Origin: an uncultured SAR86 cluster bacterium
GTDB taxonomy: Bacteria > Pseudomonadota > Gammaproteobacteria > Magnimaribacterales > D2472
NCBI GenBank assembly: GCA_902557575.1
Contig: CACEAR010000006.1
Location: 1-56,159, forward strand
Direction of reading: 5' to 3'
DNA: 56,159 bases
Shown: positions 1-56,159 of the stretch, piece by piece
Position numbering within the stretch: position 1 is the first letter of the stretch
Layout: each line of letters opens with the position of its first letter
Translations under genes and position numbers: made by a program
The notes under the pieces: generated by a model
The model's database searches: none
The model's input: the letters and a program-made list of their open reading frames with translations, nothing else
Told to the model about the DNA's origin: nothing

Positions 1-1780
<1,780 letters not shown>

Positions 1781-1835
1781 TCTTTTTTTATTTCAATAAC
1801 TTGAATTTTCTAAACATGAACTGCATATTAGTACT

Positions 1836-2357
1836 ATGAATAATTTTAAAAATTTCCTTACGATAGCAACTGTAATTTTTTTAACCGGATGCGTCTCTAA
1901 TCAATCTTTTTATCTAAAAGTTGATTCTGTGAATGGTTTTACACTTCTTAGTTATGAAGACTTTTATGTAGAAACTAACAGCGAGAATTTATCTCCTGAA
2001 GTTAATCCAATTGTTCTTGAGGCAATTGAATCAAGATTAGTTAGTGAACTTGAATTAAGAGGCTTAGACTCTTCAAAAGACTCTAATCTAGTTTTTGAGC
2101 TTTCAATTTCAGCCAAAGATGAGATTGAATCAAACAGATTTGGTCCCAGAAGCTATTACTACGATAGAAGATACTTTTACCTAGATGATGATATTGAGAC
2201 CGAAGAAAGATTTGTTTTAAGATTAACTATCAAAGACAAAGCTGAAGACAAATCATTGTGGACTGGTTTTACAAGCTGGAATCAAAACAGGCTAAATGAT
2301 TCAAGTGATACAGAAACTATACAAGCGCTTGTAAACAGCCTTTTACAAGAACTATAG
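1836..2357 (+). CDS. DUF4136-family lipoprotein
   Basis: This is a 173-residue predicted lipoprotein with signal and lipobox FLTGC (Cys 19). The body follows the DUF4136 pattern: a short beta strand (DFYVETNSE), a helix (VLEAIESRLVSELELRG) that produces the 'full residue name of oldest digit' type alternation, then a strand LVFELSISAK, a tyrosine-rich insert and a C-terminal LWTGFTSW strand. DUF4136 proteins are exported, mostly uncharacterised, and often envelope-associated. The gene is followed after 2 bp by the convergent end of mnmC. TTGAAT at 1801 and CATATT at 1824 with a 17-bp spacer would place the transcript start almost at the ATG. Confidence 0.85.
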   Translation: MNNFKNFLTIATVIFLTGCVSNQSFYLKVDSVNGFTLLSYEDFYVETNSENLSPEVNPIVLEAIESRLVSELELRGLDSSKDSNLVFELSISAKDEIESNRFGPRSYYYDRRYFYLDDDIETEERFVLRLTIKDKAEDKSLWTGFTSWNQNRLNDSSDTETIQALVNSLLQEL

Positions 2358-2359
2358 AT

Positions 2360-3007
2360 TTAAATATTAAGTAAAGTAAATATCTCTTTACCAAGAGGCA
2401 TTTGCTTATCTTGTATTGCTGAGGAAACAATCTCTGCAAGGAAAGGGGCATAGGATAAACCCCTAGAACCGAGCCCTCCGATACAATAAATATTTTTTGC
2501 TTCAGGTATTTTTGATGCTATAGGAAGATTATTTTCAGCACTCACTCTTTCACCTTCCCACAGATCTTGTATCTCAAAAGACACATCTTTATTGCCAAAA
2601 ATGGCATGATTTAATTTAACTTTCTCTTCAATATTTTCTTTTTTAAAATCTGCTGACTGTTCATATGTACTTCCGATCCAATTGGTGCCATTTACTTTTG
2701 GAATAATATATCCCTGATGATTGAGGGGCATTTTAATATTGAATAAATCCTTATTGCTTATGCCTGCCATCTGCCCATAGCTAACCTTAAGATTGTCATT
2801 AAAATCTTTGAGGCCTTTTCCTGTGCAAACTGCAAGAGCATCATAAGATTTGCTTAAACCAGATTTAAAATGTACTTCAACTTTATTCTTTTCTTCAGTA
2901 AAGGAGACATACTTCTCATTAAGTATGATTTTTATAAAGCGATGCTCTAGTAATTTCTTTTTTAATTCTAATGGTTGAAGGAATAGTCCTTTTTTTACAT
3001 GCAGAGC
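2360..3007 (-). pseudogene. mnmC: C-terminal half of MnmC oxidoreductase domain, in a shifted frame
   Basis: This is the rest of the FAD-dependent oxidoreductase domain of MnmC, separated from its N-terminal part by a one-base shift. From 3007 the frame is open without stops to the TAA at 2360 and reads ALHVKKGLFLQPLEL at its start, then VCTGKGLKDF and a C-terminal IYCIGGLGSRGLSYAP, a typical glycine-rich end for this FAD domain. The join lies at the A8 run, minus strand (3015-3008): removing one A fuses both parts into a protein of about 597 residues, in the normal MnmC range. An internal ATG at 2770 could start a 136-residue fragment, but it would lack the FAD-binding N-terminus. Either the run was misread, the gene is decaying, or slippage restores the frame. 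Confidence 0.85.
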
Positions 3008-4154
3008 TTTTTTTTATCTGACTGACTCCAAGCAAATCTTCTAAATCATCATCGCTTAAGAGTTCAAATAAATCATCTCTTTTAAGAGTTAATATCTTAG
3101 AAATCCACTTATCTTTTGTTTCATCTGATCCATAAAAAAGTAATCCCGTATTCTCAAAGCCAAGAGTTTTGATATAAAAATTTAATGAAAAGAAATAAGA
3201 GGCAATTAAAAACTTGGATCTCGGGCTATTATCTAAAGAGAATTTTGGATACATAGAAGCAATTGGACCACCTGACGAACCCTTGCTTAAGTCATCTAGA
3301 GCATCATATATATCAACTTCAATATTAGAATTTGCAAGGTTAAAAGCTAAGTTACTCCCAGAAAGACCAGCACCCAAAATTGCAATCTTCTTGATTTCAT
3401 TGGATTTCTTATTTTCTTCAAACTTTCTACCAACAATTCGATGTCTCTTAGTGCCAAACCCTGGTACTTTTTTCACCTCGAAGCCATTTTCTAAAAGCGC
3501 TCTTCTTATCCTTCCTACCGAAGTAAAAGAGCTAAAAGATGAATCGCTAGAGCTTAGATCAAAGACCGCTTTTAAAACATCTTCTGTCCACATCTCAGGA
3601 TTTTTCTTCGGATCAAACCCGTCTAAGAACCAGGCATCTATATTTGAAATGCAAATATCATTTATTGCTTTTTGAATATCTTCGGTTACCAAAATTAATC
3701 TAATTTTAAGATGTGGTATCGAAATACACTCGAAACCATTATGACCAACTACATCACATTCTTTAAAGATATTGATTTCTTTTTTTAAGTTTGGGAATGC
3801 TTCCTCAAGCAGCACCAGATTTCTTTTTTCTAGTATTTTTTTATCAATTCCTATGTAATCAAGATCAAAGGGTCTCTCTTTCTTCAACCAACAATGCATC
3901 GTAGTTAAGAAATTTAAACCTAAGCCAAAACCCAGCTCACCAACAGTAAAACAACTCCCTGTGAAACTTTCCCACCTCTCTTCGAGGTTATTACCATCAA
4001 TGTAGACTTCTTTTGATTCGTCAAACCCATTATCTTGAAAATACCTATCTTCATAATCTTTGGAAGCAATTGATCCTCCATCCAAGGTTGTTTTGTGATG
4101 TTCTACTTTTAATGGATGATCGTTCACTTTCAAGTTAGAATTATGCTGAGGCAC
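2919..4154 (-). CDS. mnmC: MnmC N-terminal part: tRNA mnm5s2U methyltransferase plus start of FAD domain (frameshifted)
   Basis: MnmC completes the mnm5s2U modification at wobble position 34 of tRNA: the C-terminal FAD domain removes the carboxymethyl group and the N-terminal domain methylates with SAM. The methyltransferase domain is intact, with VGELGFGLGLNFL at 71-83 (SAM loop) and AWFLDGFDPKKNPEMW at 174-189. The FAD domain begins with a GxGxxG Rossmann loop at 261-266. After LLGVSQIKK the frame runs into unrelated sequence and stops 36 residues later because of the A8 shift at 3008-3015. The GTG at 4154 is uncertain: it lies 3 bp from the divergent lipoprotein ATG, and a GTG or TTG a few codons in is also possible. 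Confidence 0.88.
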   Translation of the reverse strand: MPQHNSNLKVNDHPLKVEHHKTTLDGGSIASKDYEDRYFQDNGFDESKEVYIDGNNLEERWESFTGSCFTVGELGFGLGLNFLTTMHCWLKKERPFDLDYIGIDKKILEKRNLVLLEEAFPNLKKEINIFKECDVVGHNGFECISIPHLKIRLILVTEDIQKAINDICISNIDAWFLDGFDPKKNPEMWTEDVLKAVFDLSSSDSSFSSFTSVGRIRRALLENGFEVKKVPGFGTKRHRIVGRKFEENKKSNEIKKIAILGAGLSGSNLAFNLANSNIEVDIYDALDDLSKGSSGGPIASMYPKFSLDNSPRSKFLIASYFFSLNFYIKTLGFENTGLLFYGSDETKDKWISKILTLKRDDLFELLSDDDLEDLLGVSQIKKSSACKKRTIPSTIRIKKEITRASLYKNHT

Positions 4155-4157
4155 TTA

Positions 4158-5861
4158 ATGAGAAATTTCTTAATAATACCTATTTTATTCATTTTTTTAG
4201 TAAGTTGTTCAAATTCAGGAGATTTTGATATTCCTAAAATTAGTAAGCTTGAAAAATTAGAGGAGCATTCAAATCAATTTATAAAGGGCATATATTCTTA
4301 TGATAACGGAATTCATGTCGCGATTGGCTTTGGTATTGCTAACTCTATAATGGTAGAAGGAGAGGGAGGCAATATTATCATTGATACAACTGATGATGTT
4401 TCTCAAGCTAAAGAAGTTTTAAGGGAATTTCAAAAGATTAATCAAAACCCAATTAAGGCAATTATATATACACACAACCATGGAGATCATGTTTTTGGTG
4501 CCTCTGAATTTTATAATGCACAAGAGGAAAAACCCTTAGTAATTGCCCACTCAACAACAGCAGAGAAAGTCGAAAAGATTCTTGGAATCATAAATCCAAT
4601 TATTACCCTCAGAAGTGGAAAGATGTTTGGAACAAATCTTGATGATAATGAGCTTATTAATGTAGGTCTTGGTCCATATTTGAGTGCTGGAAGGAGTTCG
4701 CCAGGATATATTGCTCCAACATTGACCTTTGAAAAAGAGCTTAAGCTTGAAATAGCAGGACATAAGGTTGAGCTTTACCACGCTCCAGGAGAAACCGATG
4801 ATCAATTGTTTGTATGGTTTCCAGAATTGTCTGCACTTATGCCCGGTGATAATTTTTACACAACATTTCCCAATCTTTATACCATCAGAGGTACCTCACA
4901 TCGTGATGTTATAGGCTGGGTGAACAGTATTGATAAAATGAGATCGCTAGATCCACAATACCTTTTCCCGAGTCATACAATGCCAGTTGAAGGTGAGGAA
5001 ATATCAAATGCACTAATTATTTATAGGGATGGCATGCAGTATGTCCACGATCAAACGGTTAGATTAATGAATAAAGGACTTACCCCAGATGAGATTGTTG
5101 AAGAGCTTGAGCTGCCTCAAAATCTAAAAGAATCGCCTTACTTGGCTGAGTTTTATGGAACTGTTAGATATTCTGTTAGAAGTATTTTTAATGGGTATTT
5201 GGGATGGTTTAGTGGAGATTTAGCTGATTTAGATCCATTAAATATAGATGAGAAATCACAAAAGATTTCTAATTTAGTAGGAGGTAATGAAAATTTATTT
5301 TCTGAGTTGATTAGAGCAAGTGATGCAAGCGAGCATCAGTGGGTTTTAGAGCTATCAAATATGTTAATTAGCTTAGACTTCAAGACAGAAGAAGTAATGA
5401 AGATTAGGAATAAGTCAGTCATGCAGATTGGTATTTATGAAACTAATCCACCAAAGAGAAATTTTTTCCTTTCTTCTGCAAAAGAGTTCATGGAAGGTAG
5501 AGATCCAGCAATAGGATTGTCTAATAGCGATACACTTTATCAGATTCCTGTAGAGAACTTTTTCAGCATTTTATCAGTTAGGCTAAATCCTTCTAAAGTT
5601 GATGGAGAGTTAATGAACGGATGTTTTATTTTTGATAATAAGAAAAAGATTAAAACTACTATAAGAAACCAAGTATTAGAGATTTCATCTTATTTTGAAG
5701 ACGAAGGCTGCGATTTTATTGTTTCAAGTGAAGAAATAACTTTCAAAGAGGTATTAGCTGGAATTAAGGGCCCTATAAAAACTTTGGGCGCTGGTGAAAT
5801 GGAAATGAAAAAAGGCAACTCAGTTGCCTTTCTCACTTATTTATCAAAATTTACTGATTAA
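4158..5861 (+). CDS. Metallo-beta-lactamase-fold alkylsulfatase-like lipoprotein
   Basis: This is a 567-residue lipoprotein of the SdsA/BDS1 type, enzymes that hydrolyse primary alkyl sulfates to alcohol and sulfate. A lipobox (LVSC, Cys 17) puts it outside the inner membrane. The zinc motif THNHGDH sits at 105-111. Downstream blocks shared with alkylsulfatases include SAGRSSPGYIAPT, HAPGETDDQ, LMPGDNFYTTFPNLYTIRG and LFPSHTMP, followed by the helical dimerisation region (RDGMQYVHDQTVRLMNKG) and a C-terminal SCP2-like part. The ATG at 4158 is chosen over an upstream in-frame ATG at 4116 because it gives a clean signal peptide and avoids overlap with mnmC. Its 3' end carries the terminator of the convergent gene pair. 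The exact ester substrate is unknown. Confidence 0.9.
   Translation: MRNFLIIPILFIFLVSCSNSGDFDIPKISKLEKLEEHSNQFIKGIYSYDNGIHVAIGFGIANSIMVEGEGGNIIIDTTDDVSQAKEVLREFQKINQNPIKAIIYTHNHGDHVFGASEFYNAQEEKPLVIAHSTTAEKVEKILGIINPIITLRSGKMFGTNLDDNELINVGLGPYLSAGRSSPGYIAPTLTFEKELKLEIAGHKVELYHAPGETDDQLFVWFPELSALMPGDNFYTTFPNLYTIRGTSHRDVIGWVNSIDKMRSLDPQYLFPSHTMPVEGEEISNALIIYRDGMQYVHDQTVRLMNKGLTPDEIVEELELPQNLKESPYLAEFYGTVRYSVRSIFNGYLGWFSGDLADLDPLNIDEKSQKISNLVGGNENLFSELIRASDASEHQWVLELSNMLISLDFKTEEVMKIRNKSVMQIGIYETNPPKRNFFLSSAKEFMEGRDPAIGLSNSDTLYQIPVENFFSILSVRLNPSKVDGELMNGCFIFDNKKKIKTTIRNQVLEISSYFEDEGCDFIVSSEEITFKEVLAGIKGPIKTLGAGEMEMKKGNSVAFLTYLSKFTD
5808..5831 (-). terminator. Intrinsic terminator of the acyl-CoA dehydrogenase pair, inside the convergent gene
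   Basis: An 8-bp stem AAAGGCAA/TTGCCTTT (5811-5818, 5824-5831) with a 5-base loop is followed on the minus strand by six T. It lies within the last codons of the plus-strand sulfatase gene and about 30 bases past the stop of the minus-strand dehydrogenase. Confidence 0.7.
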
Positions 5862-7084
5862 GATCCGCTAGGTATATCCTTAAAGGCAAGACCCTTATCA
5901 GCTCTTGCTTCTTGAGGTAGACCAAGTACGCGCTCTGCAATAATATTTTTAAGAATTTCATCGGTCCCACCGGCTATTCTCAAGCCAGCTGCACCCATCC
6001 ATGCCATTTGGAATTTTATAAAATCAGATTCCTCATTCATCAGCATGCCTGACATGTCTGATGAGTCCATTCCAAAGTTACCTATTGCTTGAAGCTTATT
6101 AGCACTTACAATTTTTGTGATTGAAGCTTCAGGTCCTGGAGTATCTCCTCTAGAGAGTGCTGACATAGTCCTGAGTTTTGTATTTTTAAGCCCTGATGCC
6201 TCACAATACCAATCAGCAATAGACTCCCTTACAGCATTATTATCAATTAGCTGTTCTCCGTCCTTGTCATGTTTTTTTGCTAGTTCAAAAGCTTCATTAG
6301 CATCCACTCCATCAGCATCACCAACTGCAAGCCTTTCGTTCATAAGAGTTGTGATAGCAACTTTCCATCCATCACCAATTTCGCCAAGTCTTTGTGAGTC
6401 AGGTATAACCACATCATTAAAATAGACTTCATTGAAACTGGATCCACCAGTTAGCTGTTTGATAGGCTTAACCTCAATACCTGGAGATTTCATATCAACA
6501 AAGAAAAAGGTTAGGCCTTTGTGTTTTTCTAAACTAGGATCATGCCTGACAACTAAAATACCAAAATCAGAGAAATGTGCACCAGAAGTCCATACTTTTT
6601 GACCATTTACAATCCAATTCTCTCCATCTTGAACAGCTTTTGATCTGAGACCAGCAACATCAGAACCAGCAGATGGCTCTGAAAACAGCTGACACCATAT
6701 TTCTTTTCCTTCAGCCATTGGAGGTAAGTATCTTTCTTTTTGCTCATCAGTTGCATATTCCATCATTACAGGACCAGCCATACCAAGACCGATCTCATAA
6801 ACGCCTTTAGGAACATTAAACTTTGATTCCTCTTGTGCCCAAATAATCCTTTCAATAGGCGTAGCACCGATTCCTCCAAATTCTTTTGGCCAATGGATCA
6901 TTGCCCAGCCAGCATCATATTTTTTCTTTTGCCATTCAGCAGCTGCTTCTAGCAAACTTTTATTACCAATATTCATATTTTTAGCAGAATTAGTCTTCTT
7001 TGTTTTGAGCTCAGCATTGGCTTCTAACCAAGCTCTGCACTTAGCTCTAAATTCTGCTTCTTGTGGAGTATCATTAAAATCCAT
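5858..7084 (-). CDS. Acyl-CoA dehydrogenase family protein (first of an adjacent pair)
   Basis: This 408-residue FAD enzyme of the acyl-CoA dehydrogenase superfamily would introduce an alpha-beta double bond into an acyl-CoA. The family layout is clear: N-terminal helical domain (AEWQKKKYDAGWAMIHWPKEFGG), middle beta domain with CQLFSEPSAGSDVAGL and WIVNGQKVWTSGAH, and a C-terminal helical domain ending GGTDEILKNIIAERVLGLP. It lies 8 bp downstream of a second, shorter dehydrogenase gene, so both are on one transcript. Such pairs in actinobacteria and some proteobacteria form alpha2beta2 enzymes acting on steroid or other bulky side-chain CoA esters; that this pair is heteromeric is an inference. 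Its end overlaps the convergent sulfatase gene by 4 bases. Confidence 0.95.
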   Translation of the reverse strand: MDFNDTPQEAEFRAKCRAWLEANAELKTKKTNSAKNMNIGNKSLLEAAAEWQKKKYDAGWAMIHWPKEFGGIGATPIERIIWAQEESKFNVPKGVYEIGLGMAGPVMMEYATDEQKERYLPPMAEGKEIWCQLFSEPSAGSDVAGLRSKAVQDGENWIVNGQKVWTSGAHFSDFGILVVRHDPSLEKHKGLTFFFVDMKSPGIEVKPIKQLTGGSSFNEVYFNDVVIPDSQRLGEIGDGWKVAITTLMNERLAVGDADGVDANEAFELAKKHDKDGEQLIDNNAVRESIADWYCEASGLKNTKLRTMSALSRGDTPGPEASITKIVSANKLQAIGNFGMDSSDMSGMLMNEESDFIKFQMAWMGAAGLRIAGGTDEILKNIIAERVLGLPQEARADKGLAFKDIPSGS

Positions 7085-7092
7085 ATTTTCTC

Positions 7093-8208
7093 CTATAGTT
7101 TAATATTTGCTTGTTCTAAGCTTTTAATAAGTTTTTCGCGCCATGATGGCAGCGAACCCAAGTTAAGTGAAAGCACTTTAGATCTTTTATAGAACATATG
7201 ACAGTCATATTCCCATGTAAACCCGTTACCGCCATGTGTTTGAATATTTTCTTGAGAACATAGCTGGAAAGCTTTGGTTGCAGAAACTCTGGCCGTTGCA
7301 GCAGCTGTAGGAAGTTCAGCTGCATCTGAAGATAGAGCCCATGCCCCATAAAAAGAGTTTGATTTAGCTAGAGTTAAAGCTACATACATGTCAGCCAATT
7401 TATGTTTCATAGATTGGAAAGATCCTATTGGTCTTCCAAATGCATACCTTTCTTTTGCATATGTATTAGCCATATCTAGACTTGCTTGAGCACCGCCTAT
7501 TTGTTCAAAGGAGAATAAAACCGCAGCATGGTCCATAATTTTTTCAAGGTTTGACCAACCTGATTCCTCATCGCCAATCATTTCAGCATTAGCGTCATTA
7601 AAAGAAACTGAATAATAGCCTCTGCTTTCATCGATATTTCTTTGAACAGTAATATCAACACCATCTGAATTTAGATCTGCAACACATAAAGAAACACTAT
7701 CACCATTTTTTGCTACAACAACTGCATGAGTAGCTACTTCTGCATCAGGAACTGCAATCTTAGTTCCAGAAAGTTTTCCATCTTTAAGTTCCACGGAAAT
7801 ATTATTTATAGTGGGAGCTGAATTTGTTTCTGCAATTGCAAGAGTTCCAATAACGTCTCCGGTTACTAATTTTGGAAGGATTGATTGTTTTTGCTCCTCA
7901 CTACCAAATTCAATTAGGGCCTCAGTAAACAAATATACTGAGGAGGAGAAGGGTACAGGAGCAAGCTGTCTTCCAAGCTCTTCAGCAATGACGCATAACT
8001 CTAAATGAGAAAGCCCTAATCCTTGATACTCTTCTGGTATTCTAATACCAGTCCATCCAAGCTCTACAATCTTATTCCAAAGGTCTTGGTCATAAGTTTT
8101 ATCACTATCCATAACTGCTCTATTTATTTTTAGAGCATCTTCTTTAGTTAAAAATTTTTTAGCTTCTTCTTGAAGAAGTTTTTGATCGTCTGAGAAATCT
8201 AGATTCAT
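7093..8208 (-). CDS. Acyl-CoA dehydrogenase family protein (second of an adjacent pair)
   Basis: This is a 371-residue acyl-CoA dehydrogenase homologue, first in the two-gene transcript. It has the N-terminal helical domain (IPEEYQGLGLSHLELCVIAEELGRQ), a middle domain with a weakened substrate-loop signature (GTLAIAETNSAP in place of the usual TEP-GSD pattern), and a C-terminal domain with AKERYAFGRPIGSFQSMKHKLADM and QTHGGNGFTWEYDCHMFYKR. The last block is typical of the smaller FadE-type partners of heteromeric acyl-CoA dehydrogenases. The weak middle-domain motif and the short length suit a partner subunit rather than a stand-alone enzyme. Substrate is unknown. Confidence 0.93.
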   Translation of the reverse strand: MNLDFSDDQKLLQEEAKKFLTKEDALKINRAVMDSDKTYDQDLWNKIVELGWTGIRIPEEYQGLGLSHLELCVIAEELGRQLAPVPFSSSVYLFTEALIEFGSEEQKQSILPKLVTGDVIGTLAIAETNSAPTINNISVELKDGKLSGTKIAVPDAEVATHAVVVAKNGDSVSLCVADLNSDGVDITVQRNIDESRGYYSVSFNDANAEMIGDEESGWSNLEKIMDHAAVLFSFEQIGGAQASLDMANTYAKERYAFGRPIGSFQSMKHKLADMYVALTLAKSNSFYGAWALSSDAAELPTAAATARVSATKAFQLCSQENIQTHGGNGFTWEYDCHMFYKRSKVLSLNLGSLPSWREKLIKSLEQANIKL

Positions 8209-8286
8209 AATTTTTTTTTCAGTTAAAATATACTTTTACAAAGCTAATAAATTATATTACTTTTAAAAAAATATATAAATTAACTT

Positions 8287-8898
8287 ATGAAAGTAAGCAG
8301 AGAAGATAGTATTAACTTTAAGCCACAAAAAAATAGTAGCTTGATGCTTGGCATAATATTTGTTGCCATACTGGGCGCAGTTCTCTTCTTGCTTCTCAGG
8401 TCGGAACAAACAAGTACCAAAATTGATTCAACCTCAGCTTCATTAGATGACAGATTGTCTAAAATTGAAGATCAACTACTTATGTTAGATGAGGTAAATT
8501 CAGATTCCCTCATTGAGGTTGGTGCAGAACTACAATTTTTAGATAAAGAGATTAGAAAGCTTTGGGACCTTAGCAACAAAAGAAATAAAGTTAATATCGA
8601 AAAACTTACGAAAAGCTTAAATGAGCTTATCCAAAAATATAATAAAACGGATAAAGAAATTGATGATGCTATAGCTTCAATCAATACTGAATTAAATAAT
8701 TTAACTCAGTCAATTGAAAATCAGCCTGACTTATCAGGAACTGTCAGCCAGTCAGAAGCTGAAATAAGATCTCTTAAAAGGCAAATTCTTTTTATAGAGG
8801 AGTCTGTTCAAGCTCTCGAAGCTTACAGAACTCAAAATAATCAGATTCTTCTTGAGATACAAAATTCTATAAATAATGAAGTTGTAATAGATGAATAG
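8287..8898 (+). CDS. Single-pass membrane protein with long coiled coil
   Basis: I do not recognise a named family. The 203-residue protein has a charged N-terminal cytoplasmic tail of about 20 residues, one transmembrane helix (LMLGIIFVAILGAVLFLLL), and then an almost wholly helical region rich in Glu, Lys, Leu and Ile with heptad-like spacing, interrupted near NQPDLSGTVSQSEAE. This is the shape of an inner-membrane-anchored periplasmic coiled coil. Its last 8 bases overlap the start of the next small membrane gene, and two enzyme genes follow within a few bases, so it heads a four-gene operon ending with a haloalkane dehalogenase. Function is unknown. Confidence 0.8.
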   Translation: MKVSREDSINFKPQKNSSLMLGIIFVAILGAVLFLLLRSEQTSTKIDSTSASLDDRLSKIEDQLLMLDEVNSDSLIEVGAELQFLDKEIRKLWDLSNKRNKVNIEKLTKSLNELIQKYNKTDKEIDDAIASINTELNNLTQSIENQPDLSGTVSQSEAEIRSLKRQILFIEESVQALEAYRTQNNQILLEIQNSINNEVVIDE

Positions 8899-9103
8899 AT
8901 ATATTCTTCAGGCACTAACTTTATTGGCATTCGTACCTCTTATAATCTTGGCTGGGAGTATTTTTATTGTTGTTCTTCCAATCATTCTCTCTGGCATGAC
9001 CTACAATGCTTTTAACTATAATAGGATGAAAGAATTCTATATTTTTCTTGTTTTAACTTTTGTAAGCATTTTGATAGCTCTTAGCCTTTTAGGAGTGCTT
9101 TAG
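8891..9103 (+). CDS. Small two-TM membrane protein
   Basis: This is a 70-residue protein with two strongly hydrophobic segments (about residues 5-35 and 48-68) joined by a short polar turn (YNAFNYNRMKEF). No family is recognised. It starts within the last codons of the coiled-coil gene (ATGAATAG overlap) and ends 3 bp before the GST-like gene, which supports translation as part of the operon. It may pair with the upstream membrane protein, but nothing in the sequence shows this directly. Confidence 0.7.
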   Translation: MNRYILQALTLLAFVPLIILAGSIFIVVLPIILSGMTYNAFNYNRMKEFYIFLVLTFVSILIALSLLGVL

Positions 9104-9106
9104 AGT

Positions 9107-10162
9107 ATGAATTCAGAAAGAATAACTTTGATTGGAGCTCCCCCATCTCCTTACACGAGAAAAATGATTTCTTTACTAAGATACAGACATATAAATTATG
9201 AAATTATTTGGGGTGATCCAGGAACTATTCTTGATAGCGATGAGATTTTTACAAAATTTAACATTGAAAAACCAAAACCAGCCTTACTTCCAACATTTAT
9301 TCTTCCAAATAAAGATGGAGAAATGGAGGCAGTTACTGACTCTACACCGATACTAAGACGCTTTGAAAAAGAGTATTTAGAAAGGAGCGTAATTCCAGAT
9401 AATCCCGCTTTATCTTTTTTAAATTTTTTACTGGAAGATTTTGGAGATGAGTGGGCTACAAAATATATGTTCCATTACCGATGGCATTTTAAAGAGGATG
9501 CTGAAAACGCTGCTTCCTTGTTACCCCTTAATCATAATGCAAGCCTTCCAGATGAGCATTGGAAACAATTTAGTGACTATATAGGACCAAGACAGATTGA
9601 AAGGTTGTGGGTGGTTGGTTCTAATGAGAAGACAGCACCAGTTATTGAAGAAAGTTATAAGCGTTTTCTGGCAATTATGGAAAAACATCTTGCGAATAGT
9701 CCATTCATTCTGGGACAAAAACCAAGCTCCTCAGACTTTGCAATATTTGGTCAACTTACTCAATTAATTGGATTCGATCCAACATCTAGAAATATAGCTC
9801 ATGAAATTTCTAAGAGAACAGTTGCTTGGATAAGCTCAATGGAGGATTTATCAGGTCTAAAGATTGATAATAAAGAGTGGTTAGATGTTGATTCTGTTCC
9901 AAGCAGCCTCAAAGAACTTTTTGTAGAAATCGGTAAAGTTTATGCACCAGCATTGATAGCTAATGCCAGAGCATTAGAAAATGGAGATGAAACTTGGGAA
10001 ACGGAAATAGATGGTGTTGCATGGAGTCAAAAAGCTTTTCCATATCAGGCCAAGTGCTTAAAGTGGATAAGAGAAGAATTTGAAAATCTCTCTGAAGAGG
10101 ATAGGGCGAAGGTATCAGAAATACTCGATGGTTCTGGTTGTGAAAGATTGCTAAAAACTTAA
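9107..10162 (+). CDS. Extended glutathione S-transferase-like protein
   Basis: The first 85 or so residues form a GST-type thioredoxin-fold domain (APPSPYTRKMISLLRYRHINYE, then LPTFILPNKDGEMEAVTDSTPILRRFE, the glutathione gamma-Glu site with S/T-P-I-L). A helical C-terminal domain follows, with LGQKPSSSDFAIFGQL matching the conserved N-capping box of GSTs. At 351 residues it is about 120 longer than a usual GST, with an insert before the C-terminal domain and an extra tail after residue 270. It lies 1 bp ahead of a haloalkane dehalogenase gene. GSTs linked to dehalogenation exist, but a role here is only suggested by position. Confidence 0.85.
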   Translation: MNSERITLIGAPPSPYTRKMISLLRYRHINYEIIWGDPGTILDSDEIFTKFNIEKPKPALLPTFILPNKDGEMEAVTDSTPILRRFEKEYLERSVIPDNPALSFLNFLLEDFGDEWATKYMFHYRWHFKEDAENAASLLPLNHNASLPDEHWKQFSDYIGPRQIERLWVVGSNEKTAPVIEESYKRFLAIMEKHLANSPFILGQKPSSSDFAIFGQLTQLIGFDPTSRNIAHEISKRTVAWISSMEDLSGLKIDNKEWLDVDSVPSSLKELFVEIGKVYAPALIANARALENGDETWETEIDGVAWSQKAFPYQAKCLKWIREEFENLSEEDRAKVSEILDGSGCERLLKT

Positions 10163-10163
10163 T

Positions 10164-11048
10164 ATGAAAATTTTAAGAACTCCAGATGAATGTTTTGATA
10201 ATCTAGAAGGTTATCCTTTTGAGCCAAATTATATTGATATAGAGCATGATGATCAGACTTTAAGGATGCACTTTCTTGATGAAAACTCTGAATCTGAAGA
10301 AATTGTTTTATTGATGCATGGTGAGCCTACATGGTCATACCTATATAGAAAAATTATCCCTATCTTAGTTTCCAATGGCAAAAGAGTTATTGCTCCTGAT
10401 CTAATTGGATTTGGAAAATCTGATAAGCCCGCATCAAGAGAGGATTATTCTTATGCAAACCACATTATGTGGGTTGAAACATTAATAAAGAAACTAGATT
10501 TAAAAAACATCATTTTTTTTGCGCAAGATTGGGGTGGCCTCATTGGTCTTAGGTTATTAGCAAAATATCCAGATTTATATGAAGGGCTAGTAGTATCAAA
10601 CTCAGGCCTTCCTGTTGGTAGCGGGGCAACTGAGGGTTTTATGCAATGGCTGGACTTTAGCCAAAATGTAGAAGACTTTGACTGTGGAAAGATAGTAAAC
10701 CAAGGCAGTCTTAAACAACTTAATGAAGCTGAAATAGCAGCATATAATGCTCCATTTCCTGATGATTCATATAAAGCAGGACCAAGAGTTTTTCCTACTT
10801 TAGTTCCAATCAGTAAAGAACATCCCCAAGTTCAAGAAAATATAGAGGCTTGGCAAGTGCTTAGTAGCTTTGACAAACCTACCATTACTCTTTTTGGTGA
10901 GCATGATATGGCTTTTATAGGCGGAGAAAAATTCTTTATAGAAAAGATTCCTGGTGCTAAAGATATGCATCATCAAATAATTGATGCAGGACACTTTTCT
11001 CAAGAAAATCAGCCAGAGTTAATTGCAAAAACAATCCTATCAATCTAG
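10164..11048 (+). CDS. Haloalkane dehalogenase, alpha/beta hydrolase fold (HLD-I, DhlA-like)
   Basis: This 294-residue enzyme would hydrolyse carbon-halogen bonds in haloalkanes to alcohol and halide. The catalytic set can be read directly: the HGEP oxyanion motif at 52-55, the nucleophile Asp122 in AQDWGG with the halide-binding Trp123 next to it, the acid Asp248 in GEHDMAF, and His277 in DAGHFSQE. The position of the acid after strand 7 and the HGEPTWSYLYRK block match the DhlA-type subfamily I. It has no signal peptide, so it is cytoplasmic. It is the last gene of the operon, and the tRNA-Leu gene follows after 28 bp. A role on natural marine organohalogens is likely but not shown. Confidence 0.93.
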   Translation: MKILRTPDECFDNLEGYPFEPNYIDIEHDDQTLRMHFLDENSESEEIVLLMHGEPTWSYLYRKIIPILVSNGKRVIAPDLIGFGKSDKPASREDYSYANHIMWVETLIKKLDLKNIIFFAQDWGGLIGLRLLAKYPDLYEGLVVSNSGLPVGSGATEGFMQWLDFSQNVEDFDCGKIVNQGSLKQLNEAEIAAYNAPFPDDSYKAGPRVFPTLVPISKEHPQVQENIEAWQVLSSFDKPTITLFGEHDMAFIGGEKFFIEKIPGAKDMHHQIIDAGHFSQENQPELIAKTILSI

Positions 11049-11059
11049 AAAAGATAATA

Positions 11060-11065
11060 TATAAT
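11060..11065 (+). promoter_or_regulatory. Probable -10 element of the tRNA-Leu gene
   Basis: A perfect TATAAT ends 11 bases before the tRNA start. The matching -35 position (11037-11042) is poor, so the tRNA may also be read from the upstream operon. Confidence 0.4.
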
Positions 11066-11076
11066 TCTTCTACCCC

Positions 11077-11161
11077 GGGGATGTGATGGAACTGGTAGAC
11101 ATGCTTGGCTTAGAACCAAGTGCCGCAAGGCGTGGGGGTTCGACTCCCTCCATCCCTACCA
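11077..11161 (+). tRNA. tRNA-Leu (anticodon UAG)
   Basis: This is an 85-base class II tRNA with a long variable arm (GTGCCGCAAGGCG). The acceptor stem GGGGATG pairs with CATCCCT with one G-U at the end; the anticodon stem CTTGG/CCAAG encloses CTTAGAA, giving anticodon TAG. The D arm reads GGTAGAC and the T loop TTCGACT. Discriminator A and an encoded CCA (11159-11161) complete it. Confidence 0.97.
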
Positions 11162-11212
11162 TTAAACTCCTTTAAATTTATGCTTACAAATTGAGGCATC
11201 ATCATCTATTAA

Positions 11213-12628
11213 ATGTTATATACTTTTTCCATGGATTGGAAAAATAAAATATACACAGGAGATTGTCTGTATGTTCTTCATGGGCTGGATACAAATTCAG
11301 CAGACCTGATTTATTTAGATCCACCATTTAACTCTAATAGAATTTTTTCCGCTCCAATTGGAAGCAAGGCTGCAGGTTCTTCCTTCGATGATATGTGGAC
11401 TTGGAACGAAGTTGATAAAACATTTTTAGAAGAAATGATTGTCGATTATCCATTTTTAGTTAATTTTATTCAAAGCATTGATATTATTCATTCAAAGTCT
11501 ATGAAGGCCTACATAACATATATGGCACAAAGACTTATTGAGATGAGACGAGTCTTAAAAGAAGATGGTTCAATTTATTTGCACTGTGACCCAACAGCCG
11601 TTCATTACTTGAAAGTTGTTTGTGATAGGATTTTTAGCAAGAAAAATTTTGCATCTCAAATAATCTGGAAGCGTAATTCATCACACAATGATTCTAAGTC
11701 TTTCGGAAATGTTTCTGATACTATTCTTTTTTATGGCCACAATATCAATACTGAAGATATACGAGTACCATTAAAAGATGACTATGTAAGGAAATTTTAT
11801 AGATACTCAGATTCAAAAGGTCTTTATCAAGCAGATAATTTAAGTGCGAAAGGTTTATCAGGAGGGGGTTATGAGTATGATTTTCATGGTCATATGGGGC
11901 CGTGGAGATTTCCAGAAAAAAGAATGAGAGAGTTGGAAGAAAATGATTTAATACATTATCCAAAAAAAATAGGAGGCGTCCCCAGAAAAAAACGATATCT
12001 TCATGAAAATAAAGGCCAACTACCTACAAATATTTGGGATGACATACCAGCTATATCAGCTCATTCAAAAGAAAAAACTGGATACCCAACTCAGAAACCA
12101 CTTGAGCTGTTAAAAAGGATTATAAAAGCTAGCTCAAAAGAAGGTGACTTAGTGATTGACCCATTTTGTGGTTGTGCAACTGCATGTGTTGCAGCGCAGC
12201 AACTGAATAGAAAATGGATAGGAATTGACGTAGAGCCAAACTCTGCTCAGATTGTAAGCAGTCGGATAATGGATGATGCAGGGCTTTTTACAAATTTTGT
12301 TCATATTGATTGTATAAAAGATCCTAAAAATTATCCTACAAGATCTAATGCAGAAAAGGTCTCAAAGAAAAGCGCAAAAGAAAGATTATATGAAGAGCAA
12401 AAAGGCAAATGCAATGGCTGTGAAACCAAGTTTGAAATTAGACATTTCCATGTTGATCATCGCATCCCAAAATCGAAGGGGGGTCCTGATACATATGAAA
12501 ATTATCAGTTATTATGTGGAAGTTGCAACCAAATCAAGGGGGATAGACCGATGGCTTATCTTAGAATGAGAATAGATCAAATAAATGAACAAATGAAATT
12601 TAGAGTTAGTTTTGGAGAGAGTGATTAA
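11213..12628 (+). CDS. DNA methyltransferase fused to a C-terminal HNH endonuclease domain
   Basis: The N-terminal 350 or so residues form an amino (N6-adenine or N4-cytosine) DNA methyltransferase of beta-class order: the catalytic DPPF at 36-39 comes before YPTQKP at 291-296 and the SAM-binding DPFCGCATA at 316-324. After a short linker, residues 395-445 form a zinc-HNH nuclease: CxxC at 400/403, HVDH at 413-416, Asn430, and CxxC at 435/438. One chain thus carries modification and probable cleavage activities, as in single-chain type II systems. No specificity subunit or partner gene is next to it. It sits just after tRNA-Leu, a common insertion point, but no repeat of the tRNA end was found. 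The ATG at 11231 is an alternative start. Target sequence cannot be read from the protein. Confidence 0.92.
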   Translation: MLYTFSMDWKNKIYTGDCLYVLHGLDTNSADLIYLDPPFNSNRIFSAPIGSKAAGSSFDDMWTWNEVDKTFLEEMIVDYPFLVNFIQSIDIIHSKSMKAYITYMAQRLIEMRRVLKEDGSIYLHCDPTAVHYLKVVCDRIFSKKNFASQIIWKRNSSHNDSKSFGNVSDTILFYGHNINTEDIRVPLKDDYVRKFYRYSDSKGLYQADNLSAKGLSGGGYEYDFHGHMGPWRFPEKRMRELEENDLIHYPKKIGGVPRKKRYLHENKGQLPTNIWDDIPAISAHSKEKTGYPTQKPLELLKRIIKASSKEGDLVIDPFCGCATACVAAQQLNRKWIGIDVEPNSAQIVSSRIMDDAGLFTNFVHIDCIKDPKNYPTRSNAEKVSKKSAKERLYEEQKGKCNGCETKFEIRHFHVDHRIPKSKGGPDTYENYQLLCGSCNQIKGDRPMAYLRMRIDQINEQMKFRVSFGESD

Positions 12629-12678
12629 GCTTCTTTTAACAGCCTTAATTTTTAACAATTTATAATATAATAAATATC

Positions 12679-13059
12679 ATGGATAAATTATTTAATATTC
12701 TTACCTATGTAATAGGTTTTCTTTTCTTGTTGATGGGCCTTCAGTGGTTGGTTGATCCAACTTCAGCAGCAGCAGGTTTAGGTATGAGCTTGCTCACTGG
12801 TCACGGCCTCAGTACGCAAATTGGAGATCTTGCAAGTTTCTTTCTCGTTGTGGGTGTTTTCACTCTATGTGCAGCTGTCAAAAAGAATACAGTTTGGTTG
12901 TATACACCAATTGCCTTATTTGGCTTTGCAGCTGTTTCAAGGTTAGTTGCATTTGTATTTCATGATGCAGCTTTATCGACTGATAAAATCTTGGTCGAAT
13001 TGGTATTAGCAGGATTTTTACTCTTTTTAGTTAAACGAAAAGAAAACAGGTTTTCCTAA
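12679..13059 (+). CDS. Small four-TM membrane protein, DUF4345-like
   Basis: This 126-residue protein has four hydrophobic helices (about 6-30, 48-68, 73-92 and 103-120). It has the length and pattern of DUF4345-type proteins: a first helix ending in a loop with P and G-L-G-M, and a conserved Arg (SRLVAFVFHD) in the third helix. Molecular function of the family is not known. The next gene starts 3 bp after its stop, so the two are likely cotranscribed. A TATAAT at 12661-12666 lies 12 bases before the ATG. Confidence 0.75.
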   Translation: MDKLFNILTYVIGFLFLLMGLQWLVDPTSAAAGLGMSLLTGHGLSTQIGDLASFFLVVGVFTLCAAVKKNTVWLYTPIALFGFAAVSRLVAFVFHDAALSTDKILVELVLAGFLLFLVKRKENRFS

Positions 13060-13062
13060 CCA

Positions 13063-13683
13063 ATGGAAAAAATAGGAATTTTTGGAAAGAAAAATTCTGT
13101 CGTAAAGTACAATTTGGATACTCATGAGTCTTTGTGGGTTGCAGATTTACCTCACGGACAAACCCCAAAAGCCATAGCTCAGTATGAGGATTTTCTTCTT
13201 GTAATCCATCAAAATTGGGCAGGCACAAAAAATATAAGCTGTTTTAGCGAAAGCTCAGGTAATTTATTGTGGAGATATCGTTATGATTTTCTGTGTGGTT
13301 GGCATATTTATTTTCAGCCAATCTTCATTGGAAAGGATTTAATCTTTAAATCTGGAGCAGTAGATTTCACAAAACTTTGTTGCGAGACAGGCAGAATAAT
13401 TTATAAAAAAAGCTTAAAGCAAAAGAAACTTTTTTCCTTTGAAAAATTTGAGATTATTTATGTTGGCGAGACTTTAATAGCTTTTTCTAATAAAGAAATA
13501 AGAAAAATTGATATTGATTCGGGTCAAAGTGAGATAGATCATGAGCTCACTAAAAAATTTAATGTCAATGGTGTCACAGCATACCTTGGTAATGGGGTTT
13601 CTTTTGTTTCTTCAATTTCTTCATTGAATCAACAGCTTGAGGATGAGGCAGCTGCAGCATCATCAAGCGCCCCGGCAGGATAA
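13063..13683 (+). CDS. Short PQQ-like beta-propeller-type protein, cytoplasmic
   Basis: This 206-residue protein is rich in beta strands and has repeated motifs like those of PQQ/quinoprotein propellers (YNLDTHESLWVADL, then CFSESSGNLLWRYRY, then CCETGRIIYKKSL), each a strand followed by G-N-L-x-W or an equivalent. Only about four blades fit, fewer than the six to eight of a closed propeller, so it may be partial or may assemble with itself. It has no signal peptide or membrane helix. The last 15 residues are low-complexity Ala/Ser (EDEAAAASSSAPAG). It follows the small membrane protein by 3 bp. No function can be assigned. Confidence 0.7.
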   Translation: MEKIGIFGKKNSVVKYNLDTHESLWVADLPHGQTPKAIAQYEDFLLVIHQNWAGTKNISCFSESSGNLLWRYRYDFLCGWHIYFQPIFIGKDLIFKSGAVDFTKLCCETGRIIYKKSLKQKKLFSFEKFEIIYVGETLIAFSNKEIRKIDIDSGQSEIDHELTKKFNVNGVTAYLGNGVSFVSSISSLNQQLEDEAAAASSSAPAG

Positions 13684-13688
13684 GCTTA

Positions 13689-13717
13689 TTAGCATTTTAG
13701 CTGTTGATTGATATAAT
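13689..13717 (+). promoter_or_regulatory. Promoter of the methyltransferase-P450-MFS operon, apparently leaderless
   Basis: TTAGCA (13689-13694), a 17-bp spacer and a perfect extended -10 TG-A-TATAAT (TATAAT at 13712-13717) lie 6 bases before the ATG at 13724, so the transcript should begin at or within a base or two of the start codon. No ribosome site fits. Confidence 0.6.
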
Positions 13718-13723
13718 TTTTTC

Positions 13724-14167
13724 ATGGAAACAAAAATACCTCCGCCAATAGTAACTCTTATCTTTATTTTTTTAATAGTTTTTTCAAATAGGCTTATCGA
13801 ACCTTTTAGTTTTGAATATCAAACACCTCTGGGAGTTTTGATAATTATTGGAGGTTTGTCGATTTTGATTTCAGCAGCCAGGGTCTTTAACCAGCTAGAA
13901 ACTACTATTAATCCAATGCAACCTTCACAAGCTTCAAAGCTTGCCATCATAGGTCCCTTCAAATATACCCGTAATCCAATGTATCTAGGAATGAGCATAA
14001 TGTTAATGGGTTTTGGATTAATCTTTGGCGCCAAGCTTACAATTTGTTTAGTGGTACTGTTTGTGCTTTATATAACTTTTTTCCAAATAATGCCTGAAGA
14101 GCGTGCAATGCATGAAAAATTCACTGACTGGGAAGATTATTGCTCAAAAGTTAGAAGGTGGTTATAA
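13724..14167 (+). CDS. Membrane methyltransferase, isoprenylcysteine carboxyl methyltransferase-like
   Basis: This 147-residue integral membrane protein of the ICMT/PEMT group has about four transmembrane helices. The signature SAM-binding block is present: GPFKYTRNPMYLGMSI at about 84-99, then MPEERAMHEKFTDWEDYCSKVRRW near the C-terminus. Bacterial members are small SAM-dependent methyltransferases of mostly unknown substrate. It heads a tight operon: the P450 starts 3 bp after its stop and the MFS gene 2 bp after that. Context suggests it acts on the same hydrophobic compound, or on the membrane site where it is handled; this is inference. Confidence 0.85.
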   Translation: METKIPPPIVTLIFIFLIVFSNRLIEPFSFEYQTPLGVLIIIGGLSILISAARVFNQLETTINPMQPSQASKLAIIGPFKYTRNPMYLGMSIMLMGFGLIFGAKLTICLVVLFVLYITFFQIMPEERAMHEKFTDWEDYCSKVRRWL

Positions 14168-14170
14168 AAA

Positions 14171-15532
14171 ATGAGCTCGGGATATGTTTTATCAGATGAA
14201 GTTCTCGATCATAAGATTAATGAACCTGCTTATTCAAAGAAGTCTTCCTATAAGGCTGAAAAATCCCTCAATGATTTAGACCTTTTTACCAAGGGCCAAC
14301 CAGTAGATTTTTATAAGGAACTAAGAGACAACGCGCCTATTTATTTTCATGACCCTATGCCTACAGATCCAGAGCCTGGATATTGGGTATTAACTAGGCA
14401 TGAAGATATCAAGCATGTATCCATGAATCCTAAAATATTTTCTTCTCAATATGCTACTGGCAACCTTTTGACACTTGGCACAGAAGAAAACAGACATCCA
14501 AAGCTTTTCAAATCAACTATTGATCATATGCTTAATCTTGATGGTGAAATGCATTTAGGTCTTAGAAAAGAACACATGCCTTTTTTTAAACCTGGGTACG
14601 TTGAGGACTTACAAAAGAAAGTTACTATAAAGGTGGGGCAACTCTTAGATCAAATTGCTCCAATGGGAGAATGTAACTTAGTGAAAGAGGTTTCTCAGCA
14701 GCTTCCAATTTATACTTTATCTGAGATCTTAGGAATTCCTGAAGCTGACAGACAGAAACTTGTTTCATGGATGGAGTTTTTAGAGTTAGCTCAATATTTT
14801 GCAGTTGAACAAATCAAACAACAAAATGAAGGCATCACTGATTCATCACCTGATCCCGCGATGATTGAGCTTTTTAATTCAATGGTTGATGAAATGTTTG
14901 ATTATGGAAAACATATTCTTCTTAAAAAGAGAAAAAATCCTGAAGATGATCTTTTAAGCGCAATTGCAAATGCAAAAATTGAAGGTGAGGAACTCACTCA
15001 AGAATTCCTTGATGGCTCTTGGCTCTTAATAGTCTTTGCAGGCAACGATACAACAAGAAACACTATGAGTGGAGGCATTAAGTTACTTCATGATAATCAA
15101 GATCAAAAGGAACTTTTAATAAACAATCCTGACTATCTTCCTAATTTTATTAATGAAACTGTCAGATGTGTTTCTCCAGTAATTCATATGCGTAGAACTT
15201 CTCTTGAAGAAACAGAAATTAACGGGCAAAGAATTGGACCCTATGAAAAAATTGCACTTTGGTATGGTGCTGCGAACAGAGATCCTGAAATCTTTGATGA
15301 TCCCGATAGATTTAATATTCTAAGAGAAAATGCTGATAAGCATCTAGCTTTTGGTATAGGAAGACATACTTGTTTAGGTAAGCCAGTTGCATTAATGCAG
15401 CTTAAAGAATTTTATTCACAGTTTTTAGCAAGGTTTCCTGATTTTGAGATGAATGGTGAATGGAAGGTGGCACCAAATAACTTTGTTCATGCTATCCAAG
15501 AAATGCCTATAAAATTTTCGCCTAAATCTTAG
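14171..15532 (+). CDS. Cytochrome P450, resembling the CYP124/125/142 group
   Basis: This 453-residue soluble P450 monooxygenase has the three defining motifs. The I-helix oxygen-activation block is AGNDTTRN at 290-297, ExxR is Glu329-Arg332, and the heme loop is FGIGRHTCLG with Cys401 as iron ligand. The AGN(D/E)TTRN form is shared with bacterial CYP124/125/142 enzymes that hydroxylate branched isoprenoid and sterol side chains, so a terpenoid or sterol-like substrate is a reasonable guess. No ferredoxin gene lies alongside, so electrons must come from elsewhere. It is flanked without gaps by a small methyltransferase and an MFS transporter, with a TonB receptor beyond. Confidence 0.95.
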   Translation: MSSGYVLSDEVLDHKINEPAYSKKSSYKAEKSLNDLDLFTKGQPVDFYKELRDNAPIYFHDPMPTDPEPGYWVLTRHEDIKHVSMNPKIFSSQYATGNLLTLGTEENRHPKLFKSTIDHMLNLDGEMHLGLRKEHMPFFKPGYVEDLQKKVTIKVGQLLDQIAPMGECNLVKEVSQQLPIYTLSEILGIPEADRQKLVSWMEFLELAQYFAVEQIKQQNEGITDSSPDPAMIELFNSMVDEMFDYGKHILLKKRKNPEDDLLSAIANAKIEGEELTQEFLDGSWLLIVFAGNDTTRNTMSGGIKLLHDNQDQKELLINNPDYLPNFINETVRCVSPVIHMRRTSLEETEINGQRIGPYEKIALWYGAANRDPEIFDDPDRFNILRENADKHLAFGIGRHTCLGKPVALMQLKEFYSQFLARFPDFEMNGEWKVAPNNFVHAIQEMPIKFSPKS

Positions 15533-15534
15533 GC

Positions 15535-16791
15535 ATGCTTCCACAAAGAATTAACCTCATTGCATATTCAACCCTTGCGGTAATTATTTGTTATATAGAT
15601 AGAGTTAATATTTCTGTAGCAATCATCCCTATGCAAGAACAGTTTGGCTGGAGCGATTCCCAAGTTGGTTTTATTTTTTCTTCTTTTTACTTGGGATATA
15701 TGCTGACAATGGCTTTGGGTGGATATTTATCCGATAAGTTTGGAGGAAAACGTGTTTTGGGATGGGGCGTTGTCTTATGGTCAATCTTTACAATCCTTAC
15801 TCCGCTAGCTGCTCATAATGGTTTTTTTGCTCTATTTTTCATAAGAGTTTTAATGGGTATTGGAGAAGGAGTTACATTTCCTGCATGGCATAGCTTGTAT
15901 GCAAGATGGATTCCATTTAATGAGAGAACAAGAGCTATAGCCTTTACTAATAGCGGAATATCTATCGGGACTATTATTGGCTATATAGGTACGCAAATGA
16001 TAATTATTGCCATGGACTGGGAGTGGGCATTCTATATCTTTGGTGTAGTTGGCCTAGTATGGTTTATTTTCTGGTACAGAAATGTAACTTCATATCCAAG
16101 CGATCATCAAAGAATTACTGCAGAAGAGCTAGCTTATATTCAAGAGAATGCGCCATCATCCGAGCCCGCAAAAAAGATTCCTTTGAGAGAATTACTTGTT
16201 AATAAACCTTTCTTAGCGATAGTTGCAGCAACCTTCGCAAACAACTGGAGTTTGTTTGTTTTTTTATCGTTTTTACCAAAATTTATTGATAATGAGTTAG
16301 GGATTGAGCTTGAATCAAGTATTTTTGTAATTCTTATTATTATCCCAAGCATTATTTCGGTAATTGCTCTCAATGCCGGAGGCTATCTTGCAGATAGCTT
16401 AATAAAAGGTGGTATGAGAGTAATTAAAGTAAGGAAGATATTGAATTCAATAGGATTCTTTGGATCAGCGATTTGTCTTTTCATGATCCCATTTTTTGAA
16501 TCAATCATGATCATAATAGTTTTGATTTGTATTACAAATCTATTTACTGGAGCTGCAGCAGGGGGATTTGGTGTCAATCATGCAGATATTGGACCTAGCA
16601 CAACAGGAACTCTTGTTGGCATTGCATCAACTTTTGGCATGATTGCAGGAGTTGTAGGGAATGCTGTTTCCGGTTATGTTCTAGATATCACTAACTCGTG
16701 GACCCTAGTTTTTCATATTGCTGCTAGTTTAATTGTGGTTGGCGGACTAATTTATCTATTTTTTGCGAGCGATCAAAAGCAATTCGAATAA
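15535..16791 (+). CDS. MFS transporter, anion:cation symporter-like (ACS/SLC17 type)
   Basis: This is a 418-residue, 12-TM major facilitator protein. The first loop has GGYLSDKFGGKRVLG, the classic MFS motif between helices 2 and 3. FIRVLMGIGEGVTFPAWHSLYARWIPFNERTRA is very like the organic-anion symporters of the ACS group (phthalate, glucarate and SLC17 relatives), while Y-I-D-R-V-N in helix 1 also matches that group. It would move an organic acid across the inner membrane with protons or sodium. The start lies 2 bp after the P450 stop, so it is the last gene of that operon and may carry the P450 substrate or product. Confidence 0.92.
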   Translation: MLPQRINLIAYSTLAVIICYIDRVNISVAIIPMQEQFGWSDSQVGFIFSSFYLGYMLTMALGGYLSDKFGGKRVLGWGVVLWSIFTILTPLAAHNGFFALFFIRVLMGIGEGVTFPAWHSLYARWIPFNERTRAIAFTNSGISIGTIIGYIGTQMIIIAMDWEWAFYIFGVVGLVWFIFWYRNVTSYPSDHQRITAEELAYIQENAPSSEPAKKIPLRELLVNKPFLAIVAATFANNWSLFVFLSFLPKFIDNELGIELESSIFVILIIIPSIISVIALNAGGYLADSLIKGGMRVIKVRKILNSIGFFGSAICLFMIPFFESIMIIIVLICITNLFTGAAAGGFGVNHADIGPSTTGTLVGIASTFGMIAGVVGNAVSGYVLDITNSWTLVFHIAASLIVVGGLIYLFFASDQKQFE

Positions 16792-16890
16792 AAAAACCTT
16801 TTAAAACAATACTCTCAGGACTAAAAACATTCTTTTTATACATTTTTAGTGCTATATTTAATAAATAAATTTATTTTTAGGGGAAAAAAT

Positions 16891-19224
16891 ATGCATTTTC
16901 TAAGAAAAATAGCTTTCGTTACATTTTTAACACCATTCGCTTTTATTCAAGCTGATGTTGAAGAAGTTATCGTAACAGCAAACAAAAAAGCAGAAACCGT
17001 TCAGGAAATACCAATGAATATTTCGGTTATTACTGAAGTTGATATTCAAGAGAGAGGTATTTCTAATCCTGAAGATTTTTTAAGAACTTTAGCGGGTGTA
17101 ACAACTCCTGGAGGAGCAAGATATTACTCATTTAGAGGTTTAAATACTAGCTCAGCACAAAGATCATCCGGAACAACTTCAACTTACATAGATGAAATCC
17201 CAGGTACAACTATGAATATTTGGGACATCGAAAGAATTGAGGTTTTAAGAGGACCTCAAGGAACTTTATATGGATCAAATGCAATTGGCGGGACCATTAG
17301 ATATATAACAAAGAAACCAGATCTATCTGGTTTTGACTATGCATACTCAATGGAATATGGGGAAAAAAGATTTGCTGGAAATGCAATTGTTAACTATAAC
17401 GCTATGGTTAATGTTCCTCTAAATGATCTTTTTGCATTACGTGCAACATATTCACAGTCTTTAGATCCAGGTATTTATGAAAATATTATCACTCAAAACA
17501 AAGATGTTGGTGATCAAGATGATGAAAGATATACCATAACTCTAGGCTTTGAAAGAGATGATTCTCCAATTCATGACGGAAATATTAAAAGCATGGTCAG
17601 ATACATTGTTAGCGATCGTTACGACGAAGGTATGAAGGAAAAAGGTAATGGTGATAAACCTGGTACTGCAGATATTTTTGATCCTAACTGTAGTACTAGT
17701 ACAGCTTTTTATTATGGAGAATCTTGCACAAGATTAACTGCTTTGGCTAATGCTTATGGCAGAGATTTATCAGATTATCATCCTCTTTTATCTTTTGCAG
17801 AAGTAACAGATGAAAAACATAATGTTGTTTTGTCTACTTTGACTTCAACTACAGAGGTTGGCTTTGATTGGGGTTCTGCAACCTTAACAACTATGTACAG
17901 AGACTATGATGAGGATAGTGAAACCGAATGGTCAAGAATTGATACTGATGACCTTTATCCAGCTCCATTAATAGTAACGTCAGACAGTGAAACAGAAATA
18001 ACTGAATTAAGACTAAGCTCTAATCCTGGAATGATTGAATGGACAGTTGGTCTTTATGATTTTGAAGAGAATGCAGACCCAAATTCGATAGTTGAGAATC
18101 AAGCCTTACTAAGTGCAGAGGCATGGGATTATATTCAATTCATGGTCCCGGGTGGCTATGACGGCGCTGCATATTGCCCACCTTATTGTGGAGATGATGC
18201 AAGTCCATATTTCTACTATGGAAGTTATACTTTCTATAGCTACTCTGAAGAAAAAGCGATGTATGGAGAAGTTGCACTTAATTTAGATAAGTGGAAATTT
18301 ACTGCAGGACTCAGAGATTATGAAATATCTGACGGATATAAATCATCTGAATTCGGTATTTTCTACTCTGGAAATGGTTGTGATGGTACTGCTACCGAAG
18401 GTACCACATGTTCAGAGGAATCTGGTACTGAATCAGATACAAGACCAAAACTTACAGCTTCATATATGCCAAATGAAGATTTAACTTTATTTGCAGTTTC
18501 ATCAGCAGGTTATAGACCTGGTGGAAATAACTCAGCATTACCTCCATTCTGTGCAGGTGATCCTGAAGCATCAAATTTCTCAAGAAGATATACATCAGAC
18601 AAAGCTCAGAATACTGAGTTTGGTGTTAAGGCTAGAGGCGATACTTTCAACTTTAATGCTACATACTTCTTAATTGACTGGACTGATATCCAAATTGGTA
18701 TTGCTCCAGCTTGTGGATGGAGTTTCACAAGTAATGGTGGTGAAGCTGAAACTAAGGGTGTTGAGATTGATTTTGATGTGATGCTTGCAGACGGTCTTTA
18801 TATGGACTTTGCAGGGGCATTTATGACTGCTGAAACTACAATTGATATGCCAAGTTTTGGAGCTGCAGCTGGCGATAGCTTACCTGGAACAGTTGAAGAA
18901 CAATATAATATTGGTCTTTCTTATGATCATACAATTGGTTCAAAGTCAGCCTATACAAGGGTAGATTATTTATATTATGGAGACAGCTATGCTACTTTTG
19001 GGCAATCTGAAGATCAAATGTCACCAGCATATGAGAAATTTAATCTTAATGTCGGCGTAGAGCTAAATGAAAATTCTTCACTCCAGCTCAGCATTGATAA
19101 CTTAATGGATAACAGAGCAGAAGCGTTTAAATTCTCTGCTAACAGCCCTGGGTGGAGACCAAGAAACTATCTTCAGTGGATTCCACCAAGAAGTGTTTCA
19201 TTGAGATATACCTACAGATATTAA
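16891..19224 (+). CDS. TonB-dependent outer-membrane receptor
   Basis: This 777-residue receptor has a signal peptide (cut after IQA, about residue 21), a TonB box (VEEVIVTA), a plug domain with RIEVLRGPQGTLYGSNAIGGTIRY, and a 22-strand barrel ending in a C-terminal aromatic residue (RYTYRY). The ATG at 16891 is chosen because AGGGG at 16879-16883 is well placed and an upstream in-frame start gives no signal peptide. The plug most resembles SusC-unlike, iron-and-lipid type receptors common in SAR86-like bacteria; extracellular loops contain Cys pairs (CPPYCGDD, CDGTATEGTTC). It follows the P450-MFS operon and probably imports the substrate across the outer membrane. A strong terminator follows. 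Confidence 0.95.
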   Translation: MHFLRKIAFVTFLTPFAFIQADVEEVIVTANKKAETVQEIPMNISVITEVDIQERGISNPEDFLRTLAGVTTPGGARYYSFRGLNTSSAQRSSGTTSTYIDEIPGTTMNIWDIERIEVLRGPQGTLYGSNAIGGTIRYITKKPDLSGFDYAYSMEYGEKRFAGNAIVNYNAMVNVPLNDLFALRATYSQSLDPGIYENIITQNKDVGDQDDERYTITLGFERDDSPIHDGNIKSMVRYIVSDRYDEGMKEKGNGDKPGTADIFDPNCSTSTAFYYGESCTRLTALANAYGRDLSDYHPLLSFAEVTDEKHNVVLSTLTSTTEVGFDWGSATLTTMYRDYDEDSETEWSRIDTDDLYPAPLIVTSDSETEITELRLSSNPGMIEWTVGLYDFEENADPNSIVENQALLSAEAWDYIQFMVPGGYDGAAYCPPYCGDDASPYFYYGSYTFYSYSEEKAMYGEVALNLDKWKFTAGLRDYEISDGYKSSEFGIFYSGNGCDGTATEGTTCSEESGTESDTRPKLTASYMPNEDLTLFAVSSAGYRPGGNNSALPPFCAGDPEASNFSRRYTSDKAQNTEFGVKARGDTFNFNATYFLIDWTDIQIGIAPACGWSFTSNGGEAETKGVEIDFDVMLADGLYMDFAGAFMTAETTIDMPSFGAAAGDSLPGTVEEQYNIGLSYDHTIGSKSAYTRVDYLYYGDSYATFGQSEDQMSPAYEKFNLNVGVELNENSSLQLSIDNLMDNRAEAFKFSANSPGWRPRNYLQWIPPRSVSLRYTYRY

Positions 19225-19240
19225 GTTTATATTTAACTTG

Positions 19241-19270
19241 AAAAAAGCCAGGTTTTTACCTGGCTTTTTT
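19241..19270. terminator. Bidirectional intrinsic terminator
   Basis: A stem AAAAAAGCCAGGT/ACCTGGCTTTTTT with a 4-base T loop separates the TonB receptor gene from the convergent thioredoxin-like gene. Both arms end in A or T runs, so it can work in both directions. Confidence 0.85.
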
Positions 19271-19767
19271 TATTCCTTATATTCTTGGAAGTAATTGAAG
19301 ATTTCTTGTTTCGTTCTAGATCTTGCTGATGTCCATTCACCAGTATCCTTAATATTTAAGACCTCTTTATCTTCATTGAGAATAACAACTCTAGGGATAC
19401 CTTGTTGAGGCATGATATCGAAAAATTCCATCAAAGACATGTTTATATCATATCTGCCTAAGTCTATATAGAGAATTTCAAAGTTATTATTCATATATTC
19501 ATTAACAGTTTTAAGATCTAGAACAGCACTGAGGATCCTACAGTCTGGACACCAATTGGCGCCAAAAATAACTACAGGCTGCTTTTTATTTTTGATAGTG
19601 TTATCAATGAAATTTCTTAAGTCACTCTCACTTAAATCAACTCTTTCGTAAGGAAGAGGGAATGGCTTTTCTAAGATTTCTTCATTAGGCACAATGATAT
19701 TTGTTGACATAATAGGAAATGATACTAAAACTAAGTAAAATGATAAAAAACTGTTTTTAATATTCAT
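19270..19767 (-). CDS. Exported thioredoxin-like protein
   Basis: This is a thioredoxin-fold protein of 165 residues with an N-terminal signal (FYLVLVSFPIMS) and the redox motif WCPDC in VVIFGANWCPDCRILSAVL. Asp between the cysteines and the cis-proline block GIPRVVIL fit periplasmic thioredoxin-like reductases. The ATG at 19767 is chosen because it gives a proper signal peptide; an upstream in-frame start at 19845 would add 26 polar residues and run deep into the divergent gene. This start shares the CATG tetranucleotide with the divergent membrane-protein gene. Partner proteins are unknown. Confidence 0.85.
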   Translation of the reverse strand: MNIKNSFLSFYLVLVSFPIMSTNIIVPNEEILEKPFPLPYERVDLSESDLRNFIDNTIKNKKQPVVIFGANWCPDCRILSAVLDLKTVNEYMNNNFEILYIDLGRYDINMSLMEFFDIMPQQGIPRVVILNEDKEVLNIKDTGEWTSARSRTKQEIFNYFQEYKE

Positions 19768-19774
19768 GAATATT
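19759..19774. other. 16-bp palindrome holding two divergent start codons
   Basis: The perfect palindrome AATATTCATGAATATT contains an ATG on each strand: 19766 on plus and 19767 on minus. Both encoded proteins therefore begin Met-Asn-Ile. Confidence 0.6.
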
Positions 19775-20173
19775 GTTGAGAAATTAGTATTATTTTGTTT
19801 ATTCACCTTCTTACTTATTATGTCTGGCCTTTTTATGTTTGCCAATCATTTAGTTGTAGTTTTTCCTGGAACTGAATTAGATCCGATGGTGATGGCTGAG
19901 TGGAGAACGAGGACTATTCAGCCAGCTTTTTATATGACAGCATGTTATTTTATATTAAGACACTTTCTTGGAAAAAATCCGACTACAACCCTTTGGCCTG
20001 TTTTTTTGATACTTTTATTCTTTACTATTACTCAAGCACTGTTGTTTATTGATAGACCATATAAATTTGGTATAGCTGGGATAGGTATGTTTGCAGTCTC
20101 AATTTTTGTAACTCTTTTCGTTAGACTTAGTCATTCGAAGAGAAAAAAAGAAATAAGAATGGATACATTTTAA
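19766..20173 (+). CDS. Four-TM membrane protein of unknown function
   Basis: This 135-residue protein has four hydrophobic helices (about 7-30, 47-64, 73-90, 99-116) and a basic C-terminal tail (RLSHSKRKKEIRM). It is of similar size to the DUF4345 protein encoded next, and the two genes overlap by one base (TAATG), so they are cotranslated and may be distant relatives or partners. A motif FPGTELDPMVMAEWRTRTIQPAFY lies in the first loop. I do not recognise a named family. A later in-frame ATG would remove most of the first helix, so the first ATG is preferred. Confidence 0.72.
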   Translation: MNIVEKLVLFCLFTFLLIMSGLFMFANHLVVVFPGTELDPMVMAEWRTRTIQPAFYMTACYFILRHFLGKNPTTTLWPVFLILLFFTITQALLFIDRPYKFGIAGIGMFAVSIFVTLFVRLSHSKRKKEIRMDTF

Positions 20174-20607
20174 TGGAAATTCTTAAACGTATAAGCTTGA
20201 TAATCTTTTTACTTTTGATGGCAGCCGTGTATCTGCCAATAGGTTTATGGGCAATTATTGCTCCAGCACAGGATGCCCTTGGTTTAAATCTACCTTCTTT
20301 TTATGAAGCTGTAGGCTTATCTGTTATATCTCCAATTGGGTACTCCGAATTTGCAGGAATATATGGCGGTATTAACATTGTCATTGGCCTGATGTTCTTA
20401 ATAGGCATTTTTAAAGAAAAGGTTGGATTATTTTCTATAAAAATACTTGTTTTTCTTGTTGGCTCAATAGCTCTAGGTCGGTTCTTGCTGATGTTGCTTG
20501 GTTCTCAAGCAGGGTTACCAGCAGAAATTAATACTTTCCTTATCTTTGAGATTATTGTTTTCTTAATCGGCTTAATTTTTATTAAAGTCCTAAAAGATAC
20601 TAATTAG
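20173..20607 (+). CDS. DUF4345 family membrane protein
   Basis: This 144-residue, four-TM protein fits DUF4345: a first helix, a loop with GLNLPSFYEAVG, then ISPIGYSEFAGIYGGINIVIGLMFL with the conserved G-I-Y-G-G motif, and GSIALGRFLLMLLG in the third helix with the conserved Arg. Function is unknown. Its ATG shares a base with the upstream stop, so the two genes are coupled. The 3' end overlaps the convergent antiporter gene by 18 bases. Confidence 0.85.
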   Translation: MEILKRISLIIFLLLMAAVYLPIGLWAIIAPAQDALGLNLPSFYEAVGLSVISPIGYSEFAGIYGGINIVIGLMFLIGIFKEKVGLFSIKILVFLVGSIALGRFLLMLLGSQAGLPAEINTFLIFEIIVFLIGLIFIKVLKDTN

Positions 20608-21537
20608 ATTACTTAAATTTAAGACGTAAATCATATAGAAACTTATAAATCCAAACCCGAGAAGAGTCCCTAAATACTTTGGCATTTGCACTCTTGATAA
20701 AAGAAGCATTATCAAAGTAAAAACTAAAGTTAATATAATTAGGGGAGATGAATCTCTTTCCCATAATTCAATAGGCATAACAGCAGAGGAAAATATACCT
20801 ATGATTGGAACAATAATTACTATATTAAGGATATTTGATCCAATAATATTACCTATCACCATTTGATTTTTGCCTTTAAAGATAGCCGAGACAGTTGCTG
20901 CTAGTTCAGGAAGACTTGTACCTAGGGCTAAAATAGTCAAACCAACTATTACTTCTGAAATACCAATAGACAAAGCAAACTTTTCTGCATATATCACTGC
21001 AAAGTTTGAACCAACTACAAGCAACACCAAACCCATTAGGAGCATTATGAGGTTTTTGAGCATATCTGAATTGCCTGAAACCACCTCAATAACATTCGAT
21101 CTTTCTTTAGAAAGAATTACTAGAAAATAGAATAAGATCGCAATAAATCCGAGACTTTCAATTAAACTAAACTTCAAATCTTTAAGAGCAAATAAAAACA
21201 AAAGAAAACTTAGTAAGAATGGTATGAGAGATTCAAGTGAAAACCTTTTTTTAATTTGATTAATTGCAAAGCAAGATACGCCAAAAATAAGTGCAATATT
21301 AGTAATATTTGACCCAACTATTGTTCCAATAGCTACAGCTTCAGCAGAGTTTATAACAGAGCTAATAGCAACAAATATTTCAGGAGCAGACGTACCAAGA
21401 GCAACAATAGTTAAGCCTACGAACATGTCACTAATGCCAAAGTTTCTAGCTATTTTAGAAGATGCATCTACAAACCTTTCAGCACCAAAGACAAGAGTTG
21501 CAATGGATATAATAAGGAGCGAGATGTTTAGAAACAT
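20590..21537 (-). CDS. yrbG: Calcium/sodium antiporter, CaCA family
   Basis: This 315-residue, ten-TM exchanger would move Ca2+ out of the cytoplasm against Na+ (or K+/H+). The two inverted alpha repeats, the hallmark of the family, are visible: VGLTIVALGTSAPEIFVAISS near residues 42-62 and VGLTILALGTSLPELAATVSA in the second half. The Glu and Asn of each repeat (GTSAPE, GSNITNIA, GTSLPE, GSNILNIV) form the ion site. Length equals the bacterial YrbG type. It is preceded on the same strand by the FAD oxidoreductase gene 21 bp upstream, so the two may be cotranscribed. Confidence 0.94.
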   Translation of the reverse strand: MFLNISLLIISIATLVFGAERFVDASSKIARNFGISDMFVGLTIVALGTSAPEIFVAISSVINSAEAVAIGTIVGSNITNIALIFGVSCFAINQIKKRFSLESLIPFLLSFLLFLFALKDLKFSLIESLGFIAILFYFLVILSKERSNVIEVVSGNSDMLKNLIMLLMGLVLLVVGSNFAVIYAEKFALSIGISEVIVGLTILALGTSLPELAATVSAIFKGKNQMVIGNIIGSNILNIVIIVPIIGIFSSAVMPIELWERDSSPLIILTLVFTLIMLLLSRVQMPKYLGTLLGFGFISFYMIYVLNLSNLISIF

Positions 21538-21558
21538 ATTTATATTGTATAGATTTAA

Positions 21559-22707
21559 TTAAAAAAATCTCGAAGGTCTAAAATCTTTTAAAAGCAAGCT
21601 ATCAACTTCGTCCACAATTTCTTGTGTGACTAAATTCCCTACAATTGCTGCAAGACTGATTCCACTGTGCATTACAGCAATATAAACTGATTTATTTTTA
21701 AACTTACCAATAATTGGTAAGTCATCTTTTGGAATAGGCCTCCACCCAATTAATACTTCTGATGGATTTAAATCAGTTCCACCTTTAATCATGCTCTTGA
21801 AATGCTTATTTATTCTTTTTATATGATCTTTTATATTTTTCTTTATTGGCGCAGTAATTTGTTCACCAATTATAATTTGACCATTGCTTTGTTGATGCGC
21901 ATGTATTTTTGGCCCATAAACAACTGAATTTATAAGATTTTTCTGTGGTTTAGTTTTAATTATTACACCCGGCCTTGGTTTTTTTAAAAAATTCACATTA
22001 AAGCTGTTATCAACATCAACGCCATTACAAAAAATAATATTTTCTGATTTTAGTATTCCCATCGATGTTTTAACTTTTGAGAAGGAGTCATTGGTTTCTA
22101 TAATTCTTTCGAATTTACAAGGATATAAAACTGAACCACCATTTTTTTTAATTACATCTATCATTTTTGATATAGCATCTTTAGGATCTATTGCTCCATC
22201 TGCTTTTGAAAAGATGATATTTTCATTACCTTTGAAATTTATGTGTGGTTCCAATTTTTTAGCTTTTTTATGGCCAATTATGGAAGTAGGAGTGTATTTT
22301 GGATAACTCTGTAATTCGTTTACGCTTTCTATTAGTTTCTCTTGGTCCTTCATTGCTGAGGACCATTCTAAAGATCCGTTCCACTTAATATCGAGAGATA
22401 ACTCCCTTTGCATTAAATGAAATGCATTTATACCAAGCTGTGAAAATAAATTATATGAATAAGGTTTTTTAGGATATGTTGCATTTATCCATGAAAATGA
22501 GCTACCACTGCAGGCTGAACCGGGAGCATTTTTATCTATTAAAGTTACTTTAACTCCGCGTCTTGATAGCTCATAAGCAATGGAGCAACCGATAATTCCA
22601 GCCCCAATAATGACTGCCTCTTTGGTTTTACTCTTTTGAGCATAGATTTTTTTAGGCGATAGAGCAAAAAGACCTAATATTTTTAAAAAATCTCTTCTGT
22701 TCATCAT
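21559..22707 (-). CDS. Tat-exported FAD-dependent oxidoreductase (DadA/glycine-oxidase type)
   Basis: This 382-residue enzyme of the DAO family has a GxGxxG FAD loop (VIIGAGIIGCSIAYELSRRG) starting near residue 31. Ahead of it is a twin-arginine signal (NRRDFLKILGLFAL, cut near IYA), so the protein should be folded with FAD and exported. The C-terminal block VLIGWRPIPKDDLPIIGKFKN, followed by YIAVMHSGISLAAIVG, closes the FAD site as in D-amino-acid dehydrogenases. The amine substrate is unknown. Two in-frame ATGs begin the gene; neither has a clear ribosome site. Most relatives are cytoplasmic-face enzymes, so the Tat signal is notable. Confidence 0.88.
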   Translation of the reverse strand: MMNRRDFLKILGLFALSPKKIYAQKSKTKEAVIIGAGIIGCSIAYELSRRGVKVTLIDKNAPGSACSGSSFSWINATYPKKPYSYNLFSQLGINAFHLMQRELSLDIKWNGSLEWSSAMKDQEKLIESVNELQSYPKYTPTSIIGHKKAKKLEPHINFKGNENIIFSKADGAIDPKDAISKMIDVIKKNGGSVLYPCKFERIIETNDSFSKVKTSMGILKSENIIFCNGVDVDNSFNVNFLKKPRPGVIIKTKPQKNLINSVVYGPKIHAHQQSNGQIIIGEQITAPIKKNIKDHIKRINKHFKSMIKGGTDLNPSEVLIGWRPIPKDDLPIIGKFKNKSVYIAVMHSGISLAAIVGNLVTQEIVDEVDSLLLKDFRPSRFF

Positions 22708-22734
22708 TAATAATTATATTACTATAAGAATTTC

Positions 22735-22763
22735 TTATTACATTTCTTTTTCAAAGTTATAAT
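22735..22763 (+). promoter_or_regulatory. Probable promoter of the SDR gene
   Basis: TTATTA (22735-22740), a 17-bp spacer and a perfect TATAAT (22758-22763) lie 23 bases before the ATG, with AGAGAGGA as ribosome site. Confidence 0.5.
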
Positions 22764-22786
22764 AGTGTTTTTTAGAGAGGACAAGT

Positions 22787-23584
22787 ATGGATATAAATAG
22801 ACTATTTAATATTGACGGAAAGACAGCGCTTATTACTGGCGGGTCTAGAGGCATTGGAGAAATGATTGCAGCTGGATTTTTAGCGAATGGTGTTAAGGTC
22901 TATATCACCGCCAGAAAAGAGGCTCCACTTATAGAAAAAGCAAAGGAGTTATCAGAAAAATTTAATGGAGAATGTATCGCAATTCCTTGCGATCTTAGCA
23001 ATATGGAAGGTATACAAAAGCTTGCTTCTGATTATCTAAATCATGAAGATAGTTTAGATATTTTAGTGAATAATGCCGGTGCTGCATGGGGCGAGCCATA
23101 TGAAAACTTCTCAGAGAAGGGCTGGGATAAGGTTATGGATACAAATGTTAAAAGTATGTTCTTTTTAACAAGAGATCTCACTCCTGCTCTTACAAAAAAT
23201 GCCTCTGATGATGAACCTTCAAGAGTGATAAATATTGGATCAATAGATGGAATTAATGTGCCAATATTTGAGACTTTTTCTTATAGTGCTTCAAAAGCCG
23301 CTGTCCATCATCTTACTAGAGCTCTTGCAAGTAAGTTAGTCAGGGAAAATATACTTGTTAATGCAATTGCACCTGGTCCATTTCCAAGTATGATGCTGGG
23401 TTCAGCCGTAAATCATGATTATTCCGGAATTGCTGTACGAAACCCAAGAAAAAGGGTTGGAACTCCAGAAGATATTGCAGGACTAGCTATATTTTTATGC
23501 TCTCGAGCTGGCTCTTATACAATTGGCGAGACAATTACTTGTGATGGAGGTCTTGTGAATGCCTCAGGGCATGATCTAAGCTAA
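22787..23584 (+). CDS. Short-chain dehydrogenase/reductase
   Basis: This 265-residue classical SDR carries the cofactor loop TGGSRGIG near residue 17, NNAGAAWG near 98, catalytic Ser in INIGSID, YSASK (Tyr-x-x-x-Lys) near 165, and the APGPFPS loop after the active site. Arg in the GGSRG loop and the ARKE sequence after the second strand suggest NADPH preference. Members like this reduce 3-oxoacyl chains or bulky ketones; RhlG-type reductases are the closest that come to mind. The end overlaps by 4 bases the convergent LysR gene. It may serve the same lipid pathway as the nearby dehydrogenase. Confidence 0.93.
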   Translation: MDINRLFNIDGKTALITGGSRGIGEMIAAGFLANGVKVYITARKEAPLIEKAKELSEKFNGECIAIPCDLSNMEGIQKLASDYLNHEDSLDILVNNAGAAWGEPYENFSEKGWDKVMDTNVKSMFFLTRDLTPALTKNASDDEPSRVINIGSIDGINVPIFETFSYSASKAAVHHLTRALASKLVRENILVNAIAPGPFPSMMLGSAVNHDYSGIAVRNPRKRVGTPEDIAGLAIFLCSRAGSYTIGETITCDGGLVNASGHDLS

Positions 23585-24486
23585 ACTTTTTGAGCTTCGG
23601 CAAAGGCTTCGATTAAAAGATCTTTCATCCACAGGTGAGGACCTTCATTATCATCACTGGAATGCCAAATTAAATGTTGCTCTACTTTTGGCAAGTCAAT
23701 TGGGAGTTTCTGAAAAGCTAGATTATTTTTAATTGCAAAGGTTTTAGAGCAAATCAAAACATAATCACTATTTTTCACAATTTGGGGAGTAACCATGAAG
23801 TGTTGAGCTCTCAACGCAATATCTCTTTTAAGTTGAAGCTTTTCCAGCTCAACATCAATTAATGATGGGCCTCTTCTTCTGTTAGATATATTGATATGTT
23901 TTAGGCTTAAAAACTCTTTCATAGTAAGCTTCTTTTCATCGCCAATTGGATGATTCTTTCGATGCGCACAAACAAACTCATCTTCGAAAATTAGATCATG
24001 TTTTATATCTTTAGATCTTGGGATAATTGGGTCAACAACAAAATTTAATTGATTGGTTGCAAGAGCATGAACAAAATCTTTTCTTTCAAATTGATAACTC
24101 TCTATAGAGACTCTTGGAGCAATCGTTTTTATTTTTTTTAGAATATAAGGAAGAACTCTCTCTTCAGAAATATCACTTAAAGAAATTCTGAAAGTTAATT
24201 CGCTGGTTTCTGGATTGAATTCATCTGGCTCGTTTACACTTTTTTGCATTAAATCTAATGCTTTTTTAACATCTAATATAATGTTTTCTGTTTTCTGGGT
24301 AGGAGTCATGCCTGAACCTGTTCTTATAAAGAGATCATCATCAAACTTTTCTCTCAAGCGAGCAAGAGCATTACTGACTGCAGGCTGAGTTATTCCAACA
24401 ACTTCAGCTGCTTTCGTAAGACTTCCTTCTGTGTATATCGCATTAAGAACTACAAAAAGATTTAAATCAAATGTACTTATTTTCAT
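23581..24486 (-). CDS. LysR-family transcriptional regulator
   Basis: This 301-residue LysR-type regulator has an N-terminal winged helix-turn-helix (LTKAAEVVGITQPAVSNALARLREKFDDDLFIRTGSGMTPT, residues about 24-64) and a C-terminal periplasmic-binding-protein-like effector domain. The helix-turn-helix region resembles the NodD/NahR branch (FDLNLFVVLNAIY at the N-terminus), whose effectors are often aromatic or lipid-like. The gene is divergent from an acyl-CoA dehydrogenase, with 116 bp between that hold two palindromes; control of that gene and of itself is the standard arrangement. The effector is unknown. Confidence 0.95.
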   Translation of the reverse strand: MKISTFDLNLFVVLNAIYTEGSLTKAAEVVGITQPAVSNALARLREKFDDDLFIRTGSGMTPTQKTENIILDVKKALDLMQKSVNEPDEFNPETSELTFRISLSDISEERVLPYILKKIKTIAPRVSIESYQFERKDFVHALATNQLNFVVDPIIPRSKDIKHDLIFEDEFVCAHRKNHPIGDEKKLTMKEFLSLKHINISNRRRGPSLIDVELEKLQLKRDIALRAQHFMVTPQIVKNSDYVLICSKTFAIKNNLAFQKLPIDLPKVEQHLIWHSSDDNEGPHLWMKDLLIEAFAEAQKV

Positions 24487-24524
24487 ATTTTGCGAGACAT
24501 GTATAGATTTGCTTTCTACTTAAA

Positions 24525-24538
24525 GTTATCATGATAAC
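24525..24538. promoter_or_regulatory. Palindromic candidate LysR operator
   Basis: The perfect 14-bp palindrome GTTATCATGATAAC lies 39 bases upstream of the LysR start and 64 upstream of the dehydrogenase ATG. It fits the dyad-type recognition site of LysR regulators. Binding is not shown. Confidence 0.5.
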
Positions 24539-24556
24539 AATATATTTGTAATATTC

Positions 24557-24577
24557 ACAGTATTTATAATGTACTGT
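24557..24577. promoter_or_regulatory. Inverted repeat over the acyl-CoA dehydrogenase -10 element
   Basis: ACAGTA and TACTGT arms, 9 bases apart, enclose a perfect TATAAT (24565-24570). A protein bound here would cover the promoter core of the dehydrogenase gene. No good -35 lies 17 bp upstream, as expected for an activator-dependent promoter. Confidence 0.45.
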
Positions 24578-24602
24578 AAGTCAAACCATAGTGGGGATAA
24601 AA

Positions 24603-25823
24603 ATGAGTATGAATTTAAGACCTGAAGCCCAAGAATTATTAGAAAGAGTATCTAATTTTCTTGAGAGTGAGGTTGCTCCTAATGAAGCTAAATTTCATGA
24701 ACAAATAAAAACTGATGAAAACAGATGGAATTATTTCCCAGAGATTGTTGAGGAGCTAAAAGACAAGGCAAAATCTCAAGGTCTTTGGAATTTATTTCTG
24801 CCCGAAAGCGAATTTGGAGCAGGACTTACAAATTATGAATATGCTCATCTTGCCGAGCAAATGGGAAAATATAGTATGGGATCAGAGGTTTTTAATTGCT
24901 CAGCTCCTGATACCGGAAACATGGAAGTAATAGCAAGATATGGTAATGAAAAACATCAAGAAGAATGGCTTAAGCCTTTACTCGATGGCGAGATAAGATC
25001 ATGTTTTGGTATGACAGAGCCTGGTGTAGCATCTTCTGATGCAACAAATATGCAGGCGACTGCTGTTTTAGATGGCGATGAATATGTAATCAATGGAGAA
25101 AAATGGTGGACCTCAGGCGCAGGAGATCCAAGATGTAAAATTATGATATTTATGGGTGTCACTAACCCAGATAATGCAAAACATCAAAGGCATTCTATGA
25201 TCTTAGTTCCTATGGATGCAGATGGTTTAGAAGTCCAAAAAATGATGCATGTATTTGGCTATGATGATGCTCCACATGGTCATGCACATATCAAATTTAA
25301 TAATGTAAGAGTCCCAAAAGATAATTTACTTCTCGGTGAGGGAAGGGGGTTTGAAATTGCTCAAGGAAGATTGGGACCTGGAAGAATTCATCATTGTATG
25401 AGGGCTATTGGTGTAGGTGAGAGAGCACTTGAACTAATGTGTACTCGGGGAATAGACCCAAACAAAAATGCATTTGGTAAACCTTTAGCACAACTTGGTG
25501 GTAATTTTGATCATATTGCAGACTCTAGAATTGAGCTTAATGCAGCAAGACTGTTAACACTTGATGCTGCTCATAAAATGGATACGGTTGGAAATAAAGT
25601 TGCTGCAAGTGAGATTGCACAAATTAAAGTTATGGTTCCAAACATTGTTCTGGATATAATTGACAGAGCAATTCAGATACATGGAGGTGAAGGGGTTTCA
25701 CAGTTAACACCTTTAGCATCCATGTTTGCTCATATGAGGACTTTAAGGCTTGCTGACGGGCCAGACGAAGTTCATAGAAGAGCAGTTGCAAGGTATGAGT
25801 TAGGTAAATATATAATTAAATAA
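24603..25823 (+). CDS. Acyl-CoA dehydrogenase, ACAD10/11-like
   Basis: This 406-residue enzyme has the FAD-linked dehydrogenase layout: an N-terminal helical domain, a middle domain with [21 protein letters not shown] and [13 protein letters not shown], and a C-terminal domain with [19 protein letters not shown] and QIHGGEGVS, ending in [20 protein letters not shown]. The ADGPDEVH block is typical of the ACAD10/11 and FadE2-like group acting on long or hydroxylated acyl-CoAs. ATG at 24603 is used because GGGGA at 24593-24597 is well spaced; an in-frame GTG at 24591 overlaps that site. LysR control from the divergent gene is likely. Confidence 0.95.
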
Positions 25824-25832
25824 GTTATTTTA

Positions 25833-25910
25833 GACTCTGTAGCTCAGTTTGGTTAGAGTGCTTGCTTGACATGCAAGAGGTCGCTGGTTCAAGTCCAGCC
25901 AGAGTCACCA
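25833..25910 (+). tRNA. tRNA-Val (anticodon GAC)
   Basis: The 78-base cloverleaf has acceptor GACTCTG/CAGAGTC, D arm GCTC/GAGT, anticodon stem CTTGC/GCAAG with loop TTGACAT (anticodon GAC), T arm GCTGG/CCAGC with TTCAAGT, discriminator A and encoded CCA. A TATAAT at 25811-25816 could serve as its -10. Confidence 0.97.
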
Positions 25911-25928
25911 TTAAAAGGGGAAGTTTTT

Positions 25929-27113
25929 ATGTTTTTCAAATTTTTATTTTTATTTTGTTTATTAATTAGTTTTAACCTTAATGCTGAAAACTTAGAAATA
26001 AAAGATCCAAATGAATTAGGTGTTAATCAATTAGATATAGATAGTTTATTTAATTTATCTTTCGAGGATGAATCTACTCAATCAGTTGTACTTCTTAAAA
26101 ATGGTTATCTTATTGGAGAAAGATATGCGGATGGTTTCAATAAAGATTCATACGGTACTTCTTGGTCAATGGCAAAGAGTTATTATGCAGCCTTAATCTT
26201 AATTTCCATTGATAAGGGCGAGATAAAAAGCCTAGATGAAAAAGCTTCAAATTACTTACCTTTTTTTGATGATGAGAGATCTGTTATAACAATTAGGCAG
26301 CTTTTAAACATGTCTAGCGGATTAGAGTATCCAGATCATCAACATGAAACAATGTTCTTTAGAAAAGATCATCTTGAATATTCAAGAAATGTGAAATTAG
26401 AAAAAGATCCAGATACTTTGTTTGAATATAACAATGTCAATTCCATGCTCTTAGGTGAGATACTTGAAGCTGCTACAGGAAAGAAAGCTGATATTCTTTT
26501 GGAAGAAAGAATTTTAAATAAGATTGGCGTTGAGAAAAAGACTCTTTGGCGAGATGAAGCACAAAATGTTTTAACTTACTGTTGTATTGACATGTCAGCT
26601 AGAGATTATGCTAAGTTTGGTCAATTATTCTCAAATGGAGGAAGCTGGAATGGCGAACAGATCATTTCTAAAGAATTAATTGATGAAACCTTCCAATATG
26701 TTTGGGATACGCCTAATTGGTGGACTGATGAGAAAAGGGGCTATTCCTTGCATTGGTGGGTATCAAGATATACTGAAGAATCAAAGATTTTCAATGCTAG
26801 CGGAAGATTTGGTCAGTACATTTTTGTTGATCCAAAGAATGATATTGTTTTTGTAAGAATAACTAAATACAAGCCTTCCGAAGGGTCTGTGCAAAAATGG
26901 GGAAATCTATCATGGTTAAGCGCACTCAATAATGTTGAGTTTCTGATTTGGTTTTATCAAAAGCTAGAAAAATGGGGATTTATATCAATTGAGGCAAAAG
27001 AAGGAAGAGAAGTTACTGTTATTACACCTAATACAGATAGAGATGGAGCTTCTAAAGAATTTTATGAAAACTACAGCTTAGTTTTAGATGCTATTGACGG
27101 ATTATCTTCTTAA
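25929..27113 (+). CDS. Exported serine hydrolase, class C beta-lactamase fold
   Basis: This 394-residue protein has a signal peptide (cut near LNA) and the catalytic SxxK motif Ser80-Met-Ala-Lys83, followed by the family block RQLLNMSSGLEYP and the second motif Tyr167-Asn-Asn. This combination is shared by esterases, DD-peptidases and 6-aminohexanoate-oligomer hydrolases of the beta-lactamase fold; NylB-like hydrolases are the closest pattern. Start ATG 25929 has AAGGGGAAG just before it; a longer frame begins inside the tRNA-Val gene and is not real. The stop abuts the convergent permease stop (TAATTA). The substrate cannot be told. Confidence 0.9.
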   Translation: MFFKFLFLFCLLISFNLNAENLEIKDPNELGVNQLDIDSLFNLSFEDESTQSVVLLKNGYLIGERYADGFNKDSYGTSWSMAKSYYAALILISIDKGEIKSLDEKASNYLPFFDDERSVITIRQLLNMSSGLEYPDHQHETMFFRKDHLEYSRNVKLEKDPDTLFEYNNVNSMLLGEILEAATGKKADILLEERILNKIGVEKKTLWRDEAQNVLTYCCIDMSARDYAKFGQLFSNGGSWNGEQIISKELIDETFQYVWDTPNWWTDEKRGYSLHWWVSRYTEESKIFNASGRFGQYIFVDPKNDIVFVRITKYKPSEGSVQKWGNLSWLSALNNVEFLIWFYQKLEKWGFISIEAKEGREVTVITPNTDRDGASKEFYENYSLVLDAIDGLSS

Positions 27114-28877
27114 TTAAAGCCATACAAATAGTATCATTGGTATTGAAGCTAAGACTATAAGAATATCTAACGGTAATCCAAGCCTCCAATAGTCAGAAAA
27201 CTTATAATTACCTGGACCCATTACTAAAGTATTACATTGATGACCAATGGGTGTTAAAAAAGCGCAACTTGCTCCAACTGCAACTACCATGAGAAATGGC
27301 TCTAAAGGCTGCCCTAATTGAAGAGCGATATTTACAGAGAAAGGAGCCATTATCACTGCCGTTGCAGCGTTATTAATTACATCAGTTATCAACATCGTAA
27401 TTATTAGAATGATCATCAAGACCCAAAAGATGTGAAGATCACCTGCTAAAGACACAACCTCGGTTGCTATTAGGGCAGTGATACCTGTTGACTCCAATGC
27501 TTGACCAATTGGGATCATTGCTGCGAGCATAATAACAATTGGCCATTCAATATGCCTATAAAGGTTACTTTTAAGTATTTTGATTCCCACAAATCCCAAC
27601 ACGCATAAAAGGAAAGCAGTAAGAACATTAATTACATTGAAGGCAGCAAGCAAAATAGCAGTCATAAAGAAAATTACTGCCTTTAAAAATCTACTTCTAC
27701 TAGGAAGAGTCGATATCTCTCGAGATCTAATTGGCATCAGGCCAAGATGGTTTATTTTTGCAGTAACATCTTCCTTGTCTGTATTTCTGACACCTAAAAG
27801 CAAAACATCTCCTATTTTAAACATTTGCTTGGAGAGCCTAGTTCTGAATCTGGCACCTTTTCTCCACATACCAAGCAAAAATAACTCTTCATAAGCAAGT
27901 TTTATTAAATAATTCTGCTTTCTTCCAACAAGCCTTGATCCTGGAGTAATAACTACCTCTATTTCATCAATTAATTCTTCTTTTAGATTATGAGAACTTT
28001 CAGCAATATTTAAACCAAATCTATCTTGAATGGATGAAATGTGATTAGGAGAAACTTTCATTACTAAGTGCTGATCAGCTCTTATCTTTGAGTTATTTCC
28101 AACTTTAGATACAGCTCCTTTTTCATTAACAAGTCCAAGAATTTCAGTTTCATTTCCTGCTTTTTTAACAAAACTTGAGAATGTTAGCCCAATTGCTTTA
28201 CTCCCCTCTGGAACAACTAGCTCGAATAAGAAGTTATCAAGATCTATAAGATTATTTGTCTTTGCAAGTTTTCTTTTTGCAACGAGTTTGCTGCTTATCA
28301 ATCCAATAAAAATTATGCTTAAAAAGCTTACAAGCAAACCTACATAAGAGAAATCAAAGAAATTAAATGCTTCCCCAGTGTAAGATTCTTTAAATTCAGC
28401 AATAATAATATTTGGAGGAGTACCAATAAGTGTATTCATTCCTCCTAAAATTGATGCAAATGCAAGAGGCATGAGAAACTTTCCAGCGTGCCATCCCATT
28501 TTTTGACAAGTTGATAGAGTTATTGGAAGAAGAAGTGCCATTGCACCTATATTGTTAATAAATGAAGAAAGAATGGCCGCAATGAACATTATTAGAAATA
28601 AAAACTGTGTCTCGCTTGGAGAAAATCTTCCAATAATATTTCCAGTTACAGCTGATAAGCCTGCATCCTGAAGGCCTTTGCTTATAAGTAAAACTAAAGC
28701 AACAGTTATAACCGCTGGATGAGAAAAACCAATGAAAGCATTTTCAATTTTTATGACATCAAAAAGTATTAGAAGGGCTAATGCACCCAGAGATACATAA
28801 TCATATCTATACTTACCTGAAATAAAAAAAACTAAAAGTCCAATAATTACAATGGACAAAATTAATTGATCATTCAC
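27114..28877 (-). CDS. SLC13-type permease with two RCK_C (TrkA-C) domains
   Basis: This is a 587-residue inner-membrane transporter of the DASS/SLC13 group, which carries anions such as sulfate or dicarboxylates with sodium. The N-terminal helices hold NNIGAMALLLPI and GTPPNIIIAEF (the SNT-like anion site), the middle 210-375 region holds two soluble RCK_C domains (VPEGSKAIGLTF and ITPGSRLVGRK mark their starts), and the C-terminal half repeats the transport motif (TDVINNAATAVIMAP, then GASCAFLTPIGHQCNTLV). Central RCK_C insertion is usual in this branch. It overlaps the upstream MscS gene by 8 bases. Confidence 0.92.
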   Translation of the reverse strand: MNDQLILSIVIIGLLVFFISGKYRYDYVSLGALALLILFDVIKIENAFIGFSHPAVITVALVLLISKGLQDAGLSAVTGNIIGRFSPSETQFLFLIMFIAAILSSFINNIGAMALLLPITLSTCQKMGWHAGKFLMPLAFASILGGMNTLIGTPPNIIIAEFKESYTGEAFNFFDFSYVGLLVSFLSIIFIGLISSKLVAKRKLAKTNNLIDLDNFLFELVVPEGSKAIGLTFSSFVKKAGNETEILGLVNEKGAVSKVGNNSKIRADQHLVMKVSPNHISSIQDRFGLNIAESSHNLKEELIDEIEVVITPGSRLVGRKQNYLIKLAYEELFLLGMWRKGARFRTRLSKQMFKIGDVLLLGVRNTDKEDVTAKINHLGLMPIRSREISTLPSRSRFLKAVIFFMTAILLAAFNVINVLTAFLLCVLGFVGIKILKSNLYRHIEWPIVIMLAAMIPIGQALESTGITALIATEVVSLAGDLHIFWVLMIILIITMLITDVINNAATAVIMAPFSVNIALQLGQPLEPFLMVVAVGASCAFLTPIGHQCNTLVMGPGNYKFSDYWRLGLPLDILIVLASIPMILFVWL

Positions 28878-29964
28878 TATTCTTTGGCAGAGACTCTACA
28901 AAAATGGATGAGGTTGGATACGCAAATTCAGAATTATTTGACTCGACAATTTTGATTATATTTTTAATAAACCTATGTTTAATCTTTTTAAAGTCAGAAA
29001 AGCCACAAACATCTGAATAGCAGAGAATTCCAACATCTATTGAGCTTGCTCCAAGCTCATTTATTGTTACAAGATGTTCTTGATTTGGATTGTCTACAAA
29101 GTCATCAGATTCTTCAATGTGTTTAGAAATTTGATCACAGATCTTTTCTAAATCCTCAAGAGAAGTCGAATAAATTAGGTTTATTACCCAATTAATTCTT
29201 CTGTATTCCATATTTCCATGGTTGATTAGTCTCATGTCAGATAAATCCTTGTTTGGAATTATCATTGGCGATGTGTCAAAAGTTTTAATAATTGTTGAAC
29301 GAAAACCAATAGTATCAACAACTCCGTGAAGTTGTCCCGGGACTTCAATTCTATCTCCAGGCTGGAATCTATTCTCTCCAATAATTAGGATCCCTGAAAT
29401 CAGGTTCTTAAAGAAATCTTGAGCACCCAGTGCAACTGCTACAGAGAATAAACCTAACCCTGCTACTAGGGGGCCAATTTGGATTCCAAAAAGTTCAAGA
29501 ATTATTGCAATACCGATAATCCAAACTATCACTCTTGAGGACCTTTCTAGCCATATTTGCATTGACTCCGTCAACCAAGAAGTAGACGACATGGCTGTAA
29601 AAATAGGATGTATTGAATTTGCTAATGCAGAAAAGATTGTAAAAATAATTAGAGCTTTAACAATATTTGAAGATATATCGCCTGCAACACCCTCAAGAGG
29701 CAAAATCATCGTTACTATGTATATACCGATTGTTACAGGAACATAGCTTAAGGGCTTTTTAACTGCTTTTAGAATTTCATCATCCAGTGAAGACTCTGTG
29801 CTCTTTGCAAGCCTTTCAATAGATGACACAACAACTGTAACTACAAATCCTCTTAGAAGAAAAGATAGCAACAAGACGGCAATCGAAGCAATAATTTTGG
29901 TCATACTTACGCCAAGAAGACCATTTACCCAAACCTCATTTAAAATTGCCAAAAAGTTATCCAT
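28870..29964 (-). CDS. Mechanosensitive ion channel, MscS family
   Basis: This 364-residue channel would open under membrane tension to release solutes on osmotic downshock. Four to five TM helices precede the pore helix AGLGLFSVAVALGAQDFFKNLISG, with the Gly/Ala-rich face typical of MscS. The beta domain follows at once: IGENRFQPGDRIEVPGQLHGVVDTIGFRSTII, then MIIPNKDLSDMRLINHG, and a C-terminal alpha/beta domain. It sits between the permease and the threonine dehydratase genes, overlapping both by 8 bases, so the genes are translated together. Confidence 0.95.
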   Translation of the reverse strand: MDNFLAILNEVWVNGLLGVSMTKIIASIAVLLLSFLLRGFVVTVVVSSIERLAKSTESSLDDEILKAVKKPLSYVPVTIGIYIVTMILPLEGVAGDISSNIVKALIIFTIFSALANSIHPIFTAMSSTSWLTESMQIWLERSSRVIVWIIGIAIILELFGIQIGPLVAGLGLFSVAVALGAQDFFKNLISGILIIGENRFQPGDRIEVPGQLHGVVDTIGFRSTIIKTFDTSPMIIPNKDLSDMRLINHGNMEYRRINWVINLIYSTSLEDLEKICDQISKHIEESDDFVDNPNQEHLVTINELGASSIDVGILCYSDVCGFSDFKKIKHRFIKNIIKIVESNNSEFAYPTSSIFVESLPKNSE

Positions 29965-30937
29965 TATTGATACCTAAAAGTTCATTGTATCTATTTGCAT
30001 CTATATTTCCACCTGACAGAATAGTGAAAATTTTTTTATTTTGACAAATCTCTTTATTTTGAAGTATGCATGCCAAGCCAATTGCTCCACTTGGCTCAAC
30101 AACTAGATCAAATTCATCATAAAGAATTTTCATAGCCTCAATAATATACTTATCATTTGCTGAAAGGCCCTTTGTATTAAGAGCAGAATTTATCCTAAAA
30201 GTAATTTCACCTGGTTGTGGATTTTCAAGCGCATCACACATGCCATGTTTTTTAGTTTTAATTGAGACTATATTATTTTGCAAGAATGATTTTTCATGAT
30301 CGTTCCAGTCTTTTGGTTCAGCAGTATAAAGTTGACAATCACTCAAGATATTTTTTAGAACAATTCCTGTACCCGCAGCTAAACCTCCACCGCTACAACA
30401 AACAACTGACATATCAAATTTTGTATCGACTTCATCCATTACTTCCAAAGCAGCAGTTCCCTGACCATAAATTACATTTAAATCATCGAAGGGTTTAATA
30501 AGTTTTCTTCCTTCTTCCATGGCAATACTAAATCCAATTTCCTCTCTGTTATCTTCATCTCTATCATAAAAAATTACCTCTGCACCATATTGCTGCGTCT
30601 TCCGTATTTTTATTTTTGGTGCATCAGAAGGCATAACTATCTTTGCGCTAGTTCCAAGCTCCCTTGATGCATATGCAATCCCTTGAGCATGATTGCCTGA
30701 TGAAAAAGCAACTACGCCTCTAGATTTTTCTTCTTTAGAGAGCGCTGATATAGCAGAAGAAGCTCCTCTTAATTTAAAAGAACCTGTTTCTTGAAGGCAC
30801 TCAGCTTTGAATGTTATGTCAGCTTTTAAAGCTTTGTTTATACTTATGCTTGAAAGAACGGGAGTTTGGTAAACAATTTCGGAAATCCTTGAAAAGGAAT
30901 CTTTAATATTTTTAAGCTCTTTTTTAAGCTCTAACAA
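29957..30937 (-). CDS. PLP-dependent threonine/serine dehydratase
   Basis: This 326-residue fold-type II PLP enzyme would deaminate threonine or serine, or racemise serine. The PLP lysine lies in GSFKLRGA near residue 54, the asparagine block SSGNHAQGIAYA follows, and the phosphate-binding glycine loop is CSGGGLAAGTG. There is no C-terminal ACT-like regulatory domain, so it is the catabolic/TdcB type rather than the biosynthetic IlvA. The start is a TTG at 30937, 3 bases after the upstream stop; an in-frame TAG just before it rules out a longer form. Coupling to the upstream gene would explain the weak start. Confidence 0.92.
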   Translation of the reverse strand: MLELKKELKNIKDSFSRISEIVYQTPVLSSISINKALKADITFKAECLQETGSFKLRGASSAISALSKEEKSRGVVAFSSGNHAQGIAYASRELGTSAKIVMPSDAPKIKIRKTQQYGAEVIFYDRDEDNREEIGFSIAMEEGRKLIKPFDDLNVIYGQGTAALEVMDEVDTKFDMSVVCCSGGGLAAGTGIVLKNILSDCQLYTAEPKDWNDHEKSFLQNNIVSIKTKKHGMCDALENPQPGEITFRINSALNTKGLSANDKYIIEAMKILYDEFDLVVEPSGAIGLACILQNKEICQNKKIFTILSGGNIDANRYNELLGINNG

Positions 30938-30940
30938 ATC

Positions 30941-31642
30941 CTACTTTGCCCTATCTTTAATAAAATAAGGGAGATAAACCAAATAAAATGCTGCAAGTGC
31001 AATTGGAAGAGTATATATAATATGCATAGGTGGATCCGGCATAAAGTCCATGATACTTCCACCAGCTGGTTTATCAGCTAGATACCAAAAATTAGCAGGC
31101 TCACCAAGAATAATATTGATGAAGTATATTGGGATAGCTAAAAGCAATGTAAACGCTATTACTCTGTTCATTTCATTGAAGTATGGTCTTTGGTTTAAGG
31201 CAATAACTGCATAAAAAACACCAAAAAGAATTAATCCATGTCCATAGAAGAACATAAGAAAATTCATGCTTGGGAACCCATAAGGAATATCTGGAGTCAG
31301 CAGCGCCATAGAGGCACCAGCAATTCCCCAAAAGAATGCACAATTAAAAAAGAACTTGTTTCCTCCAAGAAGATAAATCGCAATAAATATTAAGGAAAAA
31401 TCACACATATGGAATGGAAGCACTTCCTTCCAGCTGTAAGGCTCAACAACAAGATAAAGATCGCTATATGGCGAAAAGAAAGTATGAAAGATTGCTAGAT
31501 AACCTATAATCCTTCCAATTAATTCTTTTTTGTCAGAAAAATACTTATTTGTTATTTTTGGCAAAGCAATCATAACAGCAAAAATAATTGCAAGACCTGC
31601 TAAATGCGTTGTTCCAAATAAAATAAATTCTGGTCCTTCCAT
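30941..31642 (-). CDS. TIGR02206 family (YwaF-like) membrane protein
   Basis: This 233-residue integral membrane protein has about seven helices. It begins with FILFGTTHLAGL, and contains LPFHMCDFSLIFIAIYLL and GGSIMDFMPDPPMHIIYTLPIA, blocks characteristic of the TIGR02206/YwaF family; function is unknown. ATG at 31642 is preferred to a TTG four codons upstream because GGGAGAGA stands right before it. It is the first gene of the operon with the dehydratase, MscS and the permease. The divergent HNH gene shares its promoter region. Confidence 0.9.
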   Translation of the reverse strand: MEGPEFILFGTTHLAGLAIIFAVMIALPKITNKYFSDKKELIGRIIGYLAIFHTFFSPYSDLYLVVEPYSWKEVLPFHMCDFSLIFIAIYLLGGNKFFFNCAFFWGIAGASMALLTPDIPYGFPSMNFLMFFYGHGLILFGVFYAVIALNQRPYFNEMNRVIAFTLLLAIPIYFINIILGEPANFWYLADKPAGGSIMDFMPDPPMHIIYTLPIALAAFYLVYLPYFIKDRAK

Positions 31643-31657
31643 ATTCTCTCCCAAACT

Positions 31658-31685
31658 TTTATAAAAAGTATTGAATTGGTTTCAA
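31658..31685 (-). promoter_or_regulatory. Promoter of the TIGR02206-dehydratase-MscS-permease operon
   Basis: On the minus strand TTGAAA (31685-31680), a 16-bp spacer and TATAAA (31663-31658) lie about 15 bases before the ATG at 31642. It overlaps the divergent HNH promoter. Confidence 0.5.
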
Positions 31686-31699
31686 GGGACAATTATAGT
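31671..31699 (+). promoter_or_regulatory. Promoter of the HNH endonuclease gene
   Basis: TTGAAT (31671-31676), a 17-bp spacer and TATAGT (31694-31699) lie 31 bases before the TTG start at 31731. This shows that a start at 31671 cannot be right. Confidence 0.6.
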
Positions 31700-31730
31700 A
31701 TTTTTAAACTTAATTTACATAGGAAAAAAT

Positions 31731-32243
31731 TTGTCACGAGATTGTCTTCTTCTTAATGGGAATGGAAAGCCTGTTAGCTTTTTTCCACTTTCAGTTATTA
31801 ATTGGAAAACTGCCGTTAAACTCTTACTTGCAAGGAATGTTATTTTAATTAAGGCTCATGATGATCAGTATGTAAGATCTCCATCGATTTCTATTGAGCT
31901 CCCAAGTATTCTTATGTTAAAGAGATTTCACAAATTCCATAATTATGTAAAGTTTTCAAGATCAAATGTTTTCTTGAGGGATATGTATACATGCCAATAC
32001 TGCCAAAATATCTTCTCTAGGAACGAGTTGACTCTTGATCATGTTATCCCTAAATCTAAAAATGGACTTACTAACTGGGAAAATGTTGTTACTTCCTGCA
32101 AATCATGCAACTCTGCAAAGGGGTCAAGCTTACAAAAACCAATAAGAGAACCATTTAAGCCAAGTTTTTCACATCTACTGAATGGACATAAAATAGATGA
32201 GAACACTTTTCCAGACAGTGAATGGGCTAAGTATATATTTTAG
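31731..32243 (+). CDS. Small HNH endonuclease
   Basis: This 170-residue nuclease of the McrA/HNH type has an N-terminal domain (DCLLLNGNGKPVSFFPLSVINW) usual for a widespread bacterial HNH family. The nuclease core has CxxC at 88/91, TLDHVIPKS with the metal-binding Asp-His at 103-104, and CxxC at 123/126. The TTG start at 31731 is chosen because AGGA stands 6 bases before it, a promoter lies upstream, and the family begins at this point. It is a lone gene, so it is probably a housekeeping nuclease rather than part of a restriction system. Its cellular role is not known. Confidence 0.88.
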   Translation: MSRDCLLLNGNGKPVSFFPLSVINWKTAVKLLLARNVILIKAHDDQYVRSPSISIELPSILMLKRFHKFHNYVKFSRSNVFLRDMYTCQYCQNIFSRNELTLDHVIPKSKNGLTNWENVVTSCKSCNSAKGSSLQKPIREPFKPSFSHLLNGHKIDENTFPDSEWAKYIF

Positions 32244-34192
32244 AGATTATTTTTAATGATTTGATCCGTTAGGATAGCAGGTAAAATTTTTGGATTTTCA
32301 AAACCAGGCTCCCAATAAACATAGAAAGGCACACCAGATCTTCCATATTTTTTTAAAGATCTTGTGATGGCATCATTTCTATTTGTCCAGTCGGCTTTAA
32401 TATATTCGATATTTTTTTCTTCCAAAAGACTTTTAAAACCATCTTTAGAAAAAGCTGTTATTTCATTACTTTGACAAGTTATGCACCAAGCAGCTGTAAA
32501 GTTTATAAAGTAAGGTTGATTTTTATTTCTTAGATCATCCTCAATGCCTTCATACCATTCTGTAGCAGAACCAATGATTAGATTTTGTTCAGTTTCAATG
32601 TCCTCAGTTTCAGGAAGGAAATAAATCATGCTAAAAATTGATATACCAAGAAATATAACTTTATTTATTGTTTTATAGTCTTTTTGAAAGATCCAAAAGT
32701 TTAATGCCAATAAAAGCCAACCTATCAATAAGAAAATTACAAGGATTTGATTAACTTGAAGAGAGAATACCCAAAGTAACCATAATGCAGTAGCTAGCAT
32801 TGGAAACGCAAAGAACTCTTTTAGAGTTACCATCCAATCACCTGGTTTAGGCAAGAAATCTATTAATTTAGGATTTGCTGCTAAAAGCAAGTAGGGAAGT
32901 GAAAATCCTAGTGATAATGATAAAAATATTGGAACAGTTTCCCCTGAGGGCTGAATTAGGGCATATCCAAGAGCAGCTCCCATGAAAGGGGCAGTGCATG
33001 GTGATGCAACAACTACAGCTAATACACCTGTTAGGAATGAGGAGTAGTAACCGTTTTCACTGCCTCCAATATTGCCGAGCTTTGTAAGGGATTCTCCAAA
33101 ACTATTATCAGTTATTAGAACCAATGAAATGAAGACCATCACCAGGCTTAGCAATCCAACTATAAGTGGTGATTGAAGCTGGAAACCCCACCCAACAAAA
33201 TTTCCAGCCTGTTTCAATAAAACAATGGTTAAAGCTATAAACATGAAGGAAGCAATAACACCAACTGTAAAAACTAGGGCATGATTTCGAATTTTCCTTG
33301 GCGAGCTACCTCCCATCGAAACAAAGCTCAGTACTTTCAGGGAAATTACTGGGAACACACAAGGCATTAAGTTGAGAATTAAGCCGCCAATTAATGCAAA
33401 TATCAACGCAGTTATTAAGGAAAGGCCTTCCTCATTAAAATCCTCAAACTTACCATTAGATACGTTATAGCCAGTTCCATCTATATCCAATACACCAGAA
33501 ACATTTTGGAACTCGTCATTGAAAAGTTTTATAGAAAGGAAGTAATCATCATCCTTTTTATAAAAATTTTGTTTTGAAGAATAATCTATAGAATTATTTT
33601 CATCAGGAAAGAAATAAATTTCCTTGATTTCTTTATCAAAAGTAAACCTAATTTCCAAATTATCATCGTTAAGAGAAGTTGTAATTGGCAGAGACTTTGA
33701 TGGTATAGATTCTAGCCATTCATATATCAATGAATCATTTTCAATATCCAACAGGTTTGATGATATTTTTCCTGACTCAGGAATACATACATCTGCGCAA
33801 ATAAGAATGTCGGCAACCATTTCAAAATAATCGTCTGAATAATCAGCAGGAATTGATAAAACCATTGGATAAATGACAAAATCTTCGTACCCATAGGTCA
33901 TTAAAGGGGGGTACTCAATCTTTTCCGGAAGAGGCCATTTAATATCGCTTACACTGAAGCCTTTGGGCAAATCCCAGTCAATCACTATCGGTCCTCCTGA
34001 ATCTCCAGGATTTCTCCAATATGTATGCCATCCCTTATCCATTGAAACTTTTAAGCCAATGTTTATAGAAGTTCCCGGTACAAAGTCACTGTGATCTTTA
34101 ATTAAACTTATTCTGGCATGGCCAGTATCAACTATTTCAGCAGACCCAAAAAAAGAAAAGAGTAGCAAGATTGAAAAGATAGCTTTATTCAT
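32240..34192 (-). CDS. dsbD: Thiol:disulfide interchange protein DsbD (ScsB-like)
   Basis: DsbD passes electrons from cytoplasmic thioredoxin to periplasmic thiol proteins. This 650-residue protein has a signal peptide, an N-terminal periplasmic domain like that of ScsB (HARISLIKDHSDFVPG, GWHTYWRNPGDSGGP) instead of the short DsbD-alpha domain, then eight TM helices with paired Cys in LMPCVFPVISLKVLSF and VVASPCTAPFMGAALG, and a C-terminal thioredoxin domain with WCITC. All three redox centres are thus present or plausible; the N-terminal domain also has a Cys pair (ICADVCIPESG). The stop overlaps the end of the HNH gene. Confidence 0.92.
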   Translation of the reverse strand: MNKAIFSILLLFSFFGSAEIVDTGHARISLIKDHSDFVPGTSINIGLKVSMDKGWHTYWRNPGDSGGPIVIDWDLPKGFSVSDIKWPLPEKIEYPPLMTYGYEDFVIYPMVLSIPADYSDDYFEMVADILICADVCIPESGKISSNLLDIENDSLIYEWLESIPSKSLPITTSLNDDNLEIRFTFDKEIKEIYFFPDENNSIDYSSKQNFYKKDDDYFLSIKLFNDEFQNVSGVLDIDGTGYNVSNGKFEDFNEEGLSLITALIFALIGGLILNLMPCVFPVISLKVLSFVSMGGSSPRKIRNHALVFTVGVIASFMFIALTIVLLKQAGNFVGWGFQLQSPLIVGLLSLVMVFISLVLITDNSFGESLTKLGNIGGSENGYYSSFLTGVLAVVVASPCTAPFMGAALGYALIQPSGETVPIFLSLSLGFSLPYLLLAANPKLIDFLPKPGDWMVTLKEFFAFPMLATALWLLWVFSLQVNQILVIFLLIGWLLLALNFWIFQKDYKTINKVIFLGISIFSMIYFLPETEDIETEQNLIIGSATEWYEGIEDDLRNKNQPYFINFTAAWCITCQSNEITAFSKDGFKSLLEEKNIEYIKADWTNRNDAITRSLKKYGRSGVPFYVYWEPGFENPKILPAILTDQIIKNNL

Positions 34193-34200
34193 ATTGAATT

Positions 34201-34227
34201 AAAAAATGGGGCTTTACGCCCCATTTT
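34201..34227 (-). terminator. Intrinsic terminator of the hsp20 gene
   Basis: A 10-bp stem (AAAATGGGGC/GCCCCATTTT) with a 5-base loop lies 8 bases past the hsp20 stop, with a T run on the minus strand. It may also insulate the downstream dsbD start. Confidence 0.8.
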
Positions 34228-34234
34228 CTCATAC

Positions 34235-34684
34235 TTATTTTTTACCTAAAATTCTTTTAGGTGATTTAATTTCAATTTTTTTAGGTTTTCTCTCATCTGG
34301 AATTATTTTCTCTAAATATAGAGTAAGAAGTCCATTGATAAGTTCAGCACCTTTTACAACTACATCATCAGATAATGTAAATTGTTGTTGAAATGCTCTT
34401 TGAGCAATCCCCTGATAAACAAGATCATTGCTGCCGTTAACTACTTGAGTATTTGGTCCTGCATATGATATTGAAAGGATTCCATCAGCTAGCTCTATAT
34501 CCAAATCTTCTTTGGAAAGACCTGCAACAGCAACTTCTACAAAAATATCATTACCATCACGCCTAATATTGTAGGGTGGATAAGATGATCTTGAGGAAGA
34601 TTCTGATAGAGTTTGAAGTCTATCAAAAAGGGATTCAAATCCTAGAACTCTAGTTGAGAAAAATGGATCAGTAAAATTTAACAT
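34235..34684 (-). CDS. ibpA: Small heat shock protein Hsp20 (IbpA family)
   Basis: Hsp20 binds unfolding proteins in oligomers and holds them for refolding by DnaK and ClpB. The 149-residue protein has a short N-terminal arm (DPFFSTRVLGFESLFDRL), the alpha-crystallin domain from about 38 (YNIRRDGNDIFVEVAVAGLSKEDLDIEL, GIAQRAFQQQFTL) and the conserved G-L-L-x-L motif (NGLLTLYLEK), then a C-terminal Lys-rich tail; the usual IxI motif is replaced by IEIKSPKRIL. AAGGAGGA is an excellent ribosome site but lies in a potential hairpin, which suggests heat-dependent translation. Confidence 0.93.
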   Translation of the reverse strand: MLNFTDPFFSTRVLGFESLFDRLQTLSESSSRSSYPPYNIRRDGNDIFVEVAVAGLSKEDLDIELADGILSISYAGPNTQVVNGSNDLVYQGIAQRAFQQQFTLSDDVVVKGAELINGLLTLYLEKIIPDERKPKKIEIKSPKRILGKK

Positions 34685-34686
34685 AA

Positions 34687-34729
34687 TAGTCCTCCTTAGC
34701 GACTAATAAGCATCCTATAAGGCATGCTT
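34687..34729 (-). promoter_or_regulatory. Candidate RNA thermometer in the hsp20 5' leader
   Basis: Two hairpins stand in tandem just before the hsp20 start. The first (34729-34708) pairs AAGCAT with ATGCTT and has an inner CCT/AGG. The second (34705-34687) pairs TAGTC with GACTA around a 9-base loop that holds the AGGAG of the ribosome site. UCGCU lies directly 5' of that site, as in ROSE elements. Function is inferred. Confidence 0.42.
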
Positions 34730-34773
34730 GGTTATTATTATGTAAGCCCTTATGGCGCCTACACATCTTTTTT

Positions 34774-34798
34774 ATGGTTTAAAATGAAAAATTCAATG
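34774..34798 (-). promoter_or_regulatory. Possible heat-shock (sigma-32-like) promoter of hsp20
   Basis: On the minus strand CATTGAA (34798-34792) and CCAT (34777-34774) are separated by 14 bases, the spacing of sigma-32 promoters (CTTGAAA and CCCCAT). Matches are partial. Confidence 0.33.
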
Positions 34799-34881
34799 GA
34801 AAATACAGATTTTTATTACAAAACTTCAAGAAAAAACTACAATAAATGGAACTAAATTAATATTTTCTTATCTATATAAAT

Positions 34882-35304
34882 ATGAACAATAAATACAAAC
34901 TAATTAAGCTTTTACTAGTGCTTCCATTATTTCTTAGCCTCAACTCATTCACAAACAGTGATTCAATTGAAGTGGGTCAAGTATGGAAATTAAATGTTAG
35001 AAGCAGTGCATCTATGAATGGTTCTGGTGAAGTACTATATCAAATTGCTTCAGACGCGTATCACACTCACAGGGCTAGAATATTTGATGATTGGGATGTT
35101 TTTTCAGTAGTTGATTCTAGAGATCTTGTTAGACTGAGAAAAGGATATGAAATTGAGGTTACAGAAAAACTTTATTCTAATGAAGTCCTCAAAGTAAAGC
35201 TTCTCGATGGAAGATATAAGGGCAGATTTTACTATGCGATAGCAGACGACTTAACTAAAAAGTATTTATTAGAAGAAAAGGAGGAAGAAAATGAAGATTC
35301 TTAA
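34882..35304 (+). CDS. Exported protein of unknown function
   Basis: This 140-residue protein has a signal peptide (KLIKLLLVLPLFLSLNSF) followed by an all-beta domain with SH3-like strands (VGQVWKLNVRSSASMN, RKGYEIEVTEKLYSNEVLKVKLLDGRYKGRFYY), a common pattern for exported cell-envelope proteins. It ends in an acidic tail (EEKEEENEDS). No named family is recognised. The downstream lipoprotein gene begins 14 bases before its stop, so the two are an operon and may work together at the envelope. Confidence 0.78.
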   Translation: MNNKYKLIKLLLVLPLFLSLNSFTNSDSIEVGQVWKLNVRSSASMNGSGEVLYQIASDAYHTHRARIFDDWDVFSVVDSRDLVRLRKGYEIEVTEKLYSNEVLKVKLLDGRYKGRFYYAIADDLTKKYLLEEKEEENEDS

Positions 35305-35752
35305 AAGCATTAACTTAATATTTATTCTTATTATTGGGACTGCTTGCTCCATGGCAGACTACAAACCTGAATCAATTTCAAAATTTCAGGCTGGTGAGAT
35401 TGAGACAGTTCTTTTGGGAACAATTCTTCAATTAGAGTCAGTGGTTATTGAAGGAAATAGAGATCTTGGTGCAGCTGCTGGAGCTGCTGTAGGAGGCGAT
35501 TTAGGATCTGATAATGACAAAGCACCTGTTGCCGCAGGCGTTATTGGTGCTCTCATTGGTTCAGCTGTAGGCGCAGAAATAGGCTCTAAGGTTAACGAGA
35601 AAAGAGCTGTCGAGTTAACAATACAATTAGACAATGAAAAGATTATATCTATTGTTCAGGAAGTATCAGACAAATATAGTTTTTTTGAAGGACAAAGAGT
35701 CAAAGTAGTTAAATCAAACTATAGAAGCAGAGTTCAGCCATTCAATAATTAA
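35291..35752 (+). CDS. Glycine-zipper outer-membrane lipoprotein (SlyB-like)
   Basis: This 153-residue lipoprotein has a lipobox (IIGTAC, Cys 19), a beta region (FQAGEIETVLLGTIL), a glycine-zipper pair (GAAAGAAVGGDLG, then GVIGALIGSAVGAEIGSKV at about 80-98) and a beta C-terminus with a hydrophobic strand (RVQPF). This is the layout of the 17-kDa surface antigen and SlyB family, which sit in the outer membrane with a helical hairpin formed by the zipper. Its stop and the recX start share a base (TAATG), so recX is coupled to it. Confidence 0.85.
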   Translation: MKILKSINLIFILIIGTACSMADYKPESISKFQAGEIETVLLGTILQLESVVIEGNRDLGAAAGAAVGGDLGSDNDKAPVAAGVIGALIGSAVGAEIGSKVNEKRAVELTIQLDNEKIISIVQEVSDKYSFFEGQRVKVVKSNYRSRVQPFNN

Positions 35753-36183
35753 TGGCGTCAGCCGAAATTTATAATAAAGCTCTGGATCTCTTATCAAGAA
35801 GAGAGCACTCTCGTAAGGAGCTTTATCTAAAATTAACTAAGCGTTTTGAATCAAAAGAAGATATCAATTTAAATTTGGATAGATTGGTGGAGAAGAATCT
35901 TTTAAGCGATTCTCGCTTTACAGAGGAATACGTTCAGGCAAGAAGAAAAAAAGGCTTTGGTCCAATTAAGATCTCAGCAGAGCTAGAGAAAAGGGGTGTA
36001 AATGAGTCGCTTATTTCTAATGAGATTGATAAGTTTGACGACTGGGAAGATTTGGCTGAATTATCTTTTAAAAAAAGATTCCCAGATGGGGTAAGTAAAG
36101 ACTTTCAGAAGCTTCAAAAACAAAAAAACTTTTTATCAAACAAAGGGTTTACTTTTTATCAAATTGAATCAGTTTTAGACTAG
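35752..36183 (+). CDS. recX: Regulatory protein RecX
   Basis: RecX restrains RecA filaments. The 143-residue protein shows the family's three-helix repeats: the first (ALDLLSRREHSRKELYLKLTKRF), then LVEKNLLSDSRFTEEYVQARRKKGFGPIKISAELEKRGV, then a third, where FQKLQKQKNFLSNKGFTFYQIESVLD closes the last repeat. The length is typical. There is no recA next to it, which is common in streamlined genomes where recX has separated. It is coupled to the lipoprotein upstream and ends 22 bases before dnaX. Confidence 0.93.
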   Translation: MASAEIYNKALDLLSRREHSRKELYLKLTKRFESKEDINLNLDRLVEKNLLSDSRFTEEYVQARRKKGFGPIKISAELEKRGVNESLISNEIDKFDDWEDLAELSFKKRFPDGVSKDFQKLQKQKNFLSNKGFTFYQIESVLD

Positions 36184-36205
36184 TACATGTTATTATTTGG
36201 TACTT

Positions 36206-37768
36206 ATGTCTTATCAAGTTCTTGCAAGAAAATATAGACCCAATTCTTTTGATGAAGTCATTGGTCAGGACCATATTGTCCAAGTAATTAAGAACAGTAT
36301 TGAGCAAGAAAGAGTGCACCAAGCTTTCCTTTTTAGCGGAACTAGGGGGGTTGGCAAGACAACAATTGCAAGACTTCTAGCTAAGTGTCTAAACTGTATG
36401 TCATCTGATTCTCCAACTTCACAGCCGTGTAATAAATGTGAATCATCTGTATCTATTCAAGAAGGAAAAAGTATTGATTTCCTCGAGATAGATGCAGCTT
36501 CAAGAACTGGAGTAGAGCATATGAGAGAACTTCTCTCATCTGTTCATACATCTCCGAGCGTTTCCAGATTTAAGATCTTTTTAATCGATGAGGTTCATAT
36601 GTTATCAAAGGGCAGTTTTAATGCTCTTTTAAAAACATTGGAGGAGCCTCCAAGTCATGTCATTTTTTTAATGGCTACGACGGATCCTGAAAAAGTTCCA
36701 AAAACAGTAATTTCTAGATGCCTTCAACTAAATCTTAAAACTGTTTCTAGAGATGAGCTTCAAGAACATTTCAAAAAGATTTGTGAAAAAGAAGGAATCA
36801 AATCAGACGATGAGTCTTTATCTTTAGTTGCAAAGTCCGCTGAAGGATCTGTTAGAGATGGCTTAACTCTGCTTGATCAGGCTATTGCTCATGGCAATGG
36901 GAAGCTAGTTGCTGATGATGTAAAAAAACTTTTAGGTACGATTGATGATAGCTTGATTCATGAGTTACTGGACTCTATAACTGATGGAAGAAAGGAAGAT
37001 GCATTTAAAACATTAAATGATATTGAAAAACTCAACCCGGATTATGAAGCTCTTTTAAAAGATTTAATTTCAAATATTCATGAAGTTTCTTTGCATCAAG
37101 TTCTTGAAGACTCAAGTAAAGAACCCATTGTCAACATAGCATCTAAAATGGATGAACAGTATTGCCAGCTTATATATGAAATTGGCCTCAATTCTTTCCA
37201 AAAGATTCACACTCATCCATCACCAAGAGAAGCAGTAGAGATGTGTCTATTGAGAATGTTAGCCTTTCAACCTGTTCAAAACATGAATACAGGCGAACCC
37301 AAAACTCAAAAAAAAAAGACTAATAAAGCCCAAATAAAGACTGTAAAAAAAGAAAAACCTCAAATAGATGAAGAAGTTGCACAAGAGAGTCATGGAATAA
37401 ACTCATCATCCTGGCCTGCTTTATTTAACGATATGCAACTATCATCCTTTGCTAAGAATTATTTTGGAAATCTTTCATTTGCAAGACTTAACGACCAAAA
37501 GATATTCTTATGCGGATCAAAAGATCAGCTTGATATTCCTGAAAAAATTGTTAGTGAGTTTGAAGAAAAAATTAAAGATAAATTTGGTAACATTGAAATT
37601 GGCCTTGAAGAGGGCATTTCCTCTTCTTCACCAAATAAAATTAATGAAGAAAATAAAATTAAAGATATTGAAAACACAAAAAAAGAACTCTCAAGTGATT
37701 CTGAAATTAAAGACTTTTTAGATGAGTTTGATGGCGAAATTGAGATTGTAACTAAAATAAAGAATTAG
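36206..37768 (+). CDS. dnaX: DNA polymerase III tau/gamma subunit DnaX
   Basis: DnaX is the clamp-loader ATPase that organises the replicative polymerase. The 520-residue tau form starts MSYQVLARKYRP. It has Walker A GTRGVGKTT near 46-54, four zinc-binding Cys (CLNC, then PCNKC), Walker B LIDEVHML and sensor 1 ATTDPEKVP, then the AAA+ lid, domain III, and a C-terminal tau extension. The ATG at 36206 is chosen over an in-frame TTG at 36197, as the family starts here. At 37308-37318 a run of ten A then G, in frame for A AAA AAG, is followed in the -1 frame by GAC TAA TAA, so slippage would make a 372-residue gamma form. The usual ybaB gene between dnaX and recR is absent. Confidence 0.97.
   Translation: MSYQVLARKYRPNSFDEVIGQDHIVQVIKNSIEQERVHQAFLFSGTRGVGKTTIARLLAKCLNCMSSDSPTSQPCNKCESSVSIQEGKSIDFLEIDAASRTGVEHMRELLSSVHTSPSVSRFKIFLIDEVHMLSKGSFNALLKTLEEPPSHVIFLMATTDPEKVPKTVISRCLQLNLKTVSRDELQEHFKKICEKEGIKSDDESLSLVAKSAEGSVRDGLTLLDQAIAHGNGKLVADDVKKLLGTIDDSLIHELLDSITDGRKEDAFKTLNDIEKLNPDYEALLKDLISNIHEVSLHQVLEDSSKEPIVNIASKMDEQYCQLIYEIGLNSFQKIHTHPSPREAVEMCLLRMLAFQPVQNMNTGEPKTQKKKTNKAQIKTVKKEKPQIDEEVAQESHGINSSSWPALFNDMQLSSFAKNYFGNLSFARLNDQKIFLCGSKDQLDIPEKIVSEFEEKIKDKFGNIEIGLEEGISSSSPNKINEENKIKDIENTKKELSSDSEIKDFLDEFDGEIEIVTKIKN
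37308..37318 (+). other. dnaX slip site (A10-G) for the gamma-form product
   Basis: The zero frame here reads CAA AAA AAA AAG ACT. A -1 slip reads AAA GAC TAA TAA, so translation ends after Asp372. The heptamer A AAA AAG and the single residue before the stop parallel E. coli dnaX. No strong downstream stem-loop is seen, and the upstream AGG (37290-37292) is a weak match to an internal ribosome site. Confidence 0.65.
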
Positions 37769-37770
37769 AA

Positions 37771-38367
37771 ATGAGCTCGGATTTATTAGATAAATTAATT
37801 AAAGCATTAACAGTTCTCCCTGGAGTTGGAAAAAAATCTGCGCAAAGAATGGCTTTATATCTATTGGACAAAAATAAAAGTGGTGCCAGGGAGATTGCTA
37901 ACTCTCTTAATGACGCGCTCGATAATATTCAAAGATGTAAGTCGTGCAGAATGCTAACAACAAATGATCTATGTCATGTCTGTCAGGACGAAACAAGAGA
38001 TTCACTATCTATTTGTGTGGTTGAAAGCCCATCAGATCTTTTGGCAATAGAATCTACTGGAGGGTATAAAGGAAAATACTTTGTCTTAATGGGAAGACTC
38101 TCACCCCTTGATAACTTAGGACCAGATGATCTAGGAATTCCTCAACTTTTAGAAAGGATTGATAAAGAAAATATGAAAGAAATAATTCTTGCACTCAGCT
38201 CTACTGTTGAGGGTGATGCAACTGCAATATTTATCAAGGATCATGTTGAGAATATTAAGGTTTCAAGAATTTCCTATGGTATTCCAATCGGAGGAGAGTT
38301 AGAGTATGTTGATAGCAATACAATAGCTAGATCAATAATTGGAAGGGTTGAAATAAATGACGATTAA
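37771..38367 (+). CDS. recR: Recombination protein RecR
   Basis: RecR loads RecA at gaps with RecF and RecO. The 198-residue protein has the helix-hairpin-helix ([17 protein letters not shown]), a four-Cys zinc finger ([16 protein letters not shown]), a Toprim domain ([15 protein letters not shown], then LGPDDLGIP) and the C-terminal Walker-like block ([16 protein letters not shown]). It starts 2 bases after the dnaX stop; in most gammaproteobacteria ybaB lies between. Length is the family norm. Identification is firm. Confidence 0.97.
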
Positions 38368-38926
38368 ATCAGACAAGTGGATAAGAAAGATGGCAGTTGA
38401 ACATGGCATGATTGAACCATTTCAAGAGGATCAAATAAGGTATTCTGATGACGATTCAAGACTTATATCATATGGCCTCTCTAGCTATGGGTATGACGTT
38501 AGGTGCGCAAATGAATTTAAAGTATTTACTAACATTCATTCTGCGATAGTTGACCCAAAATCTTTTGATGAAAAAAGCTTTGTAGATATTAACTCAGATG
38601 TATGTGTAATACCTCCTAACTCTTTTGCTCTAGCAAGAACAGTAGAGTATTTCAGGATACCCAGAGATGTTCTAACTATCTGTCTCGGTAAATCAACTTA
38701 TGCAAGATGTGGAATTATAGTAAACGTTACTCCTCTTGAGCCTGAATGGGAAGGCCATGTCACCCTCGAGTTTTCAAATACAAGCAATTTGCCAGCGAAA
38801 ATATATGCAGGTGAGGGCGTAGCCCAAATGATATTCCACCAATCAGATGAGCAATGCGAGGTAAGTTATAAGGATAGAGATGGAAAATATCAGGGCCAAA
38901 CCGGGGTTACGCTACCCAAAACTTAG
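38357..38926 (+). CDS. dcd: dCTP deaminase
   Basis: Dcd converts dCTP to dUTP, the main route to dTTP precursors in many bacteria. The 189-residue protein has [13 protein letters not shown], the central block [35 protein letters not shown], and [36 protein letters not shown], where the Glu in EGHVTLE is the catalytic proton shuttle. It starts 11 bases inside the recR end and has the full family length. The convergent DUF3108 gene overlaps the last 15 bases. Confidence 0.97.
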
Positions 38927-39613
38927 TATTTTTTCAGCCTCGATTGAAATCATTCTCTCTTTTCTGTCATCCTCAACTTTAATTAAAATAAAATCTAAGG
39001 TTTTTGCAACGTAGTAAAGAGTTTTTCTATTATTTGTTGTTCTTTCAAGAACAATACAAGGATATTTTGTATCCTTAATCTCAAGAACTTCCTCTCCTAC
39101 AACTGAGTAAGAACTTTTATAAATTAGTCCCTCATCAAGCTTTATTAAATTTATTTCGAAATTTGTAAGGCCTTTCTTAACATTCTCTCTAATTTGGAAG
39201 CCACTTGAAATAGGATCAAGCGGTGTTGATTCACCTAAAAAATCTATGACCCAATTTACATCTCCACTTGATGCAATTTTTTGGTTTTTAAAATCATATT
39301 CAATAGTCTGCTTCAATACTCCCCTTAAGGGGACTTTAATTTTTTGAGAGTAATATTTAGGAAAGACCTTTGAATTAAGATACTTAAACTCTGCTTCTTG
39401 ATTGAGCTCTGCATTGAGCATTCTATTCTTGCCAGTGAAAATAATATGGTATGAATCATTACCTTTGCTCGTTAGCTCTTTAATTCCGTCAAGTGAAATT
39501 ACGTTCTTTATCTTAAACCTAATCTTGTATTCGTAAATGTTTTCTTCTGCTGAAAGAAAAGTGACTAAGCTAATAAATATGATTGAAAGAAAATATTTAT
39601 TTAAATTTTTCAT
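38912..39613 (-). CDS. DUF3108 family exported protein
   Basis: This 233-residue protein has a signal peptide ([16 protein letters not shown]) and a beta-rich body typical of DUF3108: [18 protein letters not shown], then [17 protein letters not shown], then [27 protein letters not shown] and a C-terminal [18 protein letters not shown]3108 proteins are periplasmic and uncharacterised. The ATG at 39613 is chosen because it begins the signal peptide. It overlaps the purN stop by 17 bases. Its place after purM-purN matches the order in Pseudomonas. Confidence 0.88.
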
Positions 39614-40202
39614 AGATAACTTTCTCTGTATTAATTGTTTCATCAGCAAACATTGAGACTACCATCGGAAGCATAACATGTTCTATTGCATGAATTCTTG
39701 TTTTAAGTTCTTCCAGTGTTTCATCGGCGTTTACAGATATTTCTCCTTGAGCAATAATTTGACCACCATCTAAAACTTCATTTACAAAGTGGATTGTCAC
39801 GCCATGTTTTAAATCCCCATTCTCTATAACTGCATTATGAGTATCCAGACCGGGATATTTTGGCAATAAAGACGGGTGTATATTGATAATCCTATTTTTG
39901 AAGGCCTCGATCATAACAGGAGTAAGTATTCTCATAAATCCTGCAAGAACAACCAGATCAGGATTACAATCTTCTAATTCTTCTACAAGAGCTCTGTCGA
40001 AATCTTCTCTAGTCTCAAATCTATTGTTATCGATGATCTTGTAATCTATAGAATGATTTTTTGCTCTTTGAATACCATATGCATCTGGATTATTGCTAAT
40101 GATCATATCAATTGACCCATTAATGACATTCTTTTTGCAAGCATCAATGAGAGCTTCAAGATTTGATCCATTTCCTGAGATTAAAACAGCTATCTTAAAC
40201 AT
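39597..40202 (-). CDS. purN: Phosphoribosylglycinamide formyltransferase PurN
   Basis: PurN formylates GAR using 10-formyl-THF in purine synthesis. The 201-residue protein has the phosphate loop LISGNGSNLEALID, the catalytic NIHPSLLPKYPG with Asn and His near residue 107, and the catalytic Asp in VLDGGQIIAQ near 144. It shares one base (TAATG) with the upstream purM, so the two steps are made together. Full length and complete. Confidence 0.97.
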   Translation of the reverse strand: MFKIAVLISGNGSNLEALIDACKKNVINGSIDMIISNNPDAYGIQRAKNHSIDYKIIDNNRFETREDFDRALVEELEDCNPDLVVLAGFMRILTPVMIEAFKNRIINIHPSLLPKYPGLDTHNAVIENGDLKHGVTIHFVNEVLDGGQIIAQGEISVNADETLEELKTRIHAIEHVMLPMVVSMFADETINTEKVIYEKFK

Positions 40203-41215
40203 TAAAGAAAAGTTATTTCTGATGAAGATTTATTTACAACTTTTCCAATCATGAAGCCTTTAAATTTATGCTTGGAAAGTACTTTCATGGCGGTATCGAA
40301 ATCCTTTGGCTCAATAACTAAAGTCATGCCAATTCCACAATTAAATATTCTCAACATATCTCTTATTTGGATCTTTCCTAATTTTTGAAGAGTTGAAAAG
40401 AGCACCGGCATTTTCCAGTTACTCAAATATATTTCAGATGATAGGGTATTAGGAATTGATCTGGGAATATTTTCTGTTAGACCGCCCCCAGTAATGTTCG
40501 CAATTGACTTAACTTTAACTTTTTTTACCAAATCTAAAATTACATTTGTATATAAATGAGTAGGCTTCAAAGCAAGCTTAATTAATTTCATTTTTTCACT
40601 CTTACTTAATTTTGATTCCTTAATTAATTTATTGATTAATGAGTAACCATTAGAATGAGCTCCGCTAGATTCAATACCGATTATGATGTTATTTTTTCTA
40701 ACTTTTGAAGGATCAATGATTAGTTTTTTTTCAACAATGCCAACTGAAAATCCAGCTAAATCAAAATTTTTGCCGATATAATGGTTTGGCATTTCAGCAG
40801 TCTCACCACCAATTAGTGAACAATTAGTTTTTTTACATGCTTTAGCAATGCTCTTTATAACTGTTGCTGTTTCTGCAACATTGAGTTTTGAGGAAGCAAA
40901 ATAATCAAGAAAAAATAGTGGATGTGCTCCAGAAGTAACCATATCATTTACACACATTGCAACTAAGTCTTGCCCAATAGTTCCCAATGAAGAATTCTTT
41001 TGGGCTAGGGCGACTTTAGTGCCCACTCCATCTGTGCAAGCAACAAGAACTGGGTTTTTAAAACCTTTTGGAAGAGAATAAAAACCTGAAAAGCTTCCAA
41101 TCCCGCCCAATACGTTTTTATCGAAAGTACTAGCTACATCTTTTCTAATTTTATCTACTAAATCATTTCCTGCTTTTATATCAACGCCAGCTTTCTTATA
41201 GGGATCGTTTTTCAT
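40202..41215 (-). CDS. purM: Phosphoribosylformylglycinamidine cyclo-ligase PurM
   Basis: PurM closes the imidazole ring of AIR using ATP. The 337-residue protein starts YKKAGVDIKAGNDLVDKI and has GIGSFSGFYSLP, the ATP loop TDGVGTKVALAQ, DLVAMCVNDM, the GGETAEMPN block and ESSGAHSNGYSL, then a C-terminal ITGGGLTENIPR. All the usual motifs are present. It is first in the purM-purN-DUF3108 transcript and lies 28 bp from the divergent DUF2066 gene, so the promoters must lie within or between the starts. No PurR box was seen. Confidence 0.97.
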   Translation of the reverse strand: MKNDPYKKAGVDIKAGNDLVDKIRKDVASTFDKNVLGGIGSFSGFYSLPKGFKNPVLVACTDGVGTKVALAQKNSSLGTIGQDLVAMCVNDMVTSGAHPLFFLDYFASSKLNVAETATVIKSIAKACKKTNCSLIGGETAEMPNHYIGKNFDLAGFSVGIVEKKLIIDPSKVRKNNIIIGIESSGAHSNGYSLINKLIKESKLSKSEKMKLIKLALKPTHLYTNVILDLVKKVKVKSIANITGGGLTENIPRSIPNTLSSEIYLSNWKMPVLFSTLQKLGKIQIRDMLRIFNCGIGMTLVIEPKDFDTAMKVLSKHKFKGFMIGKVVNKSSSEITFL

Positions 41216-41243
41216 TATTGCTCTAGTACCTTAAAATAAATAT

Positions 41244-42239
41244 ATGAAGATGGTCATTCTAAAAAGTGTTTTCCTACTCATTATCTTTTCTAATCATATT
41301 TTTGCAAAGGATTTTGATGATCTTTTTAAAATTAGTATAGAAATTAAGAATGAGAACATAGAAAATTCCATTGATCGTGCATTTAATGACCTTGTTTTTA
41401 GACTCATAGGTTATGAGGATCTTGAAAAAGCAAAAATTATTAAAGGTAACTTTAACTCAAAAGATTTTCTCACTAGATATACTGTTGTAAGAAATATTGA
41501 TAGTAACTTTCTTCAAGCTTCATTTGAAGAGGACATTGTAATGAGTCAATTTATTGAAAATGGTATTAATTTTATTGGAAGAAATAGACCTATTATTTTT
41601 TTAGACATCCAAATTGATAATGGCTTCGATAAACCCTTCAAAATAGAGTCAATACCTTATGAAACAAGACTAGAATCATCAATAAAAAGAATTTTTGATG
41701 ATATTTCAAAAAAACGTGGACTTTTTTTTGAATTTCCTCAAAACACAATAAACTTAGATAATAAAAATTACTTTTTTGAGAACGCGAATGACAATGAGTT
41801 CGATCAATATAAGTATGATTATCTTGAATCATTAATTATTTCAAGATCAGGAATCAATAATTGGTCAATTAGTTACAAAGACCAGATATCATTTTTTGAA
41901 AATATTGATGACGTCACTGAAAGGATTAGATTTTTATTTCAGAATTTATCTATTGATTACTTAGGTGACTTTATTTTGGATAACTCAGAAAGGAGGTTGA
42001 TGATGAAGGTTACTAAAGTTTCTTCAGCTGAACATTTAGATAATCTTTTAGATGCTCTAGATAAAATGATTTCTATTAAAGAATACTCAATTAAATCATT
42101 TCAACAGAACGAAGTATCCTTTTCTTTAACAATTTTTGGTACGGAAGATCAATTCAAGAAATCTGTTCAAACACATAAAGATTTCTCAATCGAAAACACT
42201 GCGACAGAACTAATTCAGGCATCACTAAATTCTATATGA
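41244..42239 (+). CDS. DUF2066 domain-containing exported protein
   Basis: This 331-residue protein has a signal peptide (SVFLLIIFSNHIFA) and the DUF2066 region (NSIDRAFNDLVFRLIGYEDL, then FLTRYTVVRNIDSNFLQASFEEDIV). The rest is unassigned but has regular alpha/beta structure, with RPIIFLDIQID in the middle. The family is conserved next to purM and hda in gammaproteobacteria and is of unknown function. Its stop overlaps the next start by 4 bases, so it heads the DUF2066-pgsA-like-hda operon. Confidence 0.88.
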   Translation: MKMVILKSVFLLIIFSNHIFAKDFDDLFKISIEIKNENIENSIDRAFNDLVFRLIGYEDLEKAKIIKGNFNSKDFLTRYTVVRNIDSNFLQASFEEDIVMSQFIENGINFIGRNRPIIFLDIQIDNGFDKPFKIESIPYETRLESSIKRIFDDISKKRGLFFEFPQNTINLDNKNYFFENANDNEFDQYKYDYLESLIISRSGINNWSISYKDQISFFENIDDVTERIRFLFQNLSIDYLGDFILDNSERRLMMKVTKVSSAEHLDNLLDALDKMISIKEYSIKSFQQNEVSFSLTIFGTEDQFKKSVQTHKDFSIENTATELIQASLNSI

Positions 42240-42784
42240 AGCATTATTTAAGATTTATACCTAACCTTATTTCTTTAGTAAGAATATCTTTAGTCATTCC
42301 AACAGTTCTTAATCTTCTTGCTGGGAAATATGTTTTTGCATTGATTTTATTTGCCATTGCATCAATTTCAGATGCCATCGATGGTTTCCTGGCAAGATTT
42401 TTTAAATGGCAAACAGATTTAGGAAAAATCTTGGACCCAGTTGCTGATAAGCTTCTTATGATTGGCTCAATAACTGCACTTTGGTTGAATCAAATTGTTC
42501 CTCTATCAGTTTTTGTAATTTTTGTTCTCAGAGATCTGCTTATTCTTCTTGGCGCAGCATTCGAGATGTCAATTACGGAAAAAACTCCATCTCCAAATTT
42601 AATTGGGAAGATAACAACAACTTCTCAAATAATCTATATTTTAGGTTTGATAATCTTTGAAATCTTCAATGTAGATATAAATCCCATGATTTTCCATATT
42701 TTAATAGGCTTTATTACATTATTTAGCCTTATAAGTTATTTTAGATGGTGGCTTAATAATAATTTCATAAAACAAAATGTCTAA
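42236..42784 (+). CDS. pgsA: CDP-alcohol phosphatidyltransferase (PgsA-like)
   Basis: This 182-residue membrane enzyme joins CDP-diacylglycerol to an alcohol, most likely glycerol-3-phosphate to give phosphatidylglycerol phosphate. The family motif is exact: DAIDGFLAR, eight residues, G, then DPVAD, i.e. D-x2-DG-x2-AR-x8-G-x3-D-x3-D near residues 45-71. About five to six TM helices surround it. It lies in the operon with DUF2066 and hda, overlapping both. The alcohol substrate is inferred; other CDP-alcohol enzymes share the motif. Confidence 0.9.
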   Translation: MKHYLRFIPNLISLVRISLVIPTVLNLLAGKYVFALILFAIASISDAIDGFLARFFKWQTDLGKILDPVADKLLMIGSITALWLNQIVPLSVFVIFVLRDLLILLGAAFEMSITEKTPSPNLIGKITTTSQIIYILGLIIFEIFNVDINPMIFHILIGFITLFSLISYFRWWLNNNFIKQNV

Positions 42785-43475
42785 TCCTCGCCAACTTGCT
42801 CTGCAAATTCAAATTAATGAGAGAGCGTCTTTAAAAAATTTCTTTGTTTCTAAAAACAATAATAAAACTATTCAAATTCTTAAAAATATTCTACTCAACT
42901 CGAATAATGGGGTTCAGATATTTATAGACGATCTAGGCAGTAATGGAAAAAGTTACTTGCTTCAGGCTATTTGCAATGATTTTTCTGAGTCTAATAATTC
43001 ATCAATTTATATCCCTATGGAAGAAGCAATTAATCTTGATCCTTCTATACTGGAGGGAGTAAGTGAGCTTAATTTAATTTGTATTGATGATGTAGATCTC
43101 ATAAATAATAGAAGAGAATGGGAGATTGCGCTTTTTAATCTCATTAATGAATGTTATGAAAAAGAGTGCTTTCTCTTATTATCAGGCAGCATTAACAAGC
43201 TTGAAGCAATTCCTGATCTTGTTTCTAGAATAAAAAAAATGGAAACATTAAGATTGGAGGCTATAAATGATGATGAGCTATTAGAAGCCACCCAAGCAAT
43301 CTCTAAAAATCTTAATATAGAAATTTCTGATAAAAATATGAATTATCTTATCAATAATTCTAAAAGAGATATTAAGACGATATTCAGGACTCTATCTCAG
43401 CTTGAGAGAGAGTCCCTAGAAAGAAAAAAATCTATTGGCCTAAATCTTATAAAAGAAGTTATTCGAAGTTCTTAA
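42777..43475 (+). CDS. hda: DnaA regulatory inactivator Hda
   Basis: Hda works with the DNA-loaded beta clamp to make DnaA hydrolyse its ATP and so stop re-initiation. The 232-residue protein has the clamp-binding motif QLALQI at 6-11, then an AAA+ core related to DnaA: a degenerate Walker A (DDLGSNGKSYLL), as is usual for Hda, Walker B LNLICIDDVDLI, and sensor 2 in the lid (KRDIKTIFRTLSQLERESL). The C-terminal DNA-binding domain of DnaA is absent, as expected. The 3' end overlaps convergent sppA by 17 bases. Confidence 0.94.
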   Translation: MSNPRQLALQIQINERASLKNFFVSKNNNKTIQILKNILLNSNNGVQIFIDDLGSNGKSYLLQAICNDFSESNNSSIYIPMEEAINLDPSILEGVSELNLICIDDVDLINNRREWEIALFNLINECYEKECFLLLSGSINKLEAIPDLVSRIKKMETLRLEAINDDELLEATQAISKNLNIEISDKNMNYLINNSKRDIKTIFRTLSQLERESLERKKSIGLNLIKEVIRSS

Positions 43476-45303
43476 AGCCACAATCAAAACAATAGGCAAC
43501 CACATATCTATCCTCACCGGATAAAAGCATCCTATTAAGGCCACTAATCTCATTTAATAAATCCTGAATCTGAGAAGGGAGTTTATTTTGAATCAGTAAA
43601 TTCAAATCGAATTCAAACTCAACTTCAGTATTGTAAGAAAAGACTTTATAGTCCTCTAATTCAAGTTTTGTCACCATAGAGTCAATTGCATCATCTAGTG
43701 AGCCCAATTTATCAACTAAACCTAACTCAAGGGCTGTATCGCCTCGCCATATTCTTCCACCTGCAAATTTGAGGACTTCTGAGTATTCCATCTCTCTATT
43801 ATCAGCTACCTTAGTTACAAACTCTCTATAGAAGTTCTCTGTATTTTCTCTGAATTGCTTATTAAGCTCCTCATTCATTCCCCTACTTAAATCATAAATA
43901 TCTCCAGCCTTAGTCATGCTTACGCCGTCATAGTTGATACCAGCCCAATTCTCAAGTGGACTAACATCAGGAATAATACTGTAAACTCCAATTGAACCAG
44001 TGAGCGTTGTGTCTTCGGCCCATATTTCTTCTGAAGTTGTTGTTACCCAAACACCGCCAGATGCAGCAATATCACCCATAGAGGTATATACAGGTCTTCC
44101 AGTAGATTGAAATTCTTCTAATGCATTTGTAATCATCGAAGATGCATAAACATCGCCACCTGGGCTATTAACTCTTAAAATAATTCCTTTTACACTTTCA
44201 TCATCTCTAGCCTTATTAATATTTTTAACGATACCTCCAGAACCAGCAGTATTAAAGTCTATGCCGCCTGTAACAATTGCTCCCTCAACATGGATAACAG
44301 CAATCTTATTTTTATCCTGAGCTCTTTGTTGTTTTCTACTAATTTCTTCGTCTTCAAGAGTTGAAAGATATTCTCTACCAGTTATTCCCTCAGGCCACTC
44401 ATAATCTTCCTCACTACCAAACTTTTCAATCATATAGTTTCTAATTTCTTGTTTTGTCATTAATTTGTCAACTAAGCCAGTTGCCAGAGCAGTTTCATTG
44501 TCATCGCCACCATTCTCAGTTGCTAATAAGTGATAATTATCTCCAATATATTGAATAGTTCCTGGGTCAAAGCCTCTGCCTGTTTCCATCATAGCTTTAT
44601 ACTTTTCCCAAACTGGCGTAACGAATTCGACCCATGCTAGCCTATCTGTTTCAGACATATCATTTCTGGTAAAACCTTCAGGACCAGACTTAAAATCACC
44701 AGCAGCATATACATTCATATCAACTTTAATATTTTCAAAAAAATCTTTTTGATATTGCCTTACTCTGCTAAAACCAAAGGGGGCAACAGATCCGTATGCA
44801 TCTTTTTCAAGAATTACCTCATTCGCTTGAGAGGCTATAAGATAGTTGGTTGTTCCCAACCCGCTGGTATAAGCAATTATTTCTTTTCCATTCTCTCTAG
44901 CTTTATATAAAGCATCTGCAATTTTCAATGCAGAAGTGTAATAAGCTCTTAAACCATCAACATCAAGATAAATAGCCTTAAGATCATCATCAGTTCCAGC
45001 ATTATTGATAACTTTTAAGATATTTTCTAACTCAATTTGGTTTGTGGAGCTTCCGAAAATTTCAAATTCTTCAAATGGATCATTTCTATTTATTGCCTTA
45101 TCAACAATTACTCCATTTGGTTCAAGATAGAGGATTTGATCTTCTGTTTCTATTTCATCAGATTCAAATAAAGAACCTAAACTACCAAAAATACCCAAAG
45201 TGATGAGCATTAAAAGAAGAACTGTAAAAATATTTAGAAACACTCTTCTAAATTTTCCAAGAAGATTGTCTACAAATGTGATTATACTTTTAGCTTTTTC
45301 CAT
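43459..45303 (-). CDS. sppA: Signal peptide peptidase SppA, 67K type
   Basis: SppA cuts released signal peptides in the inner membrane. The 614-residue protein has one N-terminal TM helix (IFTVLLLMLITLGIFG) and two homologous domains, as in the E. coli 67K form. The catalytic Lys lies in AGDFKSGPEGF in the first domain; the Ser lies in MGDIAASGGVWV in the second; VNSPGGDVYAS precedes it. The protein ends in a Cys pair (YCFDCGF). RBS AGGA is present, and it lies 8 bp after the XRE gene stop, so it may be read from the XRE-cassette promoter. Confidence 0.95.
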   Translation of the reverse strand: MEKAKSIITFVDNLLGKFRRVFLNIFTVLLLMLITLGIFGSLGSLFESDEIETEDQILYLEPNGVIVDKAINRNDPFEEFEIFGSSTNQIELENILKVINNAGTDDDLKAIYLDVDGLRAYYTSALKIADALYKARENGKEIIAYTSGLGTTNYLIASQANEVILEKDAYGSVAPFGFSRVRQYQKDFFENIKVDMNVYAAGDFKSGPEGFTRNDMSETDRLAWVEFVTPVWEKYKAMMETGRGFDPGTIQYIGDNYHLLATENGGDDNETALATGLVDKLMTKQEIRNYMIEKFGSEEDYEWPEGITGREYLSTLEDEEISRKQQRAQDKNKIAVIHVEGAIVTGGIDFNTAGSGGIVKNINKARDDESVKGIILRVNSPGGDVYASSMITNALEEFQSTGRPVYTSMGDIAASGGVWVTTTSEEIWAEDTTLTGSIGVYSIIPDVSPLENWAGINYDGVSMTKAGDIYDLSRGMNEELNKQFRENTENFYREFVTKVADNREMEYSEVLKFAGGRIWRGDTALELGLVDKLGSLDDAIDSMVTKLELEDYKVFSYNTEVEFEFDLNLLIQNKLPSQIQDLLNEISGLNRMLLSGEDRYVVAYCFDCGFKNFE

Positions 45304-45311
45304 AATTTATC

Positions 45312-45515
45312 CTATTTATTAAAGTTATTTGTTGAAAAAATTTGTTCAACAGAAGTGTTAAAAAATTTACCCAGCTTGAGTGCCAATGGCAAACTCGGGT
45401 CAAATTTACCATTTTCAATTGAATTAATTGTTTGTCTACTAACGTCTACAGAACTGCCAAGATCTGCCTGACTTAAACCCATTTGCTCTCTTAATTGTTT
45501 GATTGAATTATCCAT
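45312..45515 (-). CDS. XRE-family small DNA-binding regulator
   Basis: This 67-residue protein is almost entirely a helix-turn-helix of the XRE/Cro type (QLREQMGLSQADLGSSVDVSRQTINSIENGKFDPSLPLALKLGKFF), the layout of the YozG/lambda-repressor-like small regulators. It shares one base with the stop of the upstream membrane-protein gene (TAATG), so the two are cotranslated. Small XRE proteins paired with a membrane protein often control their own promoter; a cluster of repeated half-sites lies over a strong promoter 90-136 bases upstream of the first gene. The signal it responds to is unknown. Confidence 0.93.
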   Translation of the reverse strand: MDNSIKQLREQMGLSQADLGSSVDVSRQTINSIENGKFDPSLPLALKLGKFFNTSVEQIFSTNNFNK

Positions 45516-45967
45516 TAATCAATAAATTTATTATGGAATCTATATCCACCAATAATTGTCCCAAGGACAAAGCCAATAAAATACTCGTAAAAAGTTACTT
45601 GATAATCAGTATATGGAGACAGTAGAGAGATAAGAAAACCAACAAAAAGAAAGCCGATAGCTCCATTGCTAAGTACAAATTCATTATATCTATTGAGAAA
45701 TTCATCTTGTGTTGCATAAAATTCTTTGTATAACCATGCAGCTATTAGCATAAAAGTTAGTGATAAGACTCTGACGATAACTAAAACTGGTGATGGTGAA
45801 ATTTCCTCTGTTGCTTCAATGCCAAGTCCACCTACTGCAGCCAGATGAACGCCAAAAAGAAGAGCTCCTGCAAAGAGAAAGACATTACATAGTATGTATT
45901 TGCTTTTTGCATCTTTATCTAAAGATTTAAGCTCTATCCAATTTCCTTTATGGGTAATCTTGGCCAT
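45515..45967 (-). CDS. Four-TM membrane protein paired with the XRE regulator
   Basis: This 150-residue protein has a polar N-terminal 24 residues and four TM helices (about 25-46, 62-80, 101-116, 126-142). It shares the layout of small membrane proteins that accompany YozG-like regulators, for instance DUF2178-like proteins, but I cannot name the family with certainty. Its N-terminal KGNWIELKSLDKDAKSKYIL has no clear domain. It may sense an envelope or membrane state and act with the regulator; this is inferred from the pairing only. Confidence 0.75.
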   Translation of the reverse strand: MAKITHKGNWIELKSLDKDAKSKYILCNVFLFAGALLFGVHLAAVGGLGIEATEEISPSPVLVIVRVLSLTFMLIAAWLYKEFYATQDEFLNRYNEFVLSNGAIGFLFVGFLISLLSPYTDYQVTFYEYFIGFVLGTIIGGYRFHNKFID

Positions 45968-46056
45968 ATGAAAGAATTAAATATTAAATTAAGCTAATTA
46001 AAAGTGGTAAAAACTTCAATGCAAGTGCAGAGAAGCACCATATAGTTAGGGTTATT

Positions 46057-46103
46057 AAAATAAACATGTAGCTATGTTATGTCAAGTCTGCTTGACATGT
46101 CAA
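46057..46103 (-). promoter_or_regulatory. Promoter and operator cluster of the XRE cassette
   Basis: On the minus strand a perfect -35 TTGACA (46085-46080), a 17-bp spacer and -10 TATTTT (46062-46057) drive the membrane-protein/XRE genes. Three copies of ATGTCAA lie over the -35 and upstream: 46079-46085, 46092-46098 (inverted) and 46097-46103. The last two form the perfect palindrome TTGACATGTCAA, and the first two form an 8-bp arm inverted repeat. AACAT/ATGTT also flanks the spacer. This fits an autoregulated operator. Confidence 0.58.
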
Positions 46104-46432
46104 TTGCTATTTATATTTTTTGGTCCATATAAAGCATTAATAAAAGCTAAAACAACTAAAACAAGTTCAGTAATATCAAAAGGTAATGGATTTGGAACAC
46201 CAAAAACTCGTAAGCTTGAGAACATGAAATAAAGCAAGAGTATAAATGCATAGGATTGATAGCTTCTAATTGACTTTTTGTAGAGAAAAAAAGAAAAACA
46301 CAAAAGAGGAATTGCCCAAAAACTAAATATTAATAAGGGCAGTTTATATAGGATTAAGATTACCAGTTTGTTAATAATTAAGAGAAAAATTATTAATATG
46401 CTAGAAGAAGGGTATTGAAAAAAGCTAAACAT
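46100..46432 (-). CDS. DUF2069 membrane protein
   Basis: This 110-residue protein has four hydrophobic helices. The block LIFSFWAIPLLCFSFFLYKKSIRSYQSYAFILLLYFMFSSLRV is similar to the DUF2069 family of small gammaproteobacterial membrane proteins, where a Tyr-rich strand follows the second helix. In Pseudomonas-like genomes this family stands near a TlpA-type thioredoxin gene, as here (the TlpA gene lies divergent 17 bp away). Function is unknown. Its 3' end overlaps the operator region of the XRE cassette. Confidence 0.75.
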   Translation of the reverse strand: MFSFFQYPSSSILIIFLLIINKLVILILYKLPLLIFSFWAIPLLCFSFFLYKKSIRSYQSYAFILLLYFMFSSLRVFGVPNPLPFDITELVLVVLAFINALYGPKNINSN

Positions 46433-46449
46433 GTCTCAAAATAGGTTTG

Positions 46450-46902
46450 ATGCGAAATTTTATAAAAATATTACCACTTTTTGTACTCTTTTATTCTTGC
46501 AGTTCGGGTGATATTCATTTTAATAAAGCAAATAGCCAATTCAAGAATGATCTTGATGAAAGCTGGATAGTCATTAATTATTGGGCCGACTGGTGTCCAC
46601 CATGTTTAAAGGAAATGCCAGAACTAGTTAATTTTGCTCAATCAAATCCTGACATTGAAGTATTTGCATACAATTTTGATCGCCTCGAACCAGAATACTT
46701 AGATCCTTTGATATTAAGATTTGGAGTTGATATTCCATCAATAACTTCCCACCCAAGAGAGGTATGGGGCATAGAATCTCCAGCAATTTTACCTGCAACA
46801 TATTTTATTAAACCTGGAGGAGAGGTTGTGCTAAGTCTTCTTACTCCTCAGACTGAGGCAAGTTTGCAGGAACATCTTGATAGTCTGCAAGGAGATTCAT
46901 AG
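46450..46902 (+). CDS. TlpA-like thioredoxin lipoprotein
   Basis: This 150-residue lipoprotein has a lipobox (LFYSC, near Cys 17) and a thioredoxin fold with the redox motif WCPPC in WADWCPPCLKEMPELV. The cis-Pro block ILPATYFI follows, and the family length fits. TlpA-like proteins reduce periplasmic disulfides, for instance for cytochrome c or other thiol proteins, with electrons from DsbD or CcdA. The ATG at 46450 is preferred to a TTG one codon before. Its 3' end overlaps the convergent M23 gene by 62 bases. Confidence 0.88.
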   Translation: MRNFIKILPLFVLFYSCSSGDIHFNKANSQFKNDLDESWIVINYWADWCPPCLKEMPELVNFAQSNPDIEVFAYNFDRLEPEYLDPLILRFGVDIPSITSHPREVWGIESPAILPATYFIKPGGEVVLSLLTPQTEASLQEHLDSLQGDS

Positions 46903-47659
46903 GGAAATCTTTGTTTAATACTATTTCTGGATTGATTCGATTTCCATTCATGTAAATTACCCAATGAAGGTGAGGTCCGGTGACTCTTCCAGTAGAGCCA
47001 ATTTCACCAATTAAATCACCTTTTTTTACAAAATCTCCAACCGCTCTATGACTTTTACTCATATGGCTATAGGAAGTAAAAACATTACTTCCATGATCTA
47101 AAACGATAATGTTACCACTATAAAAAAAGTTATCGACTAGAACTACTTCTGCATCCAAGGGTGCAACAATAGGATCTCCATCAAACCCATCCAAGTCTAA
47201 TGCTAAATGAGGGGCTCTTGGAAGATCATTTATAAATCTCTTTTTACCAAAACCACTAGTTACGGCTCCTTCAACTGGCCTTAAAAATCTTAAATCACTC
47301 AAAATAAAGTTACTTTTTTTTGTAAGAGCTGACTGTAATAATTTTCTCTCTTTAGCTGCTCGCTTTTGATCTGACGAGGAAGGATTTACAAGATTATCAT
47401 TCTCGATTGTGATTCGAGATTCTCCATAATTTACTGGCAAAACTTTTATTTCTTTATCATCTATTTTTATAACTTTTTCTTCTAAGACATAAGGCATACC
47501 AGCAATAACATAACTTTTTCCATCTATTTCAAATAGAAGATAATCATTTGAAATATACTCACTAGAAACAGGTAGTGCAAAAATACCTCCAGAATCTCCC
47601 TCGTATGAAACGGCAAATATGGAGCTTGAGAATAAAAATAGGGCTAAAAATTTAAACAT
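46841..47659 (-). CDS. M23 family metallopeptidase
   Basis: This 272-residue exported protein has a signal peptide (FLALFLFSSSIFA) and a C-terminal LytM domain. The zinc residues are His-Asp in PHLALDLDG and HLH in TGPHLHWVIY; SGFGKKRF marks the start of the domain at about 140. The N-terminal half is a smaller beta domain. The motifs are complete, so it is probably an active endopeptidase on peptidoglycan cross-links. It is read with xseA (8-base overlap). The 62-base overlap with the convergent tlpA gene is unusual. Confidence 0.92.
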   Translation of the reverse strand: MFKFLALFLFSSSIFAVSYEGDSGGIFALPVSSEYISNDYLLFEIDGKSYVIAGMPYVLEEKVIKIDDKEIKVLPVNYGESRITIENDNLVNPSSSDQKRAAKERKLLQSALTKKSNFILSDLRFLRPVEGAVTSGFGKKRFINDLPRAPHLALDLDGFDGDPIVAPLDAEVVLVDNFFYSGNIIVLDHGSNVFTSYSHMSKSHRAVGDFVKKGDLIGEIGSTGRVTGPHLHWVIYMNGNRINPEIVLNKDFPMNLLADYQDVPANLPQSEE

Positions 47660-49013
47660 TCTTCTTTCTTACTTTTGCTTCAAATGATCCCTTGGCTAAC
47701 TTAGCAGTTATTTCTTCGCCTTCGTTAATTTGTGCAGAATCTTTAATTACATCTCCTTTTGTATTTGTTATTAAAGAATATCCTCTATCAAGGACATTCT
47801 GCGGATCAATTGATTTTATAACTTTTTCATAAGTAACAATTCTTGATTGAGAATTGCTTAGGAAGGTTTGAATGGAAGTCTTCAAAGATTGATAATTTTT
47901 TTGCAAAGAATTTTTGTTATCAAGAATTAAATATTTAGGGTTTTCTATCATTAAAGAGTTTGTATTTTCTTTGAAGGACAATTTAGAATCCAAAATTTTT
48001 TGCTTAATAAGCATTTTTATTTTTTCATAAGCCGACGTAAGAACTCTATATTGCTCCCTTATTGCATGGGCTGGATGTTTTAAATGAGAGCTCTGATAAT
48101 CAAGGGTCTGATTTTTATCTCTTAAGATATTTTTGATATTAGACACCAAATCTTTTGATATTTCTGAAAGCTTTTCGATAAGATTAAAATTAAACTCACT
48201 TACAATTTCTGCAGCTGCAGTTGGAGTGGGGGCTCTGAGATCCGATACAAAATCAGCAATCGTAAAGTCTATTTCGTGGCCAACACCAGAAATGATAGGA
48301 ATTTCAAAGTTAAATATTTCCCTAGCTAAATCTTCATTATTAAAACACCATAAATCTTCTATTGAACCTCCGCCTCTGCATAAAAGAACGCAATCAATCT
48401 TATTTGAGGAGTTATTGTTATAATTTTGAATTCTTTTAAATGCTTCAATGATTGTTTCTGATGCATTTTCACCTTGTACTGTTGCAGGACTAACAGAAAT
48501 TTTCATACTAGGAGCTCTTCTTTCAATCGTTGATAATATATCTTGTAACGCAGCAGTTGAAGTAGAAGTAATAACAGCAACATGTTTTGGTGCTTCGGGA
48601 ATAGGAAGTTTATTTGCATCATCAAAGAGGCCTTCATCTTTAAGTTTGCTCTTAAGCTTTTCAAACTCCTGCATTAGATTTCCTTGGCCAGCAAGAATCA
48701 TCTTCTTAGCAATAAGTTGATAATTTCCTCTTTGAACAAATAGACTTATATTTCCTGAGACAATGCATTCATCACCATCTTTAGGATTGAAATTAAGGCC
48801 CATGTTGCTCCCTTTAAACATTGCACACTGAATTGAACCTTCATCATCCTTCAGAGAGAAATAAATATGACCAGATGCTGGCCTTGCTAAATTTGAGATT
48901 TCTCCAATAACTGAAACAGCTGGAAAGTTACTTTCTAGGAGGTATTTCGCAGATCTATTTAATTCCCCAACTGAGATTATTTCATTATTCTGCTCTACAA
49001 TATCTTTGTCCAT
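47652..49013 (-). CDS. xseA: Exodeoxyribonuclease VII large subunit XseA
   Basis: XseA with XseB digests single-stranded DNA. The 453-residue protein has the N-terminal OB fold (SVIGEISNLARPASGHIYFSLKDDEGSIQCAMFKG), the catalytic region (VAVITSTSTAALQDIL, CRGGGSIEDLWCFN, SGVGHEIDFTIADFVSD) and a long C-terminal coiled coil. The ATG at 49013 is chosen because the family begins there; an in-frame ATG at 49085 would add 24 residues and run into the divergent gene. xseB is not next to it. A TATACT on the minus strand (49025-49020) ends 6 bases before the ATG. Confidence 0.96.
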   Translation of the reverse strand: MDKDIVEQNNEIISVGELNRSAKYLLESNFPAVSVIGEISNLARPASGHIYFSLKDDEGSIQCAMFKGSNMGLNFNPKDGDECIVSGNISLFVQRGNYQLIAKKMILAGQGNLMQEFEKLKSKLKDEGLFDDANKLPIPEAPKHVAVITSTSTAALQDILSTIERRAPSMKISVSPATVQGENASETIIEAFKRIQNYNNNSSNKIDCVLLCRGGGSIEDLWCFNNEDLAREIFNFEIPIISGVGHEIDFTIADFVSDLRAPTPTAAAEIVSEFNFNLIEKLSEISKDLVSNIKNILRDKNQTLDYQSSHLKHPAHAIREQYRVLTSAYEKIKMLIKQKILDSKLSFKENTNSLMIENPKYLILDNKNSLQKNYQSLKTSIQTFLSNSQSRIVTYEKVIKSIDPQNVLDRGYSLITNTKGDVIKDSAQINEGEEITAKLAKGSFEAKVRKKNV

Positions 49014-49030
49014 GAACAGAGTATAGCTAG

Positions 49031-49909
49031 ATGTTAAAAAATTTACAGGGAGCAAATTTCTTTTTAATACTGTCCCTAGGAGCAATGTTGATAGGATTCG
49101 CGCCAGTATTTGTAAAGTGGAGTGAGCTTTCTTCTTCAGCTATATTGTTTTGGAGAATGCTTCTGGCATTACCAATGCTAGCCATTCTTAATTATTTTCT
49201 TAATAAGACTTTTATTTTTAAGGTCAAAAATAAAAATACTATTTTATATACCGCAATAGCTTCTCTTGCATTCACAACTGATCTAATTCTTTGGCACTAC
49301 AGTATGAATATAACTTCAGTTTCAAATGCAACGATAATTGTGAACTCTGCTCCAATATTTGTAGCTCTTTTTGCCTATATCATTTTCAAGGAAGTGCCCG
49401 CAAAAGGCTTCGGTGTTTCTTTTTTAATAACTTACCTGGGAATAACTGGACTAATTATTTTTTCTAGTAATTATGCAAATGGAAAAATAATTGGAGATTT
49501 ATTATGCATCGTAGCCGCTATTGGCTATGGAATATATTTGTTAATAATTGCCAAGCTTGGAAAAGAAACATCCCTTAACTTAATATTTTATACAACTCTT
49601 TTCTGCTGCCTTTTTTCAATTATTCCAATGATGCTAGATTCAGGAGTTAATTTTCCTAAATCAAATTTTGAATGGATTAATTTATTCTTGCTTGCTTTAG
49701 TTTGTCAATTTGGTGGCCAGTTTTTAATAACATTTGGTATTGGAAAAATCTCACCATCAAACGGTTCTATAGGATTGTTAATGCAGCCACTTACAGCGAC
49801 AATTTTAGCTGCCTTCTTATTCTCAGAATGGCTCAATCTGGCTCAAATAATTTTTGCTGCTGTTGCCCTCGTTGGAATATATTTTGCAAGACTAAGCATT
49901 GCAAAATAG
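49031..49909 (+). CDS. EamA/DMT-family transporter
   Basis: This 292-residue, ten-TM transporter has two EamA repeats: GFAPVFVKWSELSSSAILFWRMLLALPML in the first, and FGGQFLITFGIGKISPSNGSIGLLMQPL in the second. Members export or import amino acids, nucleotides or other small molecules; the substrate is not clear. The start lies 17 bp from the divergent xseA start, so the promoters must overlap the coding regions. The last helix ends in ARLSIAK. Confidence 0.92.
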   Translation: MLKNLQGANFFLILSLGAMLIGFAPVFVKWSELSSSAILFWRMLLALPMLAILNYFLNKTFIFKVKNKNTILYTAIASLAFTTDLILWHYSMNITSVSNATIIVNSAPIFVALFAYIIFKEVPAKGFGVSFLITYLGITGLIIFSSNYANGKIIGDLLCIVAAIGYGIYLLIIAKLGKETSLNLIFYTTLFCCLFSIIPMMLDSGVNFPKSNFEWINLFLLALVCQFGGQFLITFGIGKISPSNGSIGLLMQPLTATILAAFLFSEWLNLAQIIFAAVALVGIYFARLSIAK

Positions 49910-49963
49910 CTTATTAAAAATACTAAGACATTTTAAATGGATACAAAAATTACAAAATTTCAT

Positions 49964-49991
49964 TTGTATAGTCTAAATTAGCCAATATAAT
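49964..49991 (+). promoter_or_regulatory. Promoter of the tRNA-Val/tRNA-Asp genes
   Basis: TTGTAT (49964-49969), a 16-bp spacer and a perfect TATAAT (49986-49991) lie 10 bases before tRNA-Val. No other promoter is visible before the tRNA-Asp gene 59 bases later, so both may be read together. Confidence 0.5.
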
Positions 49992-50001
49992 ACAACTCCG
50001 T

Positions 50002-50078
50002 GGGTGATTAGCTCAGTTTGGTAGAGCATCTCGTTTACACCGAGGGGGTCGGCAGTTCGAGCCTGTCATCACCCACCA
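50002..50078 (+). tRNA. tRNA-Val (anticodon UAC)
   Basis: A 77-base cloverleaf: acceptor GGGTGAT/ATCACCC, D arm GCTC/GAGC, anticodon stem TCTCG/CGAGG with loop TTTACAC (anticodon TAC), T loop TTCGAGC, discriminator A and encoded CCA. Together with the GAC isoacceptor at 25.8 kb, all four Val codons are covered. Confidence 0.97.
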
Positions 50079-50137
50079 TTCAAATATACTTGCAGAATTA
50101 TTTTAAAAAGATATTATTCGCAAACATATATTTATGC

Positions 50138-50215
50138 GGACCGGTAGTTCAGTTTGGTTAGAATGCCGGCCTGTCACGCCGGAGGTCGCGGGTTCGAGTC
50201 CCGTCCGGTCCGCCA
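50138..50215 (+). tRNA. tRNA-Asp (anticodon GUC)
   Basis: A 78-base cloverleaf: acceptor GGACCGG/CCGGTCC, D arm GTTC/GAAT, anticodon stem CCGGC/GCCGG with loop CTGTCAC (anticodon GTC), T arm with TTCGAGT, discriminator G and encoded CCA. G at the discriminator is the Asp identity base. Confidence 0.97.
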
Positions 50216-50221
50216 GTTATT

Positions 50222-50629
50222 ATGGATACTATTGTTGTAATACTTTTATCAATTACCTATTCATTAATTATAGGAATTATTTTTGCTCAAGCGTTACTTA
50301 CAGCTCCTGTTGTATTTAAAGTTCTTGACAATGAGACTGCTTCAAAATTCTTAAGAAGAATATTTCCAAGATATTACTTAATAATTTTCTTATTTTGCCT
50401 TCTAGCGGTGTTAATTTCTTATCTTTTTCTAGAAAGAAGTTTCTTGATAATGGCAGCAATAAACAGCAGCCTTGCATTCATAGGATACATAATTATTCCT
50501 ATGACAAACTCTGCAAGAGACAGGTCATGGGATAGACTTTTCACTTTTCTTCACAGGCTAAGTGTTTACATCACAATCTCCATCTTTATTTTTTCAATTA
50601 CGGAAATAGTTAGAATTTCGCTTGCCTAA
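50222..50629 (+). CDS. DUF4149 membrane protein
   Basis: This 135-residue, four-TM protein fits DUF4149: the first helix ends in FAQALLTAPVVFKVLDNETASKFLRRIFPRYY, the block that marks the family, and a later loop has TNSARDRSWDRLFTFLHRLS, with a conserved His-Arg. Function is not known. It starts 6 bases after the tRNA-Asp end, and htpG follows after 60 bp. Gene identity is good; role unknown. Confidence 0.85.
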   Translation: MDTIVVILLSITYSLIIGIIFAQALLTAPVVFKVLDNETASKFLRRIFPRYYLIIFLFCLLAVLISYLFLERSFLIMAAINSSLAFIGYIIIPMTNSARDRSWDRLFTFLHRLSVYITISIFIFSITEIVRISLA

Positions 50630-50642
50630 AGCAATTACAAAA

Positions 50643-50672
50643 CTTGAAATATCTTAATTTAGCATTAACTAA
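50643..50672 (+). promoter_or_regulatory. Possible heat-shock promoter of htpG
   Basis: CTTGAAA (50643-50649) is a perfect sigma-32 -35. The -10 (TTAGCATTAA, about 50659-50668) matches only the CAT core, and the gap is slightly short. The ATG is 40 bases after the -35. It is suggested by htpG being a heat-shock gene. Confidence 0.4.
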
Positions 50673-50689
50673 TAGCAGGGGATAAACAT

Positions 50690-52513
50690 ATGGGGAAAAG
50701 TAAAACAAAAAGTTTTCAGACTGAAACTAAGCAGTTGCTTCAGTTGATGATTCATTCTCTTTACTCAAATAAAGAGATTTTTCTGAGAGAATTAATTTCT
50801 AATGCATCTGATGCACTTGATAAGCTTAGATTTAAATCTATAAGCAGCTCTAAATTAGCAAGTCTGTCTGATGACTTAAAAATTAAGGTAATTGTTGATG
50901 AAGAAAATAAGACTTTAACCATATCTGATAATGGTATCGGAATGTCTGAAGAGGAAATAATTGAAAATATTGGGACAATTGCTAGATCTGGTACCGCAGA
51001 ATTTCTTGGAAAACTCACTGGCGATAAAAAGAAAGATTCAAATTTAATTGGACAGTTTGGAGTTGGTTTTTACTCTGTCTTTATGATTGCAGAGAAAGTA
51101 CAAGTACTCTCTAAATCAGCACAAAAGAAATCATCACAACCTATTCTTTGGGAAAGCAGCGGTGAAGATAAATATAAGCTTACTGAAGTTGAAAAAAAAT
51201 CACATGGAACTGACATAATAATTTATTTGAGTGAAGAAAATCATGATTTTGCTGACAAGCAAAGGATAAGTTTTCTCATTAACAAATATTCACAATATAT
51301 TAATTTCCCAATCTATCTTTCAAATATTGATGAGGAAGAGGAGGTTATTAATGAAACTGATGCATTATGGCTCAAACCCAAAAGATCAATTAAAGAAGAT
51401 GAATATAATGAATTTTATAAATTTATAAGTTTTGATCAGGATGATCCATTGCTAACAATTCATAATAAAGTTGAAGGCAAGCAAGAGTATTCTAATCTTT
51501 TATATATCCCAAAAAAGCCACCTTTTGATCTATGGAACAGAGAATCTCCAAGAGGAATAAAGCTTTATATTCAAAGAGTTTTTATTATGGATGATGCCGT
51601 CCACTTTTTACCCCTTTATTTAAGGTTTATTAGAGGCGTTATTGATTCAAGCGACTTACCTTTAAATGTGTCTAGAGAAATCCTTCAAGATCATCCTCTA
51701 GTAGATTCAATAAAGAAAGCTTTAACTAAAAGAGTTATAGATGCTCTCAAAAAACTTAAAGACAATGATATCAATGCATACAAAGAATTTTGGAAGGAGT
51801 ATGGTCTTGTTCTCAAGGAGGGGCCTGCTGAAGATTTTGAACACAAGGAAGCAATTGCAGAACTTCTACTATTTGCTACATCAAATAAAGAAACACATGA
51901 AGTGGATCAAACTCTTGATGACTACATTTCTAGAATGCCTTCAGATCAAAAGGACATTTACTACTGCGTTGCTGATACATTTGAGGGTGCTTTAAACTCT
52001 CCACATCTTGAATCACTTAAATCTAAAAATACAGAGGTATTATTACTAACCGATAGAATAGATGAATGGTTGATGTCTACTCTTTTTGAATTCAAAGGTA
52101 AGAGTTTTATTAATGTGGCAAAAACTAGCAATGAAACCGAAGAAAAACCTAAAACAACAAAAGATCAAAATGAGCTTTTAACAAAAGTTGCTGATCATTT
52201 AGGAGAAAGAGTCTCTGAAGTATTGCCTAGCTCACGATTAAAAGATTCTGCCTGCTGTTTAGTTCTGCAGAGCAATGAACCAGGAATACAGCTTAGAAAG
52301 ATTCTTGAGGCTGCAGGTCAAAAAATGGGTGATGCAGTTCCAATATTTGAGTTAAATATGAAGCACAAGCTCATTAAAAAGCTTTTAAAGATAGATGGTA
52401 AAGACTTTAAAGCGTTTGTAGATTTTCTCTATGACTATGCAGTAATTGCAGAAGGAGGATCTCCAAAAGATCCCTCTAAATACCTAAGACAACTTGATAA
52501 ATATCTTTCATAA
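50690..52513 (+). CDS. htpG: Chaperone HtpG (Hsp90)
   Basis: HtpG is the bacterial Hsp90, an ATP-driven dimeric chaperone that remodels clients with DnaK. The 607-residue protein has all ATP-site motifs: ELISNASDALDKLRF, SDNGIGMSEEE, GTIARSGTAEF and GQFGVGFYSVFM. The middle domain follows (LYIQRVFIMDD, PLNVSREILQ) and the C-terminal dimer domain. The length fits the family (about 620). No MEEVD tail, as expected in bacteria. GGGG at 50679-50682 is the ribosome site. Confidence 0.97.
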   Translation: MGKSKTKSFQTETKQLLQLMIHSLYSNKEIFLRELISNASDALDKLRFKSISSSKLASLSDDLKIKVIVDEENKTLTISDNGIGMSEEEIIENIGTIARSGTAEFLGKLTGDKKKDSNLIGQFGVGFYSVFMIAEKVQVLSKSAQKKSSQPILWESSGEDKYKLTEVEKKSHGTDIIIYLSEENHDFADKQRISFLINKYSQYINFPIYLSNIDEEEEVINETDALWLKPKRSIKEDEYNEFYKFISFDQDDPLLTIHNKVEGKQEYSNLLYIPKKPPFDLWNRESPRGIKLYIQRVFIMDDAVHFLPLYLRFIRGVIDSSDLPLNVSREILQDHPLVDSIKKALTKRVIDALKKLKDNDINAYKEFWKEYGLVLKEGPAEDFEHKEAIAELLLFATSNKETHEVDQTLDDYISRMPSDQKDIYYCVADTFEGALNSPHLESLKSKNTEVLLLTDRIDEWLMSTLFEFKGKSFINVAKTSNETEEKPKTTKDQNELLTKVADHLGERVSEVLPSSRLKDSACCLVLQSNEPGIQLRKILEAAGQKMGDAVPIFELNMKHKLIKKLLKIDGKDFKAFVDFLYDYAVIAEGGSPKDPSKYLRQLDKYLS

Positions 52514-52514
52514 T

Positions 52515-53540
52515 ATGAATAAAAATTACAAAATTTGTGTTCTCGGTGGAGGAAGCTTTGGAACTGTATTAGCAAACTTAGCTGCATCGAAAGGACATGA
52601 TGTATCTCTGTGGGTTAAAGATTCTGACAAAGCTTTAAGAATAAATTCTGAAAGCAGAAATACTGAATATCATCCCGAACTCAAACTCTCTAATAATATT
52701 ATTGCTTCTGAGAAGCTAGAAGAAATTATTCCAGAATCTGAAATAATATTTGTAGCTACTCCAAGTAAAATTATTAATGATATCCTCGATAGAATCTCTG
52801 ATTTCTCGATGGATAATAAGATGATAATTTCATGCACTAAGGGCATTAATGAAAAACCTTTCATGACAATGTCTGAAACAATTGAAAAACACTTTAATAA
52901 TTCCAACATTAAAGTGGGTGTTTTAAGCGGACCAAATTTAGCAAGAGAAATTGCAGATGAAAAGGTTGCTGGAACAGTTATAGCAAGCAAGCATGCAGAT
53001 CTTTGTCATCTAGGAAGGGAAATTCTGTCTTCAAGCACTTTTAAGATATACACAAGCGCAGATACTCAAGGTATAGAACTTGCGGGGGCTTTAAAAAATA
53101 TTTATGCAATTATATCGGGTTATTGTCATTCTCTTGATGTAGGTGAGAACGCTATCGGACTTATACTGACAAGGAGCATGGCAGAAATGAGTAACTTTGC
53201 TGTTAGTAAGGGCGCAAATCCAATTACTTTTTTAGGCCTTGCAGGAATGGGTGACTTGGTTGCAACTTGCTTTTCAAAATTATCAAGAAATTATCAGTTT
53301 GGTTGGGCCATTGGAGAAGGTCTTGATATTGAGGCTGCAAAAAATAAAGTGGGTCAGGTAGCAGAGGGATTAAATACTATTAAAATAATTCACAGCGAGA
53401 TTTCTTCATCTGAAATCAATATGCCACTTGTATCTGGTATGCATGAAATATTATTTAATAACGGAAGCAAAGAATTACTCTTGGAACAGATCATAAATAG
53501 TGAAATTTATGTTGATGTGAATTTTGATGTAGAATCATAG
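52515..53540 (+). CDS. gpsA: Glycerol-3-phosphate dehydrogenase (NAD(P)+) GpsA
   Basis: GpsA reduces DHAP to sn-glycerol-3-phosphate, the backbone of phospholipids. The 341-residue protein has the nucleotide loop VLGGGSFGTVLANLAA, the DHAP-binding VLSGPNLAREIA, the catalytic Lys in AGALKNIYAI, and the C-terminal GLAGMGDLVATCFSKLSRNYQFG. The ATG at 52515 is 1 base after the htpG stop; an upstream ATG inside htpG is less likely because the family starts with the Rossmann strand. It is complete and can be read on the htpG transcript. Confidence 0.96.
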   Translation: MNKNYKICVLGGGSFGTVLANLAASKGHDVSLWVKDSDKALRINSESRNTEYHPELKLSNNIIASEKLEEIIPESEIIFVATPSKIINDILDRISDFSMDNKMIISCTKGINEKPFMTMSETIEKHFNNSNIKVGVLSGPNLAREIADEKVAGTVIASKHADLCHLGREILSSSTFKIYTSADTQGIELAGALKNIYAIISGYCHSLDVGENAIGLILTRSMAEMSNFAVSKGANPITFLGLAGMGDLVATCFSKLSRNYQFGWAIGEGLDIEAAKNKVGQVAEGLNTIKIIHSEISSSEINMPLVSGMHEILFNNGSKELLLEQIINSEIYVDVNFDVES

Positions 53541-53542
53541 CT

Positions 53543-53893
53543 ATGGAACAAATTAATAGAGAAGAAATTACAAAAACTAGTAAGTGGGCAAGACTCGTCT
53601 ATATGCTTATTTATGCGTTTATTTTTAATTTTAGTATTCCTTTTCTTTTTGGCTTTGCTTTAATTCAGTTTGTTTTCTTCTTATTAACCGGGAATGTTAA
53701 TGAACCTTTATCAAGAGTTTGTTCCTGGTTGTTAAAGTTTTATAATCAAATCATTTCTTATCTTCTATTTCAAACAGATCTACCCCCGTTTCCTTTTACA
53801 GATATTGATGGTGAATCGAGTTCAGATGAAGTTGTTGTAGATACAGAAATCGAAGAAGAAGTTCCTACAGAAGAAAAGGAAGAAACTAGTTAA
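53543..53893 (+). CDS. DUF4389 membrane protein
   Basis: This 116-residue protein has two TM helices (about 17-41, 47-62 region with [23 protein letters not shown]) and [30 protein letters not shown], the core of the DUF4389 family, followed by an acidic tail ([20 protein letters not shown]). Function is unknown. It starts 2 bases after the gpsA stop. The stop overlaps the convergent folD end by 8 bases. Confidence 0.85.
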
Positions 53894-54725
53894 GAGTTTT
53901 CCTAGCAGCCTCCATAGTATTTAGAATTAAAGTATTAATTGTCATTGGGCCCACACCGCCCGGTACAGGAGTGTACGAGGAAGCTATTTCCTCGATTCCA
54001 TCTAAATCAATATCGCCACATTTTTCAGGATGGTAACCAGCATCGATTACTACAGCACCTTTTTTGAGCCATTCTTTTTTTATTAGCTTGGGAACACCAA
54101 CTGCACCAACAACTAAATCTGCATTACGCACATGATCCTCTAACTCCTTAGTTCGAGAATGACAAATGGTTACAGTTGCATTTTTGTTAAGAAGCATCAT
54201 TGCCATCGGCTTTCCTAAAATAGGGCTTCTTCCAACTACAACAGCATTCATTCCAGAGATGTCTACATCATAAAATTCAAGAATTCTCATAATCCCTGCA
54301 GGTGTGCATGATCCATATGCAGATAGATCCATAGACATTCTTCCAAAACCCAGGCATGTAACTCCATCAACATCTTTTTCTATGGAAATCCTCTCAAAAC
54401 ATTCTCTTTCATTGATTTGATTAGGGACTGGATGTTGCAACAAAATACCATGAATTTTTTTATCATTATTCAGCTCATCAATTTTCAAAAGGAGTTCTTC
54501 TGTAGATGTTTCTTTAGGTAAATTAATAGCTAATGATTCCATACCAACTCTTTTGCAAGTTTCTTGTTTCATTCTTACATATGTTTCAGATGCTGGATCG
54601 TCGCCCACAAGAATAGTGGCCAAGGTTGGAATTATTCCTTTTTCCTTTAAGACTGACACAGATTCCAAGATCTCTTTTTCAGAGTCACTTGCGAGTTTCT
54701 TTCCATCAAGTATTTGTGCCGCCAT
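53886..54725 (-). CDS. folD: Bifunctional methylenetetrahydrofolate dehydrogenase/cyclohydrolase FolD
   Basis: FolD interconverts 5,10-methylene- and 10-formyl-THF, the one-carbon donor for PurN and others. The 279-residue protein has the catalytic Lys in [42 protein letters not shown], the NADP loop [18 protein letters not shown] and the C-terminal [18 protein letters not shown]. Length and motifs are those of the complete enzyme. There is no gene between its start and the divergent tRNA-Pro. Confidence 0.96.
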
Positions 54726-54766
54726 TTCGATATTTTCTCATCTTAAAATAATTATTCCAATGAAGA

Positions 54767-54795
54767 TTGATTATTTATCTCTAAAACTTTAAGAT
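54767..54795 (+). promoter_or_regulatory. Promoter of the tRNA-Pro/tRNA-Arg pair
   Basis: TTGATT (54767-54772), a 17-bp spacer and TAAGAT (54790-54795) lie 9 bases before tRNA-Pro. The two tRNAs are 1 base apart and must share this promoter. Confidence 0.5.
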
Positions 54796-54804
54796 TCATT
54801 TCAC

Positions 54805-54881
54805 CGGGGTATAGCGCAGTCTGGTAGCGCACTCGCTTTGGGAGCGAGTGGTCGTAGGTTCAAATCCTACTACCCCGACCA
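54805..54881 (+). tRNA. tRNA-Pro (anticodon UGG)
   Basis: A 77-base cloverleaf: acceptor CGGGGTA/TACCCCG, D arm GCGC/GCGC, anticodon stem CTCGC/GCGAG with loop TTTGGGA (anticodon TGG), T arm GTAGG/CCTAC with TTCAAAT, discriminator A and encoded CCA. This isoacceptor can read all four Pro codons. Confidence 0.97.
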
Positions 54882-54882
54882 A

Positions 54883-54959
<77 letters not shown>

Positions 54960-54979
54960 TTTTTTGCTTTAATTTGATC

Positions 54980-55912
54980 ATGTTTAAAGTAGCAGCCTTA
55001 TATAAGTTCTCTGAAATTGATAATCCTTTAGAAGTTCAGATTTCTTTAAAGAAGATTCTAAAAAAGCTTTCTATCTATGGAACAATCTTGGTAGGAAGTG
55101 AGGGTATTAATGGGACAATAGCTGCTAAAAATGAAAAAAATCTGAATAAAGCCTTAATGCATCTAAAAAATCTCAAGGGCTTTAATGATTTAGATATAAA
55201 ATTTTCAAACTCCAAAAAGAATCCTTTTATAAGGTTAAAAATAAAATTAAAGCAGGAAATAGTTACTATTGGTGACAAATCTATAGATCCTACAAAAAGT
55301 GTAGGTGAGTATGTTAACCCTGAAGACTGGAATTCCCTTTTAGAGCAAGAAAACATTCTTCTTATTGATACCAGAAATGATTATGAATATTCCATAGGCT
55401 CATTTAAAGATTCGATTAATCCAAAGACCCAAAAATTTAGAGACTTCCCAAAATGGTTAAAAAATCAGGATTTCACTAATGAGGATAAAAACAATAAAAA
55501 AGTTGCTATGTTTTGCACCGGAGGTATTAGATGCGAAAAGGCTTCATCATTAATGAAAAATGAAGGATTTAAGAAGGTTTATCATCTTAAGGGCGGCATC
55601 TTAAAATATTTTGAATCAGTTTCGAAAGAAAAATCTCTTTGGAATGGAGAATGTTTTGTTTTTGATGACAGAGTCTCAGTTAAACATGATTTATCTGTTG
55701 GGGATTATGATATGTGTCATGGATGTAGGATGCCCATAACCGAAATAGATAAAACGTCTCAAAAATATATTCGAGGAGTTTCATGCCCAAATTGCTATGA
55801 CCAAACTACAGAAGAGCAAAAATCAAGATATATGAGTAGACAAAAGCAAGTTGACCTAGCAAAACAAAGAAATCAGAAGCATATTGGACCAAAAGAAGAA
55901 GTTTTTAATTAA
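54980..55912 (+). CDS. trhO: tRNA uridine(34) hydroxylase TrhO (YceA, rhodanese domain)
   Basis: TrhO hydroxylates U34 of some tRNAs with oxygen, giving ho5U without prephenate. The 310-residue protein has the N-terminal UPF0176 domain (ILVGSEGINGTIAA), a rhodanese domain with the catalytic Cys in MFCTGGIRCEKASS, and a C-terminal Cys-rich region (CHGCRMPI, GVSCPNCYD). ATG at 54980 is used as the family begins MFKVAALYKF; an in-frame TTG two codons upstream is less likely. Gene is complete and follows the tRNA pair by 20 bases. Confidence 0.94.
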   Translation: MFKVAALYKFSEIDNPLEVQISLKKILKKLSIYGTILVGSEGINGTIAAKNEKNLNKALMHLKNLKGFNDLDIKFSNSKKNPFIRLKIKLKQEIVTIGDKSIDPTKSVGEYVNPEDWNSLLEQENILLIDTRNDYEYSIGSFKDSINPKTQKFRDFPKWLKNQDFTNEDKNNKKVAMFCTGGIRCEKASSLMKNEGFKKVYHLKGGILKYFESVSKEKSLWNGECFVFDDRVSVKHDLSVGDYDMCHGCRMPITEIDKTSQKYIRGVSCPNCYDQTTEEQKSRYMSRQKQVDLAKQRNQKHIGPKEEVFN

Positions 55913-55916
55913 CCAT

Positions 55917-56159
55917 ATGAGTTATCCAATTCTATACTCATTTAAAAGATGTCCTTATGCTATGAGGGCAAGAATGGCTTTACATCTGGCTGAAATCAAA
56001 TGTGAAATAAGAGAAATCAGGTTGAGCAATAAACCAGAACAGATGTTGGAGGTATCACCAAAAGGCACTGTTCCAATCCTTATTTTGGAAGATAAAGTTA
56101 TTGATGAAAGCTACGATATTGTAAATTGGGTTATAGAACAGAATAATATTTTTAATGAC
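55917..56159 (+). CDS. Glutathione S-transferase N-terminal domain, truncated by the window edge
   Basis: Eighty-one codons are present and the frame is open at the window end. The protein starts MSYPILYSFKRCPYAMRARMAL, a thioredoxin-fold start with the redox-like motif CPYA, then VSPKGTVPILIL and DESYDIVNW, the cis-Pro and glutathione-binding S-Y/D-I block of GSTs. It resembles small GST/glutaredoxin-like proteins of the GrxB or stringent-starvation type. The C-terminal helical domain lies outside. It begins 4 bases after the trhO stop and is probably cotranscribed. Confidence 0.88.
   Translation, partial: MSYPILYSFKRCPYAMRARMALHLAEIKCEIREIRLSNKPEQMLEVSPKGTVPILILEDKVIDESYDIVNWVIEQNNIFND

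What the first reader, a model, noticed from the sequence alone, without database searches (positions are those of the whole stretch)
11213..12628. Single-chain DNA methyltransferase fused to an HNH nuclease, next to tRNA-Leu
A beta-class amino methyltransferase (DPPF, then YPTQKP and FCG loop) is joined to a complete HNH domain with both CxxC pairs and HVDH. Either it is a one-gene restriction-modification enzyme, or the HNH part cuts one methylation state or nicks during repair. No specificity subunit or partner is near, and the gene lies 52 bp after a tRNA, a frequent integration point. Nearby genes show normal composition, so it may be old and fixed rather than recently gained.
Basis: partly seen in the sequence, partly recalled or inferred. 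Interest (0 to 1): 0.65.

Follow-up and report, generated by a model that had tools for sequence, protein, structure and literature searches.

The report
One-gene DNA methylase-nuclease on mobile DNA
A marine-type bacterium carries, in a variable DNA-insertion spot next to a tRNA gene, a single protein that joins a DNA-marking enzyme to a DNA-cutting one, most likely a compact one-gene defence (restriction-modification) system from a mobile family whose cutting half has been swapped between three unrelated types.

Summary
Window 11213-12628 encodes an intact 471-aa protein: beta-class amino-methyltransferase (PF01555, motif IV DPPF, then a variable recognition region, then YPTQKP and DPFCG) followed by a complete HNH domain. 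All HNH metal and catalytic residues are kept in 14 of 14 fused proteins. It begins 51 bp after tRNA-Leu(UAG). 'Old and fixed' is wrong: all nine congeners lack it, three show a clean empty site, and five carry unrelated cargo at the same tRNA, two with extra copies of the tRNA 3' end. The strongest argument for a one-chain restriction-modification enzyme is comparative. The same methyltransferase core is joined at the same point to HNH, to Mrr-like PD-(D/E)XK (about 95 of the relatives collected, mostly viral), or once to GIY-YIG. The recognition region is exchanged between otherwise 87-95% identical proteins. HNH-fused copies ride in IS1595-family transposons, in one genome three times with 8-bp duplications. 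It differs from Type IIG (gamma-class). It is the genome's only detected amino-methyltransferase gene of the three families searched, so methylation calling would be decisive. Activity is untested; novelty against REBASE could not be checked.

The parts
11077..11161 (+). tRNA-Leu (UAG), the integration target; its 3' end is the left boundary of the variable segment
   Evidence: ARAGORN; alignments to nine congeners
11162..12652 (+). variable insert, 1,491 bp, absent from three congeners in which tRNA-Leu runs straight into window 12653; no terminal inverted repeats and no copy of the tRNA 3' end at its right edge
11213..12628 (+). methyltransferase-HNH fusion gene, 471 aa (alternative start ATG 11231)
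11318..11329 (+). methyltransferase motif IV DPPF (residues 36-39); lies before motif I, i.e. beta-class order
   Evidence: invariant in the 12-row alignment
11669..12064 (+). hypervariable putative target recognition region (about residues 153-284)
   Evidence: 23-41% identity here (fewer counting gaps) against 52-95% in flanking parts; low-confidence in the model
12083..12100 (+). motif X region YPTQKP (residues 291-296)
12158..12172 (+). AdoMet-binding motif I DPFCG (residues 316-320)
12410..12547 (+). HNH nuclease domain (residues 400-445): C400/C403 and C435/C438 pairs, D415-H416, N430, N439
   Evidence: kept in 14 of 14 fused proteins

Best explanation
A single-chain restriction-modification enzyme. 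The N-terminal beta-class methyltransferase marks one sequence, chosen by the internal variable region, most likely as N6-methyladenine (inferred from DPPF). The C-terminal HNH domain, steered by the same recognition region, cuts unmarked DNA such as phage or plasmid DNA at or near that sequence. Because both activities share one recognition module, swapping it changes both specificities at once. The gene moves as a small cargo, here in a tRNA-Leu insertion spot. Shown here: domain integrity, recognition-region exchange, nuclease-type replacement at one fusion point, patchy presence, mobility of relatives. Inferred: m6A product, cutting of unmarked DNA, coupling of the two.
For: Both domains complete; catalytic HNH residues kept in 14 of 14 fused proteins from genomes of the same class, Rickettsiales and viral contigs. 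The same methyltransferase core carries Mrr-like PD-(D/E)XK or GIY-YIG domains instead of HNH in relatives, and the tree separates an HNH(+GIY) group from an Mrr group (SH-aLRT 94 and 93), so the nuclease half was replaced at least twice while a nuclease was kept. Recognition region swapped among close relatives: L032/L034 95% (N part), 92% (HNH), 23% (recognition region); two copies in G298 87/77/32%; L033 and L034 lie at the same chromosomal site but differ there. Alone in the genome: no other PF01555, no N6_Mtase, no D12 methylase, and no partner gene beside it. Accessory and mobile.
Against: No activity of any member was measured. In Mrr-type relatives the QxK position is often S (54 of 95) and the same stretch also hits a family named for inactive nucleases, so some relatives may not cut. 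Recognition-region exchange is also seen in methyltransferases that act without a cognate nuclease (general knowledge).
Confidence: 0.7

Rival explanations
1. A solitary (regulatory or protective) methyltransferase whose HNH part does not restrict but nicks or processes DNA, for example hemimethylated, damaged or branched DNA.
For: HNH domain also matches endonuclease VII-like and general HNH families; HNH members of other families nick or resolve junctions (general knowledge).
Against: Replacement of HNH by Mrr-like and GIY-YIG nucleases on the same core fits a requirement for cutting near a chosen site better than a lesion- or junction-specific role; rapid recognition-region turnover and patchy presence do not fit a housekeeping role.
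Confidence: 0.15
2. A selfish mobility module: the nuclease helps the element spread (cutting the unoccupied site, or killing cells that lose it), with methylation as self-protection.
For: Exact junction with the tRNA 3' end; HNH-fused genes as passengers of IS1595-family transposons in two contexts.
Against: Fused relatives sit at unrelated sites; none of the other HNH copies checked is at tRNA-Leu; the transposons have their own transposase. Post-segregational killing would itself be a restriction-modification activity, so this overlaps the main reading.
Confidence: 0.1
3. Decaying or inactive leftover of a prophage or mobile element.
For: Neighbouring cargo slots are short and without integrase; a related copy in G115 has stops inside.
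Against: Window gene is full length with every motif kept. G115 has many broken genes around and is 59% complete, so its stops may be assembly errors.
Confidence: 0.05

Closest known systems
Type IIG / Type IIC restriction enzymes (MmeI, BcgI, AloI)
   Same: Methylation and cleavage in one chain sharing one specificity module; changing the module changes both activities (PMC4081073, PMC12707154)
   Different: Those use a gamma-class methyltransferase with the specificity module at the C-terminus or on a separate subunit (PMC4081073; usual N-terminal PD-(D/E)XK nuclease from general knowledge). Here the methyltransferase is beta-class, the recognition region is internal and the HNH nuclease is C-terminal.
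Phage 'DNA methylases' of Streptomyces phage OzzyJ (SEA_OZZYJ_49) and Mycobacterium phage Mask (SEA_MASK_42)
   Same: 38-40% identical methyltransferase core over about residues 10-354
   Different: C-terminal domain is Mrr_cat, not HNH; annotated as methylase only
Stand-alone beta-class methyltransferases (CcrM, M.RsrI, M.MboIIA, M.BceJIV)
   Same: Same fold and motif order; best solved-structure matches
   Different: No fused nuclease
Two-gene Type II systems with HNH endonucleases (KpnI, Hpy99I, PacI; Paracoccus HNH plus methylase M9)
   Same: HNH nuclease paired with a protecting methyltransferase (PMC4081073, PMC11473606)
   Different: Two separate proteins
ParB-methylase Bce_0392 of Bacillus cereus
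   Same: Adenine methylase fused to a nuclease domain, reported as a nicking endonuclease (cited in PMC5512222)
   Different: ParB-like nuclease, not HNH; not compared by sequence here

Membership tests
Beta-class amino-methyltransferase | motif IV before motifs X and I, with recognition region between | tested here: met
   DPPF 36-39, variable 153-284, YPTQKP 291-296, DPFCG 316-320; structure matches M.BceJIV, RsrI, MboIIA
HNH nuclease | two CxxC zinc pairs plus D-H ... N ... N catalytic and metal residues | tested here: met
   PF01844 over its curated cut-off; residues kept in 14 of 14
Type IIG restriction enzyme | gamma-class methyltransferase domain in the same chain as the cleavage domain | tested here: not met
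   Motif order is beta-class; no N6_Mtase (PF02384) hit in the genome
Type IIC in the broad sense (cleavage and modification in one polypeptide) | both domains in one polypeptide | tested here: met
Type IIC in the broad sense (cleavage and modification in one polypeptide) | both activities demonstrated, with methylation blocking cleavage | not testable with these tools
   needs protein or native-DNA methylation data
Type III restriction-modification (Mod subunit) | Res helicase-nuclease gene beside mod | tested here: not met
   The genes either side are an alpha/beta hydrolase and DUF4345-like and PQQ-like proteins; a genome-wide search for Res was not made
IS1595-family transposon passenger | ISXO2-like transposase and terminal inverted repeats around the gene | tested here: not met
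   Met for L088/L094/L098 and L103; not for the window copy

The most novel reading that the evidence does not exclude
A widespread mobile family of single-chain restriction-modification enzymes built on one beta-class methyltransferase with an interchangeable C-terminal nuclease (HNH, Mrr-like PD-(D/E)XK or GIY-YIG) and an interchangeable internal recognition region, spread by phages, IS1595-type transposons and tRNA-site islands, with its nuclease half overlooked in phage records that name it only 'DNA methylase'.
Probability: 0.5. Interest if true: 0.62.

Novelty: new variant of a known kind. Interest (0 to 1): 0.48.

Why it matters
If active, it is a compact (about 470 aa) enzyme in which one recognition module would set both methylation and cleavage, on a different methyltransferase class from Type IIG. 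Natural replacement of the nuclease by three folds at one fusion point gives a direct way to ask what a restriction enzyme needs from its cutting domain. It would also mean that many phage 'methylases' are candidate phage-borne restriction enzymes, possibly used against competing phages.

Tried and rejected
Single-protein query in viral contigs found nothing; profile queries were needed. GIY-YIG type searched in viral contigs: no relative, so that fusion rests on one genome. Enterococcus plasmid hit that aligned over residues 10-457 is a methyltransferase beside helicase genes with no HNH match, hence Type III-like, not a member. Terminal inverted repeats around the window gene: none. Target-motif avoidance was not attempted because the motif is unknown and the gene is probably a recent arrival. 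Literature searches for a methyltransferase-HNH fusion returned no description, but REBASE and subscription papers were not searchable. IS1595 elements with a methyltransferase passenger: no description found in the titles and abstracts returned; whether ISfinder lists one could not be checked.

Full report
What is there. The window holds one intact open reading frame at 11213-12628, 471 aa. Pfam finds a DNA methylase domain (PF01555, residues 31-347, E=1.4e-45) and an HNH nuclease (PF01844, residues 400-445, E=1.1e-13). The order DPPF (36-39), variable stretch, YPTQKP (291-296), DPFCG (316-320) is that of beta-class amino-methyltransferases. The best solved matches are CcrM, M.BceJIV, M.RsrI and M.MboIIA by sequence and by predicted fold (model mean pLDDT 68.6, confident in the methyltransferase and HNH, poor at 185-271). 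None of the 50 best fold matches listed is a methyltransferase joined to an HNH domain. The DPPF form suggests an adenine methyltransferase, which is inference from family knowledge.

Host. The 16S gene of the genome is closest among plasmid-collection records to gammaproteobacteria (84% to Legionella, Methylomagnum, Halomonas). The genome is about 1.16 Mb, 93% complete, and the region is about 35% GC. I read this as a small-genome, deeply branching gammaproteobacterium; its name is not known to me, and 'marine-type' is an inference from genome size and composition.

Insertion spot. The tRNA-Leu gene ends at 11161. In congeners G001, G003 and G008 the tRNA is followed directly by what is window 12653 onward, at 84-94% identity on both sides, so the segment 11162-12652 is a clean insertion or deletion. 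G002, G004, G006, G007 and G009 carry other, unrelated cargo at this exact place: signalling genes (G002, G007), a sigma-factor-like gene with two associated genes (G006, G009), small proteins (G002, G004) (gene labels here are my reading of the translations). G005 is rearranged. In G002 and G004 the last 23-24 bases of the tRNA are repeated between cargo pieces, and G004 has a further decayed copy at the outer edge. In G002 the repeat stands just before the cargo that in G007 follows the tRNA directly. This is the pattern left by serial integration at a tRNA 3' end. No integrase was seen in any of the slots. The window's own insert lacks such a repeat at its right edge and lacks inverted repeats. 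All nine congeners lack the gene; because eight of nine have the flanking site on one contig, this is not an effect of incomplete assemblies. So the gene is accessory in this genus, contrary to 'old and fixed'. Its normal base composition fits a donor of similar composition; fused relatives at 55% identity are in other genera of the same family (G016, G033).

Relatives with HNH. Full-length fused relatives: G016, G033 and a broken copy in G115 (same family), three Rickettsiales MAGs (38-40%), genomes G298 (two copies), G247 and G385, and viral contigs L103, L107, L113. They are rare: 4 of 203 genomes of the order counting the window's own and the broken one, about 4 of 369 in a sample of the class, and only the window's own among 398 genomes sampled across the phylum. 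In 14 of 14 fused proteins both CxxC pairs, D-H, N and CxxCN are kept.

Recognition region. Between residues 153 and 284 identity collapses while both sides stay high: L032 against L034 95% / 23% / 92% (N part / variable region / HNH), L033 against L034 92 / 39 / 76, the two G298 copies 87 / 32 / 77. L033 and L034 lie between the same neighbours, so the region was exchanged in place. This is what specificity changes look like in restriction-modification enzymes.

Nuclease replacement. A profile of the family finds hundreds of viral relatives (254 and 571 confirmed in two scans). Of those collected, about 95 carry a C-terminal Mrr-like PD-(D/E)XK domain instead of HNH, as do genes of named phages OzzyJ and Mask and a Bradyrhizobium plasmid, all annotated only as methylase or methyltransferase. 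The conserved D and K are at 99% in the aligned set; the Q of the QxK motif is often S, so activity of that branch is not assured. My Mrr label was assigned by this motif, so the 95 of 95 is partly circular; the Pfam hits are independent of it. One genome (G205, L089) carries a GIY-YIG (T5orf172) domain in the same position. A tree of the methyltransferase core, made without the recognition region and nuclease, splits HNH plus GIY (SH-aLRT 94) from Mrr (93), with GIY inside the HNH group in the best tree (87, open fork); two changes of nuclease suffice. The nuclease fold has been replaced but a nuclease retained. This is the main reason I favour restriction over an incidental fusion.

Mobility of relatives. 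In G385 the fused gene lies in a 2.54-kb unit present three times at 99.8-99.96% identity, bounded by GGGAATTATATACCCGATTACAC inverted repeats and 8-bp A+T-rich direct repeats read from the printed ends (TTATTTTA, AAATTAAA, AAAATTTA), with an IS1595-family (ISXO2-like) transposase. Viral contig L103 carries the fused gene beside a transposase of the same family between inverted repeats that share 20 identical bases. HNH-type fusions are therefore transposon passengers in at least two places.

Alone in its genome. Searches of the genome found no other N6_N4_Mtase, no N6_Mtase, no D12 methylase, and one C5-cytosine methylase. Any adenine or N4-cytosine motif found in native DNA would most likely belong to this gene, with the caveat that the genome is 93% complete.

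What it is called. Type IIG enzymes join methylation and cleavage in one chain but with a gamma-class methyltransferase (PMC4081073), which is not the case here. It works like a Type IIG/IIC enzyme and should not be filed as Type IIG. I found no published description of this architecture in the held papers, but REBASE was not available, so novelty is provisional.

Noticed in passing
L069 (G002:C2), L071 (G004:C1): Tandem copies of the last 23-24 bases of tRNA-Leu between cargo pieces, with a decayed third copy in G004: serial integration at one tRNA with no integrase in the slots.
   Followed up: partly
L088, L094, L098 (G385:C1) and L103 (IMG/VR): IS1595-family transposons carrying the methyltransferase-HNH gene as passenger; three near-identical copies in one genome with 8-bp target duplications.
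   Followed up: partly
L104 and about 95 similar loci; OzzyJ SEA_OZZYJ_49, Mask SEA_MASK_42: Phage genes annotated as DNA methylase carry a C-terminal Mrr-like nuclease domain that the annotation omits.
   Followed up: partly
G233:C133 9523-13794 (L083, L091, L096): Three methyltransferase-Mrr genes in tandem in one genome.
   Followed up: no
window 31671-32243: Stand-alone HNH protein (190 aa); a similar HNH stretch is matched in every congener, unlike the fused one.
   Followed up: no
L074 and L069: A signalling gene cluster (EAL, GGDEF, response regulator, histidine kinase by my reading) is shared cargo at the tRNA-Leu spot of two congeners.
   Followed up: no
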